Positions 1-64,000 of a stretch of 64,000 nt of DNA are shown here, piece by piece. Position 1 is the stretch's first letter, and the number at the start of each line of letters is the position of its first letter. Source of the stretch: Bdellovibrionales bacterium RIFOXYC1_FULL_37_79 (GTDB lineage: Bacteria; Bdellovibrionota; Bacteriovoracia; Bacteriovoracales; Bacteriovoracaceae). Position numbers and translations under genes: made by a program. Where the stretch lies: the NCBI GenBank assembly GCA_001770015.1, contig MEQB01000011.1, positions 124,001-188,000 of the forward strand, in the 5' to 3' direction. The notes under the pieces are model-generated. The model was not told where the DNA came from. It was given only the letters and a program-made list of their open reading frames with translations, and ran no database searches.

Positions 1-3000
1 ATTCGGTTAAATTAACTTCAATGGCGGAAAGCGGATCCAGTAACCTGAAAAGAATCTTTTGATCTTCCAAATTAGGGCATGCCGGATAACCAAATGAATA
101 GCGTTTCCCGTGGTATCTGGCCTGCAGACGATCTTTCATTTTCATATCAACCGGATCGGGATTACCCCAGGCGTTTCGGATATTGGCATGCAGGAGTTCG
201 GCATAGGCTTCCGCAAGCTCGATCGCCAAAGCTGCGACAATGTGAGAATGCAAATAGTGACCTTGGTCTTTGAGGTGCTTGGTCAGTTCCTTGATGCCAA
301 ACCCGACGGAAGTTACAAATATCGCCACATTATCAATAACCCCGCTTGCTTTGGGAATAACGTAATCACTCAGGCATAATCCATTTTCTTTTGGCTGTCT
401 GGGAAGAATAAGGCTTTCTTGTATATTTTCATTTTGGTCTAAAAGGTGGATGGTGTTTCCCTCGCTATAGCATTTGAAAAATTGATAAACAGCTCTTGGA
501 ATAAAGTGCGTGGTCTTATATTGCTCTTTAACTTTTAATACTTCCTCATAAATCTCCAGGGCCTTGAGTCCTTGAGGAGTCTTTTTTAATTCATTAAAAT
601 TATTATTGCTTAAAAGCTCAACCTCCTCTTTGTGAACGCCGAGGTGTCTTTTATAGATCATAATGGGATTGATAAAATTAAAAATTTGATCAATGGGGGT
701 ATTTTTTAAAATATGCTTGTCAAAATCGGGTGCGCTTGGGGCAACGGTTAGAACTTCCACTTCCTTTGATCTGGTTTGATCATTGGATAGGGTGCTCGAT
801 TTGCTGTTTGGCCCGATATCCAAATTATTTTTTTCCTCATCAATTTTGTTAAGCAAGGTGGAAAATTCCTCTGGATTGATGATTTTATCAGCGAGAGCCA
901 GTCCTTGCATGGCATCCTTGGCGTAAATGGCCCTGCCCTCACCATAAGCAGGGTCAATTTTATTTAAGACAAAATTCTTAGACAAAGCGGCTCCGCCCAC
1001 CAGGATAGGAATGTTAACTCCCGCCTCTTTTAAATCCCCGGCGGAGATTTCCATTTGTTGAGCTGATTTGACCAGCAATCCACTCAGTCCAATAATGTCC
1101 GGACGATGTTCTTTGGCCGCAGCGATAAGTTGTTCGGAGGTGATTTTGATTCCCATATTGATGACTTCATAGCCATTGTTGCTCAAAATGATATCCACCA
1201 GGTTTTTGCCAATATCGTGAACGTCGCCCTTGACGGTGGCGAGCAGGACTTTGCCTTTTTGTCTTTGTTGGGTTTTAGGCATGAATGGTTTTAAAAAATC
1301 AACCGCTGCCTTCATTACTTCAGCGGACTGTAACACTTCTGCCACGATCAATTTATTTTCGTTAAACAAAACTCCGACTTCTTTCATTCCGGCCATAAGT
1401 GGACCGTTAATGATATCAAGGGGACTCTGGGTTTTTAATAACTCGGTAAGATCACCGGTAAGTCCGGTTTTGGTGCCGTCTTTTATATATTGCGCAAGCC
1501 TTTGATCAAGTGGAAGGTCCGAGGTGTTTTTTTCGGTATCGACTTTTTTATCTCTAAAAAAAGCGGCAAATTGTCCAATGGGATCAGCTCCGATGTTGAA
1601 AAGTAGATTTTCTGATAAAGTAATTTCTTCCTTCGAAAGGGAATTAAATCTTTTCATACCTTGAGCGTTCACGATGGCGAGATCCAGTCCCGCTTTTACA
1701 CAGTGATAAAGAAAAACAGTATTTAAAACCTCGCGACCGGCCGGTGGAAGCCCGAAAGAAACATTGGAAATTCCAAGTACCGTTTTTGATCTGGGATATT
1801 TTTCTTTAATCAGGCGCACGCCTTCGATGGTTTCCTTGGCCGATCCAATATAATCGGCATTACCTGTGCCACAAGGAAAAACCAGTGGGTCAAAATATAA
1901 GTCGGTTTCTGAAATGCCGTATTTTTGGGTGAGCAGGTCATAGGATTTGGTGGCAATTTCCAGCTTTCTTTCCTTGGTAACGGCCATGCCCTGGATGGGG
2001 TTATCATCGATGGTCCCGACGACGAGGGCCGCTCCAAATTGTCTGGCAAGCTTTGAGATGGATTTAAAACGCTCTTCACCGTTTTCCAAATTGATGGAAT
2101 TAATAATGGCTTTGCCTTGCAGTTTTTTAAGGGAGTCGTGAACCACCTTATCATCCGTGCTATCAATCATGACAGGACTTTTGATTTTTTTAATCAGTAC
2201 GTCCAGAAATCTAGACATGTCACTGCGTTCATCACGATCTGGATTGGCGAGGCATACATCAATGATGTGGGCCCCTTTCTTGACCTGATTCTTGGCAATT
2301 TCCGCAGCCTCATCAAATTTTTGTTCAGCAACGAGGGTGCGAAATTTTTTTGATCCAATGGAGTTGGTGCGCTCTCCAACTATAATGGGGCGTTTTTCGT
2401 CGGAGACCTCCAGATAATCAATCTCTGACAAAGTGGAGGATTTGGTGGGGCAGGTCATCCGTGGTTTTTTGAAGGCAGCCATTTTACTGATGGCCTCAAT
2501 ATGTTTGGGAGTTGTTCCACAACATCCGCCCAGTAAATTGATCCAGCCATGATCAACAAATTTTTCAAGGACGGAGGTGACCATTTCCGGGGTTTCTAGA
2601 TAGTTTCCATTTTCATCAGGCAGACCTGCATTGGGGACGCAAGCGATTTTGGTTTGGGCCAAAGTGGACATGGATCTTATAAAATCGGTCATGAAAGATG
2701 GACCAGTGGCACAGTTGATTCCCAGATAGAGTAGGTCAATGTGTTCCAAGGAAGCGATCAAGGATTCTATGGTTTGTCCGGCCAGCATGGAGCCCATGGC
2801 TTCGATGGTGGCAGATACGGCGATGGGAACGATAACGTCTTTTTCATCAAGCAGTTTGTTTATTCCAATCAAACCGGCCTTGATGTTTCTGGTGTCGTTG
2901 CAGGTTTCCAGTAAAAAATAATCAACGCCACCCTCATAGAGACCTTTCGCCTGAAGATAGTAATTTTCAGATAATTCATCAAAAGTGATTCCTCCGGTAA

Positions 3001-3409
3001 GGGAGAGTGACTTGGTGGTAGGCCCCATCGAGCCGGCCACAAATCTGGGCTTGCTTGAATTTTTCTTGGTATATTCGTCAGCAATTTTTCTTGCGATGGT
3101 GGCGGCTTGAAAATTTATTTCGTAATATTTTTCTTGTAAGTCGTACTCGGCCAGTACGAAGGGAACTCCTCCGAAGGAGTTGGTTTCAATAATATCAGCG
3201 CCGGCATCCAGATATTGCTGGTGAACGTCGGATACCACATCCGGTCTGGTGAGTACCAGATGTTCGTTGCATCCTTCATATTTTTCTCCACCAAAATCCT
3301 TGGCAGTTAAATTTTTACCTTGAAGCGCAGTACCAGTCGCCCCATCTAAAACCAGTATTCTCTTTTCAAGTTCTTGAATCAGTAACGGATTGCGCAACCT
3401 TTTTTTCAT
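1..3409 (-). CDS. metH: Cobalamin-dependent methionine synthase (3' end beyond window)
   Basis: Transfers a methyl group from 5-methyltetrahydrofolate to homocysteine through methylcobalamin; cytoplasmic. The frame is open from ATG at 3409 (AGGGA just upstream) to the left edge, giving 1136 residues and no stop. Domains in order: homocysteine/zinc domain with Cys233 in GINCATGP and Cys296-Cys297 in GGCCGT; pterin-binding domain starting near GERTNS (about residue 350); B12 domain with DVHDIGK (His731 is the cobalt ligand by family analogy); activation domain, still recognisable at the edge by GYPACPN and a following EVNLTE stretch. By comparison with the family only a few tens of residues are missing. 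It points away from the polysaccharide genes and is probably a housekeeping neighbour. I checked that start and B12 motif share one frame. Very sure. Confidence 0.97.
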   Translation of the reverse strand, partial: MKKRLRNPLLIQELEKRILVLDGATGTALQGKNLTAKDFGGEKYEGCNEHLVLTRPDVVSDVHQQYLDAGADIIETNSFGGVPFVLAEYDLQEKYYEINFQAATIARKIADEYTKKNSSKPRFVAGSMGPTTKSLSLTGGITFDELSENYYLQAKGLYEGGVDYFLLETCNDTRNIKAGLIGINKLLDEKDVIVPIAVSATIEAMGSMLAGQTIESLIASLEHIDLLYLGINCATGPSFMTDFIRSMSTLAQTKIACVPNAGLPDENGNYLETPEMVTSVLEKFVDHGWINLLGGCCGTTPKHIEAISKMAAFKKPRMTCPTKSSTLSEIDYLEVSDEKRPIIVGERTNSIGSKKFRTLVAEQKFDEAAEIAKNQVKKGAHIIDVCLANPDRDERSDMSRFLDVLIKKIKSPVMIDSTDDKVVHDSLKKLQGKAIINSINLENGEERFKSISKLARQFGAALVVGTIDDNPIQGMAVTKERKLEIATKSYDLLTQKYGISETDLYFDPLVFPCGTGNADYIGSAKETIEGVRLIKEKYPRSKTVLGISNVSFGLPPAGREVLNTVFLYHCVKAGLDLAIVNAQGMKRFNSLSKEEITLSENLLFNIGADPIGQFAAFFRDKKVDTEKNTSDLPLDQRLAQYIKDGTKTGLTGDLTELLKTQSPLDIINGPLMAGMKEVGVLFNENKLIVAEVLQSAEVMKAAVDFLKPFMPKTQQRQKGKVLLATVKGDVHDIGKNLVDIILSNNGYEVINMGIKITSEQLIAAAKEHRPDIIGLSGLLVKSAQQMEISAGDLKEAGVNIPILVGGAALSKNFVLNKIDPAYGEGRAIYAKDAMQGLALADKIINPEEFSTLLNKIDEEKNNLDIGPNSKSSTLSNDQTRSKEVEVLTVAPSAPDFDKHILKNTPIDQIFNFINPIMIYKRHLGVHKEEVELLSNNNFNELKKTPQGLKALEIYEEVLKVKEQYKTTHFIPRAVYQFFKCYSEGNTIHLLDQNENIQESLILPRQPKENGLCLSDYVIPKASGVIDNVAIFVTSVGFGIKELTKHLKDQGHYLHSHIVAALAIELAEAYAELLHANIRNAWGNPDPVDMKMKDRLQARYHGKRYSFGYPACPNLEDQKILFRLLDPLSAIEVNLTE

Positions 3410-3441
3410 GAAATATCCCTTTTAAACTTTATTGAAGGCCT

Positions 3442-3470
3442 ATATTAACCTATGATGGATGTCTTCTCAA
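3442..3470 (-). promoter_or_regulatory. Putative sigma70-type promoter of metH
   Basis: On the minus strand TTGAGA (3470-3465) and TAATAT (3447-3442) are separated by exactly 17 bp and lie 33 bp upstream of the metH ATG. This is a good match to a vegetative promoter, by sequence only. Confidence 0.5.
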
Positions 3471-3483
3471 GCGAAGGCTTGAG
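3466..3483. promoter_or_regulatory. Perfect 7-bp stem-loop in the metH/galE divergent region
   Basis: CTCAAGC, loop GAAG, GCTTGAG. The stem overlaps the -35 box proposed for metH and would lie in the leader of the divergent epimerase gene. It could be an operator or a leader hairpin. No T-run follows, so it is not a typical terminator. Confidence 0.4.
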
Positions 3484-3525
3484 TTATATGATGTTAAAAT
3501 TAATGAACAGTTGGAGAAAATAAAA

Positions 3526-4506
3526 ATGGATAAGCATATATTAATTACGGGTGGGGCCGGTTATATCGGGTCACATGTTGTTAAACTATTTGGAGAGTAT
3601 GGAAAAAAAATGGTCATACTGGATAATTTAAGTACCGGGGTTAAAAAAAATATTTTATATGGGGATCTGGTAGTGGGCGATGTGGGGTGTGAGGATGATC
3701 TTAATGTTGTATTTTCAAAATATGATATAGGGGCGGTTATTCACTTTGCAGGCAGCATAAGCGTTCCCGAGTCTGTGGAAAACCCGCTAAAATATTATCA
3801 CAATAATACCGCTAATACTCTGACGCTGGTTAAAAAATGTGTTGAACTGAATGTGAATAATTTTATTTTTTCCTCCACGGCAGCAACTTATGGATTGGGT
3901 GAAGGAAGGCCGCTGGATGAGGATGATTTGCAAAAGCCGATTAATCCCTACGGGCAAAGCAAATTAATGATCGAAAAAATTTTGCGAGATGTTTCCAATG
4001 CCCATAGCGAATTCAAACATATTGCCCTCAGATATTTTAATGTGGCCGGGGCGGATATAGAGGGGAAAATTGGTCAAAGCACCCCGGATGCCACTCATTT
4101 GATCAAGATTGCCTCTCAAGTGGCGCTTGGAAAACGCCTGGAGCTTTCAATCTTCGGGGATGATTACAACACTCCGGACGGTACTTGCATCAGGGATTAT
4201 ATTCATGTGATGGATCTGGCCCAGGCGCATGTCGATGCGCTCGACTACCTGATAAAGGAAAAAAAATCCAATTATATGAATTGTGGCTATTCCAAGGGTT
4301 TTTCCGTCAAAGAAGTGGTAAGTGAAGTCAAGAACACTTTGCAGCTTGATTTTCCAGTTAAAATTGCGCCAAGAAGAGATGGTGATCCGGATCTTTTGGT
4401 CTCCAAATGCGAAAAAATAAAAAAGCTGACCGGTTGGAAGCCCAGGTATAACGATTTATCGTTGATGATCAAGACGGCTTATGAGTGGGAGAAAAAAATT
4501 TCATGA
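3526..4506 (+). CDS. galE: UDP-glucose 4-epimerase family SDR
   Basis: Extended short-chain dehydrogenase that most likely interconverts UDP-glucose/UDP-galactose (or the GlcNAc/GalNAc pair) for polysaccharide assembly. With the ATG at 3526 the protein has 326 residues: NAD-binding GGAGYIGS at 9-16, catalytic Thr118 in FSSTAATYG, and Tyr142-x3-Lys146. I prefer ATG 3526 over an in-frame TTG at 3511 because GGAG at 3513-3516 sits nine bases before the ATG. The stop overlaps the next start as ATGA, so the two genes are translationally coupled. Length and motifs fit GalE; exact substrate not shown by sequence. Confidence 0.88.
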   Translation: MDKHILITGGAGYIGSHVVKLFGEYGKKMVILDNLSTGVKKNILYGDLVVGDVGCEDDLNVVFSKYDIGAVIHFAGSISVPESVENPLKYYHNNTANTLTLVKKCVELNVNNFIFSSTAATYGLGEGRPLDEDDLQKPINPYGQSKLMIEKILRDVSNAHSEFKHIALRYFNVAGADIEGKIGQSTPDATHLIKIASQVALGKRLELSIFGDDYNTPDGTCIRDYIHVMDLAQAHVDALDYLIKEKKSNYMNCGYSKGFSVKEVVSEVKNTLQLDFPVKIAPRRDGDPDLLVSKCEKIKKLTGWKPRYNDLSLMIKTAYEWEKKIS

Positions 4507-5606
4507 ACGTGGTGCTCCTACATGATTGGCTGACCGGGTTTCGCGGAGGTGAACGGGTTTTAGAGGTTTTTTGTGAAATGTTTCCCACGGCGCCACTTTA
4601 TACCCTGATTCATGTAAAAAATTCCACCAGTGAATTAATTGAAAATAGAAAAATCACGGCATCGTTTTTAAATCGTATCCCAGGAATCGGGAAGCATTAT
4701 CGGAAAGCACTCCCGCTGATGCCACTGGCGGCGGATTTATTAAAAATCAGCGAAAAAGCGGATTTAATAATTTCAAGCTCCCATTGTGTAATCAAGGGAG
4801 TGAAAAAACCAAACGGGGCCAAACATCTTTCCTACATTCATAGTCCTATGAGATACATGTACGATCAATATGATAATTATTTCGGTCCTTCGGCTCCACT
4901 GATCCAAAGAGTCGGTGCCCGCATTTGCAAACCCTATTTGACCAGCTGGGATATCAAATCCAATCAAAACATTGACGTCATGGTGGCCAATTCAGGGTTT
5001 GTAAAAGAGAGAATTAAAAAATTTTATAATCAAGATACCCGGGTTATTCATCCTTTTGTTGAACTTGCCGATTTCAAGGCATTTCAAAATCAACCCGCCG
5101 GCAAGGAAGATTACTATTTAATGGTGACGGCCTTTGCTCCCAATAAAAAAGTGGATTTGGCGGTGGAAGCATTTAACCTCAATAAAAGAAAATTAAAAAT
5201 TATTGGCGGTGGCCAGCAAGAGGAATATTTAAAATCAATTGCGGGAAAAAATATTGAATTTTTGGGAAACCTTTCCAGAGAAGAAGTGATTGATCATTTT
5301 TCCCGGGCAAGAGCATTTATATTTCCAGGCGTGGAAGACTTTGGGATTACCCCCCTCGAATCAATGGCTGCCGGGACTCCTGTCATAGCCAGGAAGATTG
5401 GCGGGGTGCTGGAAACTTTAACCGATAAAACCGCTGAATTTTTTATTAACGACTCGGTGGAGGAATTAAATGAGGCCATCTCCCGATTTGAAAAGAAAGT
5501 TTTCAATCATCATGATTTGATCGAGCGCTCTTGTTTTTTTTCCCGAGAGGCATTTAAAGCAAATATTTTAAAAACAATTGATAGTATGATGGGAAAAATA
5601 TGTTGA
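4503..5606 (+). CDS. GT4-family glycosyltransferase
   Basis: Retaining GT-B glycosyltransferase of the GT4 family, probably adding a sugar to a lipid-linked polysaccharide intermediate at the cytoplasmic membrane. The 367-residue protein has an N-terminal acceptor half (HDWLTGFRGGER near residue 7) and a C-terminal donor half with the E-x7-E motif Glu278 to Glu286 in EDFGITPLE. Start ATG 4503 overlaps the galE stop (ATGA) and has GGGAG at 4487-4491; an upstream in-frame GTG at 4485 is less likely. Its stop lies inside the next gene's start region. Resembles WbaZ-type mannosyltransferases, but the sugar cannot be read from sequence. Confidence 0.85.
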   Translation: MNVVLLHDWLTGFRGGERVLEVFCEMFPTAPLYTLIHVKNSTSELIENRKITASFLNRIPGIGKHYRKALPLMPLAADLLKISEKADLIISSSHCVIKGVKKPNGAKHLSYIHSPMRYMYDQYDNYFGPSAPLIQRVGARICKPYLTSWDIKSNQNIDVMVANSGFVKERIKKFYNQDTRVIHPFVELADFKAFQNQPAGKEDYYLMVTAFAPNKKVDLAVEAFNLNKRKLKIIGGGQQEEYLKSIAGKNIEFLGNLSREEVIDHFSRARAFIFPGVEDFGITPLESMAAGTPVIARKIGGVLETLTDKTAEFFINDSVEELNEAISRFEKKVFNHHDLIERSCFFSREAFKANILKTIDSMMGKIC

Positions 5607-6808
5607 AAACATTTAAACTGGATCAATTAACTTATTTGTCAGTTCTTATTTTAGCAATTTTTTTATTTGTTTCATTCTCAGTTTCGGCACTTCATCATAT
5701 TTTAATCATTGTACCTGGCGTCTTTTATTTATATAAAAATTGGAAAGATAATAATTTAAAATTGTCATCTAGTTCATGGGCGTTACTCGGGGTTGTCGTG
5801 ATGGCCATTTTATCGGTGGTTTTTAATAATGTGCCAGATCCCATGCGCATTATTTTGAAGCTTCGTTATTTTTTGATTGGAATTTTACTCATCTTTGCCC
5901 TGGAGGCATGGTTAAAAGAAAATGCTACTGTAAAAAAAATCAAATGGCTTATTTACCTTTTTTTAATTTGTGCCACCGTTGCTTCTTTGTCCGGGCTGGT
6001 GGCCAAATATTTCGGATATAATTACCTAAAAATGAAGCCGGCCTGTCATGCTGAGCGGACTTGCGGAATGTATGGCATGTATATGACTTACGCCTACGGA
6101 ATGCAGTTTTTTTTAATTATCAATCTGGCCTTGATACTTTTTTATAAAAAGCTCATGGTAAAATTGAATCTTCCGCTTTTAATCATGGTTTTTCTTATTA
6201 ACGGAGTCAGCTTTTATTTGTCCTATGCCAGAGGAGCTTATGTGGGGTTTTTGGTGGCACTTTCTTTTTTCTTTTTAAGAAAAAACCTGAAAAAGTTTTT
6301 CATAGTGGGGATTGGTCTGATACTTTTTGCGGTAATTGTTTTTTTTACCGTGCCTCAAATCAAAGAAACCTTTACTGATCATAATCGTCTTATTTCAAAT
6401 GACCAGCGCACCAGCCAGTATAAAGTTGCCTGGAGAGTGGGCCTGGAAAACCCCTTCCTGGGCCTTGGATATCGAAATTTTGAGCCTCAATCCAGAGAAT
6501 TAAAAACCAAATGGGGAATTGCATATCCGGAATTTCAAGGTCATGCTCATAATAATTTTCTGGAACACCTGGCCTCCACCGGGTTTATCGGTTTTATTTT
6601 TCTTATTTTATTTCATATTTTTTGGTTTATTGAGTCTTATAAAAGAAAAGATTCGCTCGGTGATTGTGCGATGGCCTTTATCGTCGCCCTTACTGCTTCT
6701 GGAATGGTTCAATATACCCTCGGTGATGGAGAAAATTTGTTGTTGATAATGGTTTTCTATGCGATTACCCAGATGCGGTGGCGGATAAATATGAAATTTG
6801 ATAAATAA
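5600..6808 (+). CDS. O-antigen ligase/polymerase family membrane protein (Wzy_C)
   Basis: Polytopic membrane protein of 402 residues with about ten hydrophobic segments. It carries the conserved periplasmic loop of the O-antigen ligase/polymerase family: the region ending in GLGYRNFEP and then GHAHNNFLEHLASTG, whose His-Asn-x-x-Leu pattern is the family hallmark. WaaL members join polymerised O-antigen to lipid A core; Wzy members polymerise repeat units; the two are hard to separate by sequence. Starts 7 bases inside the previous gene with GATGGGA upstream, so it is the third gene of a coupled operon. A second member lies at 14137-15405, so one may be ligase and the other polymerase. Confidence 0.85.
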   Translation: MLKTFKLDQLTYLSVLILAIFLFVSFSVSALHHILIIVPGVFYLYKNWKDNNLKLSSSSWALLGVVVMAILSVVFNNVPDPMRIILKLRYFLIGILLIFALEAWLKENATVKKIKWLIYLFLICATVASLSGLVAKYFGYNYLKMKPACHAERTCGMYGMYMTYAYGMQFFLIINLALILFYKKLMVKLNLPLLIMVFLINGVSFYLSYARGAYVGFLVALSFFFLRKNLKKFFIVGIGLILFAVIVFFTVPQIKETFTDHNRLISNDQRTSQYKVAWRVGLENPFLGLGYRNFEPQSRELKTKWGIAYPEFQGHAHNNFLEHLASTGFIGFIFLILFHIFWFIESYKRKDSLGDCAMAFIVALTASGMVQYTLGDGENLLLIMVFYAITQMRWRINMKFDK

Positions 6809-6857
6809 ATAATATTTAACAATCAACGGTTATTCAATAGATTTAATGTGCTGTTTT

Positions 6858-6901
6858 ACATTTATTCCTAGGAAAAAATGTGATAAACTACATTTTTATC
6901 C
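6858..6901. promoter_or_regulatory. Cluster of three ACATTT(T/A)TTCC-like half-sites before the ATPase gene
   Basis: ACATTTATTCC (6858-6868) and GGAAAAAATGT (6871-6881) form an inverted repeat with one mismatch. A third half-site, ACATTTTTATCC (6890-6901), follows just before the coding region. A TGATAA at 6881-6886 could be a -10 box. The arrangement looks like an operator, but no regulator is encoded next to it. Confidence 0.35.
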
Positions 6902-6919
6902 ATGAATATAGGTGTTGTC

Positions 6920-8233
6920 ATGTATTTTCAAAGGTTTAAGTCTAAAGATCTTGAAAGATGGAAAAATAATGAAAATCGTCTTCCTATGATTATCAAAGGT
7001 GCCAGACAAACTGGAAAAACCTTTTTAGTAAATGAGTTTGGGAAAAATTTTTCTAATTTTTTTGAACTCAATTTCCAAAAAGACAAGCTCATTCATGATT
7101 TTTTTATATCGGATAATCGCCCCTCAAAGATTGTTGAGAAGTTGGAAATATATTTAAAGAAAAAAATTAATATGACGGAGGATTTGATTTTTTTTGACGA
7201 AATTCAAGACTGTCCTGAAGCATTAAATTCTTTAAAATATTTCGCAGAAGAATACCCTCAGAGTTGTATAATAGGGGCTGGTTCATTACTAGGTCTTTAT
7301 CTTTCACAACACACTTTTCCGGTGGGAAAAGTACAATTTGAAACCCTATATCCCATGTCATTTGCGGAATATTTACAGGCAAAAAATGAATCAAATTTAG
7401 CCTTGGCGCTTCATAATTTTGATTCATCCAAGATTGAAGATATTAAATTAATAAATTCATTTCATGGGTATTTGCTGGATCTGCTCAAGGAATTTTTTAT
7501 TGTTGGTGGAATGCCAAAGGTGGTTTCGACTTTTTTAGAAACCAAAAATGTACTAAGCGCTAGGGAAGTTCAGCTGGCTTTGTTGACCAGTTATCAAGCA
7601 GATTTTGCCAAATTTTCTGGTCCTTTGGATGCGCTTAAAATATTTAGTGTTTTTGAAAATATTCCTAAGCAACTGGCCAAAGATAATCGAAAATTTCAAT
7701 TTAATTTACTTAAAAAAGGATCCCGCTATAATGAATTTTCCAGTTGCATTGACTGGCTGACAGCCGCAGGACTTGTTTATAAAGTTCCTATTTTAAATCA
7801 TGTTGAAATTCCACTTAAAACTTGCCAGCAGGAAAATATTTTTAAATTATATCTTTTTGATGTCGGTCTGCTTGGGGCTTTGAGTGAGTTGCCTCTTGAG
7901 GCATTTATGTATGAAGGTAGCTTGTTTAAAACATTCAAAGGTGCATTCTCTGAGAATTTTTTCTTGCAAGAGTTTCGGTCAAATCGAAGTGAGTCATTCT
8001 ATAGTTGGCTTGGTAAAACCAGTGAAATTGATTTTCTTTTTCAGGATGAAATTAAAATGAATTTCTGGCCGATCGAAGTTAAATCTGGGGAATCTGGCAA
8101 ACTTAAATCTCTCAACGTGTTTTGTGAAATATATTCTTTAATGTGGAAGACCCGATGTTCAGCCAGGGCCCTTGAAATAAATGAGCAGGCACAATTTAGA
8201 AATTTTCCTCTTTATCTAGCGGGGAAAGTTTAG
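6920..8233 (+). CDS. AAA ATPase with C-terminal DUF4143 domain
   Basis: ATP-binding protein of the AAA_14/DUF4143 type, 437 residues. Walker A GARQTGKT at 27-34, Walker B LIFFDEIQD at about 89-97, then a C-terminal DUF4143 region containing SEIDFLF and PIEVKSGE, the D...E-x-K spacing of a PD-(D/E)XK nuclease-like fold. Start ATG 6920 has AGGTG five bases upstream; the in-frame ATG at 6902 has no ribosome site. Family function is unestablished; members are common, often horizontally moved accessory genes. It stands alone between the plus-strand operon and a toxin-antitoxin pair. Family assignment is secure, function open. Confidence 0.85.
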   Translation: MYFQRFKSKDLERWKNNENRLPMIIKGARQTGKTFLVNEFGKNFSNFFELNFQKDKLIHDFFISDNRPSKIVEKLEIYLKKKINMTEDLIFFDEIQDCPEALNSLKYFAEEYPQSCIIGAGSLLGLYLSQHTFPVGKVQFETLYPMSFAEYLQAKNESNLALALHNFDSSKIEDIKLINSFHGYLLDLLKEFFIVGGMPKVVSTFLETKNVLSAREVQLALLTSYQADFAKFSGPLDALKIFSVFENIPKQLAKDNRKFQFNLLKKGSRYNEFSSCIDWLTAAGLVYKVPILNHVEIPLKTCQQENIFKLYLFDVGLLGALSELPLEAFMYEGSLFKTFKGAFSENFFLQEFRSNRSESFYSWLGKTSEIDFLFQDEIKMNFWPIEVKSGESGKLKSLNVFCEIYSLMWKTRCSARALEINEQAQFRNFPLYLAGKV

Positions 8234-8499
8234 ACAGTACGGTGCTGTAGGTAAATGGCATAATCTTAACTTTTGTAAATGATACCGTCTCAATTCCATC
8301 AAAACATCTATAGTGATCTGTTAAGAAGTGTATGCAATTTAAATTTGAAAAAGATATTTATTGGCAATGATTAACAATTGAAAGAGGTTGTTTTTTTGAT
8401 TAAGTTGCCGATTTTACATGCTTAGGAATTGCTTGTTTTGTGATATGTACTTCATGGAATATTCCCTTGATTGCATATAGCTTTGGAGGTATAATAATT
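8234..8499. other. 266-bp intergenic region upstream of higBA
   Basis: AT-rich spacer between the ATPase gene and the toxin-antitoxin pair. I found no convincing open reading frame, terminator hairpin or gene remnant. It must contain the higBA promoter, but no clean -35/-10 pair stands out. GGAGGT at 8485-8490 is the ribosome site of the toxin gene. Confidence 0.4.
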
Positions 8500-8898
8500 A
8501 TGTGGAACATCAAGCAAACAGAGGAGTTTCAGGATTGGTTTGAAGAGGCTAATAACCTTCTTCAGGCTGATGTTGTTGAGAACGTAGAAGTTTTGAGACA
8601 AATGGGACCTCATTTGGGAAGACCTAAGGCTGACACAATAAAAGGTAGTACCATTTCAAATTTAAAAGAGCTGAGATTTATGAGTGGGGAGAAGGTTATA
8701 CGATTATTTTATGTTTTTGATCCTGACCGAAATGGGGTTCTATTAGTTGGTGGGAATAAAACTGGAATTGGAAATAAAAAATTTTATCAGCAGATGATTG
8801 ATAAATGTGAAAAAATTTATGTTAATTATTTAGTGAAGAGAAGCAAGGCAATTAAAAAGAAAACTTCTTGCAAAACTGGCAAGGGAGAAACCAAATGA
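8500..8898 (+). CDS. higB: HigB/RelE-type toxin (Gp49 family)
   Basis: 132-residue basic protein of the phage-derived Gp49/HigB family, within the RelE/ParE superfamily; members usually cleave mRNA at the ribosome. Visible family features are the N-terminal WNIKQTEEFQDWF, the central GPHLGRPKADTIKGS with NLKELRF, and IRLFYVFDPDRNGVLLVGGNKTG. The lysine-rich tail is longer than usual. Start ATG 8500 has GGAGGT nine bases upstream; a longer frame from 8440 lacks such a site. The stop overlaps the antitoxin start as ATGA. The toxin-first order is typical of HigBA. Confidence 0.85.
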   Translation: MWNIKQTEEFQDWFEEANNLLQADVVENVEVLRQMGPHLGRPKADTIKGSTISNLKELRFMSGEKVIRLFYVFDPDRNGVLLVGGNKTGIGNKKFYQQMIDKCEKIYVNYLVKRSKAIKKKTSCKTGKGETK

Positions 8899-9218
8899 AA
8901 AAGAAGGGAAAAAAAAGAAATTCAAACTTTTTTGCTAATGCACAAGAGGTCATGGGAGAAAAGCGATTTAATAAGGCTATTAAAAAAGGGCATAAGGTCG
9001 CGAATGAGCTAAGGCTTAAATTGGCTAGAGAGATTATTGGTCTAAATCAGACTGACCTGGAAGGTTTGTCTCAGCCCGAAGTCTCTAAAATTGAGGCCAG
9101 GAAAGATGTGAAAATTTCAACGTTGAATAGATATGCAGCAGCTATGGGAATGAAAATTAAAATTATCTTGGTTTCAAAAGATAAGGACGAATTTGAGCCA
9201 ATTGCGATTTATGGATAG
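8895..9218 (+). CDS. higA: HigA-type XRE antitoxin
   Basis: 107-residue helix-turn-helix antitoxin, partner of the upstream HigB-like toxin; expected to bind it and repress the shared promoter. The HTH spans about residues 44-80 (LAREIIGLNQTDLEGLSQ, then PEVSKIEARKD), followed by the C-terminal GMKIKIILVS strand and an EPIAIYG end. Start ATG 8895 overlaps the toxin stop and has GGGA upstream. A decayed homologue of its HTH and C-terminus occurs at 53803-53913. Confidence 0.87.
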   Translation: MKKKGKKRNSNFFANAQEVMGEKRFNKAIKKGHKVANELRLKLAREIIGLNQTDLEGLSQPEVSKIEARKDVKISTLNRYAAAMGMKIKIILVSKDKDEFEPIAIYG

Positions 9219-9384
9219 ATCTAATAAAAAAAACCTTTAAGCTAATCGGCGGTATCATTATCGGCTCACCAAGTTGGCGCATTTAAAATCATGTGGGTAT
9301 GAACATTTTTGGCGTATTATTCAATGTTGACTTTCAAAAAAACGCCGTAATTATTAAAGTATGGTTTAAGAAATGTTCAATTTT

Positions 9385-10602
9385 TTAGCCAAGCCCAAAA
9401 TTAATTTCCACTTTTTCCAGAATTTGTTTTCCGATAGCAAGTGATGCGGTAGCGGCAGGAGAGGGGGCATTTAGCACATGCAGAAAATTATTTGATTGAA
9501 CAAATCTGAAATCATCGACTAAAATTCCTCCAGGCTCAAGTGCTTGGGCCCGGACTCCTGCCTCAGAGGGCGTGAGATCATTTAAATTTATATCTGGAAT
9601 CATTTCTCTTACCGCTTGTAAAAAGAGAGGTTTACAAAGTGACATGGATAATTCTTTAAGTCCCATTTTCCAATATTTTATTCCCATCTTCCAAAAAGAC
9701 GGATAGGTCAGATTTTCCAAGGTATCCTTAAGGGAAAAACTGAATTTATGATAACCTTCTCTTTTAAACGCAAAGACCGCATTAGGGCCCACTTCACGAA
9801 CGCCATCCATCATGCGGGTGAAATGAACACCGAGGAATGGGAATTCAGGATTTGGTATTGGATAAATTAAATGATTGACCAAGTTATTTTTTTTAGCGTT
9901 AAGCTTATAATATTCCCCTCTAAAAGGAATGATTTTAAGTCCGGGATCGGTGCCTGCTAATTTCGCAATGTGATCTGAATAAAGGCCTGCACAATTAATA
10001 AGATTTTTACTGATGATCGTATAGCCGGGAGTTTTAATTTCTATTTGGTTATTATTTTTTGTGATTTGATTTACTAAAGCATTTAAAATAACCACCCCGC
10101 CATGCTGTTCATAAACTCTTTTGTAGGCTTTGGTCACTTCGGTATAGTCAATAATTCCAGTAATAGGAACATGAATGGCCGAAACTGCGGTTACATGAGG
10201 TTCTATTTTTGAAATTTCTTTTTTATTTAAAATTTTTAAATTCTTTATTCCGTTTTCTATGCCACGTTTATATAAGGCATCAAGGCCTGGTAGTTCATCA
10301 TTTTTGATGGCCACAATGAGTTTGCCACAGGTTTCGTATTTTATATTTTGTTCATTACAAAAATCATGGAGCATTTTTATGCCAACTTGGGTATTTTTTG
10401 CTTTAAGTGATCCAGGTTTATAATAGATTCCAGAATGGATAACACCGCTATTATGACCGGTTTGATGTTTGGCAACCGCATTTTCTTTATCAAGCACGCA
10501 GGTTTTTAAATGAGGATATTTTTTTTGTAGCTGCATTGCCACACTCATGCCAACCACGCCGGCACCAATAATAGTGATGTCATAGGTTTTTTTACTCATC
10601 AT
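9385..10602 (-). CDS. lhgO: L-2-hydroxyglutarate oxidase-like FAD oxidoreductase
   Basis: FAD-dependent oxidoreductase of the DAO/LhgO family, 405 residues; the family oxidises L-2-hydroxyglutarate to 2-oxoglutarate, usually passing electrons to the membrane quinone pool. Features: N-terminal FAD motif GAGVVGMSVA from about residue 13, HQTGHNSGVIHSGIYYKPGS near 46-65, and NCAGLYSDHIAKLAG. The ATG at 10602 or the adjacent one at 10599 could be used; AGGA lies five to eight bases upstream. It precedes the initiating sugar-phosphate transferase's 3' end only by transcription order, and LhgO homologues do turn up inside polysaccharide loci, so a role in sugar or lipid modification cannot be excluded. 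Confidence 0.85.
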   Translation of the reverse strand: MMSKKTYDITIIGAGVVGMSVAMQLQKKYPHLKTCVLDKENAVAKHQTGHNSGVIHSGIYYKPGSLKAKNTQVGIKMLHDFCNEQNIKYETCGKLIVAIKNDELPGLDALYKRGIENGIKNLKILNKKEISKIEPHVTAVSAIHVPITGIIDYTEVTKAYKRVYEQHGGVVILNALVNQITKNNNQIEIKTPGYTIISKNLINCAGLYSDHIAKLAGTDPGLKIIPFRGEYYKLNAKKNNLVNHLIYPIPNPEFPFLGVHFTRMMDGVREVGPNAVFAFKREGYHKFSFSLKDTLENLTYPSFWKMGIKYWKMGLKELSMSLCKPLFLQAVREMIPDINLNDLTPSEAGVRAQALEPGGILVDDFRFVQSNNFLHVLNAPSPAATASLAIGKQILEKVEINFGLG

Positions 10603-10622
10603 ATTTATCCTTTAATTTTTTA

Positions 10623-11996
10623 TCAGTAGGCGTTTTTGTTTATAAAACCTTTAAAGAAGGTTAGGAAAATGATTCGAATATCAAGCCAGAGAGACCAGTT
10701 TTTAATGTAGTAAATATCACATTCGATTCGCTTATGAAGACTGGTATCACCCCGCCAGCCATTGACCTGGGCCCAGCCCGTGATTCCGGTTTTCATTTTA
10801 TGTCTAAGCATGTAGGCAGGGATATCGTTTTTAAATTTATCTACAAAGACCGGACGTTCCGGACGAGGACCCACTAAGCTCATGTCTCCCACTAATACAT
10901 TCCACAGTTGGGGTAGCTCATCAAGAGAGGTGGAGCGTAAGAAGGTTCCGATTTTGGTACGTCGGGGATCATCTTTTACGGCCCAGACGGCTCCGGTTGA
11001 ATTTTCTGCATCTACTTTCATGGAGCGAAATTTCCACATTAAAAATTTCTTTCCATCCAGGCCCATCCTTTCCTGGCCATAGAAGATCGGCCCTTTTGAA
11101 CCAAGTTTAACTATAAGGGCAATAATCGCAAGCAGGGGGGAGAGTAATAATAAACCGATAAAGGTTAATATAAAATCAAAACTTCGTTTGAGTGCATAAT
11201 CTAAAAGAGATAGGTTGGGTTGGTTAAACGATAAGACCGGAATTCCGGCGAATTCTTCGACGTGATGGCCGATGAAAGAGTAGGTTAAATCGGGTAGTAC
11301 CTGGATCGGAACTATATCGTTATGACATGCTTTTAAAACACTTTCGGTTTGATGGGAAAGTGCTCCGGGATAACCGATAACAATTGAGTCTGGGGAGTAT
11401 TTTTTTATTGCCTCACTCAGTGGAAGGTCCAACGCTTTAATATTGTATTTGGCATGAAGGTCGCCAGAGTCGATCCAGCCGATGATAACAATGCCAGCAT
11501 CCTTGTATTTTCTGACGGATTCTATGTAGCTTTTCATTTGGGTGCCATGGCCCACTAGTAGGATGTGACGAAGATTCATGCCGCGTTTTCTAAGCGTACG
11601 AAGAAAATTTCTGAGCATGATTCTTATGGCAACCAAAACAAACTGGGAGATGATAAAATAGATAATTAACATGGACCTGGAGATTCGGTCAGGGGCAAAG
11701 AAATATAAAACAATAATAAAGGTCAAAATCGCCTGGGTGTTTGCCTTTAAAACGGTAAAGATTTCTTTCATTCGGGAATTGAATCTTTGGGAATGGTAGA
11801 GCTTGTTTTTATGAAAAAAATAGATGGTCAGGATAACCAAAACAATCGACAATTTTAAAAATAAAATCCCAAGTCCGCTTTGACCCTTGAAAATATTAAA
11901 CCGGATGGTAAAAGCAATATACCAAGCACCGGCAGCACAAATAGCATCAATTAATTGCTGAAAAAAATTAAATATTTTTTCGTTTCTTTTAAGCAT
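10623..11996 (-). CDS. Undecaprenyl-phosphate sugar-1-phosphate transferase (WcaJ-like)
   Basis: Polyprenyl glycosylphosphotransferase that starts repeat-unit assembly by moving a sugar-1-phosphate (glucose in WcaJ homologues) onto undecaprenyl phosphate. 457 residues: four to five N-terminal membrane helices, a Rossmann-like CoA_binding_3 region from about residue 140 (RHILLVGHG), a further helix near 270, and the catalytic bacterial sugar transferase domain with KFRSMKVDAE, DELPQLWNVL, GDMSLVGPRPE and TGWAQVNGWRG. Start ATG 11996 has AAGGAAG upstream. A second, different initiator lies at 27941-29305, suggesting two glycans. Confidence 0.9.
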   Translation of the reverse strand: MLKRNEKIFNFFQQLIDAICAAGAWYIAFTIRFNIFKGQSGLGILFLKLSIVLVILTIYFFHKNKLYHSQRFNSRMKEIFTVLKANTQAILTFIIVLYFFAPDRISRSMLIIYFIISQFVLVAIRIMLRNFLRTLRKRGMNLRHILLVGHGTQMKSYIESVRKYKDAGIVIIGWIDSGDLHAKYNIKALDLPLSEAIKKYSPDSIVIGYPGALSHQTESVLKACHNDIVPIQVLPDLTYSFIGHHVEEFAGIPVLSFNQPNLSLLDYALKRSFDFILTFIGLLLLSPLLAIIALIVKLGSKGPIFYGQERMGLDGKKFLMWKFRSMKVDAENSTGAVWAVKDDPRRTKIGTFLRSTSLDELPQLWNVLVGDMSLVGPRPERPVFVDKFKNDIPAYMLRHKMKTGITGWAQVNGWRGDTSLHKRIECDIYYIKNWSLWLDIRIIFLTFFKGFINKNAY

Positions 11997-12064
11997 TTAT
12001 TTACTTCCTTAAGACATTATTTTTACCTTATTTTTTTGGGGTTGGAAAGAAGCAGTTTAACTTG

Positions 12065-13291
12065 TTAAGGCATAGTGGATAGCCTGCATGAAAGTTTTTG
12101 TAAACTTCTAACAAAAATAACAAAAATGATAGAAAGGCAAATTAAGGTGGTAAGTGAAAAATATTTGTAACTGAGGTTTAAAATTGGAATACCCGCATTG
12201 AGTAAAATATTCAATAAAACACTTCCAATAAAAATCTTTACTACAGTTAACGACTGATTTAACGAAGCAAGTAATTGGGACAATATCCCAATTATGCCCA
12301 GTAAAGTCCCGTTTATTAAAAGGATGCAAAAAACGAGTTCTTGACTTTTATAATTTGGTAAAAAATTAAGAGTCAACAGGTGATAGAAAATGGGACCGGA
12401 AATGGAAATGATTAAACATCCTAGCAGCAGTTTTTTTAAGAGTGATGTTATTTCAAATTTTGATTTGTGAATATTATTTTGTGAGATGGTGTCAAATATT
12501 TGTTGCATATACGGGGCTGCATATCCTTGAATGAATAACCATGCAACAATACTTAAGCTGGAGGCAAAACCGTAGGTTGCTAAATCCAGTTTAGAATAAA
12601 ACCAATTAATAAACATCTTATCAAGGCCTCGAAAAAGAGCTTCTCCCAGCCACATGATCAGAAGTGGAATGGAAAATAATAAAATTGTTTTGTTGTGTAG
12701 GTAAAGGTTGGCATTTATTTTAAAGTCACGAAACTTTGTTGAAAATAAAAAATAGATGGTAATCAAAGAATTAATTACTACGGGGACAATGAAAAGGATT
12801 TCAAGCGAACTGAAGATATAGATACCAATTAACCGCAGAGTTGGAATTCCAATTTCTTGGATCGCTTTAAATACATTTAATTTATAAAATTGATGATGAG
12901 TGGAAAAGAATACATACCGATTTTCAATGTACTTTTCAAACAATAAGCTGAAATAGATACAAAACATGATTGGGAGTGAGACATTGAGATCAAAGAGAAA
13001 TATAGCGAGTGAGGTAAGGGTGTGCATCATGATAGAAAATGTATTGTAATTTTGAAAAAAATGAATGCTGTTTGCAGTATTCATTTTTTCTTTGGGGTAC
13101 AGCAGAATAAGTCCTTTTAACGATGATAATTGCAAGAGAGGGGCAAAACTAAGGATCAGGATGTAGTAGACAAAAAAACCAAATTGTTCCTTGGGAAGAA
13201 GTTTAGCCGCTAACAGATTGATGCATAAGGCAAGTGACTTGGAAAAGAGTATAATTAATAAATTTTGAGTTGTTACTATTTTGTAATTCAT
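12065..13291 (-). CDS. Wzx-like polysaccharide flippase
   Basis: Polytopic membrane protein (408 residues, about twelve hydrophobic segments) of the MOP/polysaccharide-synthase flippase family, which moves lipid-linked repeat units across the inner membrane. The pattern of an N-terminal SLALCINLLAAKLLPKEQFG (helix then loop) is typical of Wzx. It lies between the initiator and a Wzy-like protein, as expected for a Wzx/Wzy system. The start is only 13 bp from the divergent GT2 start at 13305, and I see no strong ribosome site. Very AT-rich. Confidence 0.78.
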   Translation of the reverse strand: MNYKIVTTQNLLIILFSKSLALCINLLAAKLLPKEQFGFFVYYILILSFAPLLQLSSLKGLILLYPKEKMNTANSIHFFQNYNTFSIMMHTLTSLAIFLFDLNVSLPIMFCIYFSLLFEKYIENRYVFFSTHHQFYKLNVFKAIQEIGIPTLRLIGIYIFSSLEILFIVPVVINSLITIYFLFSTKFRDFKINANLYLHNKTILLFSIPLLIMWLGEALFRGLDKMFINWFYSKLDLATYGFASSLSIVAWLFIQGYAAPYMQQIFDTISQNNIHKSKFEITSLLKKLLLGCLIISISGPIFYHLLTLNFLPNYKSQELVFCILLINGTLLGIIGILSQLLASLNQSLTVVKIFIGSVLLNILLNAGIPILNLSYKYFSLTTLICLSIIFVIFVRSLQKLSCRLSTMP

Positions 13292-13304
13292 ATATTATCG
13301 GTCA

Positions 13305-14222
13305 ATGAAAATTAGCTATGTCATAGTGATAAATACGTTTCAACGACCCATGTTTCTTGTTGAAAGAGCTCTGAGATCCATTTTAAGGCAAGATATTCTT
13401 CCTGAAAAGGTAATACTTTTAGATCAAAATAATGACGGTTTCCTAGATCTTGCAGATGATTTAAAAAGCAATTCAATTTTTGAGCAGATTGTGTGCAATA
13501 AAATCAGTGTTTCAAAAGCAAGAAATATGATTTTAAAGCATAATATTTCCCAGGACTGGATTGTTTTTTGTGACGATGATGGCTACTTTGCGGATAATTA
13601 TTCATTGATCTTTGCGGCTATTTTAAAAAATGATCCCCAGATCGAAGTGATTTCTGGCAGCATACTTCGTGATGATAATTACGAGTTTTATACTAAAAGA
13701 CATCAGATCGGTGGAAGTTTAAAGAAGTTTGCCAATCAAAAACTCTTGATGGGTTCCAATTTTGCCGTTAGAACGAAAGTTTTTATTAAACTTAATGGTT
13801 TTGATGAAAATTTTGGAGCTGGTGCATTTTACGGAAGTAGTGAGGAAACTGATTTCGCTTGGAAAGTTTACTATGACAGCCGGAGGGCAGAATTTTTCAA
13901 GGAGTTACAAGTAATTCATGTACGGCCGTATAATTCAAATTTACAGCAGTCCTTGTCAAAGGCTTGGAGATATGGTTTCGGGAAAGGGGCGCTCGTTTCA
14001 AAATGGTTGATGAAAGGGAAATACCAGGTTTTTTTTGAAGCGATTGAAATGACTATTGTACCCTTATTGAAGGTTATTTTTAGTCTGTTTAGTCTGAATA
14101 TTAAAAACATTCTCATTAATTTAGTTGTATTAATATCTAGATATGTTGGACTGTTGGCATTTCCAGCTTTTTTTGTTTTTGAAAAATTTCAGCACAGGCA
14201 AGAGATAAAAATATCCACATAG
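13305..14222 (+). CDS. GT2-family glycosyltransferase
   Basis: 305-residue inverting GT-A glycosyltransferase with the N-terminal YVIVINTFQRPMFLVERAL strand-helix start, a DxD-type metal site in WIVFCDDDGYF, and a C-terminal hydrophobic tail that may anchor it to the membrane. The plus-strand gene sits inside an otherwise minus-strand block: its start is 13 bp from the flippase start and its last 86 bp overlap the 3' end of the Wzy-like gene on the opposite strand. Donor sugar unknown. Confidence 0.85.
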   Translation: MKISYVIVINTFQRPMFLVERALRSILRQDILPEKVILLDQNNDGFLDLADDLKSNSIFEQIVCNKISVSKARNMILKHNISQDWIVFCDDDGYFADNYSLIFAAILKNDPQIEVISGSILRDDNYEFYTKRHQIGGSLKKFANQKLLMGSNFAVRTKVFIKLNGFDENFGAGAFYGSSEETDFAWKVYYDSRRAEFFKELQVIHVRPYNSNLQQSLSKAWRYGFGKGALVSKWLMKGKYQVFFEAIEMTIVPLLKVIFSLFSLNIKNILINLVVLISRYVGLLAFPAFFVFEKFQHRQEIKIST

Positions 14223-15405
14223 CAGGCATATTTACATTCTGGCTTAACTGCATCGGGACAAATATCAAGGCCAGAAGGGCAGTTGCGGTTGGCTTCCATT
14301 TATATGTTATGTTTAGGTGAACAATTCTTGCAAGTAATAACAAAAATAAAGTGAAACCGATAACTCCTTGTTCGACAATAATTTCAAGAAATAGATTGTG
14401 TAAACCGGTCGGATTATTGGAAACATTATTATTATCAGAATTTTTTTGGGACAAATAGTTTTTACTATTACCAAGTCCAACGCCATATAAGGGATTTTTT
14501 TTAAAGGCAAACCATCCCTGTCGAAAAGCGTTTATTCTAGTTGGCGTTGAACCTTTATTGATAGTTCTTGAGATAGAGTCTGGGTTAATAATTGATTGTG
14601 AGTCGCTTGAAAATCCCCAGAATATGGGGTTTGAAAGAACAATGATTGTGGCACTGATCAAAAAAGGAATAAAAAATGCTTTTAAATAATTGGATCTGGA
14701 AAATTTGGTAGAAATAAGCACAAAGGGGAGAAGTGCTAAACACAACATTGATATTCTGGCGTATGTTAAGCCTAAGGCGGTAATAAGTAGTAAATTGGTG
14801 ATAAACCGTTTCTCGAAAGTTAAATAACAATTTGATAAAATGAGTGTGGGAAAAAAAAGAAGAGAAACGTACGACGGTTCTCCTAAAAAAGCGTAACTTC
14901 TCACATGTCCCATAAAGTTATAGTGATTAAAGTTGGCAGGGAGAATCAGATGGGAAGGAAAGTAATTGGATAAAATTATATAGAGGGAATTAATAATTTG
15001 AGAAAAAAGGACGAGTTTGAATAATAAATTAAAAGATATCTGGCTTGATATTAATAAAAAAATGCAATTAAAGATTAGCCAGACAAGAAATCCTATCGTG
15101 CGTAGATTGGTGTGATGAATTAATAGTAAGATGTTATATGCAACGATTAAACAACATAGTAAAAACAGTGGCTCAATTTTTATTACATCCCAATATTTTT
15201 TATAATTTAAAAAAAGGATGGGAATTATGATCAAAAAACCCATATAACCGATACGCAAAAAAAAGGGGCCAATGGGGATTTTTGAGAGGTCTTGCATTGG
15301 TGATAAAAAAATCCATAATCCCACGGAAAACCAGATTAATAGTTGAGAATAATTTTTTTGTAAATTTGGAAATAAATTTTTGATTGAAAAAATATTTGTT
15401 GCCAT
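14137..15405 (-). CDS. O-antigen polymerase/ligase family membrane protein (Wzy-like)
   Basis: 422-residue polytopic protein with a long string of hydrophobic segments. It carries the Wzy_C periplasmic loop: NPLYGVGLGNSKNYL followed by GLHNLFLEIIVEQG, with the His-Asn-x-x-Leu-Glu core. Given Wzx and a WcaJ-like initiator next door, polymerisation of repeat units is the most likely role. It starts 14 bp after the stop of the 512-residue membrane protein and ends convergently, overlapping the GT2 gene by 86 bp. Confidence 0.8.
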   Translation of the reverse strand: MATNIFSIKNLFPNLQKNYSQLLIWFSVGLWIFLSPMQDLSKIPIGPFFLRIGYMGFLIIIPILFLNYKKYWDVIKIEPLFLLCCLIVAYNILLLIHHTNLRTIGFLVWLIFNCIFLLISSQISFNLLFKLVLFSQIINSLYIILSNYFPSHLILPANFNHYNFMGHVRSYAFLGEPSYVSLLFFPTLILSNCYLTFEKRFITNLLLITALGLTYARISMLCLALLPFVLISTKFSRSNYLKAFFIPFLISATIIVLSNPIFWGFSSDSQSIINPDSISRTINKGSTPTRINAFRQGWFAFKKNPLYGVGLGNSKNYLSQKNSDNNNVSNNPTGLHNLFLEIIVEQGVIGFTLFLLLLARIVHLNITYKWKPTATALLALIFVPMQLSQNVNMPAMWIFLSLACAEIFQKQKKLEMPTVQHI

Positions 15406-15419
15406 AATATTAATCTTTG

Positions 15420-16958
15420 TTAGAGCATGCCATCGAGTAATAAATAATTGTTGATTTTTATTAAGGGAATCTTCACAATTTTCTCACCCGGAACAGGCAT
15501 AATGGCAAAATATTTGCATTTTTTATAATCTGTGTTTGAATAATTTAGAATATTTCCTTTCCAGTCGAGAACAAGTGCGACTGGGCGGTCTACTTTTGAA
15601 AATGTATAGTAGGAATAAAGCAGGTATTCGTTGCGAAAAATAATGCAGTCATCTGTGGGTACAGCAGAATCAATCGTTTTGATAAAATCGATGGGGCTGT
15701 TAAAATTATGACGATCTCCAAAATAATTTCTAAACCTTTTAGGGTAAATTGAAAATTGCATAAAAATCACGAGTACTGTGGAAGTGACTGGGAGCACCCA
15801 TTGTTTTTCTAAGATTCGATGAATAGCGATTATTTTACTTGGTAAGATGTTTAACAATAAATGTGCTGAGATTATTGAGTTTAAAATAATCGTTGAAGTG
15901 TTGAGATACTCTTTAAGGGGGTAATAACTTAGCGCAGGCTGATATTCAAATTGTAGAAAGTGGAACGCCAGATGTGGTCCAATAATCCATATTATTATCA
16001 GCGAAAATATGAATTCTCTTTTTTTGAAAAAATAAATAAATCCAATTAGGGAGGGATAAATCATAAAAATTTGAATAATTGCATCCCTGATACCCATATT
16101 AGGAGTAAAAAAGGGAAAAAACATTGAATAAATACTTTTAAATCCTAAAATGGGAAGAAATTTAATTTGATAAGAAAGATTTAGATTGGTTACCTCAAAA
16201 AAAGCAAAAAGTGCGTAGTAAATGGAAATGGCAAACAAGGAAATAAAAATTGAAAGTATTGCTTTTTTGCGTTGATTGTAAAACATCAGCATTAAAAAGG
16301 AAAAAACTAAAAATAAAAAGCATAGGGGTTTTCCGGTAGGGTGAAAACTTACCAGTGGGAGCATGGTAGACGTTAAAAGTAATGCAAAAGTTCGATTCGT
16401 TAATTTAAGGCACCAAAGAAAATAAATGCATATATAAAATAAATTAACCCACTCACGAGGTGCGCCGGTCATTTGGTGAGGAACTATTAAATAGCTAAAT
16501 AAAATAATTATTCCTGAAAAAACCGAAGTATATAAACCAAATAGTTGTTTGGATATTATCATTGGGATTAATATTAGGCATGCGCCCAATAAATAAATTG
16601 AAATCCAAAAAGTTTGTATATAGCTAGTGAATGTAATTTTATTTAATACATTTAGATAAACAGCATGACCAATATGATAAAACCGTTTAAGACGATGGTA
16701 AAATCTTTTACGATAAAATTCAGGCCAGCTATTCTTTTCAAGCATATTGTCTAAAATTTCAAAAGAGCGAAAGAAGTTGGTGCGGTTTGGCTTCAAGGTA
16801 TCCAGTGCTTTGGCGTGAAAAATGTAGGAAAAAGCATCATCCGCCTCAATTGGTATTTCCCGCATGGATTGCAAACCGTAAATATTAATCCATCTTATAA
16901 AAATAAAAGTAAAACACAAAATGATAAAAAATCTATTTCGAAGGATGGATGTGATCAT
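15420..16958 (-). CDS. Large multispanning membrane protein, possible GT-C-like
   Basis: 512 residues with roughly ten hydrophobic segments and a soluble C-terminal portion. I do not recognise the family. An early acidic pair, EADDAFSYIFHAKALD (about residues 38-53), sits in the first predicted periplasmic loop, reminiscent of the catalytic loop of GT-C glycosyltransferases that use lipid-linked donors; this is inference only. It overlaps the GDP-fucose synthase 3' end by 26 bp and is followed at 14 bp by the Wzy-like gene, so it belongs to the same operon. Confidence 0.6.
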   Translation of the reverse strand: MITSILRNRFFIILCFTFIFIRWINIYGLQSMREIPIEADDAFSYIFHAKALDTLKPNRTNFFRSFEILDNMLEKNSWPEFYRKRFYHRLKRFYHIGHAVYLNVLNKITFTSYIQTFWISIYLLGACLILIPMIISKQLFGLYTSVFSGIIILFSYLIVPHQMTGAPREWVNLFYICIYFLWCLKLTNRTFALLLTSTMLPLVSFHPTGKPLCFLFLVFSFLMLMFYNQRKKAILSIFISLFAISIYYALFAFFEVTNLNLSYQIKFLPILGFKSIYSMFFPFFTPNMGIRDAIIQIFMIYPSLIGFIYFFKKREFIFSLIIIWIIGPHLAFHFLQFEYQPALSYYPLKEYLNTSTIILNSIISAHLLLNILPSKIIAIHRILEKQWVLPVTSTVLVIFMQFSIYPKRFRNYFGDRHNFNSPIDFIKTIDSAVPTDDCIIFRNEYLLYSYYTFSKVDRPVALVLDWKGNILNYSNTDYKKCKYFAIMPVPGEKIVKIPLIKINNYLLLDGML

Positions 16959-17889
16959 AGGTAAGTGTTTCCCGGTAAAATTGTATAATTTTTCTTAATC
17001 CTTCTCGAAGTGAGATTTCTGGTTTCCAGCCCTTGTTCATAATTTTGCTAACATCTAAAACTTTTCGAGGAGTTCCGTCTGGTTTTGAGGGATCGGTTAA
17101 TATTTCACCAGTAAAGCCGAGCTCTTGTGCAATCATTTTTGCTACTTCGATAATTTCAATATCTTTGCCTGTGCCTATATTGATATAGTCAAAATCGATA
17201 ATGTCTAGATTCATGAGATGGACACAGGCCTTTGCCAAATCATCGACGTAGAGAAATTCACGTTTAGGTTTACCTGTGCCCCAAACAGTGAAGTTTGTTT
17301 TGCCCTCTTGCATTGCTTTATACATTCTGGCGATTAAGCCAGGAATAACATGAGAGTTTTCAAGGTGGAAAGAATCATTAATTCCATATAAATTAGTTGG
17401 CATAACACTAAAAAAATCATGACCATATTGTCTTTTAAAGCTTTCCGCAAGTTTTAGGCCAGCAATTTTAGCTATTGCGTAGGGTTCATTTGTTTTTTCT
17501 AATTCGCTTGTAAGTAGGTATTCTTCCTTTATTGGTTGCGGAGAAAATTTGGGATAGATACATGAACTTCCCATAAAGAGAAAACGCATGACATTATTTT
17601 TATGTGCAGAGTAAAAGGTGTTATTTTGAATTTGAAGATTTTCCCAGATAAAATCGGCTCGGTATGTATTATTGGCAATAATGCCGCCTACTTTGGCGGC
17701 ACACATAAATACATATTCAGGCTTATGTGTATTAAAATAATTTGTGACTGCCCCCCCATCTAGTAAATCCAGATCATTATGTGTGGGGAGATATAGATTA
17801 TTGTAACCGACTGATTTTAATTTGCGAACAATTGAAGACCCCACGAGTCCCCTAGCACCGAGTACTAAAATTCTACTATCTGGTTTCAT
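16933..17889 (-). CDS. fcl: GDP-L-fucose synthase
   Basis: Bifunctional epimerase/reductase (WcaG/Fcl) converting GDP-4-keto-6-deoxymannose to GDP-L-fucose with NADPH. 318 residues: GARGLVGSS at 11-19, MGSSCIYPK at 106-114, and the Tyr137-x3-Lys141 pair in EPYAIAK. Close to the family's usual length. It supplies the second step after Gmd (24869-25912), which is encoded 7 kb away rather than adjacent. First gene of the minus-strand block ending at 14137. Confidence 0.93.
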   Translation of the reverse strand: MKPDSRILVLGARGLVGSSIVRKLKSVGYNNLYLPTHNDLDLLDGGAVTNYFNTHKPEYVFMCAAKVGGIIANNTYRADFIWENLQIQNNTFYSAHKNNVMRFLFMGSSCIYPKFSPQPIKEEYLLTSELEKTNEPYAIAKIAGLKLAESFKRQYGHDFFSVMPTNLYGINDSFHLENSHVIPGLIARMYKAMQEGKTNFTVWGTGKPKREFLYVDDLAKACVHLMNLDIIDFDYINIGTGKDIEIIEVAKMIAQELGFTGEILTDPSKPDGTPRKVLDVSKIMNKGWKPEISLREGLRKIIQFYRETLTYDHIHPSK

Positions 17890-17926
17890 AATTATTTTCC
17901 ATTAATCTTAATTTAAAAAATAAGCT

Positions 17927-17955
17927 AATCTATCAAAGCCGCTTTTAACCAACAA
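17927..17955 (-). promoter_or_regulatory. Putative promoter of the fcl operon
   Basis: On the minus strand TTGTTG (17955-17950) and TAGATT (17932-17927) are spaced 17 bp, about 38 bp upstream of the fcl start. Moderate sequence match only. Confidence 0.3.
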
Positions 17956-18125
17956 GACTTATATTTTTTTAAAGTAAGGGGATGTCTTAATGTGTCGTGA
18001 TAAAAAACGATGAATAGGCTATATTCCTCTTCCAAATTAATAAATAATTATATAGTATTTTACACTTTGTACAAATAATTAGTGTTTAACGAGCCAAAAT
18101 GTTAGGTATCTAGGAAGTGTCGACG
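17933..18125. other. Divergent intergenic region between fcl and the 18126 gene
   Basis: AT-rich spacer between two divergent operons. It holds a 10-bp palindrome TTTGTACAAA (18066-18075) within the arms CACTTTGTACAAAT...TTAGTG, a possible operator. The ribosome site of the downstream gene is AGGAAG at 18112-18117. No small gene seen. Confidence 0.35.
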
Positions 18126-19481
18126 ATGACAAGCTTGATCGAGAGTAAAATAACCATGGGAGTATCTACAATTTCTAACTCCAGTTGGCGTTACTTTGTT
18201 AATGGGAGAATCGCCAGCGTAATCAATTCTTTTTCCCCTTTTTATGATAGAGTTATTCAACTTACTCCAAAGAAAGAAGAGAGCCATGCTCTTCTTGCGC
18301 AAATTGAATGTTCTGAAAAGTATATCTATGGTCAGGATTTGGAGCATTTAAAACCGGAAAGTGCCACAGATGCCAATCTGTATTTAATGAATGGCAACCT
18401 TAATTATTCCTATGATATTCAACTTGAGTTGAGAATATTGCATAAAATAATGAATCGTGAATCCCGCATTATGGGAGTTGTTTACAATCCATACATTAGC
18501 GTTTTATTTAAACTTGCTCATAAATTTAAGCTTATTAAGGGAAACTGTCCGGATGTTTTTCTTACGCGAGCATCGCTGAAGGCCATTGCAAAACTATCTG
18601 ATTTTGAAATAGTAAGAACAAGAAATTGTGTATCTTTTCCTTTTAGAATTTTTGGTTTTGGAGTTATGCTTGATGCACTTTTTCGAAGTCTGCCGTTTAT
18701 CAACGTGTTTTCTGCGGCAAGTGTTTATGTTTTTAGGCCAATAAAGAAAATTTCAGAAAGAAAGAAAATTTCGATTGTAATTCCTGCCAGAAACGAGGCT
18801 GGTAATATTGAAAATGCGCTAGAGAGAATTCCTAAATTGAATGCAGATGTTGAAATTATTTTTATCGAGGGAAATTCTACTGATACTACTTGGAATGAAA
18901 TTCAGCGGGTTCAAAAAGAGTGGTCGGATCGTTATAATATCCTAATAGATCAACAAACTGGCAAAGGAAAGGCTAACGCCGTTGAAAAAGGATTTAATAT
19001 TGCTACAGGGGATATTCTTACCATCTTAGACGCTGATCTTACGATGCCTCCTGAGAAATTACCTTATTTCCTTGATAGTTATTTGAAGGGACACGGGGAT
19101 TTTATTAATGGATCAAGGCTTATATATCCGATGGAGGGCGCAGCAATGCGAACTCTGAACAAATTTGGTAATATTTTCTTTTCAAAAGCACTTAGCTTCG
19201 TGCTCCAAACAAGACTAACAGACTCATTATGTGGAACAAAACTTTTTTCAAGTCGCACTTATAAGCGTTTTCTTGCTTGGAGAGAAAAATTTGGAAAACA
19301 TGATCCTTTTGGTGATTATGATATGATATTTCCTGCATGTGTTCTTTGCTTGGGCGTTCAAGATGTTCCAATACGTTATTTGGACAGAAGTTATGGTCAA
19401 ACAAATATCTCTCGCTTTACTGATGGATTACGTCTTTTAAAGATGACGTTACTTGCTTTTTTTAAAATTAGGATAAAATAG
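18126..19481 (+). CDS. DPM1-like glycosyltransferase with N-terminal methyltransferase-like region
   Basis: 451-residue two-part protein. The C-terminal half is a GT2 dolichyl/polyprenyl-phosphate sugar synthase-like domain: ISIVIPARNEAGNIENAL, FIEGNSTDTTW, GKGKANAVEKGF, and ILDADLTMPPE with the metal-binding DAD. The N-terminal half (about 1-215) resembles the C-terminal part of SAM methyltransferases found fused to such GTs, but I see no glycine-rich motif I, so it is probably cropped or non-catalytic. ATG 18126 is chosen because AGGAAG lies eight bases upstream; GTG 18117 has none. First gene of a plus-strand trio with a methyltransferase and a radical SAM protein. Confidence 0.75.
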   Translation: MTSLIESKITMGVSTISNSSWRYFVNGRIASVINSFSPFYDRVIQLTPKKEESHALLAQIECSEKYIYGQDLEHLKPESATDANLYLMNGNLNYSYDIQLELRILHKIMNRESRIMGVVYNPYISVLFKLAHKFKLIKGNCPDVFLTRASLKAIAKLSDFEIVRTRNCVSFPFRIFGFGVMLDALFRSLPFINVFSAASVYVFRPIKKISERKKISIVIPARNEAGNIENALERIPKLNADVEIIFIEGNSTDTTWNEIQRVQKEWSDRYNILIDQQTGKGKANAVEKGFNIATGDILTILDADLTMPPEKLPYFLDSYLKGHGDFINGSRLIYPMEGAAMRTLNKFGNIFFSKALSFVLQTRLTDSLCGTKLFSSRTYKRFLAWREKFGKHDPFGDYDMIFPACVLCLGVQDVPIRYLDRSYGQTNISRFTDGLRLLKMTLLAFFKIRIK

Positions 19482-19487
19482 TTAATT

Positions 19488-20231
19488 ATGAATCAAACCG
19501 AATCTCTCAATAGTCCGACTAGATATAAAGAAATTCAAGCAACAATTGAACGGAAGCCAAGCCTCAAATTACTTTATGTAGAGGATTATCTAAAATTTGC
19601 GGAATGTTTAACTAAATGTCCAAAGGATGGATTGGCTTTAGAAATTGGGAGTGGAGGAGGATTTTTAAAAAATTATATCCCCAACCTAACGAGCTCAGAT
19701 ATAATCCCATATGAAGGGGTCGACCAAGTTGTAGATGCAACAAATTTACCGTTTAAAGATAATTCTTTAAGAGCAATATTTCTTCATTATGTTCTTCACC
19801 ATATCAATAATGCTGATTTGTTTTTTAAGGAAGCGCAAAGATGCCTTAAGCCCGGTGGAAGAATATTTATTATTGATCCGCATAAAGGACTTCTTAGTCG
19901 AATACTTTATAGTTTTCACCACGAGCCTTTCAGACCTAATTCGAAGTCTTGGACATTTCCGAGCCAGGGACCACTCAGTGATGCTAACGCAGCATTGGCT
20001 TGGATTATCTTTCAGCGAGATAAAAAATTATTTGAAAGCCAGTATCCATCTTTGGAAATTTTATATTACCAACCCCATAGTCCGTTAAGATACTGGTTGA
20101 CGGGTGGAATGAAAAAGTGGGTGCTTCTCCCCGGGTTTCTCTTTTTTATTGCAACCCAATTTGATAATTTATTAACTTGTATATCTAGAGAATTTTGTAC
20201 ATTTACGGATATTGAAATTGTAAAAAAATAA
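19488..20231 (+). CDS. Class I SAM-dependent methyltransferase
   Basis: 247 residues with a UbiE-like core: motif I ALEIGSGGGFLKNY (about 50-63), acidic post-motif region EGVDQVVDATNLPF, LHYVLHHI, and LKPGGRIFIIDP. Starts six bases after the glycosyltransferase stop, so co-transcribed. Substrate unknown; a lipid carrier or sugar acceptor made by its neighbours is plausible. Confidence 0.82.
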   Translation: MNQTESLNSPTRYKEIQATIERKPSLKLLYVEDYLKFAECLTKCPKDGLALEIGSGGGFLKNYIPNLTSSDIIPYEGVDQVVDATNLPFKDNSLRAIFLHYVLHHINNADLFFKEAQRCLKPGGRIFIIDPHKGLLSRILYSFHHEPFRPNSKSWTFPSQGPLSDANAALAWIIFQRDKKLFESQYPSLEILYYQPHSPLRYWLTGGMKKWVLLPGFLFFIATQFDNLLTCISREFCTFTDIEIVKK

Positions 20232-20272
20232 AATGTTATTAACCCTGATTTTTAACTTAAAAGATTGACCAT

Positions 20273-21838
20273 ATGATTACACTTATACAGCCTCCAGTAT
20301 ATAAACAAGTAAAAGGGCTTCAGATTCAGACTCCTAATCCACCACTTGGACTTGCCTATGTTGCAGCATGGTTGAAGGAGAATAAATATCCTTACACCGT
20401 CATCGATGCGCTAGGAGAAGGTTTAGAGAATATTAGAAAGCACCCATTTCGCAATGACCTGATGATTCAAGGTTTGGAAAATGAGGAAATTATAGCGCAA
20501 ATCCCTATTGATACTAAGTATATTGGAATTTCAGTTCTTTTTAGTTTTATTTGGCCACTTACTAAAAAACTAATTTTCGATATAAAGGTGGCCAGACCTG
20601 ACATAAAAATTATTGCTGGGGGGGAACATATTACGGCAGTGCCTGAATATTGTCTCAGAGAGGGGGGAATTGATATTTGTGTTCTTGGAGAAGGTGAAAA
20701 TACACTTCTTCAACTACTCAAGGCTCTTGATGCAAACGAAGATTTGCATTCATGTTCAGGTCTTGGGATTATTGACAGGGAAGGTAAATATCTTGAAACG
20801 TCAGGTGTGGTAAGAGAACTGGAGATAGATAAGTTTCCATGGCCAGATTGGGATTCATTTCCAATTGAAAAATATATTGATAACGCTCAATTAAATGGTG
20901 TTTATCGAGGCAGATCTATTTCACTTTTGCCAACAAGAGGATGTCCTTTTACTTGTACCTTTTGTTCAAGTCCAAGAATGTATGGATCAAAGTGGATTTT
21001 CAGAGATCCAAAAGATATTGCTGATGAGATGCAATACTATCAAAAAAAATACAAAGTCACTAATTTTGACTGCCAAGATTTAACAGCAGTGGTTAATAAA
21101 AATAAGATGATTGAGTTATGCAAAGAAATTATTAATAGAAAAATGAATATTACATGGCAACTACCTTCGGGAACCAGAAGTGAATCATTTGATAAAGAGC
21201 TTGTGGATTATCTTTATCGTGCTGGACTTAAAAATCTTGCTTTTGCTCCCGAGAGCGGAGATAAAGAAATTTTAAAACAAGTTAAAAAGAAAGTTGATTT
21301 GGAAAAATTTGAAGATGCGGCAAGAACGTGTGTCAAAAGAGGAATTGTTACCGGAGTATTTATTGTTATTGGTTTTCCTAATGATACGCATGAATCTTTG
21401 AAAAAAACTCTTAAACTTGTCAGGAAAATGGCTTTTCTTGGAATTCATGATTGTACTGTAAGCAAATTTGTTCCCTACCCAGGTTCAGAACTTTTTTTCG
21501 AATTACAAGCGGAAGGAAAAATAACATTTAATAATAAGTTTTTTGAATCACCCATCGATTTTTATAGTGAACAATCTAATTCCTTTTGTAAAAATCTATC
21601 CGAGAAGGAGCTATACAATTGGATGTTAAAACTTTTTATGAATTTTTATATTCTCTCATTTTTAACTCATCCTTTCAGAACATTTAAAATTTGTATGAAA
21701 GCTCTTCTTACAAGACGTGAAGAAACGAGGTATGCGAAATTTTTGACAGACAAAGTTTATTTAAGGACAAAGTGGCTTTACAAAGGATTTACCTATCAAT
21801 GTAACAAGAAGTTCAGGAAATCAAAGCTACATCTTTAA
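20273..21838 (+). CDS. B12-binding-domain radical SAM protein
   Basis: 521 residues. An N-terminal cobalamin-binding Rossmann-like domain (about 1-190; PLGLAYVAAWLKENKYP, then PDIKIIAGGEH) is followed by a radical SAM core with Cys224, Cys228 and Cys231 in RGCPFTCTFC and a GVFIVIGFPNDT segment. Family members typically methylate unactivated carbons or phosphinates, or rearrange carbon skeletons. Placed directly after a methyltransferase and converging on a second B12 radical SAM gene 15 bp away. Substrate not inferable. Confidence 0.85.
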   Translation: MITLIQPPVYKQVKGLQIQTPNPPLGLAYVAAWLKENKYPYTVIDALGEGLENIRKHPFRNDLMIQGLENEEIIAQIPIDTKYIGISVLFSFIWPLTKKLIFDIKVARPDIKIIAGGEHITAVPEYCLREGGIDICVLGEGENTLLQLLKALDANEDLHSCSGLGIIDREGKYLETSGVVRELEIDKFPWPDWDSFPIEKYIDNAQLNGVYRGRSISLLPTRGCPFTCTFCSSPRMYGSKWIFRDPKDIADEMQYYQKKYKVTNFDCQDLTAVVNKNKMIELCKEIINRKMNITWQLPSGTRSESFDKELVDYLYRAGLKNLAFAPESGDKEILKQVKKKVDLEKFEDAARTCVKRGIVTGVFIVIGFPNDTHESLKKTLKLVRKMAFLGIHDCTVSKFVPYPGSELFFELQAEGKITFNNKFFESPIDFYSEQSNSFCKNLSEKELYNWMLKLFMNFYILSFLTHPFRTFKICMKALLTRREETRYAKFLTDKVYLRTKWLYKGFTYQCNKKFRKSKLHL

Positions 21839-21853
21839 TGTTCGTTTTATAGA

Positions 21854-23392
21854 TTAAGTTGCAGATGATTTTAAGCGGGTTAATGCTTTTATAAAATTTA
21901 ATAATTTAGGAAGTTGCTCGAGTAGATGTTGTTTTGTATTATAAACTAATTCAAGAATTTTTGCTCCCCAGTATGAATAGAAGAATTTATTTAAGGGGTA
22001 TAATATAAAAAACTTAAAACCGGTTAAGGTGCTAAGTGGCGGAATTTTGCAACAAAAAAATAAAAATTTGATTTCCTTAATTACTTTTTTATTAAGGTTA
22101 AAAAAGTTTAGTTTCATTCTTCCCTGGCTTGATAAGTCGCTATTTTCAAGCATAAAATCTTTGTTGAGCCAATGATCCTTGATGATTGGAAAATCATTGA
22201 CATAATCCTCGTATAATTTTGTACTGGGAACAGGGTACAAGACAACAGGATTAAAAAGTGCCTCGAATTTACGTTTTTTCGCCAAGATAAAATCTATATT
22301 TGTTCTCAAGCTCTCCACTGTTTCCCACGGAAAACCTGCCATAATATTTGTCTTATAATGAATCCTGGTAGGGTTAGTTTTTTCATAGGCTTCATTAATT
22401 TTTCTCAGGGGTGTTTTCTTATTTATAAGTTGTAGCGTCTTAGGGTAAACATTTTCTACCCCATAACCAATATGGTCGCATCCAGATTTTTTCATTATTT
22501 CGAACAAGTCATCTCCAATAGCACCAGCTTTTGAATAACAGCCCCATGACAGATTAATATTATTTTTCATCATACCTTCACAAATTTCCACTACTCTTTT
22601 GTTATTTAAAACAAAGTAGTCATCCACAAAATTTATTTTTTTTACGCCATATTTTTTATGAATCAATTCTAGTTCCTCAAGAACGTTATCAACTGATCTT
22701 GTTCTGAAACCGCTTCCAAAGACTCCATAACTATTGCAATATGTACACCTGTTTGGACATCCCCTAGAGGTAAAAACCTGGAATTTGGTTGTTGCAACAT
22801 TTTCGGGAGAAAAATATAACTTATCAAATAAGTCATAATTTATTATAGGAATTGAATCAAGGTTTGTTTCAATTTCTCGGTCCGCATTGTTAATTATTTC
22901 CTTATTTTCGTTATAGTAGTTAATGCTCTTGATATCACTTAACTGAATTTCTCCTCGTAGGTAACCAATCAGTTCTTTAATGGTTTTTTCACTTTCGCGT
23001 CTACAGCAAATATCGAAACCGTGTGCTAACAATTCCTCTGGAAGTATGGAGGCATGAGGGCCACCAGCAACAAAAAGACAATTATTGTAAACCTGTTTTA
23101 CGAGGTTGAGAAATTCGTATCCCCACAGTGCATTATTAATAAAAACAGAAAATCCAATAAGATCAGGCTTTAATTCAAGAATTTTTGTAATTAGTGCATC
23201 GGTATTATATGGCCTCAGATAAAAATTAGCGTCAATGATGGTTACGTTGCAGTCTAAAGAATCAGCGATTGTGCCAAGGTAACCAAAGGCGAGATTGGGA
23301 GAAATTGATCTATCAGTTCTATTGTGAGTGGGGAGTCCTTTGTCTAAAAGGGGGTAATTTATAAATAGTAAATTGGGATTAGCTTTACTCAT
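21854..23392 (-). CDS. B12-binding-domain radical SAM protein
   Basis: 512 residues from ATG 23392; a TTG 36 bases upstream extends the frame but adds nothing conserved. N-terminal B12-type domain (SPNLAFGYLGTIADSL, LFVAGGPHASILPEE), then a radical SAM core with Cys212, Cys216 and Cys219 in RGCPNRCTYC, NFVDDYF, and AGFPWET. Distinct from, not a duplicate of, the convergent gene at 20273. Likely acts on lipid or glycan carbon centres, but no substrate can be named. Confidence 0.82.
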   Translation of the reverse strand: MSKANPNLLFINYPLLDKGLPTHNRTDRSISPNLAFGYLGTIADSLDCNVTIIDANFYLRPYNTDALITKILELKPDLIGFSVFINNALWGYEFLNLVKQVYNNCLFVAGGPHASILPEELLAHGFDICCRRESEKTIKELIGYLRGEIQLSDIKSINYYNENKEIINNADREIETNLDSIPIINYDLFDKLYFSPENVATTKFQVFTSRGCPNRCTYCNSYGVFGSGFRTRSVDNVLEELELIHKKYGVKKINFVDDYFVLNNKRVVEICEGMMKNNINLSWGCYSKAGAIGDDLFEIMKKSGCDHIGYGVENVYPKTLQLINKKTPLRKINEAYEKTNPTRIHYKTNIMAGFPWETVESLRTNIDFILAKKRKFEALFNPVVLYPVPSTKLYEDYVNDFPIIKDHWLNKDFMLENSDLSSQGRMKLNFFNLNKKVIKEIKFLFFCCKIPPLSTLTGFKFFILYPLNKFFYSYWGAKILELVYNTKQHLLEQLPKLLNFIKALTRLKSSAT

Positions 23393-23478
23393 ATAGTATT
23401 CTCTAGCATTGTTATTAAATGAAGCCAAGTATATGCGAGCAATCTAGTTTAGTCTATTCCTTCTTTTTTTGGGTGCTT

Positions 23479-24642
23479 TTATACTATATCTTTAATATTT
23501 TGGGTGATTTGATTAAGTGAATCTTTACCGGTTTTATTCCAGATCCAATCTATATAAATTTTAACATCATTATTATTTGAAATATTCGTATTCCAGTCAT
23601 GTATTTTTAAATAATTAATAACTTCTTCCCCATTTTTAAAATGTGTAATAGGGGCATTTTTGAACCAGTAATCAAGGCAATCATCAAAATGCCTTCTTAA
23701 GTGAAGAACATGTTTTCCTTGAAATAATGCCTCAATAGAAGAGCAAGAAAACCCGGTAATTATTAAATCATTTTCTAAGATGAGTTCATTTGTATTTTTA
23801 TAGTGGTTATCTATTATGCAATTACCCCCATTTTTAAATATTTTGAAAAAGTGGGGGTCGTTTTTATAAATCGGATGGTTTCTTATTAAGAACTGATATT
23901 TTGGAAAATTATCAATTATTTTTTTTATATCCTGATAGTGTTCTGATTGTTCCATATGAGTTTGTTCATGACCTATTAATATTAAAATTTTCCTGGGTAA
24001 TTGGTTTGTTCTGAGGTTTTCTTTTGTTATAAGAGGGTTTCCTGTTATATGAATATATTTATCATCTTTTAGTGTTTTATATTTACATGCCGTGGATTCT
24101 CCCCACAAGAAAAGATGAGCTTTTTTGATGGTAAGACCGAAAAGGTTATAATTTGAAGTGTATGGATATGTTAGCGGATCAATCAATTTTAAGATTAATT
24201 TTTTTATAAAATTTTTATTAGTGTTTTTTCCTTTTGTATAAAAATTGATAAATGTACTTTGAAGTATTATCACAGGGAAGGGGGAGTGCATTCTACTAAT
24301 ATATCGTGCAGTCAGGGTACCATCAGTGGATAAAACAATTAAATCTGGCGAAATGTTTTTAATAATTTTTTTTAATTTTTGAAAGTGTCTATGAAATTTA
24401 AAACTTTTATAAAAAATATTACTTCCTCCAATATCAATATTATCAGTCAGTTCAATAACATCTTTAAAGTGTGTGCGGAGTATTTCTAAGTCGCCGGGTT
24501 TGCGAATATTAAATTTATTTAAAATTGATTCTTTTGAATCAACGTAATAACATTCATAATCTTTTCGAAGTTCACCTGCTAAAAGTGTAAAATATGGATC
24601 AGAAGAATAGTAAAGAAAAGGGATAAAAATTATCTTTTTCAC
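23479..24642 (-). CDS. GT-B-like surface-carbohydrate biosynthesis protein
   Basis: 388 residues resembling the CDP-glycerol glycerophosphotransferase/capsule-synthesis GT-B superfamily. The C-terminal half has YQFLIRNHPIYKNDPHFF, IITGFSCSSIEALFQGKHVLHLRR, the usual substrate-cleft pattern (basic HP motif, then a Ser-Ser-Glu-rich turn). The start is GTG 24642 or the preceding TTG 24645; neither has a strong ribosome site. Extremely AT-rich. Exact donor and acceptor unknown. Confidence 0.6.
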   Translation of the reverse strand: MKKIIFIPFLYYSSDPYFTLLAGELRKDYECYYVDSKESILNKFNIRKPGDLEILRTHFKDVIELTDNIDIGGSNIFYKSFKFHRHFQKLKKIIKNISPDLIVLSTDGTLTARYISRMHSPFPVIILQSTFINFYTKGKNTNKNFIKKLILKLIDPLTYPYTSNYNLFGLTIKKAHLFLWGESTACKYKTLKDDKYIHITGNPLITKENLRTNQLPRKILILIGHEQTHMEQSEHYQDIKKIIDNFPKYQFLIRNHPIYKNDPHFFKIFKNGGNCIIDNHYKNTNELILENDLIITGFSCSSIEALFQGKHVLHLRRHFDDCLDYWFKNAPITHFKNGEEVINYLKIHDWNTNISNNNDVKIYIDWIWNKTGKDSLNQITQNIKDIV

Positions 24643-24755
24643 CAAGGTAGATTCTACTAAACGGCATGAGTTGTAAATAAATAGCTAGCAAGTTTAATTT
24701 ATGTAGCTTGGTTATTGTGCAATTAGTTATGTGAGAAATATTTTCGTATATTTTT

Positions 24756-24869
24756 TTATCCTGCTAAAAAAGTATGTATGATTTTAGCCAGCTCTTTTTT
24801 CAAGGTAGCTGGAATATCTCCCACTAATCCTATTCCATCAAGAATAAGGATTTTATCACTTTGATTCAT
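24756..24869 (-). CDS. 37-residue ORF coupled to gmd
   Basis: ATG 24869 shares its A with the gmd stop codon (TAATG), and the frame runs 37 codons to TAA at 24758-24756. The predicted product begins [17 protein letters not shown] and ends in an amphipathic helix-like stretch. It may be a real small protein, or the 5' remnant of a larger lost gene. I do not recognise it. The remaining spacer to 24642 shows nothing else. Confidence 0.35.
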   Translation of the reverse strand: MNQSDKILILDGIGLVGDIPATLKKELAKIIHTFLAG

Positions 24870-25912
24870 TATTTTCCTTTAATGAGGTCTAGATCGTGAG
24901 TAACCATCATCTGTGCTAATTCTTTCATAGTGGTTTTTGCTTCCCAGCCAAGTATTTTCTTTGCTTTGGAGGGATCTCCAAGGAGAATATCAACCTCGGT
25001 TGGTCTAAAATATTGTGGATCAATTTGAATAATAGTTTTACCTGTTTTTTGGCAAATTCCTTTTTCTTTCAAAGTTCCAGCTTCCCCTTCCCAAACCACG
25101 TTGATATTCGCAATTTTAAAACAGTGTTCAACAAATTCTCGAACGGTTGCAGTTTTTCCAGTGGCAAGGACAAAATCTTCAGGAGTTTTTTGTTGGAGCA
25201 TGAGCCACATTCCTTCCACATATTCTTTAGCGTATCCCCAATCCCTTCTAGCATCTAAATTTCCAAGATAGAGACAGTCTTGCTTGCTATTTTTAATCGC
25301 AGCAACAGCCATGGAAATTTTTCTGGTAACAAAGGTTTCACCTCGTCGTTCTGATTCATGATTAAAAAGAATTCCATTGCAGGCAAAGATGTTGTAAGCC
25401 TCTCTATAATTCACGGTTATCCAATAGGAATATAATTTGGAAACGCCATAAGGGCTCCTGGGATAAAAAGGGGTTTTTTCATTTTGGGGTGTTTCTTGAG
25501 CAAGGCCATATAGTTCGCTGGTTGAGGCCTGATAGAATTTGGTTTTCTTTTCTAAATTACATATTCGAATGGCCTCTAATAGTCGAAGGGTTCCAGTGGC
25601 ATCAACATCGGTGGTGTATTCGGGAGCTTCAAAAGAAACCTTAACATGACTTTGAGCGCCTAGATTATAGATTTCATCTGGTGCGATTTTTTCTACCAGT
25701 CTTACAATATTGAGTGAATCGGTTAAATCTCCATAATGCATGAGAAAGTTGGTGGTCCTGTGAGGGTCAACATAGAGATGGTTAACTCGGCCTGTATTAA
25801 ATGAGGAAGAGCGTCGTTTGATGCCATGAACTTCATACCCTTTGTTAAGCAGAAGCTCTGCCAAATATGAACCGTCTTGTCCGGTGATTCCTGTTATTAG
25901 TGCTTTTTTCAT
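24869..25912 (-). CDS. gmd: GDP-mannose 4,6-dehydratase
   Basis: Converts GDP-mannose to GDP-4-keto-6-deoxymannose, the precursor of GDP-fucose made by Fcl (16933-17889). 347 residues: [14 protein letters not shown] at 8-21, [15 protein letters not shown], catalytic Thr131 and Glu133 in ASTSELYG, and Tyr155-x3-Lys159 in PYGVSK. Length and motifs match Gmd over the whole protein. Alternative end products of the same intermediate (rhamnose, perosamine) cannot be excluded, but Fcl in the same locus makes fucose most likely. Confidence 0.96.
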
Positions 25913-25971
25913 AAATTTAATCCTTTGATGGCACTATATTAGCAATTTGTGTTTAGGCGAGACAAGATAAA

Positions 25972-26027
25972 GTTGCTATATATACTCCTAATATCGCCGC
26001 AGTTTTAGGAGTATGTATAGCAGCAAC
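25972..26027. promoter_or_regulatory. Long imperfect inverted repeat upstream of the HipB-like gene
   Basis: GTTGCTATATATACTCCTAA (25972-25991) is repeated inverted at 26005-26027 with a GTA/ATA change and a 3-base insertion. It could be an operator or a bidirectional transcription barrier between gmd and the regulator gene. Confidence 0.45.
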
Positions 26028-26035
26028 ATTGGTTT

Positions 26036-26099
26036 AATTAATCCTATTTTTGCAGTCTAATAGGGATTAATTGAATTTTATGTCAATTTAAGTTATTAA
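26036..26099 (+). promoter_or_regulatory. Promoter with overlapping operator for the HipB-like gene
   Basis: AATTAATCCTAT (26036-26047) and ATAGGGATTAATT (26060-26072) form an inverted repeat around TCC...GGA, reminiscent of HipB operators. The right arm touches a candidate -35 TTGAAT (26071-26076) with -10 TATTAA (26094-26099) at 17 bp. A further GGATTAAT half-site follows at 26114-26121. Autorepression is inferred. Confidence 0.45.
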
Positions 26100-26132
26100 T
26101 GACTGTATTAGTAGGATTAATGAGGAGGTGCT

Positions 26133-26405
26133 GTGGCAAATAAAATTAAGAGCCTGCCAACCCCAAAAGATAAAGGTCCGTTAACGGCAAAGCTACTTGG
26201 ACAGTATGTGAAGGCCAGGCGAACTCAGTCCAATCTTCGCCTGGAAGATACTGCGCTACTTTGTAATGTGGCCAAAGATACACTTTCAAAAATTGAAAAC
26301 GCCAGAGGTGGAGTACGTTTCGAAAATATTTTGCATGTCTGTCAGATGCTCGGGATTGAGCTTAAAGTTGTTCCTTGGGAACATAAATTAGAAAAAAAAT
26401 CATGA
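26133..26405 (+). CDS. HipB-like XRE-family regulator, orphan
   Basis: 90-residue helix-turn-helix protein: LGQYVKARRTQSNLRLEDTALLC, then VAKDTLSKIENAR as recognition helix region, and a C-terminal LGIELKVVPWE strand typical of HipB-type antitoxins. GTG start at 26133 is supported by a strong AGGAGG at 26123-26128. No HipA kinase follows: a minus-strand glycosyltransferase ends 27 bp downstream. The stop lies in TCATGAG, the kind of ATGA overlap that would have coupled a lost partner. Isolated on the plus strand between minus-strand polysaccharide genes. Confidence 0.78.
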   Translation: MANKIKSLPTPKDKGPLTAKLLGQYVKARRTQSNLRLEDTALLCNVAKDTLSKIENARGGVRFENILHVCQMLGIELKVVPWEHKLEKKS

Positions 26406-26431
26406 GATTGCCATGTCTATTGGTGATGAAT

Positions 26432-27178
26432 TTAATTTCTCGACCGGACTTTGTAGATAAGGTGTTTTATAAGCGAATATAAGATTAGAAATGGAAGCCA
26501 GAATAGGATTGGTTTGCAATATTTGACGGCCTTGAAATACATTCTTATTTCACCTAAGCGCATTTTAAAGAGGTGACGGCTCAATCCCTTTTGCTTACTG
26601 GTTATACAAAGAATGGATTGGTTTAAATAAAGACCGTAATGGTAGGTTAATCTGGTGAAATATTCATAATCTTCGCAGTATCTCATGGTTTCATCAAAAC
26701 GTTCGTGAATCATTTCTTTATTGATAATAGCGGTAGGGGTGGCCACCTGATTTTTTAAAAGTTGTTTGATAAAAGGGATCTTTCCGGTTTGATTGATGAG
26801 TATATTATTTGAAGCAGGATCAGTAGAATAGCGGGAGGCCCAGAAAAAAACATCGGGTTGTTCGCAAAAGATTTTTATTTTATCCAGATGCCAATAATCG
26901 TCAGCATCTAAAAATGCCACATATTTGGATTGGGCAAGCTGGATGCCTAAATTTCGTAAACGGCCAGGCCCTTGGTTTTGATCGTGCGTGATGATTTGAA
27001 TTTGGGAATGATTTTTTTGCAGTTTCTTAAGAATCAAGACGGTTTGATCGGTGCTATGATCATCCAGCACAATAATCTCGTTTACGGGGGTGCTTTGGTT
27101 TAATACCGACTCCACCGCTTGCTGGATGGTTGCTTCGCTATTATAGCAAGGGATGACGGCCGTTATACTTTTTTTCAA
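26432..27178 (-). CDS. GT2-family glycosyltransferase
   Basis: 248 residues; SITAVIPCYNSEATIQQAVESVL, VLDDHSTDQT, NQGPGRLRNLGI and the metal site AFLDADDYW are all present, followed by a C-terminal hydrophobic tail. The start is TTG at 27178, supported by GAGGT six bases upstream; it lies 38 bp inside the preceding gene. Last gene of the long minus-strand operon. Donor sugar unknown. Confidence 0.87.
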   Translation of the reverse strand: MKKSITAVIPCYNSEATIQQAVESVLNQSTPVNEIIVLDDHSTDQTVLILKKLQKNHSQIQIITHDQNQGPGRLRNLGIQLAQSKYVAFLDADDYWHLDKIKIFCEQPDVFFWASRYSTDPASNNILINQTGKIPFIKQLLKNQVATPTAIINKEMIHERFDETMRYCEDYEYFTRLTYHYGLYLNQSILCITSKQKGLSRHLFKMRLGEIRMYFKAVKYCKPILFWLPFLILYSLIKHLIYKVRSRN

Positions 27179-27935
27179 CTAGGTACCTCGTTAATTTTTT
27201 GGGTAGAATCGTCTTGATGGTTTGTCTTAAAAAATTATCTATAAAAAGGTAGAGATAATAACTATTTTTATAGAGGGAAAATGAATGTTGGTTAATAACT
27301 TTCAAGCGATCGTTGATACTATGAAAACGTTTGGTGTCTGACACTCCACCCGGAGTGGTGGTGCAAATGATCTGATCAACTTGAAGTAGTTTATGTTTTA
27401 AAATCGTGTTAAAAATTAAATGATAATCAGCTCCAATTTTATATTTTAAATCATAAGGATGGTTCTTATGAAATGAGGTAAGAATAAAACATCCTTGATG
27501 GGAAAAAGGCATTTTTTTCCAGGCATCTTTAAGATTTATGGGATGAAAAATTTTTCCTTTATGGTTTAATATAAATTCCACACTTCCATAGATAATTGGA
27601 TGATCATTATTTTCGAGGTAGGGGGCCATATCATTTAGGGTATGGTGATTATAAAGGCAATCCCCCGCATTTAAAAAAAGAAGATATTTGCCCTTCGCCA
27701 GCATGATTGCCTTGTTCATAGCATCGTAGAGACCCTGGTCATTTTCCGAAACCCATCTGGTGATCTGAAGTGCATTTTCTTTTATAAGCTCCAGGGTGCC
27801 ATCCGTGGATTTTCCATCGATCACAATATATTCATAGTTTGAGTATGTTTGCTTTTTTACGCTGTTGAGAGTTTGGGAAAATTCATCCTTTTTATCAAGT
27901 ACAACGGTAATCAGGCTGATTAAAGGATTTGTCAT
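27141..27935 (-). CDS. GT2-family glycosyltransferase (WcaA-like)
   Basis: 264 residues. N-terminal LISLITVVLDKKDEFSQTL, then VIDGKSTDGTLELI, SENDQGLYDAMNKAI and LLFLNAGD, the layout of WcaA/WbbD-like GT2 enzymes, where a DxD is replaced by an Asn-Ala-Gly-Asp loop. Ends overlapping the next glycosyltransferase and starts five bases after the initiating transferase. Confidence 0.87.
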   Translation of the reverse strand: MTNPLISLITVVLDKKDEFSQTLNSVKKQTYSNYEYIVIDGKSTDGTLELIKENALQITRWVSENDQGLYDAMNKAIMLAKGKYLLFLNAGDCLYNHHTLNDMAPYLENNDHPIIYGSVEFILNHKGKIFHPINLKDAWKKMPFSHQGCFILTSFHKNHPYDLKYKIGADYHLIFNTILKHKLLQVDQIICTTTPGGVSDTKRFHSINDRLKVINQHSFSLYKNSYYLYLFIDNFLRQTIKTILPKKLTRYLVEKKYNGRHPLL

Positions 27936-27940
27936 TGATC

Positions 27941-29305
27941 CTATCTTCCTTTTCCAAAAAGAACTACCCGGATGGTTTGCAATAAAATATTAAGATCCAT
28001 AATAAGAGAGTAGGATTTGATATAATATAAATCGTATTGGAGTTTTTGTCGGGCATCTTCTTCGGAGGAACCATAGGGGTAATTAATCTGGGCCCAACCG
28101 GTGATACCCGGTTTGACCAGATGGCGAAGGTTGTAATAGGGGAGGCGGTTTTCCAATTGAATGACAAAAAGGGGTCTCTCCGGTCGCGGGCCGATAAAAC
28201 TCATTTCGCCCTTGAGAACATTAATAACCTGGGGAATTTCATCGATTCTAGTGGCCCTTAGAATTTTTCCGATAAATGTAATACGGGCGTCGTTTTCGCT
28301 CGACCAGGTGGGACCGTTAGCCTCAGCATTTTTGACCATGGTGCGCAGTTTATAAATGGTAAATGGCTTACCTTTTTCACCAACCCGCTCCTGTTTATAA
28401 ATAATTGGAAGTCCGCTGGTTAAAAGAATTAATAAACATCCCAGAATCACAAAAGGCAGGAACAACGCAATAATGAGAATGGCCCAAATGATATCGAGTA
28501 TTCTTTTGATTCTAAGTCCCAGGTGATTGGAGATCAGATCAAAGCCTTCGGCGGTGGTAAACCAAAAATCATGGATGGCACTTAAAGGTATTTTAAAAAG
28601 CATTTTTTCATAAAACTGCGTTAGGGTTAAAATACGAATACCGGAAAACTTGAGCCTCATTAATTCTTTTTCAATGAGTGGGGATAATTTCAATGAATCG
28701 AGAATAACAATACCACCGACATCTTTTTTTTGAAGACCAGTAAGTTTCGCCACCAGTTCCTGATCATGGTTTATGTCATAATTAATTTTTATTAATTCAT
28801 ATACCGGGAAGGTGCGCTGATGGGAGAGATCTGTATAGGTGTCCAATTCATAGGATGATGAGATGAAAAACCAGGGGTATTTTTGATTGACGCTGACTAA
28901 AAGATGAATAACAAGATAGCGGATGGTGGAGGTTGCGAGCGCAAAGATACCAAAGAAGATGGCCATGATACCCCGACCAAGCACCAAACCACTGTAATTT
29001 TCAGGGCCCAGCAGATAAACATAAATATTCATAAGTAGGAAGGCCATGGTGGCGGCAATAAACGTTTTGCCTGGAGCCTTGATCCCACCCAGGGTGTTTT
29101 GCACTCTATAGAGATCAAAAATATAATAAACAGATAAAATAATAAAAAAATAAATCAGGGTGTGTTTTGCTTCGGAAAAAATAGCATCGATTTGACCGAA
29201 TCGAACGACGTGGGTTGCCACCATGGCAATTATAATCAGGCAAAGATCCGCCATGAATAATACGGCCTTACCAACTCGGGGGTTTAATGCGAAGGATTCT
29301 ATCAA
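27941..29305 (-). CDS. Polyprenyl glycosylphosphotransferase (second initiator)
   Basis: 454 residues: four or five N-terminal membrane helices, a Rossmann-like middle region and a C-terminal sugar transferase domain with YKLRTMVKNAEANGPTW, DEIPQVINVL, GEMSFIGPRPE and TGWAQINYPYG. It should load a sugar-1-phosphate onto undecaprenyl phosphate. Closer in layout to EpsB/TIGR03013-type proteins than to the WcaJ-like gene at 10623. The start is TTG 29305 with AGGAA six bases upstream; no ATG fits. Possibly starts the glycan exported by Wzm/Wzt. Confidence 0.88.
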   Translation of the reverse strand: MIESFALNPRVGKAVLFMADLCLIIIAMVATHVVRFGQIDAIFSEAKHTLIYFFIILSVYYIFDLYRVQNTLGGIKAPGKTFIAATMAFLLMNIYVYLLGPENYSGLVLGRGIMAIFFGIFALATSTIRYLVIHLLVSVNQKYPWFFISSSYELDTYTDLSHQRTFPVYELIKINYDINHDQELVAKLTGLQKKDVGGIVILDSLKLSPLIEKELMRLKFSGIRILTLTQFYEKMLFKIPLSAIHDFWFTTAEGFDLISNHLGLRIKRILDIIWAILIIALFLPFVILGCLLILLTSGLPIIYKQERVGEKGKPFTIYKLRTMVKNAEANGPTWSSENDARITFIGKILRATRIDEIPQVINVLKGEMSFIGPRPERPLFVIQLENRLPYYNLRHLVKPGITGWAQINYPYGSSEEDARQKLQYDLYYIKSYSLIMDLNILLQTIRVVLFGKGR

Positions 29306-29349
29306 TTGTTTTTCCTTAATAAAATAAAGCGTTGATCAATTATATTTAA

Positions 29350-30453
29350 TTATATGATATCGTTGATTTTGATACTATTCAATATCTCTATGACATACTG
29401 GATGTCTTTTTGCGTATGGAAATAGGAAATCGGAAGACTGAGTGTGGTTTGGTGGATTTTTTTTGAAAGGGGATAGTCCCCACTGATTAAATCTTTAAAG
29501 GCAACTTGCTCTATCGGAGGTATTGGATAGTGAATTTCAGTTCCAATTTTGTGATCAAGTAAAATTTTTTTAAGTTTATCCCGGTCCTTTACCCTGATGT
29601 TATAGATATGAAATACATCATGGCTATCGCTGGAAATATGGGGTTTTATATATTGGCCGGAAAGTTCTTGGTGGTAGATTTGGGCCAGGGCCCTCTTATG
29701 GGTGTTGATTTCCTCTAGCTTTTTTAGTTTTATTCGAAGAAAAGCCGCTTGTATTTCATCAAGTCTGGAATTGTATCCCAGATATTGATTGAAATATTTT
29801 TTTTCTGAACCATAATTGCGAAGCGCTTTTAATTTTTGATAGATCTCTTTATCGTTGGTGGTGATGGCACCTGCGTCACCCAGCGCCCCCAGATTCTTGG
29901 TTGGATAAAAACTAAATGCCCCAATACCGAAACTGCCTACCTTTTGATTTTTAAATCGTGCACCGTGCGCCTGGGCGCAATCTTCAACGATCTTCAAATT
30001 ATATTTTCGGGAGAGTTTGGTGATGGCATCCATTTGAGCTGGTTTACCATAGAGATGTACGGGTAAAATCACTTTGGTTTTTTTACTTATGAATTTTTCA
30101 ATTTGTTTTGGATCAATATTATAGGTTTGCATATCAGGTTCGACTAAAACCGGTTTTAAATTACATCTGATTATGGCTAAAATGGTGGCCACATAGGTAT
30201 TGGAGGGGACAATTACTTCATCACCGGAAGAAAGCTCCAGTGCTTTTAGGGATAAAATGATGGCATCCAGGCCCGAGGCCACTCCCAGACAGTATTGGCA
30301 TCCGATATAGGCGGCAAACTCTTCTTCAAAAGCAGCTACATTTTCTCCCAGGATGAACCAGCCCTTTTTTAAAAGACCAGAAAAAGCAGATTTGTAATCT
30401 TTGATGAAAGTTTTATTTACCTTGTAGAGATTTTCATATTCAACGGATTTCAT
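29350..30453 (-). CDS. fdtB: dTDP-3-keto-6-deoxyhexose aminotransferase (FdtB/QdtB-like), copy 1
   Basis: PLP-dependent DegT/DnrJ/EryC1 sugar aminotransferase, 367 residues. PLP lysine Lys186 in [20 protein letters not shown] at 158-165, and [16 protein letters not shown]. In the Fdt/Qdt pathway it aminates C3 of the dTDP-3-keto sugar made by the isomerase encoded directly upstream, giving dTDP-Fuc3N or dTDP-Qui3N. The ATGA overlap with that isomerase supports the pairing. A paralogue with the same partner order is at 61634-62722. Confidence 0.87.
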
Positions 30454-30812
30454 TTGTATTCTTCATCGATGTAATCGTTGACATCATATTTTTCCGAGGC
30501 AAGCACCAGCAGGTAAGAATCCTTGGAAAATTTATCCATCGTGTGCCAGTCGGTTGAGTCCAAAATAAGGCATTGATTGTTTTTATTCAAAGTAAAAGTT
30601 TTTTTGCTTTTTCCGTCATTAACAAAGATTTCGCAGCTACCGTTTAAACAAATCACCGCCTGCCTGTTTTTCTTATGGCGATGTCCACCTCTTTTAGCAC
30701 AGGCCTTATAGATGTAATAAATGCGTTTGACTTCAAAATCAAGATGCGAATCCAGTACGGTGAGAATGCCACGATCATCTTTGAAAGTTGGAAGATTGAT
30801 TAGGTTGGCCAT
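30450..30812 (-). CDS. fdtA: dTDP-4-keto-6-deoxyglucose 3,4-ketoisomerase (FdtA/QdtA-like), copy 1
   Basis: 120-residue cupin of the WxcM-like FdtA/QdtA/TylM family. It moves the keto group from C4 to C3 of dTDP-4-keto-6-deoxyglucose, which RmlA and RmlB (55511-56395, 54509-55498) can supply. The signature [11 protein letters not shown] is at 42-52, with His44 and His46 at the catalytic positions, followed by [13 protein letters not shown] and DWHTMDKF. Whether Fuc3N or Qui3N results cannot be told. Confidence 0.87.
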
Positions 30813-31760
30813 TTATATTCTTTTAAAATAATTAATATTATAAACATTATAAACCCCCATCAGTGATCTCTTCAATAATCTTAGGGGGGATTTCCATGAT
30901 ATGGGATTTATTTTTGTCCCGTGATAATCGTATAGGGGACTGATTTGCTCAAGTTTATTTTTTATTTTTTCCAAGTGATTCAGGTATGGGGCATAGATGG
31001 TTTGAACCACCAATTTATTTAATTCATAATAACCCAAATCTATTTGATGTTTACCAATAAATTGCAGTCCATGAAAGTGGTAAAAAACCATCTTGTACGG
31101 CGGGTTTGAAAGATCATATTGCTGGATATTAAAAGGTGCCAGTCCTCCTGGATTTTTTAAAATATGGATGCCGTTATAATCATCCGGCCATGAATCCAGG
31201 TATTTTTGATCACCGAATTTTCCATCTTCGACCCGGTTGAAGCACCACTTGATGCAATTTTTTCTCCAGTCATTTAAAACTTGCATGCCGGTGGAATTAT
31301 TTTTAACCGTTAAAAATTGCACACAAAACCGGCCGCTGGTTTGGGACTGATCATATTTTTTGGTATAGTTATGACTGGTGATCAACACTGAATTGCCGCC
31401 CATTTCATCCACTAAAACGTTGGGGTTTGAAAAAAAATAAAGATCGGAATCCAGATAGGTGCAATGATCCAGCTTATACGTTTTAATGCAATAAAGTAGA
31501 GTCGAGGAAGTACAAGTCCAGCAATATTCGCCGGCCGTCCGGGATGGTTTTATTAATCTTAATTCACTATCTTCAAATTCTTCCAAGGTGATGAAAGTGA
31601 CATAGGAAAGATTGAGAGACTTTAAAATATCGTGGGTGATGGTATCGAAACAAATGATATAGAGATGAAAATTTTCGGCATGTTTTAGCAAGGACTCGTA
31701 CATGGCAATGCCACGAGTGAGATAGTGATGATTAAAAAGGGTGCAGTAGTTATAGATCAT
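30813..31760 (-). CDS. GT8-like nucleotide-sugar transferase
   Basis: 315 residues. N-terminal YCTLFNHHYLTRGIAMYESL and the metal-binding CTYLDSDLYFF (D-x-D) with EYCWTCTSS before it, typical of GT8-like enzymes. The C-terminus has GGLAPFNIQQY. Start overlaps the FkbM-type gene stop as ATGA and the next start follows its stop directly. Acceptor and donor unknown. Confidence 0.72.
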   Translation of the reverse strand: MIYNYCTLFNHHYLTRGIAMYESLLKHAENFHLYIICFDTITHDILKSLNLSYVTFITLEEFEDSELRLIKPSRTAGEYCWTCTSSTLLYCIKTYKLDHCTYLDSDLYFFSNPNVLVDEMGGNSVLITSHNYTKKYDQSQTSGRFCVQFLTVKNNSTGMQVLNDWRKNCIKWCFNRVEDGKFGDQKYLDSWPDDYNGIHILKNPGGLAPFNIQQYDLSNPPYKMVFYHFHGLQFIGKHQIDLGYYELNKLVVQTIYAPYLNHLEKIKNKLEQISPLYDYHGTKINPISWKSPLRLLKRSLMGVYNVYNINYFKRI

Positions 31761-32422
31761 AGGGTTTCAAAAAAGTATGTGTTAATGGTTTTAGCGAACA
31801 ATTTATAGTTTTTATTGGTTAAAAACTGGTAGAGGCCGTTATCTTTTATATTTTCCAATTGATTATTGAGAATCTCCACCAGCACCATGGTGGGGCGATA
31901 AACCTCCCAATCGTTTGACTCCAGCACCTCCAGATCCAATCCTTCTGCATCTATGGTTAAAAAATCGATCATTTGTTTGGGTGGCAGGTGACTTTTCAAA
32001 ATTTCGGCCAAGGTGAAAGTTTTCATTTCGATTGTCTTTATCATTTTACATTTATTAATTGCACATCTTGACTGGGCTAGTTCCTTGTCAAAACTATTGT
32101 AGGCGGTTTCATTAAATATATGATAGGTCAAAAATTTTGCCTCTTTAGCAATGGGAAGTTCAAGATTGATGTCCCTTGGACGATATTGATTAAAGAGTTT
32201 TAAACTGCCTGGCATGGGTTCAATATTGATCCCTCGCCATCCCTGTTGGTAGAAATAGTATGAATTGGAAAGATGCATGGGATGATGAGCTCCGACATCT
32301 ATGTAAAACCCGGTCTTTTTATTATGTAGATGGTAGGCCAAAACCAGGTCTTCTCCTTCTTGGGCGTAGGATTTTTGGGAGTATTTGTTCAATAGGTGTT
32401 TTATTCTTTCTTTAAACAGCAT
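31757..32422 (-). CDS. FkbM-family methyltransferase
   Basis: SAM-dependent O-methyltransferase of the FkbM family, about 221 residues. SYAQEGEDLVL opens the domain, motif I is FYIDVGAHHPMHLSNSYY, and DFLTIDAEGLDLEVLES is the family's second signature. I chose ATG 32422 because homologous proteins start near there; an upstream GTG at 32509 adds a hydrophobic, unconserved stretch. Neither has a clear ribosome site. Probably methylates a sugar hydroxyl of the glycan, perhaps a chain terminus. Confidence 0.8.
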   Translation of the reverse strand: MLFKERIKHLLNKYSQKSYAQEGEDLVLAYHLHNKKTGFYIDVGAHHPMHLSNSYYFYQQGWRGINIEPMPGSLKLFNQYRPRDINLELPIAKEAKFLTYHIFNETAYNSFDKELAQSRCAINKCKMIKTIEMKTFTLAEILKSHLPPKQMIDFLTIDAEGLDLEVLESNDWEVYRPTMVLVEILNNQLENIKDNGLYQFLTNKNYKLFAKTINTYFFETL

Positions 32423-32526
32423 TTTAATAAAATTAGTTAAATAGTATTGTATGTGAATAACATACAATTTAACCGCATAATTGTAAATCATGATGAGGAA
32501 GAGATGCACTCGTCAATATTTATGCT

Positions 32527-34476
32527 TCACTTGGAAGTTGTGTTTTGATGGTGTAAGCGGGCCAATCTGGCAGCCATCGGTGATATTCGTTCAATTGTTT
32601 TTCCATTGTGGATTAACTGGACATTTTTAGAATCTGATAAGATGACTCTTAATGCATGATTATCATGGGTTTGTTTTATAAAAGAATTCATACAGGAAAG
32701 ATCTTCAGAATAAATCAGTTGATAGTCCGAAAAAGGCCTGGGGTTTTCTTTAAGATAGAATAATTCTTTAGTACTGATTTTTTTCCAAAAATAATTCACA
32801 ACTCGATTAAAAAATGAATTTGGTTTGGTGGGTTTGGGTGGGTAGAAGAGTTTATCCAAAAATAAACGAATTCCCAATCTGAGTGCCTTGGTCTCCTCTT
32901 TCTCTGAATTATTGGTCAAAGATTTCATCCAGTTGTTGATATTATATTCAATGACGTTTGGGCCTTTTTTTAAAAGGCGATTAACAATTTTAGCACTTGA
33001 GTCTGATAGATGCGGCCATTGTTGGTTATTTTTACAATCAGAGGGAATATCTTTTCCAAGATCAAGCGATGGGACAAATGTTCTCCAGTGAAAAAATCTT
33101 ACGGCCTTGAGCAGATGTTTCCACTCAATATTCATACCTAGCATCTGCTCAATTTTTTCCTCATATTCCTTTAAATTGTTTGCTGTTTGCATAAAATCAT
33201 CGTTTGAATAATACATTCCATTAAGATATGAAAGAGTCGGAATACCCACTCTGGTTGCTTCTTGTCCCATATACGACCAGCTTACCAGACACAAGTCTGC
33301 CAGTTCCAAGAGATCGTAACTGGAGATGGGATCGTCCGGCCAGATTATGATGAATGATGGCGTACTTTGTCCGATCGCTTCTTTAAGCTCTATTAAATGC
33401 CTGGATAAAAATCCAAACTGACGGTTTCCTTCCCTTGGGTGTATTCTGACAATAATTTGAATATCCTTATTTCTTGTGGAATATGCTTTTAGCATTAAAA
33501 GCCATTCAATCTGGCTTTTAAAAACCTCTATAGGTGGTTTGCATTCTTTCCAAATCTCCATGACACAATTAAATCCAACCCGTTCATCTTGGCTACTCGT
33601 GTACACAACTATTGTTTTCTTTTTTAAATCCAGGGCCAGTTGATTAAATAAATCCTGGATATTTCCATTTTTCCTGGAAGAAAAGACGTGAGAAAATTGA
33701 GAATAAAATCGAAAAACCGTATCCTTCCAACATTCCATTACATAATGACTATTAATAGGTTGCTCGCTTGAATTTTTCCAATTTTGTGAGTGAATCAATT
33801 TGGCATAAGTTTTTTTTAAAAATAAAAACTGTGAGAAATCTGCTCCAAACAAAGAAGCATTCTCTACTTGAAAAAAGGGAATATTCAATTGTTCTGAGGC
33901 ATAACGGACACCCTGGCATTGCCCGTAGGGATTATAGGCGAATAATAAATGAGGAGCATGGACTTTGATTATTTTATCTGCCAATGCAAGTGCCAGACTT
34001 GTGTTTTTAATGTAATCACCAAAGAATGTCTGGTGTTCTAAAGACATGTTTGGATAGATGGCGCATTTGGTGGCCAGAGCAAAATCAAACTGGGCCATTT
34101 TACCTACAGAAAACCCTTGGTAAACAGTATTTTCCCAGGTATTTGCAGGGGACAGGGTGAGACCTTCTATAGATTGTAATAAATCCTGGTCTATAAAATC
34201 GCTAAGATTAATTATTTCAAAATCATATTCTTTTATTACTTTTGCAAATTGCTTGGAACATAGGTGGCACAGGCGTTTTTTTTCACTGGGTAAAAATTGG
34301 GCCGATAAACGGAACATATCCATCATCGGACAGCGGATCATCTGGCCGGTACAATAAGTTAGATAAACAGTATCGCCTTGTTTTTTTAAAGCATCTCCTA
34401 CAATTGCCAAACTTCTTATGAAAGGAAAGATGCCTACTTCCGGGATAAATAAAATGGTCTTTGACAATTTTTGCAT
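32527..34476 (-). CDS. Large putative GT-B-like polysaccharide biosynthesis protein
   Basis: 649 residues from ATG 34476, which has AGGATTAGG upstream; an in-frame TTG at 34500 would overlap the previous gene. A C-terminal-half segment has TIVVYTSSQDERVG, IIVRIHPREGNRQFGF, and DLLELADLCLVSWSYMGQEATRVGIPTL, the pattern of capsule-synthesis GT-B proteins. An N-terminal region begins KTILFIPEVGIFPFIRSLAIVGDAL. I cannot name a family or substrate. Located between two methyltransferase genes in the long operon. Confidence 0.55.
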   Translation of the reverse strand: MQKLSKTILFIPEVGIFPFIRSLAIVGDALKKQGDTVYLTYCTGQMIRCPMMDMFRLSAQFLPSEKKRLCHLCSKQFAKVIKEYDFEIINLSDFIDQDLLQSIEGLTLSPANTWENTVYQGFSVGKMAQFDFALATKCAIYPNMSLEHQTFFGDYIKNTSLALALADKIIKVHAPHLLFAYNPYGQCQGVRYASEQLNIPFFQVENASLFGADFSQFLFLKKTYAKLIHSQNWKNSSEQPINSHYVMECWKDTVFRFYSQFSHVFSSRKNGNIQDLFNQLALDLKKKTIVVYTSSQDERVGFNCVMEIWKECKPPIEVFKSQIEWLLMLKAYSTRNKDIQIIVRIHPREGNRQFGFLSRHLIELKEAIGQSTPSFIIIWPDDPISSYDLLELADLCLVSWSYMGQEATRVGIPTLSYLNGMYYSNDDFMQTANNLKEYEEKIEQMLGMNIEWKHLLKAVRFFHWRTFVPSLDLGKDIPSDCKNNQQWPHLSDSSAKIVNRLLKKGPNVIEYNINNWMKSLTNNSEKEETKALRLGIRLFLDKLFYPPKPTKPNSFFNRVVNYFWKKISTKELFYLKENPRPFSDYQLIYSEDLSCMNSFIKQTHDNHALRVILSDSKNVQLIHNGKTIERISPMAARLARLHHQNTTSK

Positions 34477-34483
34477 GATAAAC

Positions 34484-35482
34484 CTAATCCTTTCTTGCAA
34501 CTACCCACATACAGGAGGACAGGTTGTTTTGTTGGATAAAACTTTGAAAATGAGATTTTTTAGTTTCATTAATATTCGAGAACATAAATCTTAAAAAATC
34601 ATTTTCTTTTAGCATATCAGGATGATCTTGAAAGTAATTGATCAATAAATCGACATCGAGCTCTCCAGGTGTTGATATTTCCACTACCTCTAGCTGGTGG
34701 CCCTTTAGAAGTTTTTTAATAGAGGTTGGATTAAAATAATTCAAATGTTCATGGTCAACAAATTTAGCATTTTCTTTTAGCAAGAATGCTCCAATGCTTT
34801 CGCCATTTGGGCATGTGCAAATAAACAGTCCACCTTGCTTTAAATATCTTGAAGCTTTACTGACAAACGTGTTTGGATCTGCAAGATGTTCAATCACCTC
34901 AAAGTTTACAATGACATCCATGGAACCTTCTGAGATGGGCAAAGAACTTTCTATTTCACTTTCTATTGTTTCAATTCCCTTGTTTTTGCATGTATTTGCT
35001 AGATCTGGAGTGGGTTCTACCGCAATGATTCTATTAAAAAAATTATATTGTGCTAAAGTCTCACAGAAGGTACCAAAACCAGATCCAATTTCCAGGATGG
35101 TTCCGGCCAAGACATTATACTTTTTGCACAAATCAATGAGCCTTTCCACTCTAGGCCTGAAGATTTTTTCTTTTCGAACTAGGTCGGTTTGTGGGTAAAT
35201 ATATTTATTCCAGAATTCATAATTTTTTGATTGTTTGTAAAATTCCTTTAAAATTTTTTCGGGTGCACGAGGATTCATATATACCGTATTGCACTCCGAG
35301 CATTTTACATATCGAAATCCTTCCTTTTCCCCCCAAAGTTTCGAGCTGGATGATTTACAGGCAGGACAATGGCAATATATAAAGGATGACATTTTTTCTC
35401 GCAGAAAACATTTGTCGTGTTCCAGCGCAGGTTCTTTGAGTTTCATCAGTTCTTTGGGACGAATGTCATTTTCATTAAACAT
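34484..35482 (-). CDS. SAM methyltransferase with N-terminal zinc ribbon
   Basis: 332 residues. Four-cysteine ribbon CHCPAC...CSEC at about 37-62, then NPRAPEKILKEFY, motif I ILEIGSGFGTFCETL, VIVNFEVIEHLADP, and LKQGGLFICTCPNG. This architecture is common in C-methyltransferase-like and sugar methyltransferase proteins of polysaccharide loci. Starts 10 bp after the amidotransferase stop. The final EXDV-type tail is unassigned. Confidence 0.78.
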   Translation of the reverse strand: MFNENDIRPKELMKLKEPALEHDKCFLREKMSSFIYCHCPACKSSSSKLWGEKEGFRYVKCSECNTVYMNPRAPEKILKEFYKQSKNYEFWNKYIYPQTDLVRKEKIFRPRVERLIDLCKKYNVLAGTILEIGSGFGTFCETLAQYNFFNRIIAVEPTPDLANTCKNKGIETIESEIESSLPISEGSMDVIVNFEVIEHLADPNTFVSKASRYLKQGGLFICTCPNGESIGAFLLKENAKFVDHEHLNYFNPTSIKKLLKGHQLEVVEISTPGELDVDLLINYFQDHPDMLKENDFLRFMFSNINETKKSHFQSFIQQNNLSSCMWVVARKD

Positions 35483-35492
35483 ATCGATTTAC

Positions 35493-36677
35493 CTATTGAC
35501 GTATATACTTGCTGATTTTGTCTTTTTCCAACTTCACATCCTCATAAGCGCTGCAATCTCCCCATAGATTGTTTTTCCACCATTTTCCATCTTTGACCCA
35601 CCATACACGATGATCTCGGAAAGAGTCGGCAATATGGTCAAACTGTTCCTCGGTCATCCTCACATATTTTAACCATCTATTTAAATCATCTTGTGGCCTG
35701 ATATGATCATACTTTCTTACCATCTCAAGTCCTTCCTCCCTTGTTAAATAACCAGATCGAATATCCTTGCTGGCATGGTCGGTTGCTCTCCCGTATCCAA
35801 ATTTAATGTATTTTAAATAATCGTGAATACCGTTCTCATGCATGTCATCTAAATTTGACATCGTCCTGTACGTTCTGGCAAAGGGTTGTGAGGCAAATTC
35901 AAAACCATAATTTTTTTTCATCTCTTGGGCGTGAATGTTGGGATCCCATTTGAAAAAATTACCAACGTAAATTCCTTTAGTTTGGGTTTCTTCAAATTCC
36001 TTGTCTGATGGCATGGTCAACCAGACCAGATCCTTGTGGGTCAGTCCCTTGATTCTTTCCAGCATGTCTTTGGTGGTGAAACCTCTCATATCATGTTCAA
36101 AGACCGTTCTTTTATTATATTCCACAAAGTCGTTGGCAGAAAACATTCCCGAAATGGTCCAGGTAATTTCCCCCCAAACGACCAAAGGGATGTTAAATTT
36201 AACTGCTATGTGCATTGGATATGTTTTTATTCCAGCGTGAGCATGCCAGTTCATATCGCCCATAATTTCAAAACAGCCCCGATTAAGTTTTTTTAATATT
36301 TCTATTGATGGCCCGAAAACGATATGATCAACATTTAGTTTTTCTCTCATGCGATCCAAATTTCTTTGGCCTTCAGGGAGATAATTATTTCCATGATAGG
36401 TGACCAGTAGTGGTTTTAGGCCATATTCAAGAACCTTATGAACCTGGAAATAACTGTCTTTTCCTCCGCTAACCGGGATAACACAGTCATAATTACCCGT
36501 TGATTTTGATTTTGCCCATCGGGTAAGCTCAATAAATTTTTTCCGTCTTTGCTCCCAAAACTCCTCCGTAAGCATATCGAACTCTTCCTGAAGACGACAG
36601 GCGCTGCAAATCCCTTCATCATCAAGTATTAAATTTACAGAGATCATCGGATAAACACATTTTTTACAATACTTCAT
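35493..36677 (-). CDS. N-acetyl sugar amidotransferase (PseA/WbpG-like)
   Basis: ATP-dependent enzyme that turns an N-acetyl group of an activated sugar into an acetamidino group, taking ammonia from partner glutaminase subunits. 394 residues from ATG 36677: zinc-like cysteines Cys4, Cys7, Cys24, Cys27, and the PP-loop SGGKDS at 70-75. A longer frame to 36746 would overlap the hisF-like gene by 62 bp and is not needed. The HisF-like and HisH-like partners lie immediately upstream, as in WbpG/HisH2/HisF2 systems. Confidence 0.87.
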   Translation of the reverse strand: MKYCKKCVYPMISVNLILDDEGICSACRLQEEFDMLTEEFWEQRRKKFIELTRWAKSKSTGNYDCVIPVSGGKDSYFQVHKVLEYGLKPLLVTYHGNNYLPEGQRNLDRMREKLNVDHIVFGPSIEILKKLNRGCFEIMGDMNWHAHAGIKTYPMHIAVKFNIPLVVWGEITWTISGMFSANDFVEYNKRTVFEHDMRGFTTKDMLERIKGLTHKDLVWLTMPSDKEFEETQTKGIYVGNFFKWDPNIHAQEMKKNYGFEFASQPFARTYRTMSNLDDMHENGIHDYLKYIKFGYGRATDHASKDIRSGYLTREEGLEMVRKYDHIRPQDDLNRWLKYVRMTEEQFDHIADSFRDHRVWWVKDGKWWKNNLWGDCSAYEDVKLEKDKISKYIRQ

Positions 36678-36684
36678 AAGATAC

Positions 36685-37506
36685 TTATAGATTACTTTGT
36701 TGTTCAGATAATGGTATCGGTTTTCTAACAGGAAGTCCCCTGTCATATAGATATTTTTTTAGATTATAGACACTGTTTTCTGAATGGTGGAAAATGTTGG
36801 CAGCTGCTACAGCACTGGCATTGGTTTTAAGTAGTACCTCCTCGAAATCTTCCCATTTTCCTGCACCTCCGAGGGCAATAACTGGAATGCGTACATTCTT
36901 GGCGATTTTATTAATCAATGAGATATGAAATCCTTGACCACCGCCATCCCGATCTACTGCGTTAAGCAAGATTTCACCCACACCAATTTTTTCTACTTCC
37001 CGGGCAAAATCAACCGGATCCCAATGGGTTTCGTTTTTTCCTTTCTTGTAAACAACCTCTTTTCCATGTTCATTTACTTTGACATCGATTGAGGCCACTA
37101 TACATTGTGAACCAAATTCACTGACTAGTTCTTTAACTGTTTCAGGAGATTCAAGAAGCAAACTGTTTACTGTGATTTTGTCTGCTCCCAGCTTGATTCG
37201 CATTCTGGCATCTTCAACATTTCGGATACCTCCTCCAAAAGTTAGCGGCGACAGGCATTTTTTTGATATTTGTTGAATGATCTCACTTATGGTGGAAAAT
37301 TGGGAATGATTCAAATCATCACGGTTCAAATCATAGCTGGATTCGTTTGAGATATCCAAGTAAATCAACTCATCAGAGAACCAATTGCTCAACCGCTCGA
37401 CAATGGCGGTAGGGGTTCCCAAGGCTTGATGTCTTTTGAATAGTCGGCTTTGCACGATGATACCGTTTTTTAAAAGGACAACCGGTATTATTCTTTTTTT
37501 TAAAAT
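36685..37506 (-). CDS. hisF: HisF-like amidotransferase synthase subunit, apparent ATT start
   Basis: Cyclase-like (beta-alpha)8 subunit that would pass ammonia from the HisH-like glutaminase to the sugar amidotransferase. The usual-start annotation (GTG 37455) would delete the first strand, yet the frame upstream encodes LKKRIIPVVLLKNG in register with HisF residues 2-15. The only codon in place for residue 1 is ATT at 37506-37504, six bases after GAGGTGA (37516-37510), and a TGA lies just before. With that start the protein has 273 residues. The canonical catalytic Asp11 is Leu11, as in polysaccharide-type HisF proteins; Asp141 (ASIDVK) is kept. Confidence 0.82.
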   Translation of the reverse strand: MLKKRIIPVVLLKNGIIVQSRLFKRHQALGTPTAIVERLSNWFSDELIYLDISNESSYDLNRDDLNHSQFSTISEIIQQISKKCLSPLTFGGGIRNVEDARMRIKLGADKITVNSLLLESPETVKELVSEFGSQCIVASIDVKVNEHGKEVVYKKGKNETHWDPVDFAREVEKIGVGEILLNAVDRDGGGQGFHISLINKIAKNVRIPVIALGGAGKWEDFEEVLLKTNASAVAAANIFHHSENSVYNLKKYLYDRGLPVRKPIPLSEQQSNL

Positions 37507-37528
37507 AGCTCACCTCGTTTTTTTAAAA

Positions 37529-38140
37529 TTATAAATCAAGAAAGTTTTTTAAAAGTTTTAACCCATTTAGCTGGCTTTTTTCCGGATGAAACTGGACGCC
37601 ATGAATATTGTCTTTTGAAATTGCAGCATTAAATTCTTGCCCATAGAAGGATTTGACTGCTTTAACGTTTTCGCTACAGACCAGATGGTAGCTATGAACG
37701 AAGTAAAAAGTCGCATCGTATTCAATATTCTTAAACAGTGGCGAATTGTCCATGCCGGTCAGCTCATTCCAACCCATATGGGGGAGAATCCCGTTTGGTA
37801 AATCTGCCTGGAGCAGATTTACCTTTCCATTAATGAGATCAAGTCCTTTAAAAACACCCATCTCATGCCCTTCAGTGGCGAGTACTTGCATTCCAACACA
37901 TATACCAAGAAAATTTTTTTTGTTAATGAGCAATTCTTCTTGCAAGGCTTCAATGATATTCAGCTCCTTTAATTTGGCCATGGCGTGACCGAAAGATCCT
38001 ACGCCGGGTAGAATCAAATGGGAGCATTTTTTTAATTCGCTAGGATTTTGAATATTTGAAATCTTGGAACTGATTCTTTCCAAGGCATTCCAGACGGAAA
38101 GAAAATTTCCTGACCCATAATTGATCACACCGATTATCAA
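37529..38140 (-). CDS. hisH: HisH-like class I glutaminase subunit
   Basis: 203-residue class I glutamine amidotransferase. Nucleophile Cys81 in GICVGMQ, His185 and Glu187 in GVQFHPEKS, and GVGSFGHAM near 46-54. Releases ammonia for the HisF-like and PseA/WbpG-like partners. No other histidine-biosynthesis gene is present, so a sugar-modifying role is favoured over histidine synthesis. One base separates it from the preceding PseG-like stop. Confidence 0.9.
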   Translation of the reverse strand: MIIGVINYGSGNFLSVWNALERISSKISNIQNPSELKKCSHLILPGVGSFGHAMAKLKELNIIEALQEELLINKKNFLGICVGMQVLATEGHEMGVFKGLDLINGKVNLLQADLPNGILPHMGWNELTGMDNSPLFKNIEYDATFYFVHSYHLVCSENVKAVKSFYGQEFNAAISKDNIHGVQFHPEKSQLNGLKLLKNFLDL

Positions 38141-38141
38141 G

Positions 38142-39149
38142 TTATTTCCTCAGTTTTTTTGTTACTATCCTAGTGATGATAGCGCAGGCATTGTGATCCA
38201 TCAATGATTTACCTTGGAGGTGCATATTAAAAAGTTCATTCTTGTTGGCAAAAATATCCTCGATTTTTTCATTTAGCTGGAGCAAGTTTTTTTCGCTGAA
38301 TATGTCTCCATAAAAACAGGCATTGTTTTCAACAATTTCTCTAATTAAAAAATAGTGCTCATTGGTTTCTAAAAAATTGATTGAAGGCAATCCTGCGTGA
38401 GCTGCCTCATAACTGGTGATTCCACCCATGAGAATTAGAAAAACACAATTTTGTAAAATGTGCCACATACTGCGGTTGGAGTGTACCAAAATAATCTCGT
38501 GGGAAGTGTTGCTTTTAATTTCATTAATTAGTTCGTCATAGGAGTAGCTATAGCCTTCGCCCAACGCCACCCAAAACACGGCGGGGACGCTACATTTTTT
38601 TAAAGCCTGTAAGCATTTTAATGTTTTGTTGGCGGCATCTGTTCCCCCCATACTTATGGCAATAGGAAAAAATGGAAGGTTTAGGTTGGATTGAAAAATA
38701 TCTGTGTTGATTTTTTTGCAATTGGGTTGAATAATTGAGTATTCCATCCCGGCATAAATCTCTTTGGGCAGTTTGGAATCAACCAGATACTTGGTCCTGT
38801 TAAAAAGAATGTCTGTAAAGTTTAGCATGTTAAACATTGGAGAAAGTGAGACCGTAAGCCTGGCCTGTTGTTTAATCTTTAAAAAAATATCACTTTGGAT
38901 ATTCATCATATCAAAAAAAATCACGTCATAGTTATCAGAAATATTCAAATCATTTTCCTGCTCAATCATTTTCCAGGAAAAATGATCAGATAATAAAAGT
39001 TTTTCGAGAGAGGTATCCCCAATTGAAATAAAATCAACTTGTTTAAATTGCGTAGATTCTTTTTTTATATATGCGGCCAATGTTTTGCTTCGGACGAGAT
39101 GTCCCAGCCCGGTGTTAATTGATGCCTTACATATAAAAAGTGCTTTCAT
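38142..39149 (-). CDS. PseG-like nucleotide-sugar hydrolase/glycosyltransferase-fold protein
   Basis: 335 residues. N-terminal FICKASINTGLGHLVRSKTLA carries the G-x-G-H-x-x-R pattern of PseG, which removes UDP from the 2,4-diacetamido sugar before NeuB-type condensation. Later IAISMGGTDAANKTLKCL, and LILMGGITSYEAAHAGLPSINF. Its coupled neighbour (ATGA) is a NeuB-family synthase, which supports a nonulosonate role. A glycosyltransferase role is the alternative. Confidence 0.75.
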   Translation of the reverse strand: MKALFICKASINTGLGHLVRSKTLAAYIKKESTQFKQVDFISIGDTSLEKLLLSDHFSWKMIEQENDLNISDNYDVIFFDMMNIQSDIFLKIKQQARLTVSLSPMFNMLNFTDILFNRTKYLVDSKLPKEIYAGMEYSIIQPNCKKINTDIFQSNLNLPFFPIAISMGGTDAANKTLKCLQALKKCSVPAVFWVALGEGYSYSYDELINEIKSNTSHEIILVHSNRSMWHILQNCVFLILMGGITSYEAAHAGLPSINFLETNEHYFLIREIVENNACFYGDIFSEKNLLQLNEKIEDIFANKNELFNMHLQGKSLMDHNACAIITRIVTKKLRK

Positions 39150-40147
39150 CCTTGTTTCACCTTGTTTAAAGAAAAATTTTCAAATTGCTTAATATCAACC
39201 AAGGCCACAGAACCAATCAATAGGTCGTAGTCGTTGGCACCCATCGTGTTTTCGGGACGTACGATCAGAATATCATTATCCTTGATTATTTCTCCTGCTT
39301 TTATGTTTCTCGAGGCATATAATGAGCGACGGGCCCTTTTTTGGGTGTAGAGTTCCTCTGGACTCACCTTCTCTTTCTTAAGCTTTAAGGCTTCATGGGC
39401 TTCATGCAAATCGTTAATATATTGTTTAAGATGAACCTCTTCCATGGCGTATTTATGATCCAATCCTTCTTGTGATCTATCAGCGGTGAAATGCTTTTCA
39501 AACCAGGTAGCACCAAGGGTTAAGGCAATACATGCAGCAATACTGTGTTCAGTGTGATCGGAAAAGCCTACCTCTAATCCAAATGTTTTTTTTAATACTT
39601 CAATAAAACGAAGATTGGTTTGTCTTAGTTGGGCGGGATAGACGGATATACAATGCATAAGCACTACATCATTGTTTTTATGTTTGAAAATCTCATTGAG
39701 AGAGCGATCTATTTCTTGGAGGGTGGACATCCCTGTGGACAGAATAATTCTTTTTCCAGTGTCGGCGACTTGTCTTAATAGTTTTAAATGATTCAAATCC
39801 CCGGAAGCAATTTTGATGTAAGGGGCTTTTAATTTTATCATTAACTCCAAACCCTTGGAATCAAAAATTGAAGCAGTAAAAGGGATATTGGTTTTTACGC
39901 AATACTTGTGTAAATTTTCATAGTCAGCATCGGTCATAATGCCCTTGTCTCTAAGCATGCGCACTTTATTAATGTCATAATGCCCATACTCATAATTGCC
40001 AGGCAAATATAATTCATTGGTGTAGATAATTTGAAATTTTATTGAATCGGCTCCACAGCGGCTGGCCATATCAACCAATTCCAGGGCCTTATCTAGGCGG
40101 CCATTATTGTTTGTGCCAGCTTCAGCAATGATATGAATGTTATTCAT
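39146..40147 (-). CDS. neuB: NeuB-family nonulosonate synthase
   Basis: Condenses a 6-deoxy- or N-acetylhexosamine with phosphoenolpyruvate to give a sialic-acid-like sugar (Neu5Ac, pseudaminic or legionaminic acid). 333 residues: TIM-barrel with IIAEAGTNNNGRLDKALELV, DSIKFQ, IKIASGDLNHLKLL, ILSTGMSTLQEID, VGFSDHTEHSIAA and GATWFEKHFT; C-terminal SAF domain from about 275 (RRSLYASRNIKAGEII). Start overlaps the pyruvyltransferase stop. Which nonulosonate is made is not clear, since no PseB/PseC or LegB/LegC genes appear in the window. Confidence 0.92.
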   Translation of the reverse strand: MNNIHIIAEAGTNNNGRLDKALELVDMASRCGADSIKFQIIYTNELYLPGNYEYGHYDINKVRMLRDKGIMTDADYENLHKYCVKTNIPFTASIFDSKGLELMIKLKAPYIKIASGDLNHLKLLRQVADTGKRIILSTGMSTLQEIDRSLNEIFKHKNNDVVLMHCISVYPAQLRQTNLRFIEVLKKTFGLEVGFSDHTEHSIAACIALTLGATWFEKHFTADRSQEGLDHKYAMEEVHLKQYINDLHEAHEALKLKKEKVSPEELYTQKRARRSLYASRNIKAGEIIKDNDILIVRPENTMGANDYDLLIGSVALVDIKQFENFSLNKVKQG

Positions 40148-41211
40148 GTTGATTCCAATACTAATTTTGCAAACCTTTCACTGGCCTTAAACATATTTTC
40201 TCTGAGATTGGGCCATGAATTTTTTTTCAGGGAATTGCATAAATTATTCAAGTCCTTCAGATTATTTAGCCGGTTTTCAACCTCATTCAATACATTTTGC
40301 TTGACCATATTAATATTCCAATCAGAAAGTTTTAATGTTTCAAGCATGCTAATGGCCCGCTGGTCGTAGCTAATCTTGATGGTGGGTATGCCTAAAGATA
40401 GACAGGGAACAAAAGAATGCAATCGGTAGGTTACCGCCAAGCGGGTATTTCTAAGATAGGTCAGGTATGTATATACGTCTTCAGTATATAAATAATCCAG
40501 ATTAAAAGAATCGGCAAATGGGATATCGCGATGGTCATGACAAAGTAGTCTTATGTTGTGATACCCCTTGTTTTTTAACAGGCGGATAATTCCGAGAATA
40601 TCTTCTCGGACTTGATATTGAAATGAAGTCGGGACACTCATTAATGACGGTGTTCGGATTGAAATTAATGCATCAGTTTTGTCGGAATCCAGCAGGGGGA
40701 CAACGTGTTGGGGCATTTCATTAATAAAAAGGGTGGGACAACCGCCGATAACGGTATGTATTCCCAGAGATTTGATATGGTCATGGGTTGCAATATCACG
40801 GGATAATGAAATATTGGCGCGAGTATTTAAAAGAGCGATTTTCGCATCAGTCATAACATCTGTGCGATCAACCAATTGAAGATTTTTATTATAAATTTTT
40901 CCTCGTGATACACTGAAAATCATTAACGGTCTGGATAATGCTGTTAATGCAACCGGATCAATTTCCAGTTCACTGTTTTCATATAAATTTCCACCTCCGA
41001 TAATAGCACCGTGGCCAAATTGATTGATTTCGTAAACTGTTTGTGAACTTAACCCTGCTTTTTTTTGACTTTCATATTTGGAGGTTGCCGGTATTGAGAT
41101 AACATTGAAATTGTTTTTAAAAGCCATTCTTATAAAATGATTAAGGCCCAGATAAATTACATCATTGCCGATGTTAAACCCCTTGGGCCTGATAGAAAAA
41201 ATATTAATCAT
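40144..41211 (-). CDS. Polysaccharide pyruvyltransferase family protein
   Basis: 355 residues of the CsaB/WcaK-like family (PF04230), which attach pyruvyl ketals to sugars of surface polymers. GHGAIIGGGNLYEN near 88, SLSRDIATHDHIKSLGI, IGGCPTLF, and YTEDVYTYLTYLRNTRLAVTYRLHSFVPCLSLGIPTI near the C-terminus are typical. ATGA overlaps at both ends show tight coupling with the cytidylyltransferase and NeuB genes. Confidence 0.83.
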   Translation of the reverse strand: MINIFSIRPKGFNIGNDVIYLGLNHFIRMAFKNNFNVISIPATSKYESQKKAGLSSQTVYEINQFGHGAIIGGGNLYENSELEIDPVALTALSRPLMIFSVSRGKIYNKNLQLVDRTDVMTDAKIALLNTRANISLSRDIATHDHIKSLGIHTVIGGCPTLFINEMPQHVVPLLDSDKTDALISIRTPSLMSVPTSFQYQVREDILGIIRLLKNKGYHNIRLLCHDHRDIPFADSFNLDYLYTEDVYTYLTYLRNTRLAVTYRLHSFVPCLSLGIPTIKISYDQRAISMLETLKLSDWNINMVKQNVLNEVENRLNNLKDLNNLCNSLKKNSWPNLRENMFKASERFAKLVLEST

Positions 41212-41936
41212 AAAGAGTCCTTTCTGAGAGTTTTATATAGTAATATGATATCATCTAAACCTTTATTTAGAATAGAATTATCAAAGTTTAGCATTTTTTC
41301 AAAAAAATCAAAATCCTGTTTGGTATCAACGGTGAGATGAACATTGCTGGCATCGATTTTTTCTCCCATTGATATATTTTGAAAATTAAATTGATCCTTA
41401 TTCTTATAAAAAAATGAAGTAATGTGTTCGGTATGGTAACTGTCTTTGGTGTGATTCATATGATCCAGAAATACCTTGGCGTTGAAAATCTCTAAGCTAA
41501 TTCCGTACGGAAAAGTTCTGGGCAACAGATTGGTTATGAAATCAAGCTGGTTTTCAAGAAATATCTTATATCCTTTAAGTAATAAATCGGTTTGCAAAAA
41601 AGGACTATCGCCATTGATGCGGGCAAATGAATTTAATTGGTAATATTGAATGCAATCACAAACCCTTTGGGCAACATTATTCAATTCGCCTCTGAAAATT
41701 TCAATGTGGTATTTTTTGGCAAGCTCTTCCAGAGGATCATCCAGCTTTCTATCAGAGGTTGCAATGATAGGGCGAAAAGATTTTTGACTTGCCAACGCTT
41801 TTAAAGGGAATTCAATCAGTTTGGTATGGTTGATTTCAAGTAATGCTTTTCCTGGAAGTCTTTGGGAATCAAGCCTCACCAGGATGATGGCTGGCAAAAT
41901 CTCATTTATTTCATCGAAGGACTCGTTATGCGACAT
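41208..41936 (-). CDS. CMP-sugar (nonulosonate) cytidylyltransferase, SpsF/NeuA-like
   Basis: About 242 residues. The signature AIILVRLDSQRLPGKAL matches the CTP-binding loop R-x2-S-x-R-L-P-x-K of the SpsF/PseF/NeuA superfamily. It should activate the NeuB product as CMP-sugar. ATG 41936 is chosen because GAGGT lies six bases upstream; ATG 41948, which overlaps the wzt stop (TAATG), is possible. SpsF-type members may have other substrates, but the NeuB neighbour favours a nonulosonate. Confidence 0.78.
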   Translation of the reverse strand: MSHNESFDEINEILPAIILVRLDSQRLPGKALLEINHTKLIEFPLKALASQKSFRPIIATSDRKLDDPLEELAKKYHIEIFRGELNNVAQRVCDCIQYYQLNSFARINGDSPFLQTDLLLKGYKIFLENQLDFITNLLPRTFPYGISLEIFNAKVFLDHMNHTKDSYHTEHITSFFYKNKDQFNFQNISMGEKIDASNVHLTVDTKQDFDFFEKMLNFDNSILNKGLDDIILLYKTLRKDSL

Positions 41937-41947
41937 TCGTGACCTCA

Positions 41948-43234
41948 TTATGCATGGTGATTTGGGGAATGAATTTTACTTTCGATGATGCGGGAAGGGA
42001 CAGAAAAACAACCGCTTCGCATGGGAATGCCCGGGGTATGAAGATCACTTTCCTCTGAGATGACCAGTGGTAGGGTTACTTCGTCCACCACATCAATACT
42101 GGCGGGTGAATCATGTTTATCTGCAAGATGAAAATATAAAGGATATTCTCCGGAGCGAATTACATGATGGGCAGCAATTTCCAGCGTAACATCGCCTTCG
42201 GTGTCGGGCAATACAGGGTTGTCCAATAATATATGTTCAAAATTGGTGACGGTTTCCCTGGAGATGCCTGATTTAAGTGCAATATGAATTTTTACACCAT
42301 CCATTATTTTAAATACTTTATAAGACATTTTAAAAAAAATTGATTCGCCAATTTTAAAGGATGGGCAGCTTTCACCGAGAGCATTGGTAATCTCAATTTT
42401 TGTAAATCGAATAGCGCCTTCGCCTCTACGCAATTTTTCGTTGTGAATATGGGTTTTTTCATCAATTTTTGTATTCTTGGAAATCTGGTTATAGTGATTT
42501 ATAGTGGTATTGGTTTTGTCATCGATGATCAGTTTACCTTGATCGATTAAAATGCATCGCGGGCATAATTGCCTGATGGCCATCATGTTATGACTAACAA
42601 ACAAAACCGTTCTTCCCTCTTTACCCACATCCTCCATTTTACCTAGACATTTTTTTTGAAAGTGAGCATCGCCAACAGCCAGTACCTCATCCACGATCAG
42701 TATTTCGGGTTCCAAGTGAGCGGCTACGGCAAAGGCCAGGCGGACATACATCCCGGAGGAATAACGTTTGACGGGAGTGTCAAGAAATTGTTCGATTTCC
42801 GCAAACGATACAATCTCATCAAATTTTTTTTTGATCTCAAGACGTCTCATTCCCAATACCGCACCATTAAGGAAAATATTTTCGCGTCCAGTTAGTTCCG
42901 GATGGAAACCAGTACCAATTTCTAAAAGACTGGCCACCCGTCCGTTTAATGTAATCTTTCCCATGGTCGGTTCAGTTATCCGACTTATCAATTTTAGCAA
43001 GGTTGATTTTCCTGCACCGTTGCGCCCGATAATACCCAGGCGCTCACCTTGGCCTATATTGAATGAAAGATTATTGACAGCCCAAAATTCCTCGCTGGTA
43101 TGAAGCTTTTTTTTATTTGAAAAATTAAACGTGTTGGTGATTACATCCCTGAGGGTTGTATAACGTTCCCGGTTTTGATGTTTGATTACATAACGTTTGG
43201 ATAAATTTTCAACTTTAATTATGGTGTTGCTCAT
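41948..43234 (-). CDS. wzt: O-antigen ABC transporter ATPase with carbohydrate-binding C-domain
   Basis: 428 residues. N-terminal ATPase: Walker A GRNGAGKST at 70-78, signature YSSGMYVRLAFA, Walker B ILIVDEVLAVGD. The extra C-terminal domain (about 265-428) is the Wzt carbohydrate-binding domain that recognises the finished chain's terminus, a point that links it to a modified chain end. Pairs with the Wzm permease whose stop overlaps its start. Exports a whole polysaccharide across the inner membrane. Confidence 0.93.
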   Translation of the reverse strand: MSNTIIKVENLSKRYVIKHQNRERYTTLRDVITNTFNFSNKKKLHTSEEFWAVNNLSFNIGQGERLGIIGRNGAGKSTLLKLISRITEPTMGKITLNGRVASLLEIGTGFHPELTGRENIFLNGAVLGMRRLEIKKKFDEIVSFAEIEQFLDTPVKRYSSGMYVRLAFAVAAHLEPEILIVDEVLAVGDAHFQKKCLGKMEDVGKEGRTVLFVSHNMMAIRQLCPRCILIDQGKLIIDDKTNTTINHYNQISKNTKIDEKTHIHNEKLRRGEGAIRFTKIEITNALGESCPSFKIGESIFFKMSYKVFKIMDGVKIHIALKSGISRETVTNFEHILLDNPVLPDTEGDVTLEIAAHHVIRSGEYPLYFHLADKHDSPASIDVVDEVTLPLVISEESDLHTPGIPMRSGCFSVPSRIIESKIHSPNHHA

Positions 43235-44058
43235 ATGACATCCGCAAAGTCTTTTTCGGTTTTACGAAAATACCATAACCCACTGATGAATATAAAAAAT
43301 ACGGTCAGTAAGGATGCTAGCAGTCCTGGTATATAAAGTGGAGTATTTCCTAAAAGCGCCCATCTGAATCCATCGATTACCCCTACCATGGGGTTTAAAG
43401 CATAAAGTAGCTTATAATTTTCCGGTACAATGTGACTGCTAAAACCTACCGGAGAAATATAGAGACCGAGTTGGATAACAAAAGGAACAACATAACGAAA
43501 ATCCCGGTATTTTACATTAAGAGCACACAGAAAAAGTCCTGCACCGAGTGCTGCCATAAAGGTAATAAAAATAAAAAATGGAAGAAATAGAATATTTAGG
43601 CTGGGTGTAAAACGATACCAAATCATAACCATTATGAGGATGGAAAATGAAATAACAAAGTCAGCAAAACTGACTATGACAGCACTGGTGGGCATGACCA
43701 GGCGGGGAAAATATACCTTGGAAATCATATTGGCATTTCCTATCAAGCTATTACTGCTATCGAGCAAGGCGTTTGAAAAAAATTGCCAGGGCAACATGGC
43801 CGAAAAAACTAACAATGGGTAGGGGACTCCTTCGGATGGTAGTTTGGCAATTTTCCCAAATATCACGGTAAAAACGATCATGGTTAACAATGGCCGGATG
43901 ATCACCCACAGAATACCTATTACGGTTTGTTTGTAACGTACCAATATATCGCGCCATGCGAGGAAATAAAAAAGTTCCCTGTAGTGCCATATATCTTTAA
44001 AATATTGCTTTTTGTTTTTTCCGGCTTCGATGATCAAAGTAAAATTTGTGTCTTGCAA
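43231..44058 (-). CDS. wzm: O-antigen ABC transporter permease
   Basis: About 275 residues, six hydrophobic segments. ABC-2 polysaccharide-export family: FYFLAWRDILVRYKQTVIG, LLVFSAMLPWQFFSNAL, NLISKVYFPRL-like (here NMISKVYFPRLVMP), ALNVKYRDFRYVVPF, and the conserved LNPMVGVIDGFRWALLG. The start could be TTG 44058 (GGAG six bases upstream) or GTG/TTG at 44070/44073, which have no ribosome site; I use 44058. Stop overlaps wzt as ATGA. Confidence 0.9.
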   Translation of the reverse strand: MQDTNFTLIIEAGKNKKQYFKDIWHYRELFYFLAWRDILVRYKQTVIGILWVIIRPLLTMIVFTVIFGKIAKLPSEGVPYPLLVFSAMLPWQFFSNALLDSSNSLIGNANMISKVYFPRLVMPTSAVIVSFADFVISFSILIMVMIWYRFTPSLNILFLPFFIFITFMAALGAGLFLCALNVKYRDFRYVVPFVIQLGLYISPVGFSSHIVPENYKLLYALNPMVGVIDGFRWALLGNTPLYIPGLLASLLTVFFIFISGLWYFRKTEKDFADVI

Positions 44059-44186
44059 TAATAACTCCACCAAAGAAGTTTCACATGATCAGTTTGTTGT
44101 TATTCAAATAATAGGGCCAAATTTATTTTAAGATAAGTCTTTTTTTTGAAATTTAAAAACAAAGCACATATAATCGACTAAATCAA

Positions 44187-45779
44187 TCAGGTTCTTCTTA
44201 AATAGAGATTAATATTTTCAAGTGTGATAAAAATTCGCTCTATGATTTTTTCATAGATGCGCCAGAGGGTATAACCTGCTTTGTATTTTTTCACTCTATT
44301 AAAAATAAAGATTAGTAAAAATTTATTGGCCTTGATGAATAATCCGTTGATAGATTCAAAAAATTTAAAAATAATGCCAAAGGCACTTGATTGCTCATCC
44401 TTGTATACAGTATTTATTTTTTTGAGATAATAAATTATCTCCTCGTGAGACATTTTAGACAGATTGGTTACCTGGTTCCAATCACCAGATTGGGTGATGT
44501 TTTCTTTGGAGAAATATCTCTTATAAAAATCTTGATCAGACTTTAAAAGACCTGATGAAATGATGTGATCATAAAGTTTTGATCCGGGAAAGGGTGTGGT
44601 TATGGTGAAAGCATATTGAATATTGGGATTGACCCGCATGGTTTTTTTAACCAATTCTATGGATTTTTCAACATCTTCACTGGTTTCATTAAATTGTCCC
44701 ACTTGAATGGATACTGTTGGATGAATTCCGGCGTTGGTCAGTCGCTTGATGTTGGCAAGGATCATGTCAGAAGTGCAGTTTTTACCAATTTCTTTTAAGA
44801 CTTTATCAGAACCGGATTCAATCCCAAGTCCCATGATGCGGCAACCGGTTTGTTTGAGTTCCAATAAGAGTTGGTTGTCAATTCTATCCAAAACATCGAA
44901 TCTGGCGGAGAGGGAATAGTCAAATTTTAGATTCATTGCCTTGATACCATCAACCAATTCCAAGGCCCGCTTGGGGGTGGCCAAAACCAAGTCGTCAGAA
45001 AAATAAATAAAATTGGCATTGAATTGATCAATGGCATTTCGGGCCTCATCCAGCATGTTTTTTATGGAACGATATCTGGGTTTGCTATGATGGTAACAAA
45101 AATTACAGATAAACGGGCAGCCTCTTCCTCCATGAATATTAACCACCCGGTCCCTATATTTCCAAAAAATTGGTTGGGGAAAGTTGTGTGCATACCATTT
45201 CCCTATATGGAGCCATTCATTTTCAGGGAACAATTTATATGGGATGGGTGGCAGCGTATCCAGGTCTTTAATATATTTTCCAGGCCCGGTGTTGATTATT
45301 TTTCCATTTTTTTTAAAAACGATGCCCTGGAGAGTGGATACATCAGAATTGTTTTTTAAAGCAGTGATGAGTTCATGTAAAATAATTTCGCCTTCTCCAA
45401 TAACCCCATAGTCTGCGCCGGTAATTTCCAGAGCAAACTCCGGAGTGGGAGATACCATTTGCCCACCTATTACCACTGGAATATCGGGAGCTTTGGTTTT
45501 TAGTAATTGGATTATTTGACCAATTTCTTTCAGCTCAGGATATAGTCCCCCGAGACCAACGATTAAAGGATTAGAAGCGATGATTTTATCAACTAGTTTT
45601 AAAGGACTGTCGTTACCTCTAAAGAGTATTTCCACTGGTTCATTTTTTTCCATTAAATAACCGGCCAGATAGGCAAAGGATAGGGGAAAGGTAAAGGCGA
45701 TTTTCCTGGAAATCAGCACAATTTTTTTAGGCCCGCTATTTATGTTCAAATAAAAATCCTTTGAAAGCGGCAATTTCAT
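44187..45779 (-). CDS. B12-binding-domain radical SAM protein
   Basis: 530 residues. N-terminal cobalamin-type domain with LSFAYLAGYLMEKNEP, VGLGGLYPEL and VVIGGQMVSPTPEFAL, then radical SAM core with Cys221, Cys225 and Cys228 in RGCPFICNFCY and the SAM region GIESGSDKVLKEIG. The C-terminus is hydrophobic and basic and may sit at the membrane. Third such protein in the locus, upstream in the Wzm/Wzt operon; overlaps the preceding fusion gene by 44 bp. Substrate unknown. Confidence 0.83.
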   Translation of the reverse strand: MKLPLSKDFYLNINSGPKKIVLISRKIAFTFPLSFAYLAGYLMEKNEPVEILFRGNDSPLKLVDKIIASNPLIVGLGGLYPELKEIGQIIQLLKTKAPDIPVVIGGQMVSPTPEFALEITGADYGVIGEGEIILHELITALKNNSDVSTLQGIVFKKNGKIINTGPGKYIKDLDTLPPIPYKLFPENEWLHIGKWYAHNFPQPIFWKYRDRVVNIHGGRGCPFICNFCYHHSKPRYRSIKNMLDEARNAIDQFNANFIYFSDDLVLATPKRALELVDGIKAMNLKFDYSLSARFDVLDRIDNQLLLELKQTGCRIMGLGIESGSDKVLKEIGKNCTSDMILANIKRLTNAGIHPTVSIQVGQFNETSEDVEKSIELVKKTMRVNPNIQYAFTITTPFPGSKLYDHIISSGLLKSDQDFYKRYFSKENITQSGDWNQVTNLSKMSHEEIIYYLKKINTVYKDEQSSAFGIIFKFFESINGLFIKANKFLLIFIFNRVKKYKAGYTLWRIYEKIIERIFITLENINLYLRRT

Positions 45780-47424
45780 GATCCGGTTTTATTTTTATTA
45801 CTCCGCCGAGGGCATTGAATTGATATTTCAAGTTATATTGTTTTGCAAAAAAATTTAACAAAAGATTCTGGCAAATAATCCAGCAAGGGTATGAAGCATC
45901 ATAAATGGAAGGGGGGACTTTTTGCAAAGTGAGCCGGTTTTGCGGACCGGCCATCAATAGGGTTCGGTCTATAATGATCCATTTGAAGTTGTAGGCCAGG
46001 AGGCTTTCAAGAGTGTGGAAAGGATTTTCCAAATAAGAAAGGACGCTGGATAAAAGCAGTACATCCGGGCGTCGATCATTTAAACAATCCGAAATATGTC
46101 TATAAAAATGTAATACCCCGTCTTCAAATTGTTTTTTTCCCGCTAAAAAAAAACTGTCTTGCTCGACTATGCACCATTCGAATAAATCCAGATTAGAAAA
46201 AGCATTTTTGTTTTGATAATAAAGGCTACCCAGTGATCCGCCGAAATCAAGGACGGATAACCTGGATGAGTTGGAACCTGCGATATCCTTTAGGATCTGG
46301 GTAAGTGGTTGGGAGTATTCATGCTGGTAAAAAAGCACCGAATCTCTCTCGAAGGCAGCTTTTCCTCGCTTAACTTTTTGTAATGATTTTTCAACCGCAT
46401 TTAAAATGGTATTATGTTCGTATCCTGTGGATATGTTTTTGACCTCTTCCCACGACCGGTAATTGCCAAAATAGCCCGCTTTATCATTCTCTAAAATAAA
46501 ATTTCTAATTTTCTTAATCAGGATTTTGGGAAGCAGGTACACGGGATATTTTTTAATTTTATCAAGCATGCCGGGAGACTTTATTTTTTCGTTAAAAAAA
46601 TTAATTAGCTGCTTTCTGGCCGTCTGGTCTTCCGTGATGGAAAGATCGGATAAAATCATTTTTTCATGGGATAAGTCAATATCCATGGAGTGATCCATTT
46701 GACAGTGCTGACCAGAACCGTCAGTACCAATATTGCGAACCAGGGATTTGCTGGGAAATAATCCAAGTTTGTTTTTTAAAAATGTAGAGGCGTACCATCT
46801 TATTGCCCAAGAGTTATTAAGTCCCAGTATTTGCTCCTTGAGCATCTGAAGGTAGTTGGCACTGCCTTCAAAGTCAAAAAGTTCAACTAGTTTTTGATTA
46901 GTAATTTGAGTCAATAGTTCATAACCGTCTCTTTGAAATAAGGCCCATCTATCCTGCCAGGTTGCCCATCCCCAGCAATCAGACATGCGAAGGAAGTATT
47001 GAAAGAAGGCGCTTTTTACTTCTGGATAAGCATATCCATGAATAGCGCAAACTTTAGTTTCGTGTTCATATTTATCCAAGGCTTCATTCATAAACGTAAG
47101 AAAATAAGGTGATGTCAGCATATCATCTTCCAAAACGATAATTTTTCCGAATTGGTTTACGACTTCAGTGACCCCGGTAATGATCGATTCAGCCAGACCA
47201 AGATTTTTCTCTCTTTCAATGAAGTTAATTTCACCAAACCCGGAAATCGTTTTTAAATATTCCCGCAGAATTTTGATTTTTTCAAAATCGCTTTTATTCT
47301 TTGGCCCATCTGAAAAGATTAAAAGGGTGCTTTGATCGGCACCAATATTTTTCTTTAGTGATTCGACGGTGCGTTGAGTATGATCTAGACGATTATAGAC
47401 AAATAAAGCGATTGGGGCGTTCAT
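45736..47424 (-). CDS. Fusion of GT2-like glycosyltransferase and TIGR04325-type methyltransferase
   Basis: 562 residues. The N-terminal half (about 1-300) is a GT-A glycosyltransferase-like domain: APIALFVYNRLDHTQRTVESL, IFSDGPKN, IIVLEDDMLTSPYFLTFMNEAL (E-D-D metal site), WGWATWQDRW. The C-terminal half (about 320-562) matches the TIGR04325 methyltransferase family: YRSWEEVKN, FERDSVLF, and the SAM motif LDFGGSLGSLY. These two domains are usually separate proteins. First gene of the minus operon leading to radical SAM, Wzm and Wzt; the combination fits transfer and methylation of one sugar. Confidence 0.8.
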   Translation of the reverse strand: MNAPIALFVYNRLDHTQRTVESLKKNIGADQSTLLIFSDGPKNKSDFEKIKILREYLKTISGFGEINFIEREKNLGLAESIITGVTEVVNQFGKIIVLEDDMLTSPYFLTFMNEALDKYEHETKVCAIHGYAYPEVKSAFFQYFLRMSDCWGWATWQDRWALFQRDGYELLTQITNQKLVELFDFEGSANYLQMLKEQILGLNNSWAIRWYASTFLKNKLGLFPSKSLVRNIGTDGSGQHCQMDHSMDIDLSHEKMILSDLSITEDQTARKQLINFFNEKIKSPGMLDKIKKYPVYLLPKILIKKIRNFILENDKAGYFGNYRSWEEVKNISTGYEHNTILNAVEKSLQKVKRGKAAFERDSVLFYQHEYSQPLTQILKDIAGSNSSRLSVLDFGGSLGSLYYQNKNAFSNLDLFEWCIVEQDSFFLAGKKQFEDGVLHFYRHISDCLNDRRPDVLLLSSVLSYLENPFHTLESLLAYNFKWIIIDRTLLMAGPQNRLTLQKVPPSIYDASYPCWIICQNLLLNFFAKQYNLKYQFNALGGVIKIKPDHEIAAFKGFLFEHK

Positions 47425-47600
47425 ATGTTAAAAATTATGATGGACAAGCTTAACAGATGTCAATTTATTAGATGTGTCTTCTTGGGGTTGGCGCGTCGAG
47501 CTGTAGTTGTCTATATTTTTTGATAAATCAAAATAAATTTATTTAAATAAAACATAATATTTCAATATAACTAATTGTAATTACACAAATATTAAATATA

Positions 47601-47647
47601 TTGATGAAATTTATAAGGATAAACTAGAATATATGTTATCATGATAA
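47601..47647 (+). promoter_or_regulatory. Promoter and 12-bp perfect palindrome before the AbiE-like pair
   Basis: TTGATG (47601-47606) and TAGAAT (47625-47630), 18 bp apart, are a plausible promoter. The perfect palindrome TTATCATGATAA (47636-47647) lies near the expected transcript start and just before the ribosome site AGGAG (47650-47654), a good position for an autoregulatory operator. The rest of 47425-47600 is AT-rich and shows no gene. Confidence 0.42.
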
Positions 47648-47660
47648 ATAGGAGAAGCTT

Positions 47661-48692
47661 ATGACCAAAGATATTGATATTCTTAATGAAAATAGTTGGT
47701 TGAAAACTGATTATGGACTTTTCAATAAGAAAGAAAATATAAAATTTATTAAATTATCCAATAGAGATTCACTGAAGGATGTCCTGCGAGTGATTACGCT
47801 TGTTCATCCAAAAGAGAAATTTGGAATTATTTGTTCTTCATTAAAAGAGAGAGATCTTATTTTACTGAAAGAGAAGCGAATCTCCTATTGTATTCCAGAT
47901 TGTGAGATCAAGATTTTTTCAAGCAATGATCGAGAGGTTAAATCAAGTCCAATATTGGGGAGTTTTTTTGTAAATAAATTTGGCCCAACGTTGATTGTTT
48001 CTCCGACAGGGCTTGAGATAGTGGATACTGTTTTAAAATTGGATGAGCAAGAAATTCAAAAAAAACCATCTCAAATATCACATAAGTATGGTCTCTCTCA
48101 GCCTAAAATAAGTCAGATGATGACGGCCTTTGGAGTTAAAACACTTTTGCAGTTAAAAGAGAGTTTTCTTAATTTAGAGTTGTCTTGGTGGTATTATGCA
48201 TTCGATCTATCTCTTACTAAGAGGAAGATGACACCTTTTAAAACAAAACAAACTAGAAAATATAGTTTCAAGAATAAGACTGGTGCTTCAGCTTTTATGG
48301 ATAAGGTTGTTTTGTTGAAGAAAAAAAATATCGAAATTGAAATAGGAGGACTTGGTTATTTGAAAGCAATGGGTGTTTTAAGAATGTCAGAGTATGACGT
48401 TGTGGTAAGGGCGGATCAAATAGCTGATGTTGTGAATGCAATGGATTTAAGACCTGCCAAAAAAGGTGAAATTGAAAATCTTGTTTTTGTGACACCATTG
48501 ATTGCGGGTATTCATAGCGAAAGATTCAGAACCAGAATTTCTAGCAGGGATGCGCGTATTCCTGAATATATTAGAGAACTCAATCTTCTTAGATATCTTT
48601 GGGGATTAAATTACGAGGAAGGAAGAGTTAAAGAAGAAAAAAAATCTCTTCTGGAGAAATATTTTAATGAGGCTCGAAAAAGTAATTATTGA
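47661..48692 (+). CDS. AbiEi-like regulator/antitoxin candidate with central HTH
   Basis: 343 residues. I do not recognise a named family for the whole protein. A helix-turn-helix-like segment is at about 134-160 (KPSQISHKYGLSQPKISQMM). The C-terminal part, with a GALAALG-like GGLGYLKAMGVL and a following strand-rich region ending near VFVTPLI, resembles AbiEi-type antitoxin C-domains. ATG 47661 has AGGAG six bases upstream. The downstream gene overlaps by 26 bp and encodes a nucleotidyltransferase-like protein, as in AbiE and related type IV toxin-antitoxin loci. Confidence 0.6.
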   Translation: MTKDIDILNENSWLKTDYGLFNKKENIKFIKLSNRDSLKDVLRVITLVHPKEKFGIICSSLKERDLILLKEKRISYCIPDCEIKIFSSNDREVKSSPILGSFFVNKFGPTLIVSPTGLEIVDTVLKLDEQEIQKKPSQISHKYGLSQPKISQMMTAFGVKTLLQLKESFLNLELSWWYYAFDLSLTKRKMTPFKTKQTRKYSFKNKTGASAFMDKVVLLKKKNIEIEIGGLGYLKAMGVLRMSEYDVVVRADQIADVVNAMDLRPAKKGEIENLVFVTPLIAGIHSERFRTRISSRDARIPEYIRELNLLRYLWGLNYEEGRVKEEKKSLLEKYFNEARKSNY

Positions 48693-49464
48693 AAAATGGA
48701 AAAAAGATATTGAGTTTTGTTTACCAGGATTACTTGATGCTATAGAAAAACAAAAATCAAAAACATTTCTAATTGGAGCTTGTATTTTTGATGTTTATCA
48801 AATGCAAGGTTGGTTAAAAAAATTTTCCAGGCGAACCGGTGATGCTGATTTTACCATTGAGTATCTTGGTAACTCCTCCGAGTATCAGGATGTTTGTAAG
48901 GATCTTCTTAAGCAAGGATATAGGAGGGATGATATTCATCCTTATCGCTATCATCCACAAAAAGTGAATGGTGTGTATGCTTATGTTGATTTTTTGACTT
49001 TTACTACGGACCCTTCTCTTGAAAAACAAGCAAAGGCCATGATGTCAGTTGGTGAAAGTTTTAATTTTGAAGGAATGGCCTTTGCGAAACATAATCCACT
49101 TCATGTTGAAAAAAATATTTATATTCCAAATCCTTTGGCACTTATCTATCTCAAGATGAGATCGTATTATCATAATCCAGAGAGGCAAAAAGATTTTGTT
49201 GATGTAGTGGAAGTGATCTTGCGAATTTCGATGGAGAGTAACATTATGAAGGATCTAAGAGACATAATGGAAAATCTAACTGAAGTTATAGTAAAACAAC
49301 AGATCGAAAGAATGTGTCTCGATATTGAACGTGACAGAGGAGGCCTTTGGGATTTAGACAATATCAAAATAGGCTTGGATGAACGGGCCCTTCTCGATGA
49401 GTTTGAGTGGGATACAATTGCAACAACATTTGAGTTTTTTCGGATGAAAATTTTTAAGCCTTAG
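48667..49464 (+). CDS. Nucleotidyltransferase-fold protein, AbiEii-like toxin candidate
   Basis: 265 residues of the minimal nucleotidyltransferase superfamily by motif. Gly37-Ala38 in FLIGACIFDVYQ stands for the usual Gly-Gly/Ser, Asp59-x-Asp61 in RRTGDADFTIEY are the metal ligands, and Asp108 in YAYVDFLTF could be the third carboxylate. It continues with HVEKNIYIPNPLALIYLKM and an Asp-rich helical region, as in AbiEii toxins. Unlike the two neighbouring AbiEii genes the frame is intact. GGAG lies 11 bases upstream of the ATG. Function as a toxin is inferred from pairing and fold. Confidence 0.65.
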   Translation: MRLEKVIIEKWKKDIEFCLPGLLDAIEKQKSKTFLIGACIFDVYQMQGWLKKFSRRTGDADFTIEYLGNSSEYQDVCKDLLKQGYRRDDIHPYRYHPQKVNGVYAYVDFLTFTTDPSLEKQAKAMMSVGESFNFEGMAFAKHNPLHVEKNIYIPNPLALIYLKMRSYYHNPERQKDFVDVVEVILRISMESNIMKDLRDIMENLTEVIVKQQIERMCLDIERDRGGLWDLDNIKIGLDERALLDEFEWDTIATTFEFFRMKIFKP

Positions 49465-49500
49465 TGTTGTCTGATCACAGTGAAAGGCTACTCACATTCT

Positions 49501-49581
49501 TCAGAAGGCTTAGTGGATAATAGATCATAGGTTTGTCGTAAATCGGCTTCCGGCACTACCAGCTAAAATAATTCCTTTCCT
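49501..49581 (-). pseudogene. Fossil 5' fragment of a second rmlA
   Basis: On the minus strand from 49581 the sequence reads [AGG for ATG] then KGIILAG-S-AGSR, matching RmlA residues 2-13, and after a deletion of about 48 bases continues out of frame with a sequence matching YDKPMIYYPLSLL. Nucleotide similarity to the intact rmlA (56395 downwards) is plain, for example 21 of 22 at ACCAGCTAAAATAAT-CCTTTC. It overlaps the last codons and the stop of rmlD. Confidence 0.75.
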
Positions 49582-50450
49582 AGATATCCTTTCTCTTTTA
49601 AATAATCATGTAGAGCATCTTCCCATCTTTTGGGAGAATATAATTTACTGATTTTTTCAGTTGATAAAGCACAATATCTTGGTCTCTTGATGACGGTGGG
49701 AAAATCTTTGGAGCTAATCGGGAGAACTTTTACATTTTTAAGACCCAGCAACTCGACTACTTTATTGGCCAATTCAAAATAGGTACATGCTCCTTGGCAA
49801 GCGAAGTGATAAATCCCGTATTCAAAGTCAGGAGTTTGAAGAATTTTTAACACGCATTTGACAACTTCTTGGGTATAAGTGGGAGATATAACTTGGTCGG
49901 TAACAAATTTGATTTCATGGTTTTCTCGTGCTTTGGACACGATGGTATCAATAATATTTATACCCTTACCTCCAATGCCCTGTGCGCCAAACACCGAAGC
50001 TATGCGGAGAATATAATATTTTTTATGATTAGCTATAATGTATTGCTCTCCTTTTAATTTACTATCACCGTAAACATTGATGGGATTTACCAGATCGGTT
50101 TCGCAGTAGGGCGTGGCTTTATCCCCATCAAAAACGTAGTCAGTGCTAAAGTGGATTAAAGGTATGGAGTGTTTATTGCAATACTTGGAAATGGGGTTTA
50201 AGGAATGGGCGTTAATCAGGAAAGCTTTGGACGGATTTTGTTCGCAAAGGTTGGTGTTGGTCCAAGCGGCACAGTTGATGACATAATCAACCTTATCCAG
50301 ATGGTTAAACAATTCTTCTAACTCACTAGGATTTTCAAAATTTACTTCGTCAGAGTCGGTGGTAAGAGTGGTGTAAGATGAGTTGGCAGAAAGTGCTTTA
50401 GTTAGATCACTCCCCAGTTGTCCTTTGTTTCCTAAAATAAGAATTTTCAT
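49563..50450 (-). CDS. rmlD: dTDP-4-dehydrorhamnose reductase
   Basis: Last step of dTDP-L-rhamnose synthesis. 295 residues: GNKGQLGSDL at 7-16, NCAAWTNTNLCEQNP, STDYVFDG, and Y-x3-K in NVYGDSKLKGE. The C-terminus runs through WEDALHDYLKEKG and ends in GKELF, whose codons coincide with the start of a fossil rmlA, so the natural stop may have been lost. Separated from rmlC by the 3.5-kb AbiE island, although rml genes are normally adjacent. Confidence 0.92.
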   Translation of the reverse strand: MKILILGNKGQLGSDLTKALSANSSYTTLTTDSDEVNFENPSELEELFNHLDKVDYVINCAAWTNTNLCEQNPSKAFLINAHSLNPISKYCNKHSIPLIHFSTDYVFDGDKATPYCETDLVNPINVYGDSKLKGEQYIIANHKKYYILRIASVFGAQGIGGKGINIIDTIVSKARENHEIKFVTDQVISPTYTQEVVKCVLKILQTPDFEYGIYHFACQGACTYFELANKVVELLGLKNVKVLPISSKDFPTVIKRPRYCALSTEKISKLYSPKRWEDALHDYLKEKGYLGKELF

Positions 50451-50472
50451 ACTTAAAAGGTATATCCATTTT
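50451..50472. repeat. Direct repeat A: copy of the rmlC 3' end before rmlD
   Basis: 22 bp identical at 21 positions to 53952-53973, the true 3' end of rmlC. On the minus strand it spells AAN-GYTF-stop and extends leftwards as F-K-N-G-Y-T-F-stop against F-E-N-G-Y-T-F-stop in rmlC, followed two bases later by the rmlD ATG. It is either an insertion-generated repeat or the end of an older rmlC copy. Confidence 0.75.
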
Positions 50473-50656
50473 TAAAACATCTGTTGCGCATAAGGACCTC
50501 GTCTTATTGGTTTTAAGTTTATGACCCATGGTCGTTGAAGTAAATAGTTCGCAATTTCTTTTTTTAAGCGTATTAATCTATGCGTACCTACCCTTCCCGG
50601 AAAAGTCCGAGGGTGTGAAATTTATTTAAACCACATAAGTAATTGAATTCACACAA

Positions 50657-50731
50657 AGTGTAAGAAAAAAATATATGTTTTTATTACACTTCTTCCTTTT
50701 TGTGTAAGAAAAAATATGGTAAAATTCTTAC
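50657..50731. promoter_or_regulatory. GTGTAAGAA repeat array upstream of abiEi-1
   Basis: AGTGTAAGAA (50657-50666), inverted ATTACACTT (50683-50691), GTAAGAA (50704-50710) and its inverse TTCTTAC (50725-50731). AbiEi proteins are known to bind inverted repeats in their own promoters, so this is the expected operator. The ribosome site AGGA is at 50732-50735. The remaining spacer 50473-50656 shows nothing I can name. Confidence 0.5.
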
Positions 50732-50741
50732 AGGATAAATT

Positions 50742-51341
50742 ATGAACAAAACTGTTAAACAAAAAGTTATAGATTGTATCCACCAGCATGGAGAGGGATG
50801 GGTTTTTACCACTAACGACCTGATTGATCTTGGAAGTGAAGAGGCAATTCATGTTACTCTTCATCGTCTTACAGGACGTGGAGAAATTAGTAGAGTTGCA
50901 CATGGAATATATTATTTTCCTAAGCAAAATGAATTATTAGGAACGATGCCTCCTGACGTCCGTTCTGTCGCTAAAGCTTTAGCTGAAAAATATCAAATAA
51001 GAATCCAACCATCTGGTGCCTATGCAGCTAACCTACTCGGGTTGTCTGAGCAAGTCCCTGCAAGAGTGGTGTTTCTCACTGATGGTGAGAACAAAAAAAT
51101 TAAAATTGGAAAAATAGATCTTATTTTTAAAAAAACGACTCCTAAAAATATGACAATGGCAGGAAAAATTTCCGGACTAGTTGTACAGGCCTTAAAGTAT
51201 TTAGGGAAAGAGTATATTGATGAAAAAAAAATCAATATCATTAAAAAAAAGCTTAGTGTTATTGATAAAAAAATTTTAAAAGAAGATTCTAGATTTGCAC
51301 CTGTTTGGATAAGCAAAATTATTAATACAAAAATTGTGTAA
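50742..51341 (+). CDS. AbiEi-type antitoxin (DUF6088 family), module 1
   Basis: 199 residues. N-terminal winged-helix region with DLIDLGSEEAIHVTLHRLTGRGEISRVAHGIYYFP, the pattern of AbiEi/DUF6088 antitoxins, then GAYAANLLGLSEQVPARVVFLTDG and a basic C-terminal stretch. Expected to repress its own promoter and neutralise AbiEii. Intact, with AGGA six bases before ATG 50742. The adjacent toxin gene at 51349 is broken. Confidence 0.82.
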   Translation: MNKTVKQKVIDCIHQHGEGWVFTTNDLIDLGSEEAIHVTLHRLTGRGEISRVAHGIYYFPKQNELLGTMPPDVRSVAKALAEKYQIRIQPSGAYAANLLGLSEQVPARVVFLTDGENKKIKIGKIDLIFKKTTPKNMTMAGKISGLVVQALKYLGKEYIDEKKINIIKKKLSVIDKKILKEDSRFAPVWISKIINTKIV

Positions 51342-51348
51342 GGATCAA

Positions 51349-52374
51349 ATGGATAGGTTTTTAGATTTGTCAGAAGAAAATAGAATTGCAATTTTTAGCA
51401 AATAAGAGGTTGATATAGGTCTTTCAGAAGATTTAATCGAGAAAGATTTTTGGGTTTGTTGGATACTAAAAAAACTCTTTGAATTAGATCATATTCAAGA
51501 CAACTTCACTTTTAAAGGTGGAACTTCATTATCCAAAGTCTATAAAGTCATTAATAGATTTTCTGAAGATATTGATATCTCGGTTGAACGAGCCTCTTTG
51601 GGATTTAAGGATAATAAAGAACCTGCGAACGTTGGGCCTAGGCAAGCAAAAAGATTAATCGAAGAGTTGGGAATTGCTTGCAAGAAATTTGTCCAAGGTG
51701 ATCTCTATGGCCGACTAAAAAATGTTATCGAATCTAAGCTTGGCCTAAAAGGCTGGAAGCTAGAAATTGATGAGGAAGATAATGACGGCCAGACAATTCT
51801 TTTCATGTATCCCAAATTAACGGCCAAATCTTCTGAATACATAAAACCAGTTGTGAAGATTGAGCTAGGTGCTAGATCAGATCATTGGTCAGTGAGTATG
51901 CACAAGATTTCACCTTATATTACCGAAATTTTACCATCACCACTTAATCAAATGGATGCTGAAATATGAGTTTTAAATATAGAGAGGACCTTTTTGGAAA
52001 AGGCCACAATCCTGCATAAATATTCGCATTATCCTAACGATAAAAATGTTCCAGAAAGACAGTCTAGACATTTTTTTGATTTCTACTGTCTTTTGAATTC
52101 AGTTGGGAAAACCAGGGCACTAGAAAATGAAGAGCTTCTTGAAAAAGTTGCGGCACATAAAAATATCTATTTTAAAGCTGCTTGGGCTCAATATTTAACT
52201 GCAAAAAAAGGAAGTTTAAGACTTGTTCCAGAAGAAAAAGTTATGAAGGCTATGGAAGCAGATTATAAAGCGATGAGAGATATGTTTGCGGGTGATGTTC
52301 CTTCATGGGATACCATAATTAAGTTGATAAGCGCTTTTGAAAAAGACTTTAATTATTCAGAGAAGAAGAAATAA
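51349..52374 (+). pseudogene. AbiEii-type nucleotidyltransferase toxin, two in-frame stops
   Basis: Reading one frame from ATG 51349 (seven bases after the antitoxin stop) gives 341 codons of near full-length AbiEii, interrupted by TAA at 51403-51405 and TGA at 51967-51969. Motifs survive: EKDFWVCWILK, FKGGTSLSKVYK, and RFSEDIDISVE with the D-x-D pair; after the second stop VLNIERTFLEKATILHKYSHY and a normal C-terminus continue. No frame change is needed, so decay looks recent, or these are sequencing errors. Confidence 0.82.
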
Positions 52375-52422
52375 ATTAAAAGTATCTTGTCACCAAAATT
52401 ATCCTTTTCCAGGAGACTTAAT

Positions 52423-52454
52423 TTGTCCATATTTTAGGCCTAAAATATGGACAA
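52423..52454. promoter_or_regulatory. Perfect 32-bp palindrome at the start of abiEi-2
   Basis: TTGTCCATATTTTAGG followed immediately by its exact reverse complement. It sits between AGGAG (52411-52415) and ATG 52456, and swallows an alternative ATG at 52447. As DNA it suits a dimeric repressor; as RNA it would form a 16-bp hairpin (less a few loop bases) that brings AGGAG to about eight bases from ATG 52456. Confidence 0.7.
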
Positions 52455-52455
52455 G

Positions 52456-53187
52456 ATGAAAGAAAAAATTGCCACTTCTATTTTAAAAAGAATCAAGAAA
52501 ATGCCCGATGGAGCGGTCATTACTCCAGATTCATTTCCCGAATCCTGGTCGAGGAAGGCAATCACAAGAGCCCTCTCTAGATTGCAAAAAAAAGGGGTCA
52601 TTGTACGTTTACAAAATGGGATATATTCCAAGTCTAAAGAAACGAGACTTGGTCCTGCTTCATCTTCTCCTATCGAAATAATTTCTATGAAAATAGAGCA
52701 AAGTCAAGACAAGTGCCTTGGGGGACTCTGCCTTTACAATAAATTGGGGCTGACAACCCAAATACCATCAGTCATAGAGGTTTTAAATAATAAATCCAGT
52801 TATAACACAACGCTTGGCAACACTCGGATTCGATATGTTCGGATCAGGCCCAGAATAACAGAGCAGACAAAAAACTTAATACTAATTTTGGAAGTAATAA
52901 AAAATGTTAAATTGATTATGGATTCAGAGCTGAAGACAACAGTACGCTGGATTTTGCAAGTGATTAAAGGTCTCAATAAACAAGAAAGAAAGCTTCTTGT
53001 TGCCGTCTCCATGGATTATCCTCCTCGTGTATGTGCAATACTGGGGAATATTCTTTCTTCCATTGATCGGTCTCTTTCAGAAAAGCTAAGGAAGGGCCTT
53101 AACCCTAATAGTGTTTATCGGGTCGGGGGAATTGCTGATAATCTGAAGGATTCAAAAAAGTGGAGACTACAAAATGAATCTGCATAA
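52456..53187 (+). CDS. AbiEi-type antitoxin (DUF6088 family), module 2
   Basis: 243 residues. N-terminal winged helix: ILKRIKKMPDGAVITPDSFPESWSRKAITRALSRLQKKGVIVRLQNGIYSKS. The C-terminal half resembles AbiEi of module 1 in position only, so the modules are related but not a recent duplication. ATG 52456 is chosen over 52447, which lies inside the palindrome. The stop overlaps the start of the broken toxin gene (53174). Confidence 0.8.
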   Translation: MKEKIATSILKRIKKMPDGAVITPDSFPESWSRKAITRALSRLQKKGVIVRLQNGIYSKSKETRLGPASSSPIEIISMKIEQSQDKCLGGLCLYNKLGLTTQIPSVIEVLNNKSSYNTTLGNTRIRYVRIRPRITEQTKNLILILEVIKNVKLIMDSELKTTVRWILQVIKGLNKQERKLLVAVSMDYPPRVCAILGNILSSIDRSLSEKLRKGLNPNSVYRVGGIADNLKDSKKWRLQNESA

Positions 53188-53665
53188 AAACCCTGAAGAA
53201 TTTCGTGCTGCAATTTTAGGGGCGGCAAAGAAATATTCCATTCAAGAGCATATGGTTGAAAAAGATTATTGGATCACGGTTGTGCTTCATAATTGATCGA
53301 AGTCTAGTTTTTCCGATAGGGTTGTATTCAAGGGTGGAAGATCGCTTTCAAAGGCCTATAAAATAACTCAACGATTTTCTGAAGAATGTGACTTGGCCCT
53401 AATACCAGGTGAAGAAACTGCAAATCAAATTAAAAACCTGATTACCAAGATCGAAAAAGCAATAGTATCTACTCCGTTTGAAGTGGTGAAAGAGCATCCA
53501 TTAATCAGCAAAGGTTCAAAATTCAGAAAAACAGTTCTGGCAGCCTTGGAGAATACATACAACGATTCATTCAAATTGCTTTTGTTCGAGAGTGCCCCAG
53601 AGATTTGGTCATATGAAGCGTCACTTGCTTTGATAGGTGAACGGCTTAAAAAATATGATAAGTGA
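53174..53665 (+). pseudogene. Truncated AbiEii-type toxin with in-frame stop
   Basis: ATG 53174 has GGAG eight bases upstream and overlaps abiEi-2. The frame shows VEKDYWITVVL, a TGA at 53294-53296, then VVFKGGRSLSKAYKITQRFSEECDLAL, where the family's G-G-T-S is G-G-R-S and the first Asp of D-x-D is Glu. It stops at 53665 after 163 codons, about half normal length. Nucleotidyltransfer activity is very unlikely. Confidence 0.82.
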
Positions 53666-53802
53666 AAATGAGTTTTGCCAGAACTTTTAGGACTTCTTTC
53701 AAAAAACCGTTTTCCAAACTAGCTTGTAGTCATTTGTAGTTTTTCTCCCTTTTGAGTAGAATAATACCAAGAGCTTTGCATCAATCTTTGATATGGATAT
53801 CG

Positions 53803-53913
53803 GAGAAGGCCCGCGAGATCATAGGTCTTAATCAAACGGATTTGAAGGGTATGACTCAACCAGAAGTTTCAAAAATCGAAGACGAGATCGAGTCAATTGC
53901 AATATATGGGTAA
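53803..53913 (+). pseudogene. Fossil HigA antitoxin with internal deletion
   Basis: 36 codons matching the higA product of 8895-9218: KAREIIGLNQTDLKGMTQ, then PEVSKIE aligned with its HTH, followed directly by ESIAIYG and a stop, matching its last residues. The roughly thirty residues in between are gone. No start codon or toxin remnant was found in 53666-53802, which otherwise shows nothing recognisable. Confidence 0.75.
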
Positions 53914-53951
53914 AAATATTTATAGATCAGTTAAAAGATTAATAAAACCCA

Positions 53952-53973
53952 ACTTAGAAGGTATATCCATTTT
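53952..53973. repeat. Direct repeat B: rmlC 3' end
   Basis: Partner of 50451-50472; includes the rmlC stop codon and last codons (NGYTF). The two copies bracket the 3.5-kb segment carrying both AbiE modules and the higA fossil. Confidence 0.75.
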
Positions 53974-54496
53974 CGAAAGTTGGCCACAATTGATCTTGCT
54001 CTGACAAGAGTGGAGACTTGGAAGGCCAAGGAATATTTAGCGTTAGATCATTCCATATAATACCGGCATTGTGGGCGGGAGAGTAGAAATTGTCTACTTT
54101 GTAAAGAATATGGCAGTCGTCAGATAAAGAACAAAATCCGTGGGCACAGCCTTTGGGTATTAATAGTTGTTTATGGTTGCTACTGTTAAGTTCAATAATT
54201 AAATGTTTTTTAAATGTAGGAGAGTTTTTTCGAAGATCGACAACAACATCAAAAATTGTTCCTCTTGTAACTTTTATTAACTTTGTTTGAGTCATTGGTT
54301 CGGTTTGAAAATGTAATCCTCTGACGGTTCCTTTATTTGAGGTAATCGAATAATTATCTTGTATGAAATCAAAGTTTAAACTATTTGCTGAAAATCTTTT
54401 TTGGCTATAACTTTCTTGGAAAGAACCTCTGGGATCAGAAAATACTTGAGGGATGATTATTTTAACGTCGGGGATTTGTAAATTAATGATTTCCAT
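53954..54496 (-). CDS. rmlC: dTDP-4-dehydrorhamnose 3,5-epimerase
   Basis: 180-residue cupin. FSDPRGSFQESYSQKRF, DNYSITSNKGTVRGLHFQ (catalytic His region), VDLRKNSPTF, IPKGCAHGFCSLSDDCHILYKVDNFYSP are all typical RmlC. Converts dTDP-4-keto-6-deoxyglucose to the rhamno epimer for RmlD. Follows rmlB by 12 bp. Its 3' end is duplicated before rmlD. Confidence 0.95.
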   Translation of the reverse strand: MEIINLQIPDVKIIIPQVFSDPRGSFQESYSQKRFSANSLNFDFIQDNYSITSNKGTVRGLHFQTEPMTQTKLIKVTRGTIFDVVVDLRKNSPTFKKHLIIELNSSNHKQLLIPKGCAHGFCSLSDDCHILYKVDNFYSPAHNAGIIWNDLTLNIPWPSKSPLLSEQDQLWPTFENGYTF

Positions 54497-54508
54497 AAAT
54501 TATGACAC

Positions 54509-55498
54509 CTATTGTTTTTTAATAACTGAGTTGATCCAAGAGGCATTTTCAATATACCAATGAACAGTTTTTTTTATGCCGTCAGAAAAAAGAGTTTTGG
54601 GTTGCCATTGCAATTCTTTTTTCGCTTTATTAAAGTTAATGGCATATCTCCAATCGTGTCCCTTTCTGTCTTCAACAAAAGAAATGAGCGATTCAGGTTT
54701 GCCAACTTGTTTGAGAATGGTTTTAATCACATCAATATTTCTCATCTCGGAATTTCCGCCAAAGTTATACACTTCACCTTTTCTTCCTTTTAAAAAGGCC
54801 TGCCAGATTCCTTCGCAGTGGTCATCAACATAAATCCAATCACGAATATTTCTTCCATCGCCATAAACGGGTAATTTTTTGTCATTTAAAGCGTTATGAA
54901 TCATAAGTGGAATTAACTTTTCAGGAAATTGATAAGGGCCATAATTATTAGAACAGCGAGTGATGAGGACATCCATTTTGTAGGTTTCGTGATAGCTTCT
55001 TACCAGCAAATCGGAAGCAGCTTTAGAGGCACTATAGGGGCTGCTGGGAGCGATCGGGGTGGTTTCACAAAAAGCTGGATCAGCCTCTTTGAGTTGGCCA
55101 TAAACCTCGTCCGTACTGATATGAAGAAAACGGATATCGGATTCCCCGAGTCTTAGGGCCGCATTTAAAAGATTCAAAGTTCCAAGGACATTGGTTTCCA
55201 CAAAAATATTGGGATTAATAATGGAATTATCCACATGACTTTCAGCTGCGAAGTGGATAACGCCGCTAATGTTTACTTCTTTGAAAATAGTTTCAACAAC
55301 TTCTCTGTTTCGAATATCACCTTTGATAAATTTAAAATGAGAATTGGTGGCAATATCATTTTCGATAGTAGGGTAGTGGCCGGCATACGTCAGGGCATCC
55401 AGTATGATAAAATTATAATTTTTATTGAAAGCAGCGATTGTCTTTAGGAAATTTGCTCCGATAAATCCGGCACAACCGGTAAGTAAGATGGTTTTCAT
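54509..55498 (-). CDS. rmlB: dTDP-glucose 4,6-dehydratase
   Basis: 329-residue extended SDR producing dTDP-4-keto-6-deoxyglucose. TGCAGFIGANF at 7-17, HFAAESHVDNSI, STDEVYGQ (Thr/Asp/Glu catalytic set), PYSASKAASDLLV with Y-x3-K, and RCSNNYGPYQFPEKLIPL. Its product feeds both RmlC/RmlD and the two FdtA/FdtB pairs. Located 12 bp after rmlA. Confidence 0.96.
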   Translation of the reverse strand: MKTILLTGCAGFIGANFLKTIAAFNKNYNFIILDALTYAGHYPTIENDIATNSHFKFIKGDIRNREVVETIFKEVNISGVIHFAAESHVDNSIINPNIFVETNVLGTLNLLNAALRLGESDIRFLHISTDEVYGQLKEADPAFCETTPIAPSSPYSASKAASDLLVRSYHETYKMDVLITRCSNNYGPYQFPEKLIPLMIHNALNDKKLPVYGDGRNIRDWIYVDDHCEGIWQAFLKGRKGEVYNFGGNSEMRNIDVIKTILKQVGKPESLISFVEDRKGHDWRYAINFNKAKKELQWQPKTLFSDGIKKTVHWYIENASWINSVIKKQ

Positions 55499-55510
55499 TG
55501 TTATAATTCC

Positions 55511-56395
55511 TTAAAATTCTTTTAGTATATTCATTAAATATTCTTTGTAATAACTGGTTGGAATCTGAGCAATATTTTTTTGGTGTTGCTCAATAGTTAT
55601 GAATTGGTTTCTTAAGGCGATCTCTTCAAGGCATGCCACCTTGAGTCCCTGTCTTTGTTCCAGTACTGCGATGTAAGAGCTTGCTTCCAGTAATGATTGG
55701 GGAGTACCAGTGTCGAGCCATGCCATTCCTCTATTTATGACTTCAGCCTTAAGAGTTCCTTCATTAAGATAAGATTTGATTAAGTCAGTAATTTCTAATT
55801 CGCCTCTTTGGGAAGGAGTTATTTCTTTGGCTCTCTTACAGGAAGTCCCATCAAAGATATAAAGACCCGGAATCGCAAAATTAGATTTGGGGTTAGTGGG
55901 TTTTTCTTCTATCGATAAAACTTTACCACTTTGTTTATCAAATTCTACAACGCCATATCTTTGTGGGTCAGTTACTGGATAAGCAAATACATGTGCTTTG
56001 ATATTTTGTTTATTGTTAATTTGATTGTTAACTGCAACCCTGAAATTATTAAAATCACCGTGAAATAAATTATCTCCTAAAATCATCATGGAGTGATCGT
56101 GATTGATAAATTGTTCACCAATTATATAGGCTTGAGCAATTCCTTTGGGTTCTTGTTGGATTTCGTAGGAGATGTTGATTCCTAAATTGTTGCCTGTTCC
56201 GAGTAAATTTTTAAAATGGGGAATATCATGTGGAGTTGATATAATTAATATTTCCCGAATATCCATCATCATCAGAAGGCTAAGGGGGTAATAAATCATA
56301 GGCTTATCGTAGATAGGTTGGAGTTGTTTGGTGATAATTTGTGTAATCGGATAAAGGCGGCTACCTGCGCCACCAGCTAAAATAATGCCTTTCAT
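55511..56395 (-). CDS. rmlA: Glucose-1-phosphate thymidylyltransferase
   Basis: 294 residues. Nucleotide-binding KGIILAGGAGSRLYP at 2-16, QLQPIYDKPMIYYPLSLL, LGDNLFHG, EEKPTNPKSNFAIPGLYIF and RGMAWLDTGTP are all RmlA hallmarks. Makes dTDP-glucose, the first committed intermediate. First gene of the minus-strand rml operon; divergent from the dehydrogenase at 56567. Confidence 0.96.
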   Translation of the reverse strand: MKGIILAGGAGSRLYPITQIITKQLQPIYDKPMIYYPLSLLMMMDIREILIISTPHDIPHFKNLLGTGNNLGINISYEIQQEPKGIAQAYIIGEQFINHDHSMMILGDNLFHGDFNNFRVAVNNQINNKQNIKAHVFAYPVTDPQRYGVVEFDKQSGKVLSIEEKPTNPKSNFAIPGLYIFDGTSCKRAKEITPSQRGELEITDLIKSYLNEGTLKAEVINRGMAWLDTGTPQSLLEASSYIAVLEQRQGLKVACLEEIALRNQFITIEQHQKNIAQIPTSYYKEYLMNILKEF

Positions 56396-56489
56396 CGCTT
56401 ACTCCCTGGGTCTATTCGAAATGACAAAGACAAACTAGCACAGAGAAATATATAAGGAAAGAATGTGCATAGCAGAAAACATATTATTT

Positions 56490-56519
56490 TTGAAAATATG
56501 CTATGAAATGATGTATGAT
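56490..56519 (+). promoter_or_regulatory. Putative promoter of the UDP-sugar dehydrogenase gene
   Basis: TTGAAA (56490-56495) and TATGAT (56514-56519), 18 bp apart. An inverted repeat ATAGCA...TGCTAT with inner CATATT...AATATG (56469-56504) overlaps the -35 box and could be an operator. Confidence 0.45.
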
Positions 56520-56566
56520 CGGCGAAATTAAAAAACAAGGTTGACGCTTATGCGAGGGATGTTTGT

Positions 56567-57850
56567 ATGCATACTAGAAAGATTGCAGTAATCGGGTTGG
56601 GATATGTTGGGTTACCAGTTGCTGTTCATCTTGGTATGAAAAATAAAGTTTTTGGATTTGATATAAATTCCAGACGAATAGATGAGTTAAAAAAAGGAAA
56701 AGATAATACGCTTGAAGTCGAGGATGATCTGCTTATAAAAACCAACGTGCTCTACACATGTCACTTGGAGGAAATTAGATCTGCCGATTTTTTTATTGTG
56801 ACTGTACCAACTCCGGTTGATGATGCCAAAACCCCGGATCTGACCCCTATGATCAAGGCTTCCGAAAGTGTCGGAAAAGTTTTGAAAAAAGGTGATATAG
56901 TCGTTTATGAATCAACTGTCTATCCTGGGGTTTGTGAAGATATTTGTATTCCTATTTTAGAAAAATTTTCAGGACTGAAGGGGGGAATTGATTTTAAAAT
57001 TGGATATTCTCCAGAAAGAATTAATCCAGGTGATAAAGAGCATACTTTTACCAAGATCAAAAAAGTTGTTTCAGCCCAAGATAAAGAGAGTCTTGATATT
57101 GTTGCAAATGTTTATTCTTCAGTGGTAACCGCGGGAATTTTTAAAGCATCTTCAATCAAAGTCGCCGAAGCTGCCAAGGTAATTGAAAATACCCAGCGGG
57201 ATATTAATATTGCTCTGATGAATGAACTGGCGTTGATCTTTGATAAAATGGGCATTGATACCCATGAAGTATTAGAAGCAGCTTCTACCAAATGGAATTT
57301 TTTAAAATTTTATCCGGGGCTGGTTGGCGGACATTGCATTGGCGTTGATCCTTATTATTTAACGCATAAAGCAATTCTGCTTGGGTACCATCCTCAGGTT
57401 ATTTTATCTGGTCGAAAAATTAATGATGAAGTTGCTAAATTTGTGGCTGAAAAAACTGTGAAGTTAATGATTGGTCAAGGACATAAAATTAAAAATGCCA
57501 AAATTGGGATTCTTGGTTTGACCTTTAAAGAGAACTGTCCTGATCTTAGAAACTCCAAGGTTTTTGATATTATAACAGAGCTTCACGATTTTGGTGTTGA
57601 TGTTCAAATTTATGATCCGTGGATAAATCTAGATGAACTGGATGAAAAATTTAAAAAAATATTTATTTCATTTGATAAAATGGAAAAATTAGATGGGATT
57701 ATTCTAGCCGTATCTCATAAAAATTTTAAAGAACTTGGTCCCAAGGATTATATGAAGAAAATAAATCCATGTGGAGTCTTCGTTGATATTAAAGGTGTTT
57801 ACAATAAGGACATGTTTGAATCATTTGATGGATCTTATTGGAGACTTTAA
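56567..57850 (+). CDS. tviB: UDP-N-acetylhexosamine/UDP-sugar 6-dehydrogenase (WbpO/TviB-like)
   Basis: NAD-dependent nucleotide-sugar dehydrogenase, 427 residues, giving a UDP-hexosaminuronic acid. NAD motif GLGYVG at 10-15, VTVPTPVDDAKTPDL at 78-92 (typical of the WbpO/TviB group), ESTVYPG, and catalytic Cys257 in GLVGGHCIGVDPYYL. ATG 56567 has AGGGA seven bases upstream. Substrate UDP-GlcNAc or UDP-GalNAc is the likeliest; UDP-glucose cannot be excluded. Confidence 0.9.
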   Translation: MHTRKIAVIGLGYVGLPVAVHLGMKNKVFGFDINSRRIDELKKGKDNTLEVEDDLLIKTNVLYTCHLEEIRSADFFIVTVPTPVDDAKTPDLTPMIKASESVGKVLKKGDIVVYESTVYPGVCEDICIPILEKFSGLKGGIDFKIGYSPERINPGDKEHTFTKIKKVVSAQDKESLDIVANVYSSVVTAGIFKASSIKVAEAAKVIENTQRDINIALMNELALIFDKMGIDTHEVLEAASTKWNFLKFYPGLVGGHCIGVDPYYLTHKAILLGYHPQVILSGRKINDEVAKFVAEKTVKLMIGQGHKIKNAKIGILGLTFKENCPDLRNSKVFDIITELHDFGVDVQIYDPWINLDELDEKFKKIFISFDKMEKLDGIILAVSHKNFKELGPKDYMKKINPCGVFVDIKGVYNKDMFESFDGSYWRL

Positions 57851-57921
57851 TGCTCAAAAGGATTGTTAGGAGAATTTCGTTTTTTTCAGGTGGGTCTTTG
57901 TTTTGATTTAAGGGAATATGA

Positions 57922-59037
57922 GTGAAAATATTGTTTTTGGTTGAAAGAAACTTATATTATAAATTTTATGGCCCGATCATAGAAGGATTGTTAAAGTGTG
58001 GATGTGAAATTCATTTGCTTCATCGATATGATCAGACGACGTTAAGTTATAAAAACCAGAAGATGTTTTATTATCCTTTTTTGAGCCAGGTTCCGCAATT
58101 TTCTAAAAAAGTGGAGTTTGTTTCGATTTTTAGGACAAACGAAGAGATCGTTGAATATATTAAAAAATTTAACATTGAATATGTTTTTTCACTTAGTTCG
58201 CGCGGACAGTATAAGATAAAAAAAACGATGACGAAGTGGTGTACTGTACAACACGGAGTAGACTCATTTAAAGAAAGGAGTTTTGATAGTGATTTCTTTT
58301 TTGTATATTCCAGAAATTGGATAAGAGCAGATATATTTAAATACAATGAAGATGTTAAGATAGTTGAAGTAGGAATGTATTATTGTGAAGAATTTTCGAA
58401 GGGTAGTGTTGCTCGTAAATATAATCTAGATGAGAATAAAAAATATATATTTTTTGTGCCATTGCCGGTTAACACAAGCAGTGCTTACACGTTTATAAAG
58501 GGAGGTTTAAGAAGATTTTGTTTAAATAAATTTTTAATTAAAAATGAACTTGAAATTTTAAAGTTTCTTAAAAGTGAACTGCAGGGGCACGGATATGAGA
58601 TTATTGTAAAATCAAGGTTTAAAAGATTTCTTTCTGAAGAATATAATAAATTTGCAAATATTTTTTATGACGAAAGTTTTTACCCAAGTTCTGTAAATGA
58701 GCTGCTGAGTACATCAGAGGCGACGATTGTGAATTTTATGCCGGGAGCTATTTCAACAGAAGCATCATTTTATAATAAAAAATTTATTTTTTTAAATTAT
58801 CCTAAATATAACAGTGAGGTTTTTTCTCACGCTGATAATTATATTAAAGATATTTATTTCCCAGGGCCCAAGGAAGATTTCATTCATCTTTATAGTAATA
58901 AGCAAGCTCTTTTAAATTCCATCTTGGGAAAGAGTTATTATGATTCTAGCGATTATAGACTAAAATTTATAGGCTCAAATAAACAAAGCGGAGTAGATAT
59001 TATTATTGATAAAATTTTAAACATGAATATTATTTAA
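57922..59037 (+). CDS. GT-B-like protein of the glycerophosphotransferase superfamily
   Basis: 371 residues. A central TVQHGVDSFKERSF and a C-terminal NELLSTSEATIVNFMPGAISTEASFYNKKFIFLNYPKY resemble the CDP-glycerol/capsule GT-B fold. Start is GTG 57922 with AGGGA six bases upstream; an overlapping ATG at 57918 opens only a short frame. Unusually AT-rich even here. Last 8 bp overlap the convergent methyltransferase gene. Function uncertain. Confidence 0.55.
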   Translation: MKILFLVERNLYYKFYGPIIEGLLKCGCEIHLLHRYDQTTLSYKNQKMFYYPFLSQVPQFSKKVEFVSIFRTNEEIVEYIKKFNIEYVFSLSSRGQYKIKKTMTKWCTVQHGVDSFKERSFDSDFFFVYSRNWIRADIFKYNEDVKIVEVGMYYCEEFSKGSVARKYNLDENKKYIFFVPLPVNTSSAYTFIKGGLRRFCLNKFLIKNELEILKFLKSELQGHGYEIIVKSRFKRFLSEEYNKFANIFYDESFYPSSVNELLSTSEATIVNFMPGAISTEASFYNKKFIFLNYPKYNSEVFSHADNYIKDIYFPGPKEDFIHLYSNKQALLNSILGKSYYDSSDYRLKFIGSNKQSGVDIIIDKILNMNII

Positions 59038-59758
59038 TCTGGTTTAATTTATTGAGAGGATCTATATATTTAATTTTTTTTTTAATGAACGGGGTTAGGA
59101 AAATCTGGCGTTTCATTCCAGGGTAAACTTTTTTTGAAATTTTGTTAAAACTATTAATAGTATTCCATTTATCAGGGTTTTTTGAAGCGATATGAAAAAT
59201 ATAAATATTTCCGAAAGGATCGTCATTCCAATCAATATGTAAAGTTTTAAATCCATGCTTGTTGAATAATGCAATCACGGCGTGAGGGGAAAATCTCCAA
59301 TAATCACTAAACGTTTCACGGCAGTGAAATGCTTGAATAAAAGGAACAATTGTAATAACAATGTCCCTGGAAATACTGCACAGATTTGATATTGCTGTTT
59401 GGGTATCAAAAATATGTTCTAGAACAGTGTGGGTAAGTACTACATCATATTTTTGATATAGGTCATGATTTTTATCAATGGGTTTGGATAGGTCAAGGAC
59501 AATATCGTTATCAAGTTCTTTAATATAGTTAGTTATTGTATAGGACCGGGCATTAGAAAAATATTCCTTATAAGTTTTATGTTGCTTGTCTTGATCTTTT
59601 CCTCCGCTAATATTAGCGATATCGCCTGTAAAATTATGGGCGACTGTTGAAAGAATTTGATTGGACCAAAAACGTGCATTATGCTCAAAGTTTTTTTTAC
59701 TCCAGAGTCCATGAAGCAAAGTTAAAATTTGCAGTAGAAGATTTTTAATAATTTTCAT
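59030..59758 (-). CDS. Class I SAM methyltransferase-like protein
   Basis: 242 residues. The core YDVVLTHTVLEHIFDTQTAISNLCSISRDIVITIVPF and YWRFSPHAVIALFNKHGFKTLHIDWN matches a methyltransferase C-terminal half. The N-terminal motif I is weak (NARSYTITNYIKELDNDIVLDLS). Its start overlaps the ABC transporter stop. Probably sugar or lipid methylation; moderately sure. Confidence 0.65.
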   Translation of the reverse strand: MKIIKNLLLQILTLLHGLWSKKNFEHNARFWSNQILSTVAHNFTGDIANISGGKDQDKQHKTYKEYFSNARSYTITNYIKELDNDIVLDLSKPIDKNHDLYQKYDVVLTHTVLEHIFDTQTAISNLCSISRDIVITIVPFIQAFHCRETFSDYWRFSPHAVIALFNKHGFKTLHIDWNDDPFGNIYIFHIASKNPDKWNTINSFNKISKKVYPGMKRQIFLTPFIKKKIKYIDPLNKLNQIK

Positions 59759-61568
59759 TACGAATTTCTTCTTTTTTCTTATCGTTATATGCCATTTTCT
59801 GAAAAGTTAAATTATTAAGCATTAGGTGATCATATGTTCCTTGGTCAATTATTTGTCCTGCGTGAAACATGTAAATTATATCACATGTTTTTACGGTGCT
59901 TAGGCGGTGTGCAATAATTACTATGGTTTTTTTATTCGATAATTGTTCTATGGAGTTCATAATATTTCTTTCGGTGATTCCATCTAAGGCGCTCGTTGCT
60001 TCATCAAGAATTAAAATTGGTGTGTCCTTGTAGAGAGCTCTTGCTATGCCGATGCGTTGTCTTTGTCCCCCACTTAGTTGTACCCCGGATTCGCCTATTG
60101 TTGTCCATTCCTTTTTGGGCATTAAGTCAACATGGGCTTTTAAATCAGATAAAAGAATAGATTGTCTGAGTTTTTCTAGATCAATTTTATCTTTCTCTAT
60201 TCCTAAAGCAATATTTTCGGCTAGTGAAGTGTCAGATAAAAAAATAGTTTGAGGGACGTAGCTAATAATATTTTGCCAGGATTGTACATTTTTTGGGGTT
60301 ATTTCTAAATTATCACAAAATAAATGGCCAGATTTAAATTGTAAAATGCTTATTAAAATATCTGCAAGGGTAGTTTTCCCAGCCCCTGAGCTACCAACAA
60401 AGGCAATTTTGCTGTTGGCTTTAATCTTTAGTGAGATATTATTAATAGCGTTGTGTGGTACATTTGGGTAACTGAAAGAAATGTTGCTAAATGTAATTTC
60501 TTTTTGAAATGGTATAGTAGAGATAATTTTATCTGTATTATCAGCGGTATCTGATAATAGATTTGCTTCTTTTAGATCGAGATAAATATTATCGAGGGCG
60601 TTGCTGTTTGATTTCATAGAAGAGACGCTACTAAAAACTTGCTGTATCGCTGGCATCATTTTGTAGCCAGTGATGGTGAAAATTGAAAGAGTTGGTAAAA
60701 TTGTTTCAATGGATTGACCTGTATTTACAAGATAAGCGACCATTAGGCATAAACCACCAAACGCAATTGTTTCTAAAAGAAATTTAGGAGATTGAGCAAT
60801 AACTGCGCTTGTCGTAAGGCAGGTAGCCAGCTTTTCTGAAGAGGTTTTAAAATTGCGATAAAAGCTATCCTCAATATTTAGAACTTTAATTTCTTTAATT
60901 CCGCGAAAACATTCCCCCATAAGATCATATCTTTTTTGATTTTCACGAGACTGGGTTTTACCATTTTTAGTTAGTATCCCTTTTACAAAAAAATAAATAA
61001 AAACATATATAAAAGCAAGAAGACTTATGATGATAATAGTAAACTGGAAGTTGGTTAAAAATAAATTAACTATTAGAAAAAGAGATATTATTAATTTAGC
61101 ATTCAACTGTAACAAGGGGATAAAAATACCAGAATATATTCGAGTCGTTTCACCATGTACATTGTTAATTAATTTAGAACTATTGTTAAGCGTGTGAAAA
61201 ATATAATCTTTTTTTAAATAAAAATTAAATAGATTTACGATCAAGCTGTTACCAAGGTGCATGCTGAACCTTGTAATGCTTAGGTTCGCATAAAAAGATG
61301 TAATGGATGAAGTTACAATTATAAAAAAAATAAGAATAGACAATGTTCCGATGGAGTTGCCGCTACTGTATAGGCTGGTAATTTTCAAGACTTCTCTTAG
61401 AAAGAAATTTTGATTAATGTTGTTCGGATTTGTCATCAGATAAATAAATGCTGAAATAGATAATACAGTAATAATCTCTAGTGCAGCCATGATAAATATG
61501 TAAATCTGGAGGATTAGTATTTTTCTTTTTTGATGCTTTGATAAAATCGAGAATAGTTTTTTGAGCAT
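59745..61568 (-). CDS. Lipid-linked oligosaccharide or lipid ABC exporter (PglK/MsbA-like)
   Basis: 607 residues: about six membrane segments in 1-310, then ATPase with Walker A GSSGAGKTT at 392-400, signature LSGGQRQRIG, Walker B ILILDEATSALD and switch AHRLSTV. This half-transporter layout matches PglK (flips lipid-linked oligosaccharides) and MsbA. It is distinct from the Wzm/Wzt type. Neighbouring fdt genes and methyltransferase suggest a glycan substrate. Confidence 0.82.
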   Translation of the reverse strand: MLKKLFSILSKHQKRKILILQIYIFIMAALEIITVLSISAFIYLMTNPNNINQNFFLREVLKITSLYSSGNSIGTLSILIFFIIVTSSITSFYANLSITRFSMHLGNSLIVNLFNFYLKKDYIFHTLNNSSKLINNVHGETTRIYSGIFIPLLQLNAKLIISLFLIVNLFLTNFQFTIIIISLLAFIYVFIYFFVKGILTKNGKTQSRENQKRYDLMGECFRGIKEIKVLNIEDSFYRNFKTSSEKLATCLTTSAVIAQSPKFLLETIAFGGLCLMVAYLVNTGQSIETILPTLSIFTITGYKMMPAIQQVFSSVSSMKSNSNALDNIYLDLKEANLLSDTADNTDKIISTIPFQKEITFSNISFSYPNVPHNAINNISLKIKANSKIAFVGSSGAGKTTLADILISILQFKSGHLFCDNLEITPKNVQSWQNIISYVPQTIFLSDTSLAENIALGIEKDKIDLEKLRQSILLSDLKAHVDLMPKKEWTTIGESGVQLSGGQRQRIGIARALYKDTPILILDEATSALDGITERNIMNSIEQLSNKKTIVIIAHRLSTVKTCDIIYMFHAGQIIDQGTYDHLMLNNLTFQKMAYNDKKKEEIRNENY

Positions 61569-61633
61569 TGTTATTACCGGATCAAGAGTGAAGTGATTTT
61601 ATTACAAATAAAGCGAATAGGCCAGACCGCTAA

Positions 61634-62722
61634 TCAGAACTTGTTTAGAACTTCAATTGTGTGAAGAATATCATCTACGGTGTGAGCGAATGATATTGGC
61701 AGGCTGAGTGTGGTGCGATGAATTTCCTCGGAAATGGGATATGCTTGTTTTAGACAAGTTAAAGACTTGAATGCTTCCTGGTGATGTGGTGGTATGGGGT
61801 AATGGATTTCTGTGGAAATACCGTGTTCTAGTAAATATTTTTTTAAAGAATCTCGTTTGGGATGTCGGATATTATAGATGTGATAAACGTCATCATTTTT
61901 ACTGGAAATATGAGGTTTGATAAAATCTGATTTAAGATGATTATGATAGAGGGAGGCCAATTTTTTCTTATGGTTATTAATTTCATTAAGATGCTTAAGC
62001 TTAACAGATAAAAAGGCTGCTTGAATTTCATCGAGCCTTGAATTGTAGCCAATTATTTTGTTAAAATACTTCTCATGAGATCCATAATTTCTTAGAGTTT
62101 TGATTGTCATGTCATGGGATTTGTTTTTTGCAAGAATTGCTCCGCCGTCGCCAAGAGCACCAAGATTTTTGGTTGGATAGAAACTAAATGCACCAAAATC
62201 ACCAAAAGTTCCAGCCTTTCTTTCTAGATACTGCGCACCATGTGCCTGGGCACAGTCTTCAATCACTTTTAAATTATATTTTTGAGCGATTGCTTCGATA
62301 AAATCCATTTCACATACTTTTCCATAAAGATGTACGGGAACAATTGCCCTGGTTCTGGGGGTAATATTTTCTTCAATCTTAGAGGGATCAATATTATAGG
62401 TGTCTAGCCTGGGTTCAACCAGGACAGGTATTAATTGGTTTTGCAGTATTGAAAGGATGGTTGCAATATAGGTATTTGATGGAACTATTACTTCTGAGTG
62501 AGAAGGGAAATTACAAGTTTTTAATGAAATGGTGATGGCGTCTAATCCTGAAGCGACGCCGCTACAAGAAATATTATTATGGTACTGGGAAAAATCCTCT
62601 TCAAACTGCTTAACTCTTTCACCAAGGATATACTGTCCTGAGGCGATTACATCGATGGAGGATGTTTTTAATTCTTCAATAAAGGGTCGATTCACTTCTT
62701 TGAGATTTTCGTAATAAATCAC
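61634..62722 (-). CDS. dTDP-3-keto-6-deoxyhexose aminotransferase (FdtB/QdtB-like), copy 2
   Basis: 362-residue paralogue of the gene at 29350, aligned over the whole length: PLP lysine Lys185 in [37 protein letters not shown], and [17 protein letters not shown]. Coupled by a 4-base overlap to the upstream ketoisomerase, as in copy 1. Divergence of both proteins suggests separate acquisition, possibly for different products (Fuc3N versus Qui3N). Confidence 0.86.
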
Positions 62723-63087
62723 TTATACTCCTCGTAAACATAATCAGATGCATCGTATTCGTGTGATGAGAGGATTAATAGAATTGACTTATCCAGATTG
62801 GGTTTCATTGTGTGCCAATCTTCTGGTTGTAATACCATACATTCGGTAGGAGATGTTAGACATATGGTTTTTTCTTCAAGGTTGTTTTTATAAAAAATCT
62901 CACATTCACCAGAGAGACAAATAATTGCTTGAGTAGCTTCTTTGTGGCGGTGTCCACCTCTTAGAATATTTTTGTGTGTGTCGTAGATGTAATATACACG
63001 TTTGATTTGAAAGGGTAGTATTTTTTCGATGACGGTAAGCGAACCACGATTGTCACTCAAAGTTGGAAGTGTGATAATGCTGGCCAT
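62719..63087 (-). CDS. dTDP-4-keto-6-deoxyglucose 3,4-ketoisomerase (FdtA/QdtA-like), copy 2
   Basis: 122-residue cupin paralogue of the gene at 30450. Signature [24 protein letters not shown] with the two histidines, and [12 protein letters not shown] 63087 is chosen because AGGGA lies eight bases upstream; a longer frame to 63135 adds an unconserved stretch. The neighbourhood repeats the fdtA-fdtB order of copy 1. Confidence 0.86.
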
Positions 63088-63197
63088 CGATACTGTCCCT
63101 TGTTGTTTTGTTAAAAAAAAAGTAATCTTGTACAAATTTTAAATTGCGACTATATTGCTGAAAGTGCTTTTATTCAAGAAATATATGGGGTAAACGC

Positions 63198-64000
63198 ATG
63201 GATAAGGATAAGATTTTGCAAAAATATGATAATGATCTGACGATTATATTGCCACTGTATAGTAGAGATAAGTTTACCTTGCGTTGGTTTTTATATGCAT
63301 CTAGCCAAAGATGTCCTTTTAAAATTATAGTTGCTGATGGATCAAAAAATAAATTTTTTAAAAATAAGATTGAATATTTTTCTAAAATGTTAAGAATTGA
63401 ATATCAAGAATATCCAGAGGATCAGGGTTATTTTGATTATTATAGGAAAATGAGTTTAGCTTTAAAAAAGGTTGAAACCAAATATGTTCTTCTGGTAGAT
63501 AACGATGATTTTTTAAATTTTGATAGCTTATATGAGAGCATTATTTTTTTAGAGAATCATCCAGATTACGCTTTATGTGGAGGTAAAGTTAATAATTTTT
63601 ATATTAAAGGAAAATGCTTAGATGGCCACGCGGGATTGTATGGCGATAGAAGTTATTTTTATAACTCCGTATACGAAACGGCTACGTCCGTGGAAGATGA
63701 GCATGATTTTGAAAGAGTTCGGACACATATGGCTAAATATGTGTCTAATTTTTATGATGTTCACCGTACTGTTGTATATCAAAATGCTTTTGATAAACTC
63801 GATGAAATAAAACTGCATGATATTTTTTTAGCTGAATTGTTTTTATCAAACTATGCCTTATTGTTTGGGAAAACAAAAAAGTTAGATATTTCTCATTTGA
63901 GTCGTCAATCAAATCCTCCGAGTTCATGTGCTCAAGGTGAAAAATTAAAAGGCAATGGAATGATGGTCAGACTTTTAGCGACTACATGGTCAGACGATTT
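63198..64000 (+). CDS. GT2-like glycosyltransferase (3' end beyond window)
   Basis: Open from ATG 63198 (GGGG upstream) to the edge: at least 267 residues. LTIILPLYSRDKFTLRWFLY, IIVADGSKN, YFDYYRKMSLAL and VLLVDNDDFLNFDSL (D-N-D-D metal-like site) place it in the TIGR00180-type GT2 group. Starts divergently from the second fdtA gene. Highly AT-rich. Confidence 0.8.
   Translation, partial: MDKDKILQKYDNDLTIILPLYSRDKFTLRWFLYASSQRCPFKIIVADGSKNKFFKNKIEYFSKMLRIEYQEYPEDQGYFDYYRKMSLALKKVETKYVLLVDNDDFLNFDSLYESIIFLENHPDYALCGGKVNNFYIKGKCLDGHAGLYGDRSYFYNSVYETATSVEDEHDFERVRTHMAKYVSNFYDVHRTVVYQNAFDKLDEIKLHDIFLAELFLSNYALLFGKTKKLDISHLSRQSNPPSSCAQGEKLKGNGMMVRLLATTWSDD

Follow-up and report, generated by a model that had tools for sequence, protein, structure and literature searches.

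Translation starts at AUU are known from infC and pcnB, and the AUU of infC is an autoregulatory device of IF3. The ATT described here, in a hisF2-like gene, is probably a start of this rare, already known kind and resembles those of infC and pcnB in following a Shine-Dalgarno (SD) sequence. It differs from infC in that IF3 autoregulation belongs to infC, whereas any regulation of hisF2 is hypothetical. In Staphylococcus aureus, cvfC1 starts at AUU, while ccpN, infC and a lineage-specific citZ start at AUA; an extended SD has been described for infC, cvfC1 and ccpN, and reporters of cvfC1, ccpN and citZ gave ~10% of the AUG level in poor medium (PMC13009471). The AUU start of Borrelia burgdorferi pncA (BBE22) was missed, and databases list a truncated protein (PMC13398362). 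RcsD-Hpt of Yersinia pestis has an AUU start as well (PMC10191623).

The gene lies in the window, i.e. the whole stretch of 64,000 nucleotides that was analysed. With cvfC1 and ccpN it shares an AUN start behind a strong SD at suitable spacing, and with the AUA of citZ a lineage-restricted non-canonical start in a metabolic gene (PMC13009471). As in pncA, a metabolic enzyme is concerned and the missed N-terminal extension carries conserved structure (PMC13398362). The S. aureus starts were demonstrated by ribosome profiling and reporters, and the use of AUU in pncA was proved by genetics and a crystal structure, whereas the start in the window is a proposed one. Moreover, cvfC1 and ccpN have conserved starts, in contrast to the ATT of the window, which is private to one genome.

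A full-length hisF-like gene (36685-37506) has ATT (37506-37504, minus strand) as its codon 1, followed by 272 open codons up to the stop at 36687-36685 (Table 1). The minus strand 5' of and through the start reads TTTATAATTTTAAAAAAACGAGGTGAGCT-ATT-TTA-AAA-AAA-AGA-ATA-ATA-CCG; counted from the end of the hisH stop (TAA, 37531-37529), TTTTAAAAAAACGAGGTGAGCT precedes the same run of codons from ATT to CCG. The placement of ATT at residue 1 in the original prediction agrees with the sequence, and the column holds the start codon in 36 homologues. The in-frame TGA that it located just before ATT is found at 37512-37510, with the codon GCT between. Equally correct was its statement that no ATG, GTG or TTG lies between this TGA and the conserved strand, the first of them in the hisF2 frame being GTG 37455. 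The predicted GAGGTGA is present as well; its distance of six bases holds for the end of the GAGG core (6 nt) and not for that of the full GAGGTGA (3 nt).

SD energies were computed with a consensus anti-SD, which is assumed, as no 16S was found in the assembly; on this basis the SD of hisF2 belongs to the strongest 5.6% of 337 sampled genes of its own assembly. The exact pattern GAGGTGA-NNN-ATT occurs in 17 copies in the 4.36-Mb assembly, and only that of hisF2 is followed by a long open frame, of 273 codons against 99 for the runner-up. Predicted RNA pairing covers part of the SD and of the start, which is counted against initiation at AUU. A direct repeat (ATTTTAAAAAAA) at 37529 and 37506 (minus strand), 23 nt apart, brackets the SD. 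It suggests that the spacer may have originated by partial duplication, though chance is likely given the A/T runs.

Table 1. Coordinates of the hisF2-like gene, its start region and neighbours in the window, and of further genes with candidate ATT or ATA starts.
Feature	Position	Strand	Basis or remark
hisF2/WbuZ-like CDS, 273 codons from ATT, plus stop	36685..37506	-	reading frame, profile matches
ATT, proposed start codon of the hisF2-like gene	37504..37506	-	aligned with ATG/GTG starts of 36 homologues
GAGGTGA, perfect consensus SD match	37510..37516	-	duplex energy -11.0 kcal/mol
In-frame TGA, one codon (GCT) 5' of ATT	37510..37512	-	sequence
Conserved codons 2-17 (barrel strand 1), 5' of the first conventional start	37455..37503	-	homologue alignment
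GTG, choice of an ordinary gene finder; without SD (-3.1 kcal/mol)	37453..37455	-	ORF list and SD energy
hisH-hisF2 spacer, 22 nt; closest homologues without spacer (genes overlap)	37507..37528	-	locus comparison
hisH-like glutaminase gene, TTG start; stop 22 nt before ATT	37529..38140	-	profile match
WbuX-type N-acetyl sugar amidotransferase, profile match from ATG 36677	35493..36677	-	335 bits, cut-off 203
PseG-like, NeuB/PseI-like, CsaB-like pyruvyl transferase and cytidylyltransferase-like genes (nonulosonic-acid cluster context)	38142..41948	-	profile matches
Second uvrA (another at C25), G000 C64	L074:15896-18727	+	ATT after AGGTGA; UvrA profile position 4 at residue 6
Methyltransferase, G000 C11	L062:2245-3018	-	ATA after GGGAGG, likely start
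860-codon protein, signal-peptide-like N-terminus, G000 C1	L170:12870-15449	-	ATA after AAAGGAG
Class IV aminotransferase, relative G044	L158:15172-16026	+	ATA exactly at profile position 1

The encoded protein (P0001) matches over its whole length the WbuZ (239.7 bits, cut-off 299.7), AglZ_HisF2 (204.3 bits, cut-off 310) and HisF (218.4 bits, cut-off 294.6) profiles, all three scores falling below the curated NCBIfam cut-offs. Solved HisF structures align with it from HisF residue 2. In HisF of the histidine pathway, strand 1 ends with the catalytic Asp11; here residue 11 is Leu (M1-LKKRIIPVV-L11, aligned with CLD of HisF) and the catalytic residue is absent. The protein resembles the HisF2, WbuZ and AglZ proteins as a full-length match to the (beta/alpha)8 family with a residue other than Asp at position 11. 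The likeness extends to the operon partners, which for these proteins are HisH2 and an amidotransferase of the WbuX/PseA type: next to hisF2 lie genes for a hisH-type glutaminase and for a WbuX-type amidotransferase. It differs from them in its scores below the NCBIfam cut-offs and in its start codon. The gene order neuB-pseG-hisH-hisF2-amidotransferase is also found in the Bacteroidetes MAG L015, and the L003 stretch shows the same order as seen from the PseG-like gene onward. It is natural to infer that the locus would serve acetamidino modification of a nonulosonic acid; the link to acetamidino sugars made earlier fits the neighbouring genes (hisH, the WbuX-type amidotransferase and the nonulosonic-acid genes). 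As a separate observation, the first ATG of the amidotransferase (36746) overlaps hisF2, and ATG 36677, where the WbuX profile begins, is probably the true start (36677-36746, minus strand).

The region of codons 2-17 was compared with L003, a homologue from the same taxonomic family that is 62% identical: 14 of the 16 residues are the same and 7 changes are synonymous (dN 0.13, dS 1.6). Pfam PF00977 matches the full frame from residue 4 (profile position 1), but only from profile position 22 if the protein is started at GTG 37455, a start that would cost barrel strand 1. Codons 2-17 are conserved as protein, and translation therefore starts upstream of this GTG. The ancestral, and probably also the present, start lies in that region, where ATT alone fits. 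With gene finders restricted to ATG, GTG and TTG, the annotated enzyme would be truncated and would probably not fold.

The 36 homologues whose codon 1 was examined comprise 11 from the same class, 22 named ones and 3 from the phylum. Of these, 31 have ATG and five GTG (L007, L025, L029, L030 and L031), and none has ATT; the alignment of L010 is one codon off, its ATG lying just upstream of the alignment column. The 22 named homologues came from a genome-contig search with a two-sequence alignment, while such a search with the single hisF2-like protein gave no matches. Because the homologues have only ATG or GTG at this position, the ATT is derived in this genome. An ATG in orthologues together with a sequencing error had been named in advance as telling against the ATT start, and ATG (or GTG) is indeed what the orthologues show. 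Conservation of such a start supports it and does not define it.

The change of codon 1 is accompanied by changes upstream. In the closest relatives, L015 and L003, the ATG of hisF2 overlaps the hisH stop (ATGYTAA) and the SD energies are -0.9 and -3.5 kcal/mol, respectively. The window locus has a 22-nt gap, with ~26 nt more sequence than L015, and its SD (-11.0 kcal/mol) is the strongest of 37 sequences, i.e. of the window gene and its homologues. Gain of an SD at a gene that lost its ATG is what compensation, and neither error nor decay, would predict. The pattern of SD and ATT fits a compensated AUU start of the kind seen in S. aureus cvfC1, and the locus offers a clean comparative example in which ATG became ATT together with gain of a perfect SD and loss of a gene overlap.

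Most probably, the hisF2-like gene is intact and translated from a non-canonical AUU start, the overlap having been lost and a spacer with an SD gained; we hold this with fair, not full, confidence. The constraint at residues 2-17, the SD, the lack of an alternative and the infC gene (see below) speak for the ATT start originally predicted, while the private and derived state of ATT tells against its being a conserved device. No relative retains ATT, and the assembly (74 contigs, no 16S found, which is common for a metagenome bin) may carry errors. A base-call or consensus error at an ordinary gene with a true ATG is accordingly conceivable: ATT and ATG differ by one base, all closest homologues have ATG, and genome searches found no conspecific or second copy of the locus. 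Against such an error, the perfect SD and the spacer, which are unusual in themselves, coincide with the odd codon, and several other genes of the assembly likewise show ATT or ATA at an SD-spaced position and no conventional start; we regard it as unlikely.

A real and recent start-loss mutation, with ATT working poorly or not at all as a start and the gene heading for decay, would fit the fact that the ATT is private to this genome, and after a recent loss the rest of the frame would still look intact. The 273-codon frame is intact, as are the adjacent genes, and the SD is far stronger than that of any homologue, a gain not to be expected of a gene in decay; we regard this reading, too, as unlikely. 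Very improbable is the use of another start. GTG 37455 is the first conventional start, yet it has no SD (-3.1 kcal/mol) and omits the conserved barrel strand 1. GTG 37513 would come into frame with one A fewer in the A8 run at 37501-37494 (by slippage or because the run is truly A7), and it overlaps the SD; a frameshift in this run was rejected, since GTG 37513 has no SD of its own and adds residues that occur in no homologue.

Initiation at AUU, its efficiency and any regulation by IF3 are what we infer from the features established here: the sequence, the homology, the N-terminal constraint, the derived state of codon 1 and the gain of the SD. The gene is probably still translated from ATT, at a reduced level. 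Ancestrally, the ATG of hisF2 would have overlapped the hisH end and been preceded by a slight SD at most. This lineage would have replaced the overlap by a short spacer that carries a perfect SD, and codon 1 would have become ATT. Strong SD pairing, along with hisH ribosomes terminating 22 nt upstream, may keep the 30S subunit on AUU, where the initiator tRNA would pair with two of the three bases, Met being the first residue of the protein. Expression would be expected to fall well short of the AUG level and to be IF3-sensitive. This would leave less of the HisH/HisF2 pair, which channels ammonia, for making acetamidino sugars.

Unconventional starts were also sought in ~1.18 Mb of the assembly. 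Its infC, too, appears to use ATT as start codon (GGAGG-CAATT-ATT-AAA-GAA), a TTG just upstream being without a good SD. In three further genes of the ~1.18 Mb, no conventional start keeps the conserved sequence or signal peptide, and ATT or ATA stands at SD spacing (Table 1). The second uvrA has no ATG, GTG or TTG before its conserved core, and ATT is its likely start; its relatives L098 (74%) and L099 (65%) have conventional start candidates. The methyltransferase (L062:3018-) lacks a conventional start for 54 codons, motif I included. In the L170:15449- protein, which gave no Pfam or NCBIfam match, the first conventional start is a GTG within the signal sequence that has no SD. In the relative G044 (2 contigs, 100% completeness), the first conventional start of the class IV aminotransferase is ~35 codons downstream of ATA.

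Among strong-SD codons 5' of the first conventional start, AUN was not enriched (23 of 209, 11%, vs 9.9% background, P=0.32). Any claim of recurrence rests on individual genes because this global test was negative, and the list of ATT and ATA candidates is suggestive only as regards a genome-wide habit. It seems improbable that AUU or AUA starts with strong SDs are in this lineage a recurrent, compensated way of keeping genes low and IF3-sensitive; the small IF3-responsive set would comprise infC, hisF2, the second uvrA, the methyltransferase and the secreted protein, with the class IV aminotransferase in G044. The candidates in this assembly and in one relative suggest that ATT and ATA starts may be under-counted.

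An AbiEii-like ORF (51406, plus strand) was considered as an ATA start and rejected, the in-frame TAA after MDRFLDLSEENRIAIFSK making a broken gene more likely. This toxin gene (51352-51966, plus strand; KGGTSLSKVY...FSEDIDI) has the TAA after ~18 codons and a remainder of 187 codons, and looks broken. A methyltransferase-like ORF of G000 C11 (L058:3189, minus strand) stays open for 127 codons before any ATG, GTG or TTG, and a conserved motif (IIDLGAGYGRVG) precedes the first of these.

Follow-up and report, generated by a model that had tools for sequence, protein, structure and literature searches.

A far-diverged regulator-nucleotidyltransferase pair of Bdellovibrionota as a probable branch of the AbiE toxin-antitoxin superfamily

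Does the intact pair of a regulator gene and a nucleotidyltransferase (NTase) gene, found in a 4.36 Mb genome (74 contigs) of the phylum Bdellovibrionota, form a toxin-antitoxin system of its own kind, or is it a remote member of a known one? A preliminary description of this DNA left the pair without a named family and suggested a distinct type IV-like or phage-defence system. In the following, the window denotes the whole stretch of DNA that was analysed (64,000 nt). The features of the locus are listed in Table 1.

Table 1. Features of the regulator-NTase locus (window positions)
Feature	Position	Strand	Remarks
Sigma-70-like promoter candidate TTGATG-N18-TAGAAT	47601-47630	+	consensus scan, 9/12 matches
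Predicted operator, left arm ATTTATAAGGATAA	47609-47622		within promoter spacer; pairs with right arm at 12/14 positions
Predicted operator, right arm TTATCATGATAAAT	47636-47649		contains 12-bp palindrome
Ribosome-binding site AGGAG	47650-47654	+	read off the sequence, 5' of regulator ATG
Regulator / predicted antitoxin gene	47661-48692	+	343 aa; open frame
NTase / predicted AbiEii-like toxin gene	48667-49464	+	265 aa; open frame

The two genes share 26 nt according to the window's open reading frames, i.e., the earlier picture of an intact helix-turn-helix (HTH) regulator overlapping an intact NTase was confirmed, including its coordinates. The pair is flanked by a glycosyltransferase gene (45736-47424) and by rmlD (49563-50450), such that its setting is a polysaccharide (rml) locus. 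A strong sigma-70-like site (TTGACA-N18-CATAAT, 11/12) is located at 47434-47463 on the minus strand, directly upstream of the glycosyltransferase gene and divergent from the operon. tRNA genes were sought across the window and none were found. Downstream, between rmlD and an rmlC-like gene, we recovered the two decayed AbiE modules already reported (50742-52374 and 52447-53665). In both, the antitoxin frame is open (199 aa in the first, 246 aa in the second) and the toxin gene is broken. TAA at 51403 and TGA at 51967 interrupt the first AbiEii frame; the second is interrupted by TGA at 53294 and ends early, at 53663. For the pair itself, divergence from the closest relative found (locus L002) was computed per codon position (1/2/3), which yields 0.39/0.23/0.56 for the NTase and 0.46/0.34/0.59 for the regulator. 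On the sequence level, this pattern supports coding function and protein-level constraint for both window genes.

Next, both proteins were searched, each alone, against Pfam, NCBIfam, PADLOC, PHROGs and PDB sequences, without a significant match. The window NTase passed none of the curated thresholds (PF08843, PADLOC AbiEii, NCBIfam), and the PF09952 cut-off was passed by neither the window regulator nor its seven relatives. The best curated-model match of any NTase of the family is to PADLOC AbiEii (E 0.0033) and belongs to one relative, not to the window protein. Pfam matches to BTRD1 and Ig_VEGFR were dismissed as chance, and calmodulins found in a PDB profile search with the NTase-side alignment A1 (E 0.001-0.03, C-terminal helical stretch) were attributed to chance composition.

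Both proteins were also studied by profile-profile comparison (hhalign), for which further AbiEi_2 operons from Bdellovibrionota were aligned as comparison set. The profile of the window-family NTases aligns with the AbiEii proteins of PF09952-PF08843 operons at 98.3% (E 1.7e-14), spanning motifs I-IV, with the C-terminal third of the NTase outside the alignment. The regulator profile matches the AbiEi_2 regulators with E 1.9e-5 and a probability of 77.6%, collinear over 255 columns, which agrees with the AbiEi-like C-terminus noted before. Reversed, 40 column-shuffled and crossed controls reached scores of at most 22, compared to 103 and 46 for the real comparisons. Matches of the NTase profile also include three loci, each with genes for a regulator (347-354 aa) and an NTase (278-300 aa). 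Their proteins exceed the curated Pfam cut-offs, with E 1e-21 to 1e-26 for AbiEi_2 and 1e-6 to 1e-8 for AbiEii. One of these loci, L027 (G000:C6), is an intact AbiEi_2-AbiEii operon (354 + 280 aa) of the window's own genome; an integrase-like tyrosine recombinase gene, read from the sequence, is found just upstream of it (L035 2745-3404). Furthermore, the sister AbiEii profile reaches MenT1 (8an4) in the PDB with E 0.0036. Judged by these alignments, both products are homologous to AbiEi_2 regulators and AbiEii enzymes, respectively, where the homology of the regulator is drawn from the profile comparison only. That is, the statement that no family can be assigned holds for ordinary family searches, while profile-profile comparison places both proteins within the AbiE superfamily.

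The residues of the NTase are in line with this placement. Across seven relatives, G37, D59-x-D61, D108, K163 and K175-D176-x-x-D179 are invariant, as expected from the G-A...D-x-D...D residues pointed out previously. With the motifs taken as in Dy et al. 2014 (PMC3985639), all four of AbiEii are present: motif I (hG[G/S], with Ala in certain homologues) as I36-G37-A38, motif II (Arg + DhD) as R55-x-T57-x-D59-x-D61 with R55, T57, D59 and D61 invariant, motif III (lysine + aromatic) as L162-K163 with an invariant Y167, and motif IV (+DxxD) as K175-D176-F-V-D179 with invariant K, D and D. The second residue of the Gly-Ala pair is Ala in 6/7 proteins and Ser in L003. The preliminary description had taken both the Gly-Ala pair and the short toxin as departures from AbiEii, and neither point survived. 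Gly-Ala is common to intact AbiEi_2-AbiEii pairs of the phylum, including that of the same genome, and their toxins measure 265-300 aa. In addition, the second Gly of motif I is Ser or Ala in some AbiEii homologues, and the AbiEii G50A mutant retains its toxicity (Dy et al. 2014, PMC3985639).

Structure predictions were based on alignments that left out the closest relatives L002 and L003. In the fold check proposed earlier, the NTase model reached pLDDT 85 and pTM 0.84 (6-sequence alignment). Its Foldseek matches to solved structures, all weak with E of at least 0.03, include enzymes of the pol-beta superfamily (Cid1, pol beta, LnuA, ANT), and giant-virus LicD-family proteins are also found among the weak matches; MenT or AbiEii structures are absent from the 50 matches listed. 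The regulator model was too poor for such a check (pLDDT 59.7), being confident only for parts of residues 107-280, with a helix-turn-helix at about 136-157. Its best fold match, an aminoglycoside nucleotidyltransferase with E 0.08, was discarded since the match is too weak and the model too poor.

From N- to C-terminus, the window regulator comprises a variable domain (about 1-105), the central helix-turn-helix (about 115-160) and the AbiEi_2-like domain (about 200-343). Alignment A2 of the window-family regulators does not show the D...(D/E)xK pattern that AbiEi_2 regulators keep in their N-terminal domain, where D51 and K70 are invariant (alignment A10: L020, L026, L027, L034, L036, L037, L038, L042). 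This pattern of the AbiEi_2 regulators resembles PD-(D/E)xK nuclease-like domains, and L020 shows a marginal TnsA-like match (E 0.08); the N-terminal domain of AbiEi_2 antitoxins is possibly nuclease-derived.

We also studied how widely the pair is distributed. A tblastn search over 369 Bdellovibrionota genomes identified nine further NTase loci, including ones from other genera and families. Identity to the window NTase is 57% for L002, 39% for L003 and 29-33% for L004-L007; the weakest locus, L010, turned out to be spurious (unrelated frame). The regulator profile matches in 8/369 genomes, all of which (8/8) also carry the NTase, in the case of G358 as a remnant only. Two further genomes contain NTase fragments alone, namely G347 (at a contig edge) and G344 (a 75-residue stretch). 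Genome G330 harbours two NTase copies (L025/L030 and L028), the second being cut by the contig end and located beside a PF01637 ATPase gene. Apart from the window's own, none of the 39 nearest genomes has the pair. Close relatives were sought in plasmids, phages and viral contigs and none were found, so at that sensitivity nothing points to a form carried by plasmids or phages. A scan of 84,980 species genomes gave matches in Bdellovibrionota only, but it used short peptide patterns from four members, such that absence from other phyla is not proven by it. So far, the family appears, from the sequences searched, to be restricted to this lineage.

Within Bdellovibrionota, the pair stays together across several taxonomic families, with the regulator-first order conserved in well-preserved loci and overlapping genes in most of them. 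NTase and regulator divergence are correlated (r 0.90, permutation p 0.007, 7 loci), which can largely be explained by shared ancestry alone. The neighbours vary: an alanine racemase-like gene and a DUF4143 ATPase at L028, a peptidase-like gene and a response regulator at L029, and a pol-beta NTase gene at L002. The product of the latter gene, 189 aa long and with a pol-beta NTase domain, overlaps a 148-aa protein without Pfam match (330-1329), possibly another NTase-type toxin-antitoxin pair. Concerning decay, G358 keeps a whole regulator with the NTase down to an 80-aa frame. Loss of the toxin with retention of the regulator, seen here and in both AbiE modules next to the window pair, fits an NTase that is the costly part. 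The opposite decay in G216 (regulator shortened, NTase open) does not fit this reading.

Next, we evaluated the promoter region. The promoter candidate of Table 1 is weak, since the A+T-rich stretch gives 6 such matches compared to 3.0 in shuffled sequences. The 12-bp perfect palindrome TTATCATGATAA reported for this region is indeed present (47636-47647). It lies in the right arm of an inverted repeat of greater extent, ATTTATAAGGATAA-N13-TTATCATGATAAAT (47609-47649), which overlaps the promoter candidate and has an arm spacing of 27, the same as the family operator. On its own, the palindrome is unremarkable in this A+T-rich stretch, given other 14-bp palindromes nearby and a p-value of about 0.26 for the best local inverted repeat. 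It is the conservation in relatives, not the palindrome itself, that makes the operator reading count. The 16-mer ATGTTATCATGATAAA is conserved in L002, immediately 5' of its regulator, and the upstream DNA of L002 aligns with the window better than in 500/500 shuffles.

Most family members carry the inverted repeat TTATTnAGAT-N17/18-ATCTnAATAA in front of the start codon. The search pattern (with N17) was taken from L031, which has two copies. At a spacing of 27 or 28, the repeat precedes the start codon in L003, L006, L028 and L018 (each with p 0.002, the lowest value that 500 shuffles can give) and is weaker in L029 (p 0.012) and the window (p 0.07); all these p-values are optimistic because the pattern was picked after viewing the sequences. 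For L002, no match to the family half-site was obtained (p 0.77). Common to L002 and the window is GATAA-N13-TTATC-AT-GATAA with identical spacing. The two operator forms are connected by L003, whose family repeat includes GATAA and TTATC the same distance apart.

Taken together, we consider the pair a far-diverged, lineage-restricted branch of the AbiE toxin-antitoxin superfamily, nearest to AbiEi_2-AbiEii and presumably self-repressing and type IV-like with an RNA-modifying toxin (probability roughly 0.77). A type IV-like toxin-antitoxin or defence role, as suggested in the preliminary description, is plausible, but as a divergent AbiE branch rather than as a separate kind. It seems unlikely to us that the pair is a distinct toxin-antitoxin or defence type of Bdellovibrio-like bacteria, in which a regulator with a rebuilt N-terminal sensor domain would control an AbiEii-fold enzyme of altered substrate (another RNA or another nucleotide) and the trigger would be peculiar to predators or to the phages of predators.

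We regard it as quite unlikely that the NTase does not stop growth and that the pair works as a unit of regulation or metabolism, e.g., an NTase that serves the polysaccharide locus with its own regulator. The position between the glycosyltransferase gene and rmlD and the LicD-family proteins among the weak fold matches would fit such a unit. On the other hand, the neighbours in relatives (L028, L029, L002) are unrelated to polysaccharides, on which ground a LicD/polysaccharide role was rejected; furthermore, the pair is sporadic (8/369 genomes) and the AbiEii-specific motifs III and IV are kept. That the pair descends from an AbiE-type module but has since been domesticated or has lost its activity, with a regulator at work elsewhere, is very unlikely in our assessment: both window genes are open with all catalytic residues kept, and their codon-position divergence from L002 indicates protein-level constraint, even though toxins were lost in the two adjacent AbiE modules and family copies are damaged elsewhere (toxin reduced in G358, regulator shortened in G216). 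An independent origin outside the superfamily, i.e., a toxin-antitoxin-like pair that converged on the AbiE layout, might be suspected from the missing matches of the window proteins in any family library, the weak PDB fold matches and the regulator's lack of the D...(D/E)xK of the AbiEi_2 N-terminal domain. Since both partners show profile homology, gene for gene, with negative controls, we hold it to be highly improbable.

For an AbiE-type pair, the following mechanism is proposed, with analogues drawn from PMC3985639, PMC11375011 and PMC10435456. The regulator would bind the predicted operator and repress its own operon, and it would neutralise the NTase, keeping the enzyme inactive. Once this balance is upset, the free pol-beta-fold NTase would add nucleotides to RNA, most likely to tRNA 3' ends as with MenT toxins, and growth would stop. 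By analogy with MenT1 and MenT3, the antitoxin may neutralise the enzyme by inducing its phosphorylation, here at the invariant Thr57. This residue is found two positions ahead of the first catalytic Asp (D59); in MenT1, the phosphorylated residue is T39, likewise two positions ahead of an Asp, D41 (PMC11375011, PMC10435456). Toxicity, neutralisation and phage defence of the window pair are what we infer from such analogies; biologically, it probably serves phage defence or keeps a chromosomal island stable.

AbiE ranks with the most common defence systems. The window branch stays below every threshold in Pfam, NCBIfam, PADLOC and PHROGs and is therefore missed by surveys; alignments A1 and A2 can be converted into search models for it. 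No experimental study of an AbiEi_2-type pair was found in the literature searched. The fixed-spacing operator and the invariant Thr57 offer a test, in such pairs, of autorepression and antitoxin-induced phosphorylation, which are known from AbiE and MenAT.

Finally, we compared the pair with known systems. HEPN/MNT (HepT-MntA) likewise combines a pol-beta-type NTase with a partner, but its NTase acts as the antitoxin to a partner that is a HEPN RNase, whereas the 343-aa partner in the window matches AbiEi_2 regulators by profile and gave no HEPN match when one was sought. MenAT of Mycobacterium tuberculosis (MenT1, MenT3) shares the NTase fold family and a Thr/Ser two residues before the catalytic Asp; in contrast, MenA1 is a short, unrelated protein, and the activity of the window enzyme is a predicted one. 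Classic AbiE (AbiEi COG5340-AbiEii COG2253; Streptococcus agalactiae, type IV) is bicistronic with the antitoxin first, promoter inverted repeats and motifs I-IV, all shared by the window pair with its predicted antitoxin and operator-like repeats. Its AbiEi has two domains with an N-terminal winged HTH, while the HTH of the window regulator is central and follows an extra N-terminal domain of about 105 residues, and the spacing of motifs I and II is 15 residues compared to 20 in the window NTase (A38 to D59). The nearest system is the AbiEi_2 (PF09952)-AbiEii (PF08843) operon, which probably corresponds to COG4861-COG4849 in Dy et al. 2014. The window family differs from it by escaping PF09952 and PF08843 and by an N-terminal domain without D...(D/E)xK. 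Both share a regulator of some 350 aa in which the HTH lies between an N-terminal and a C-terminal domain, an NTase of 265-300 aa with Gly-Ala, DxD, a third D, K and +DxxD, and an order in which the regulator comes first and the genes often overlap.
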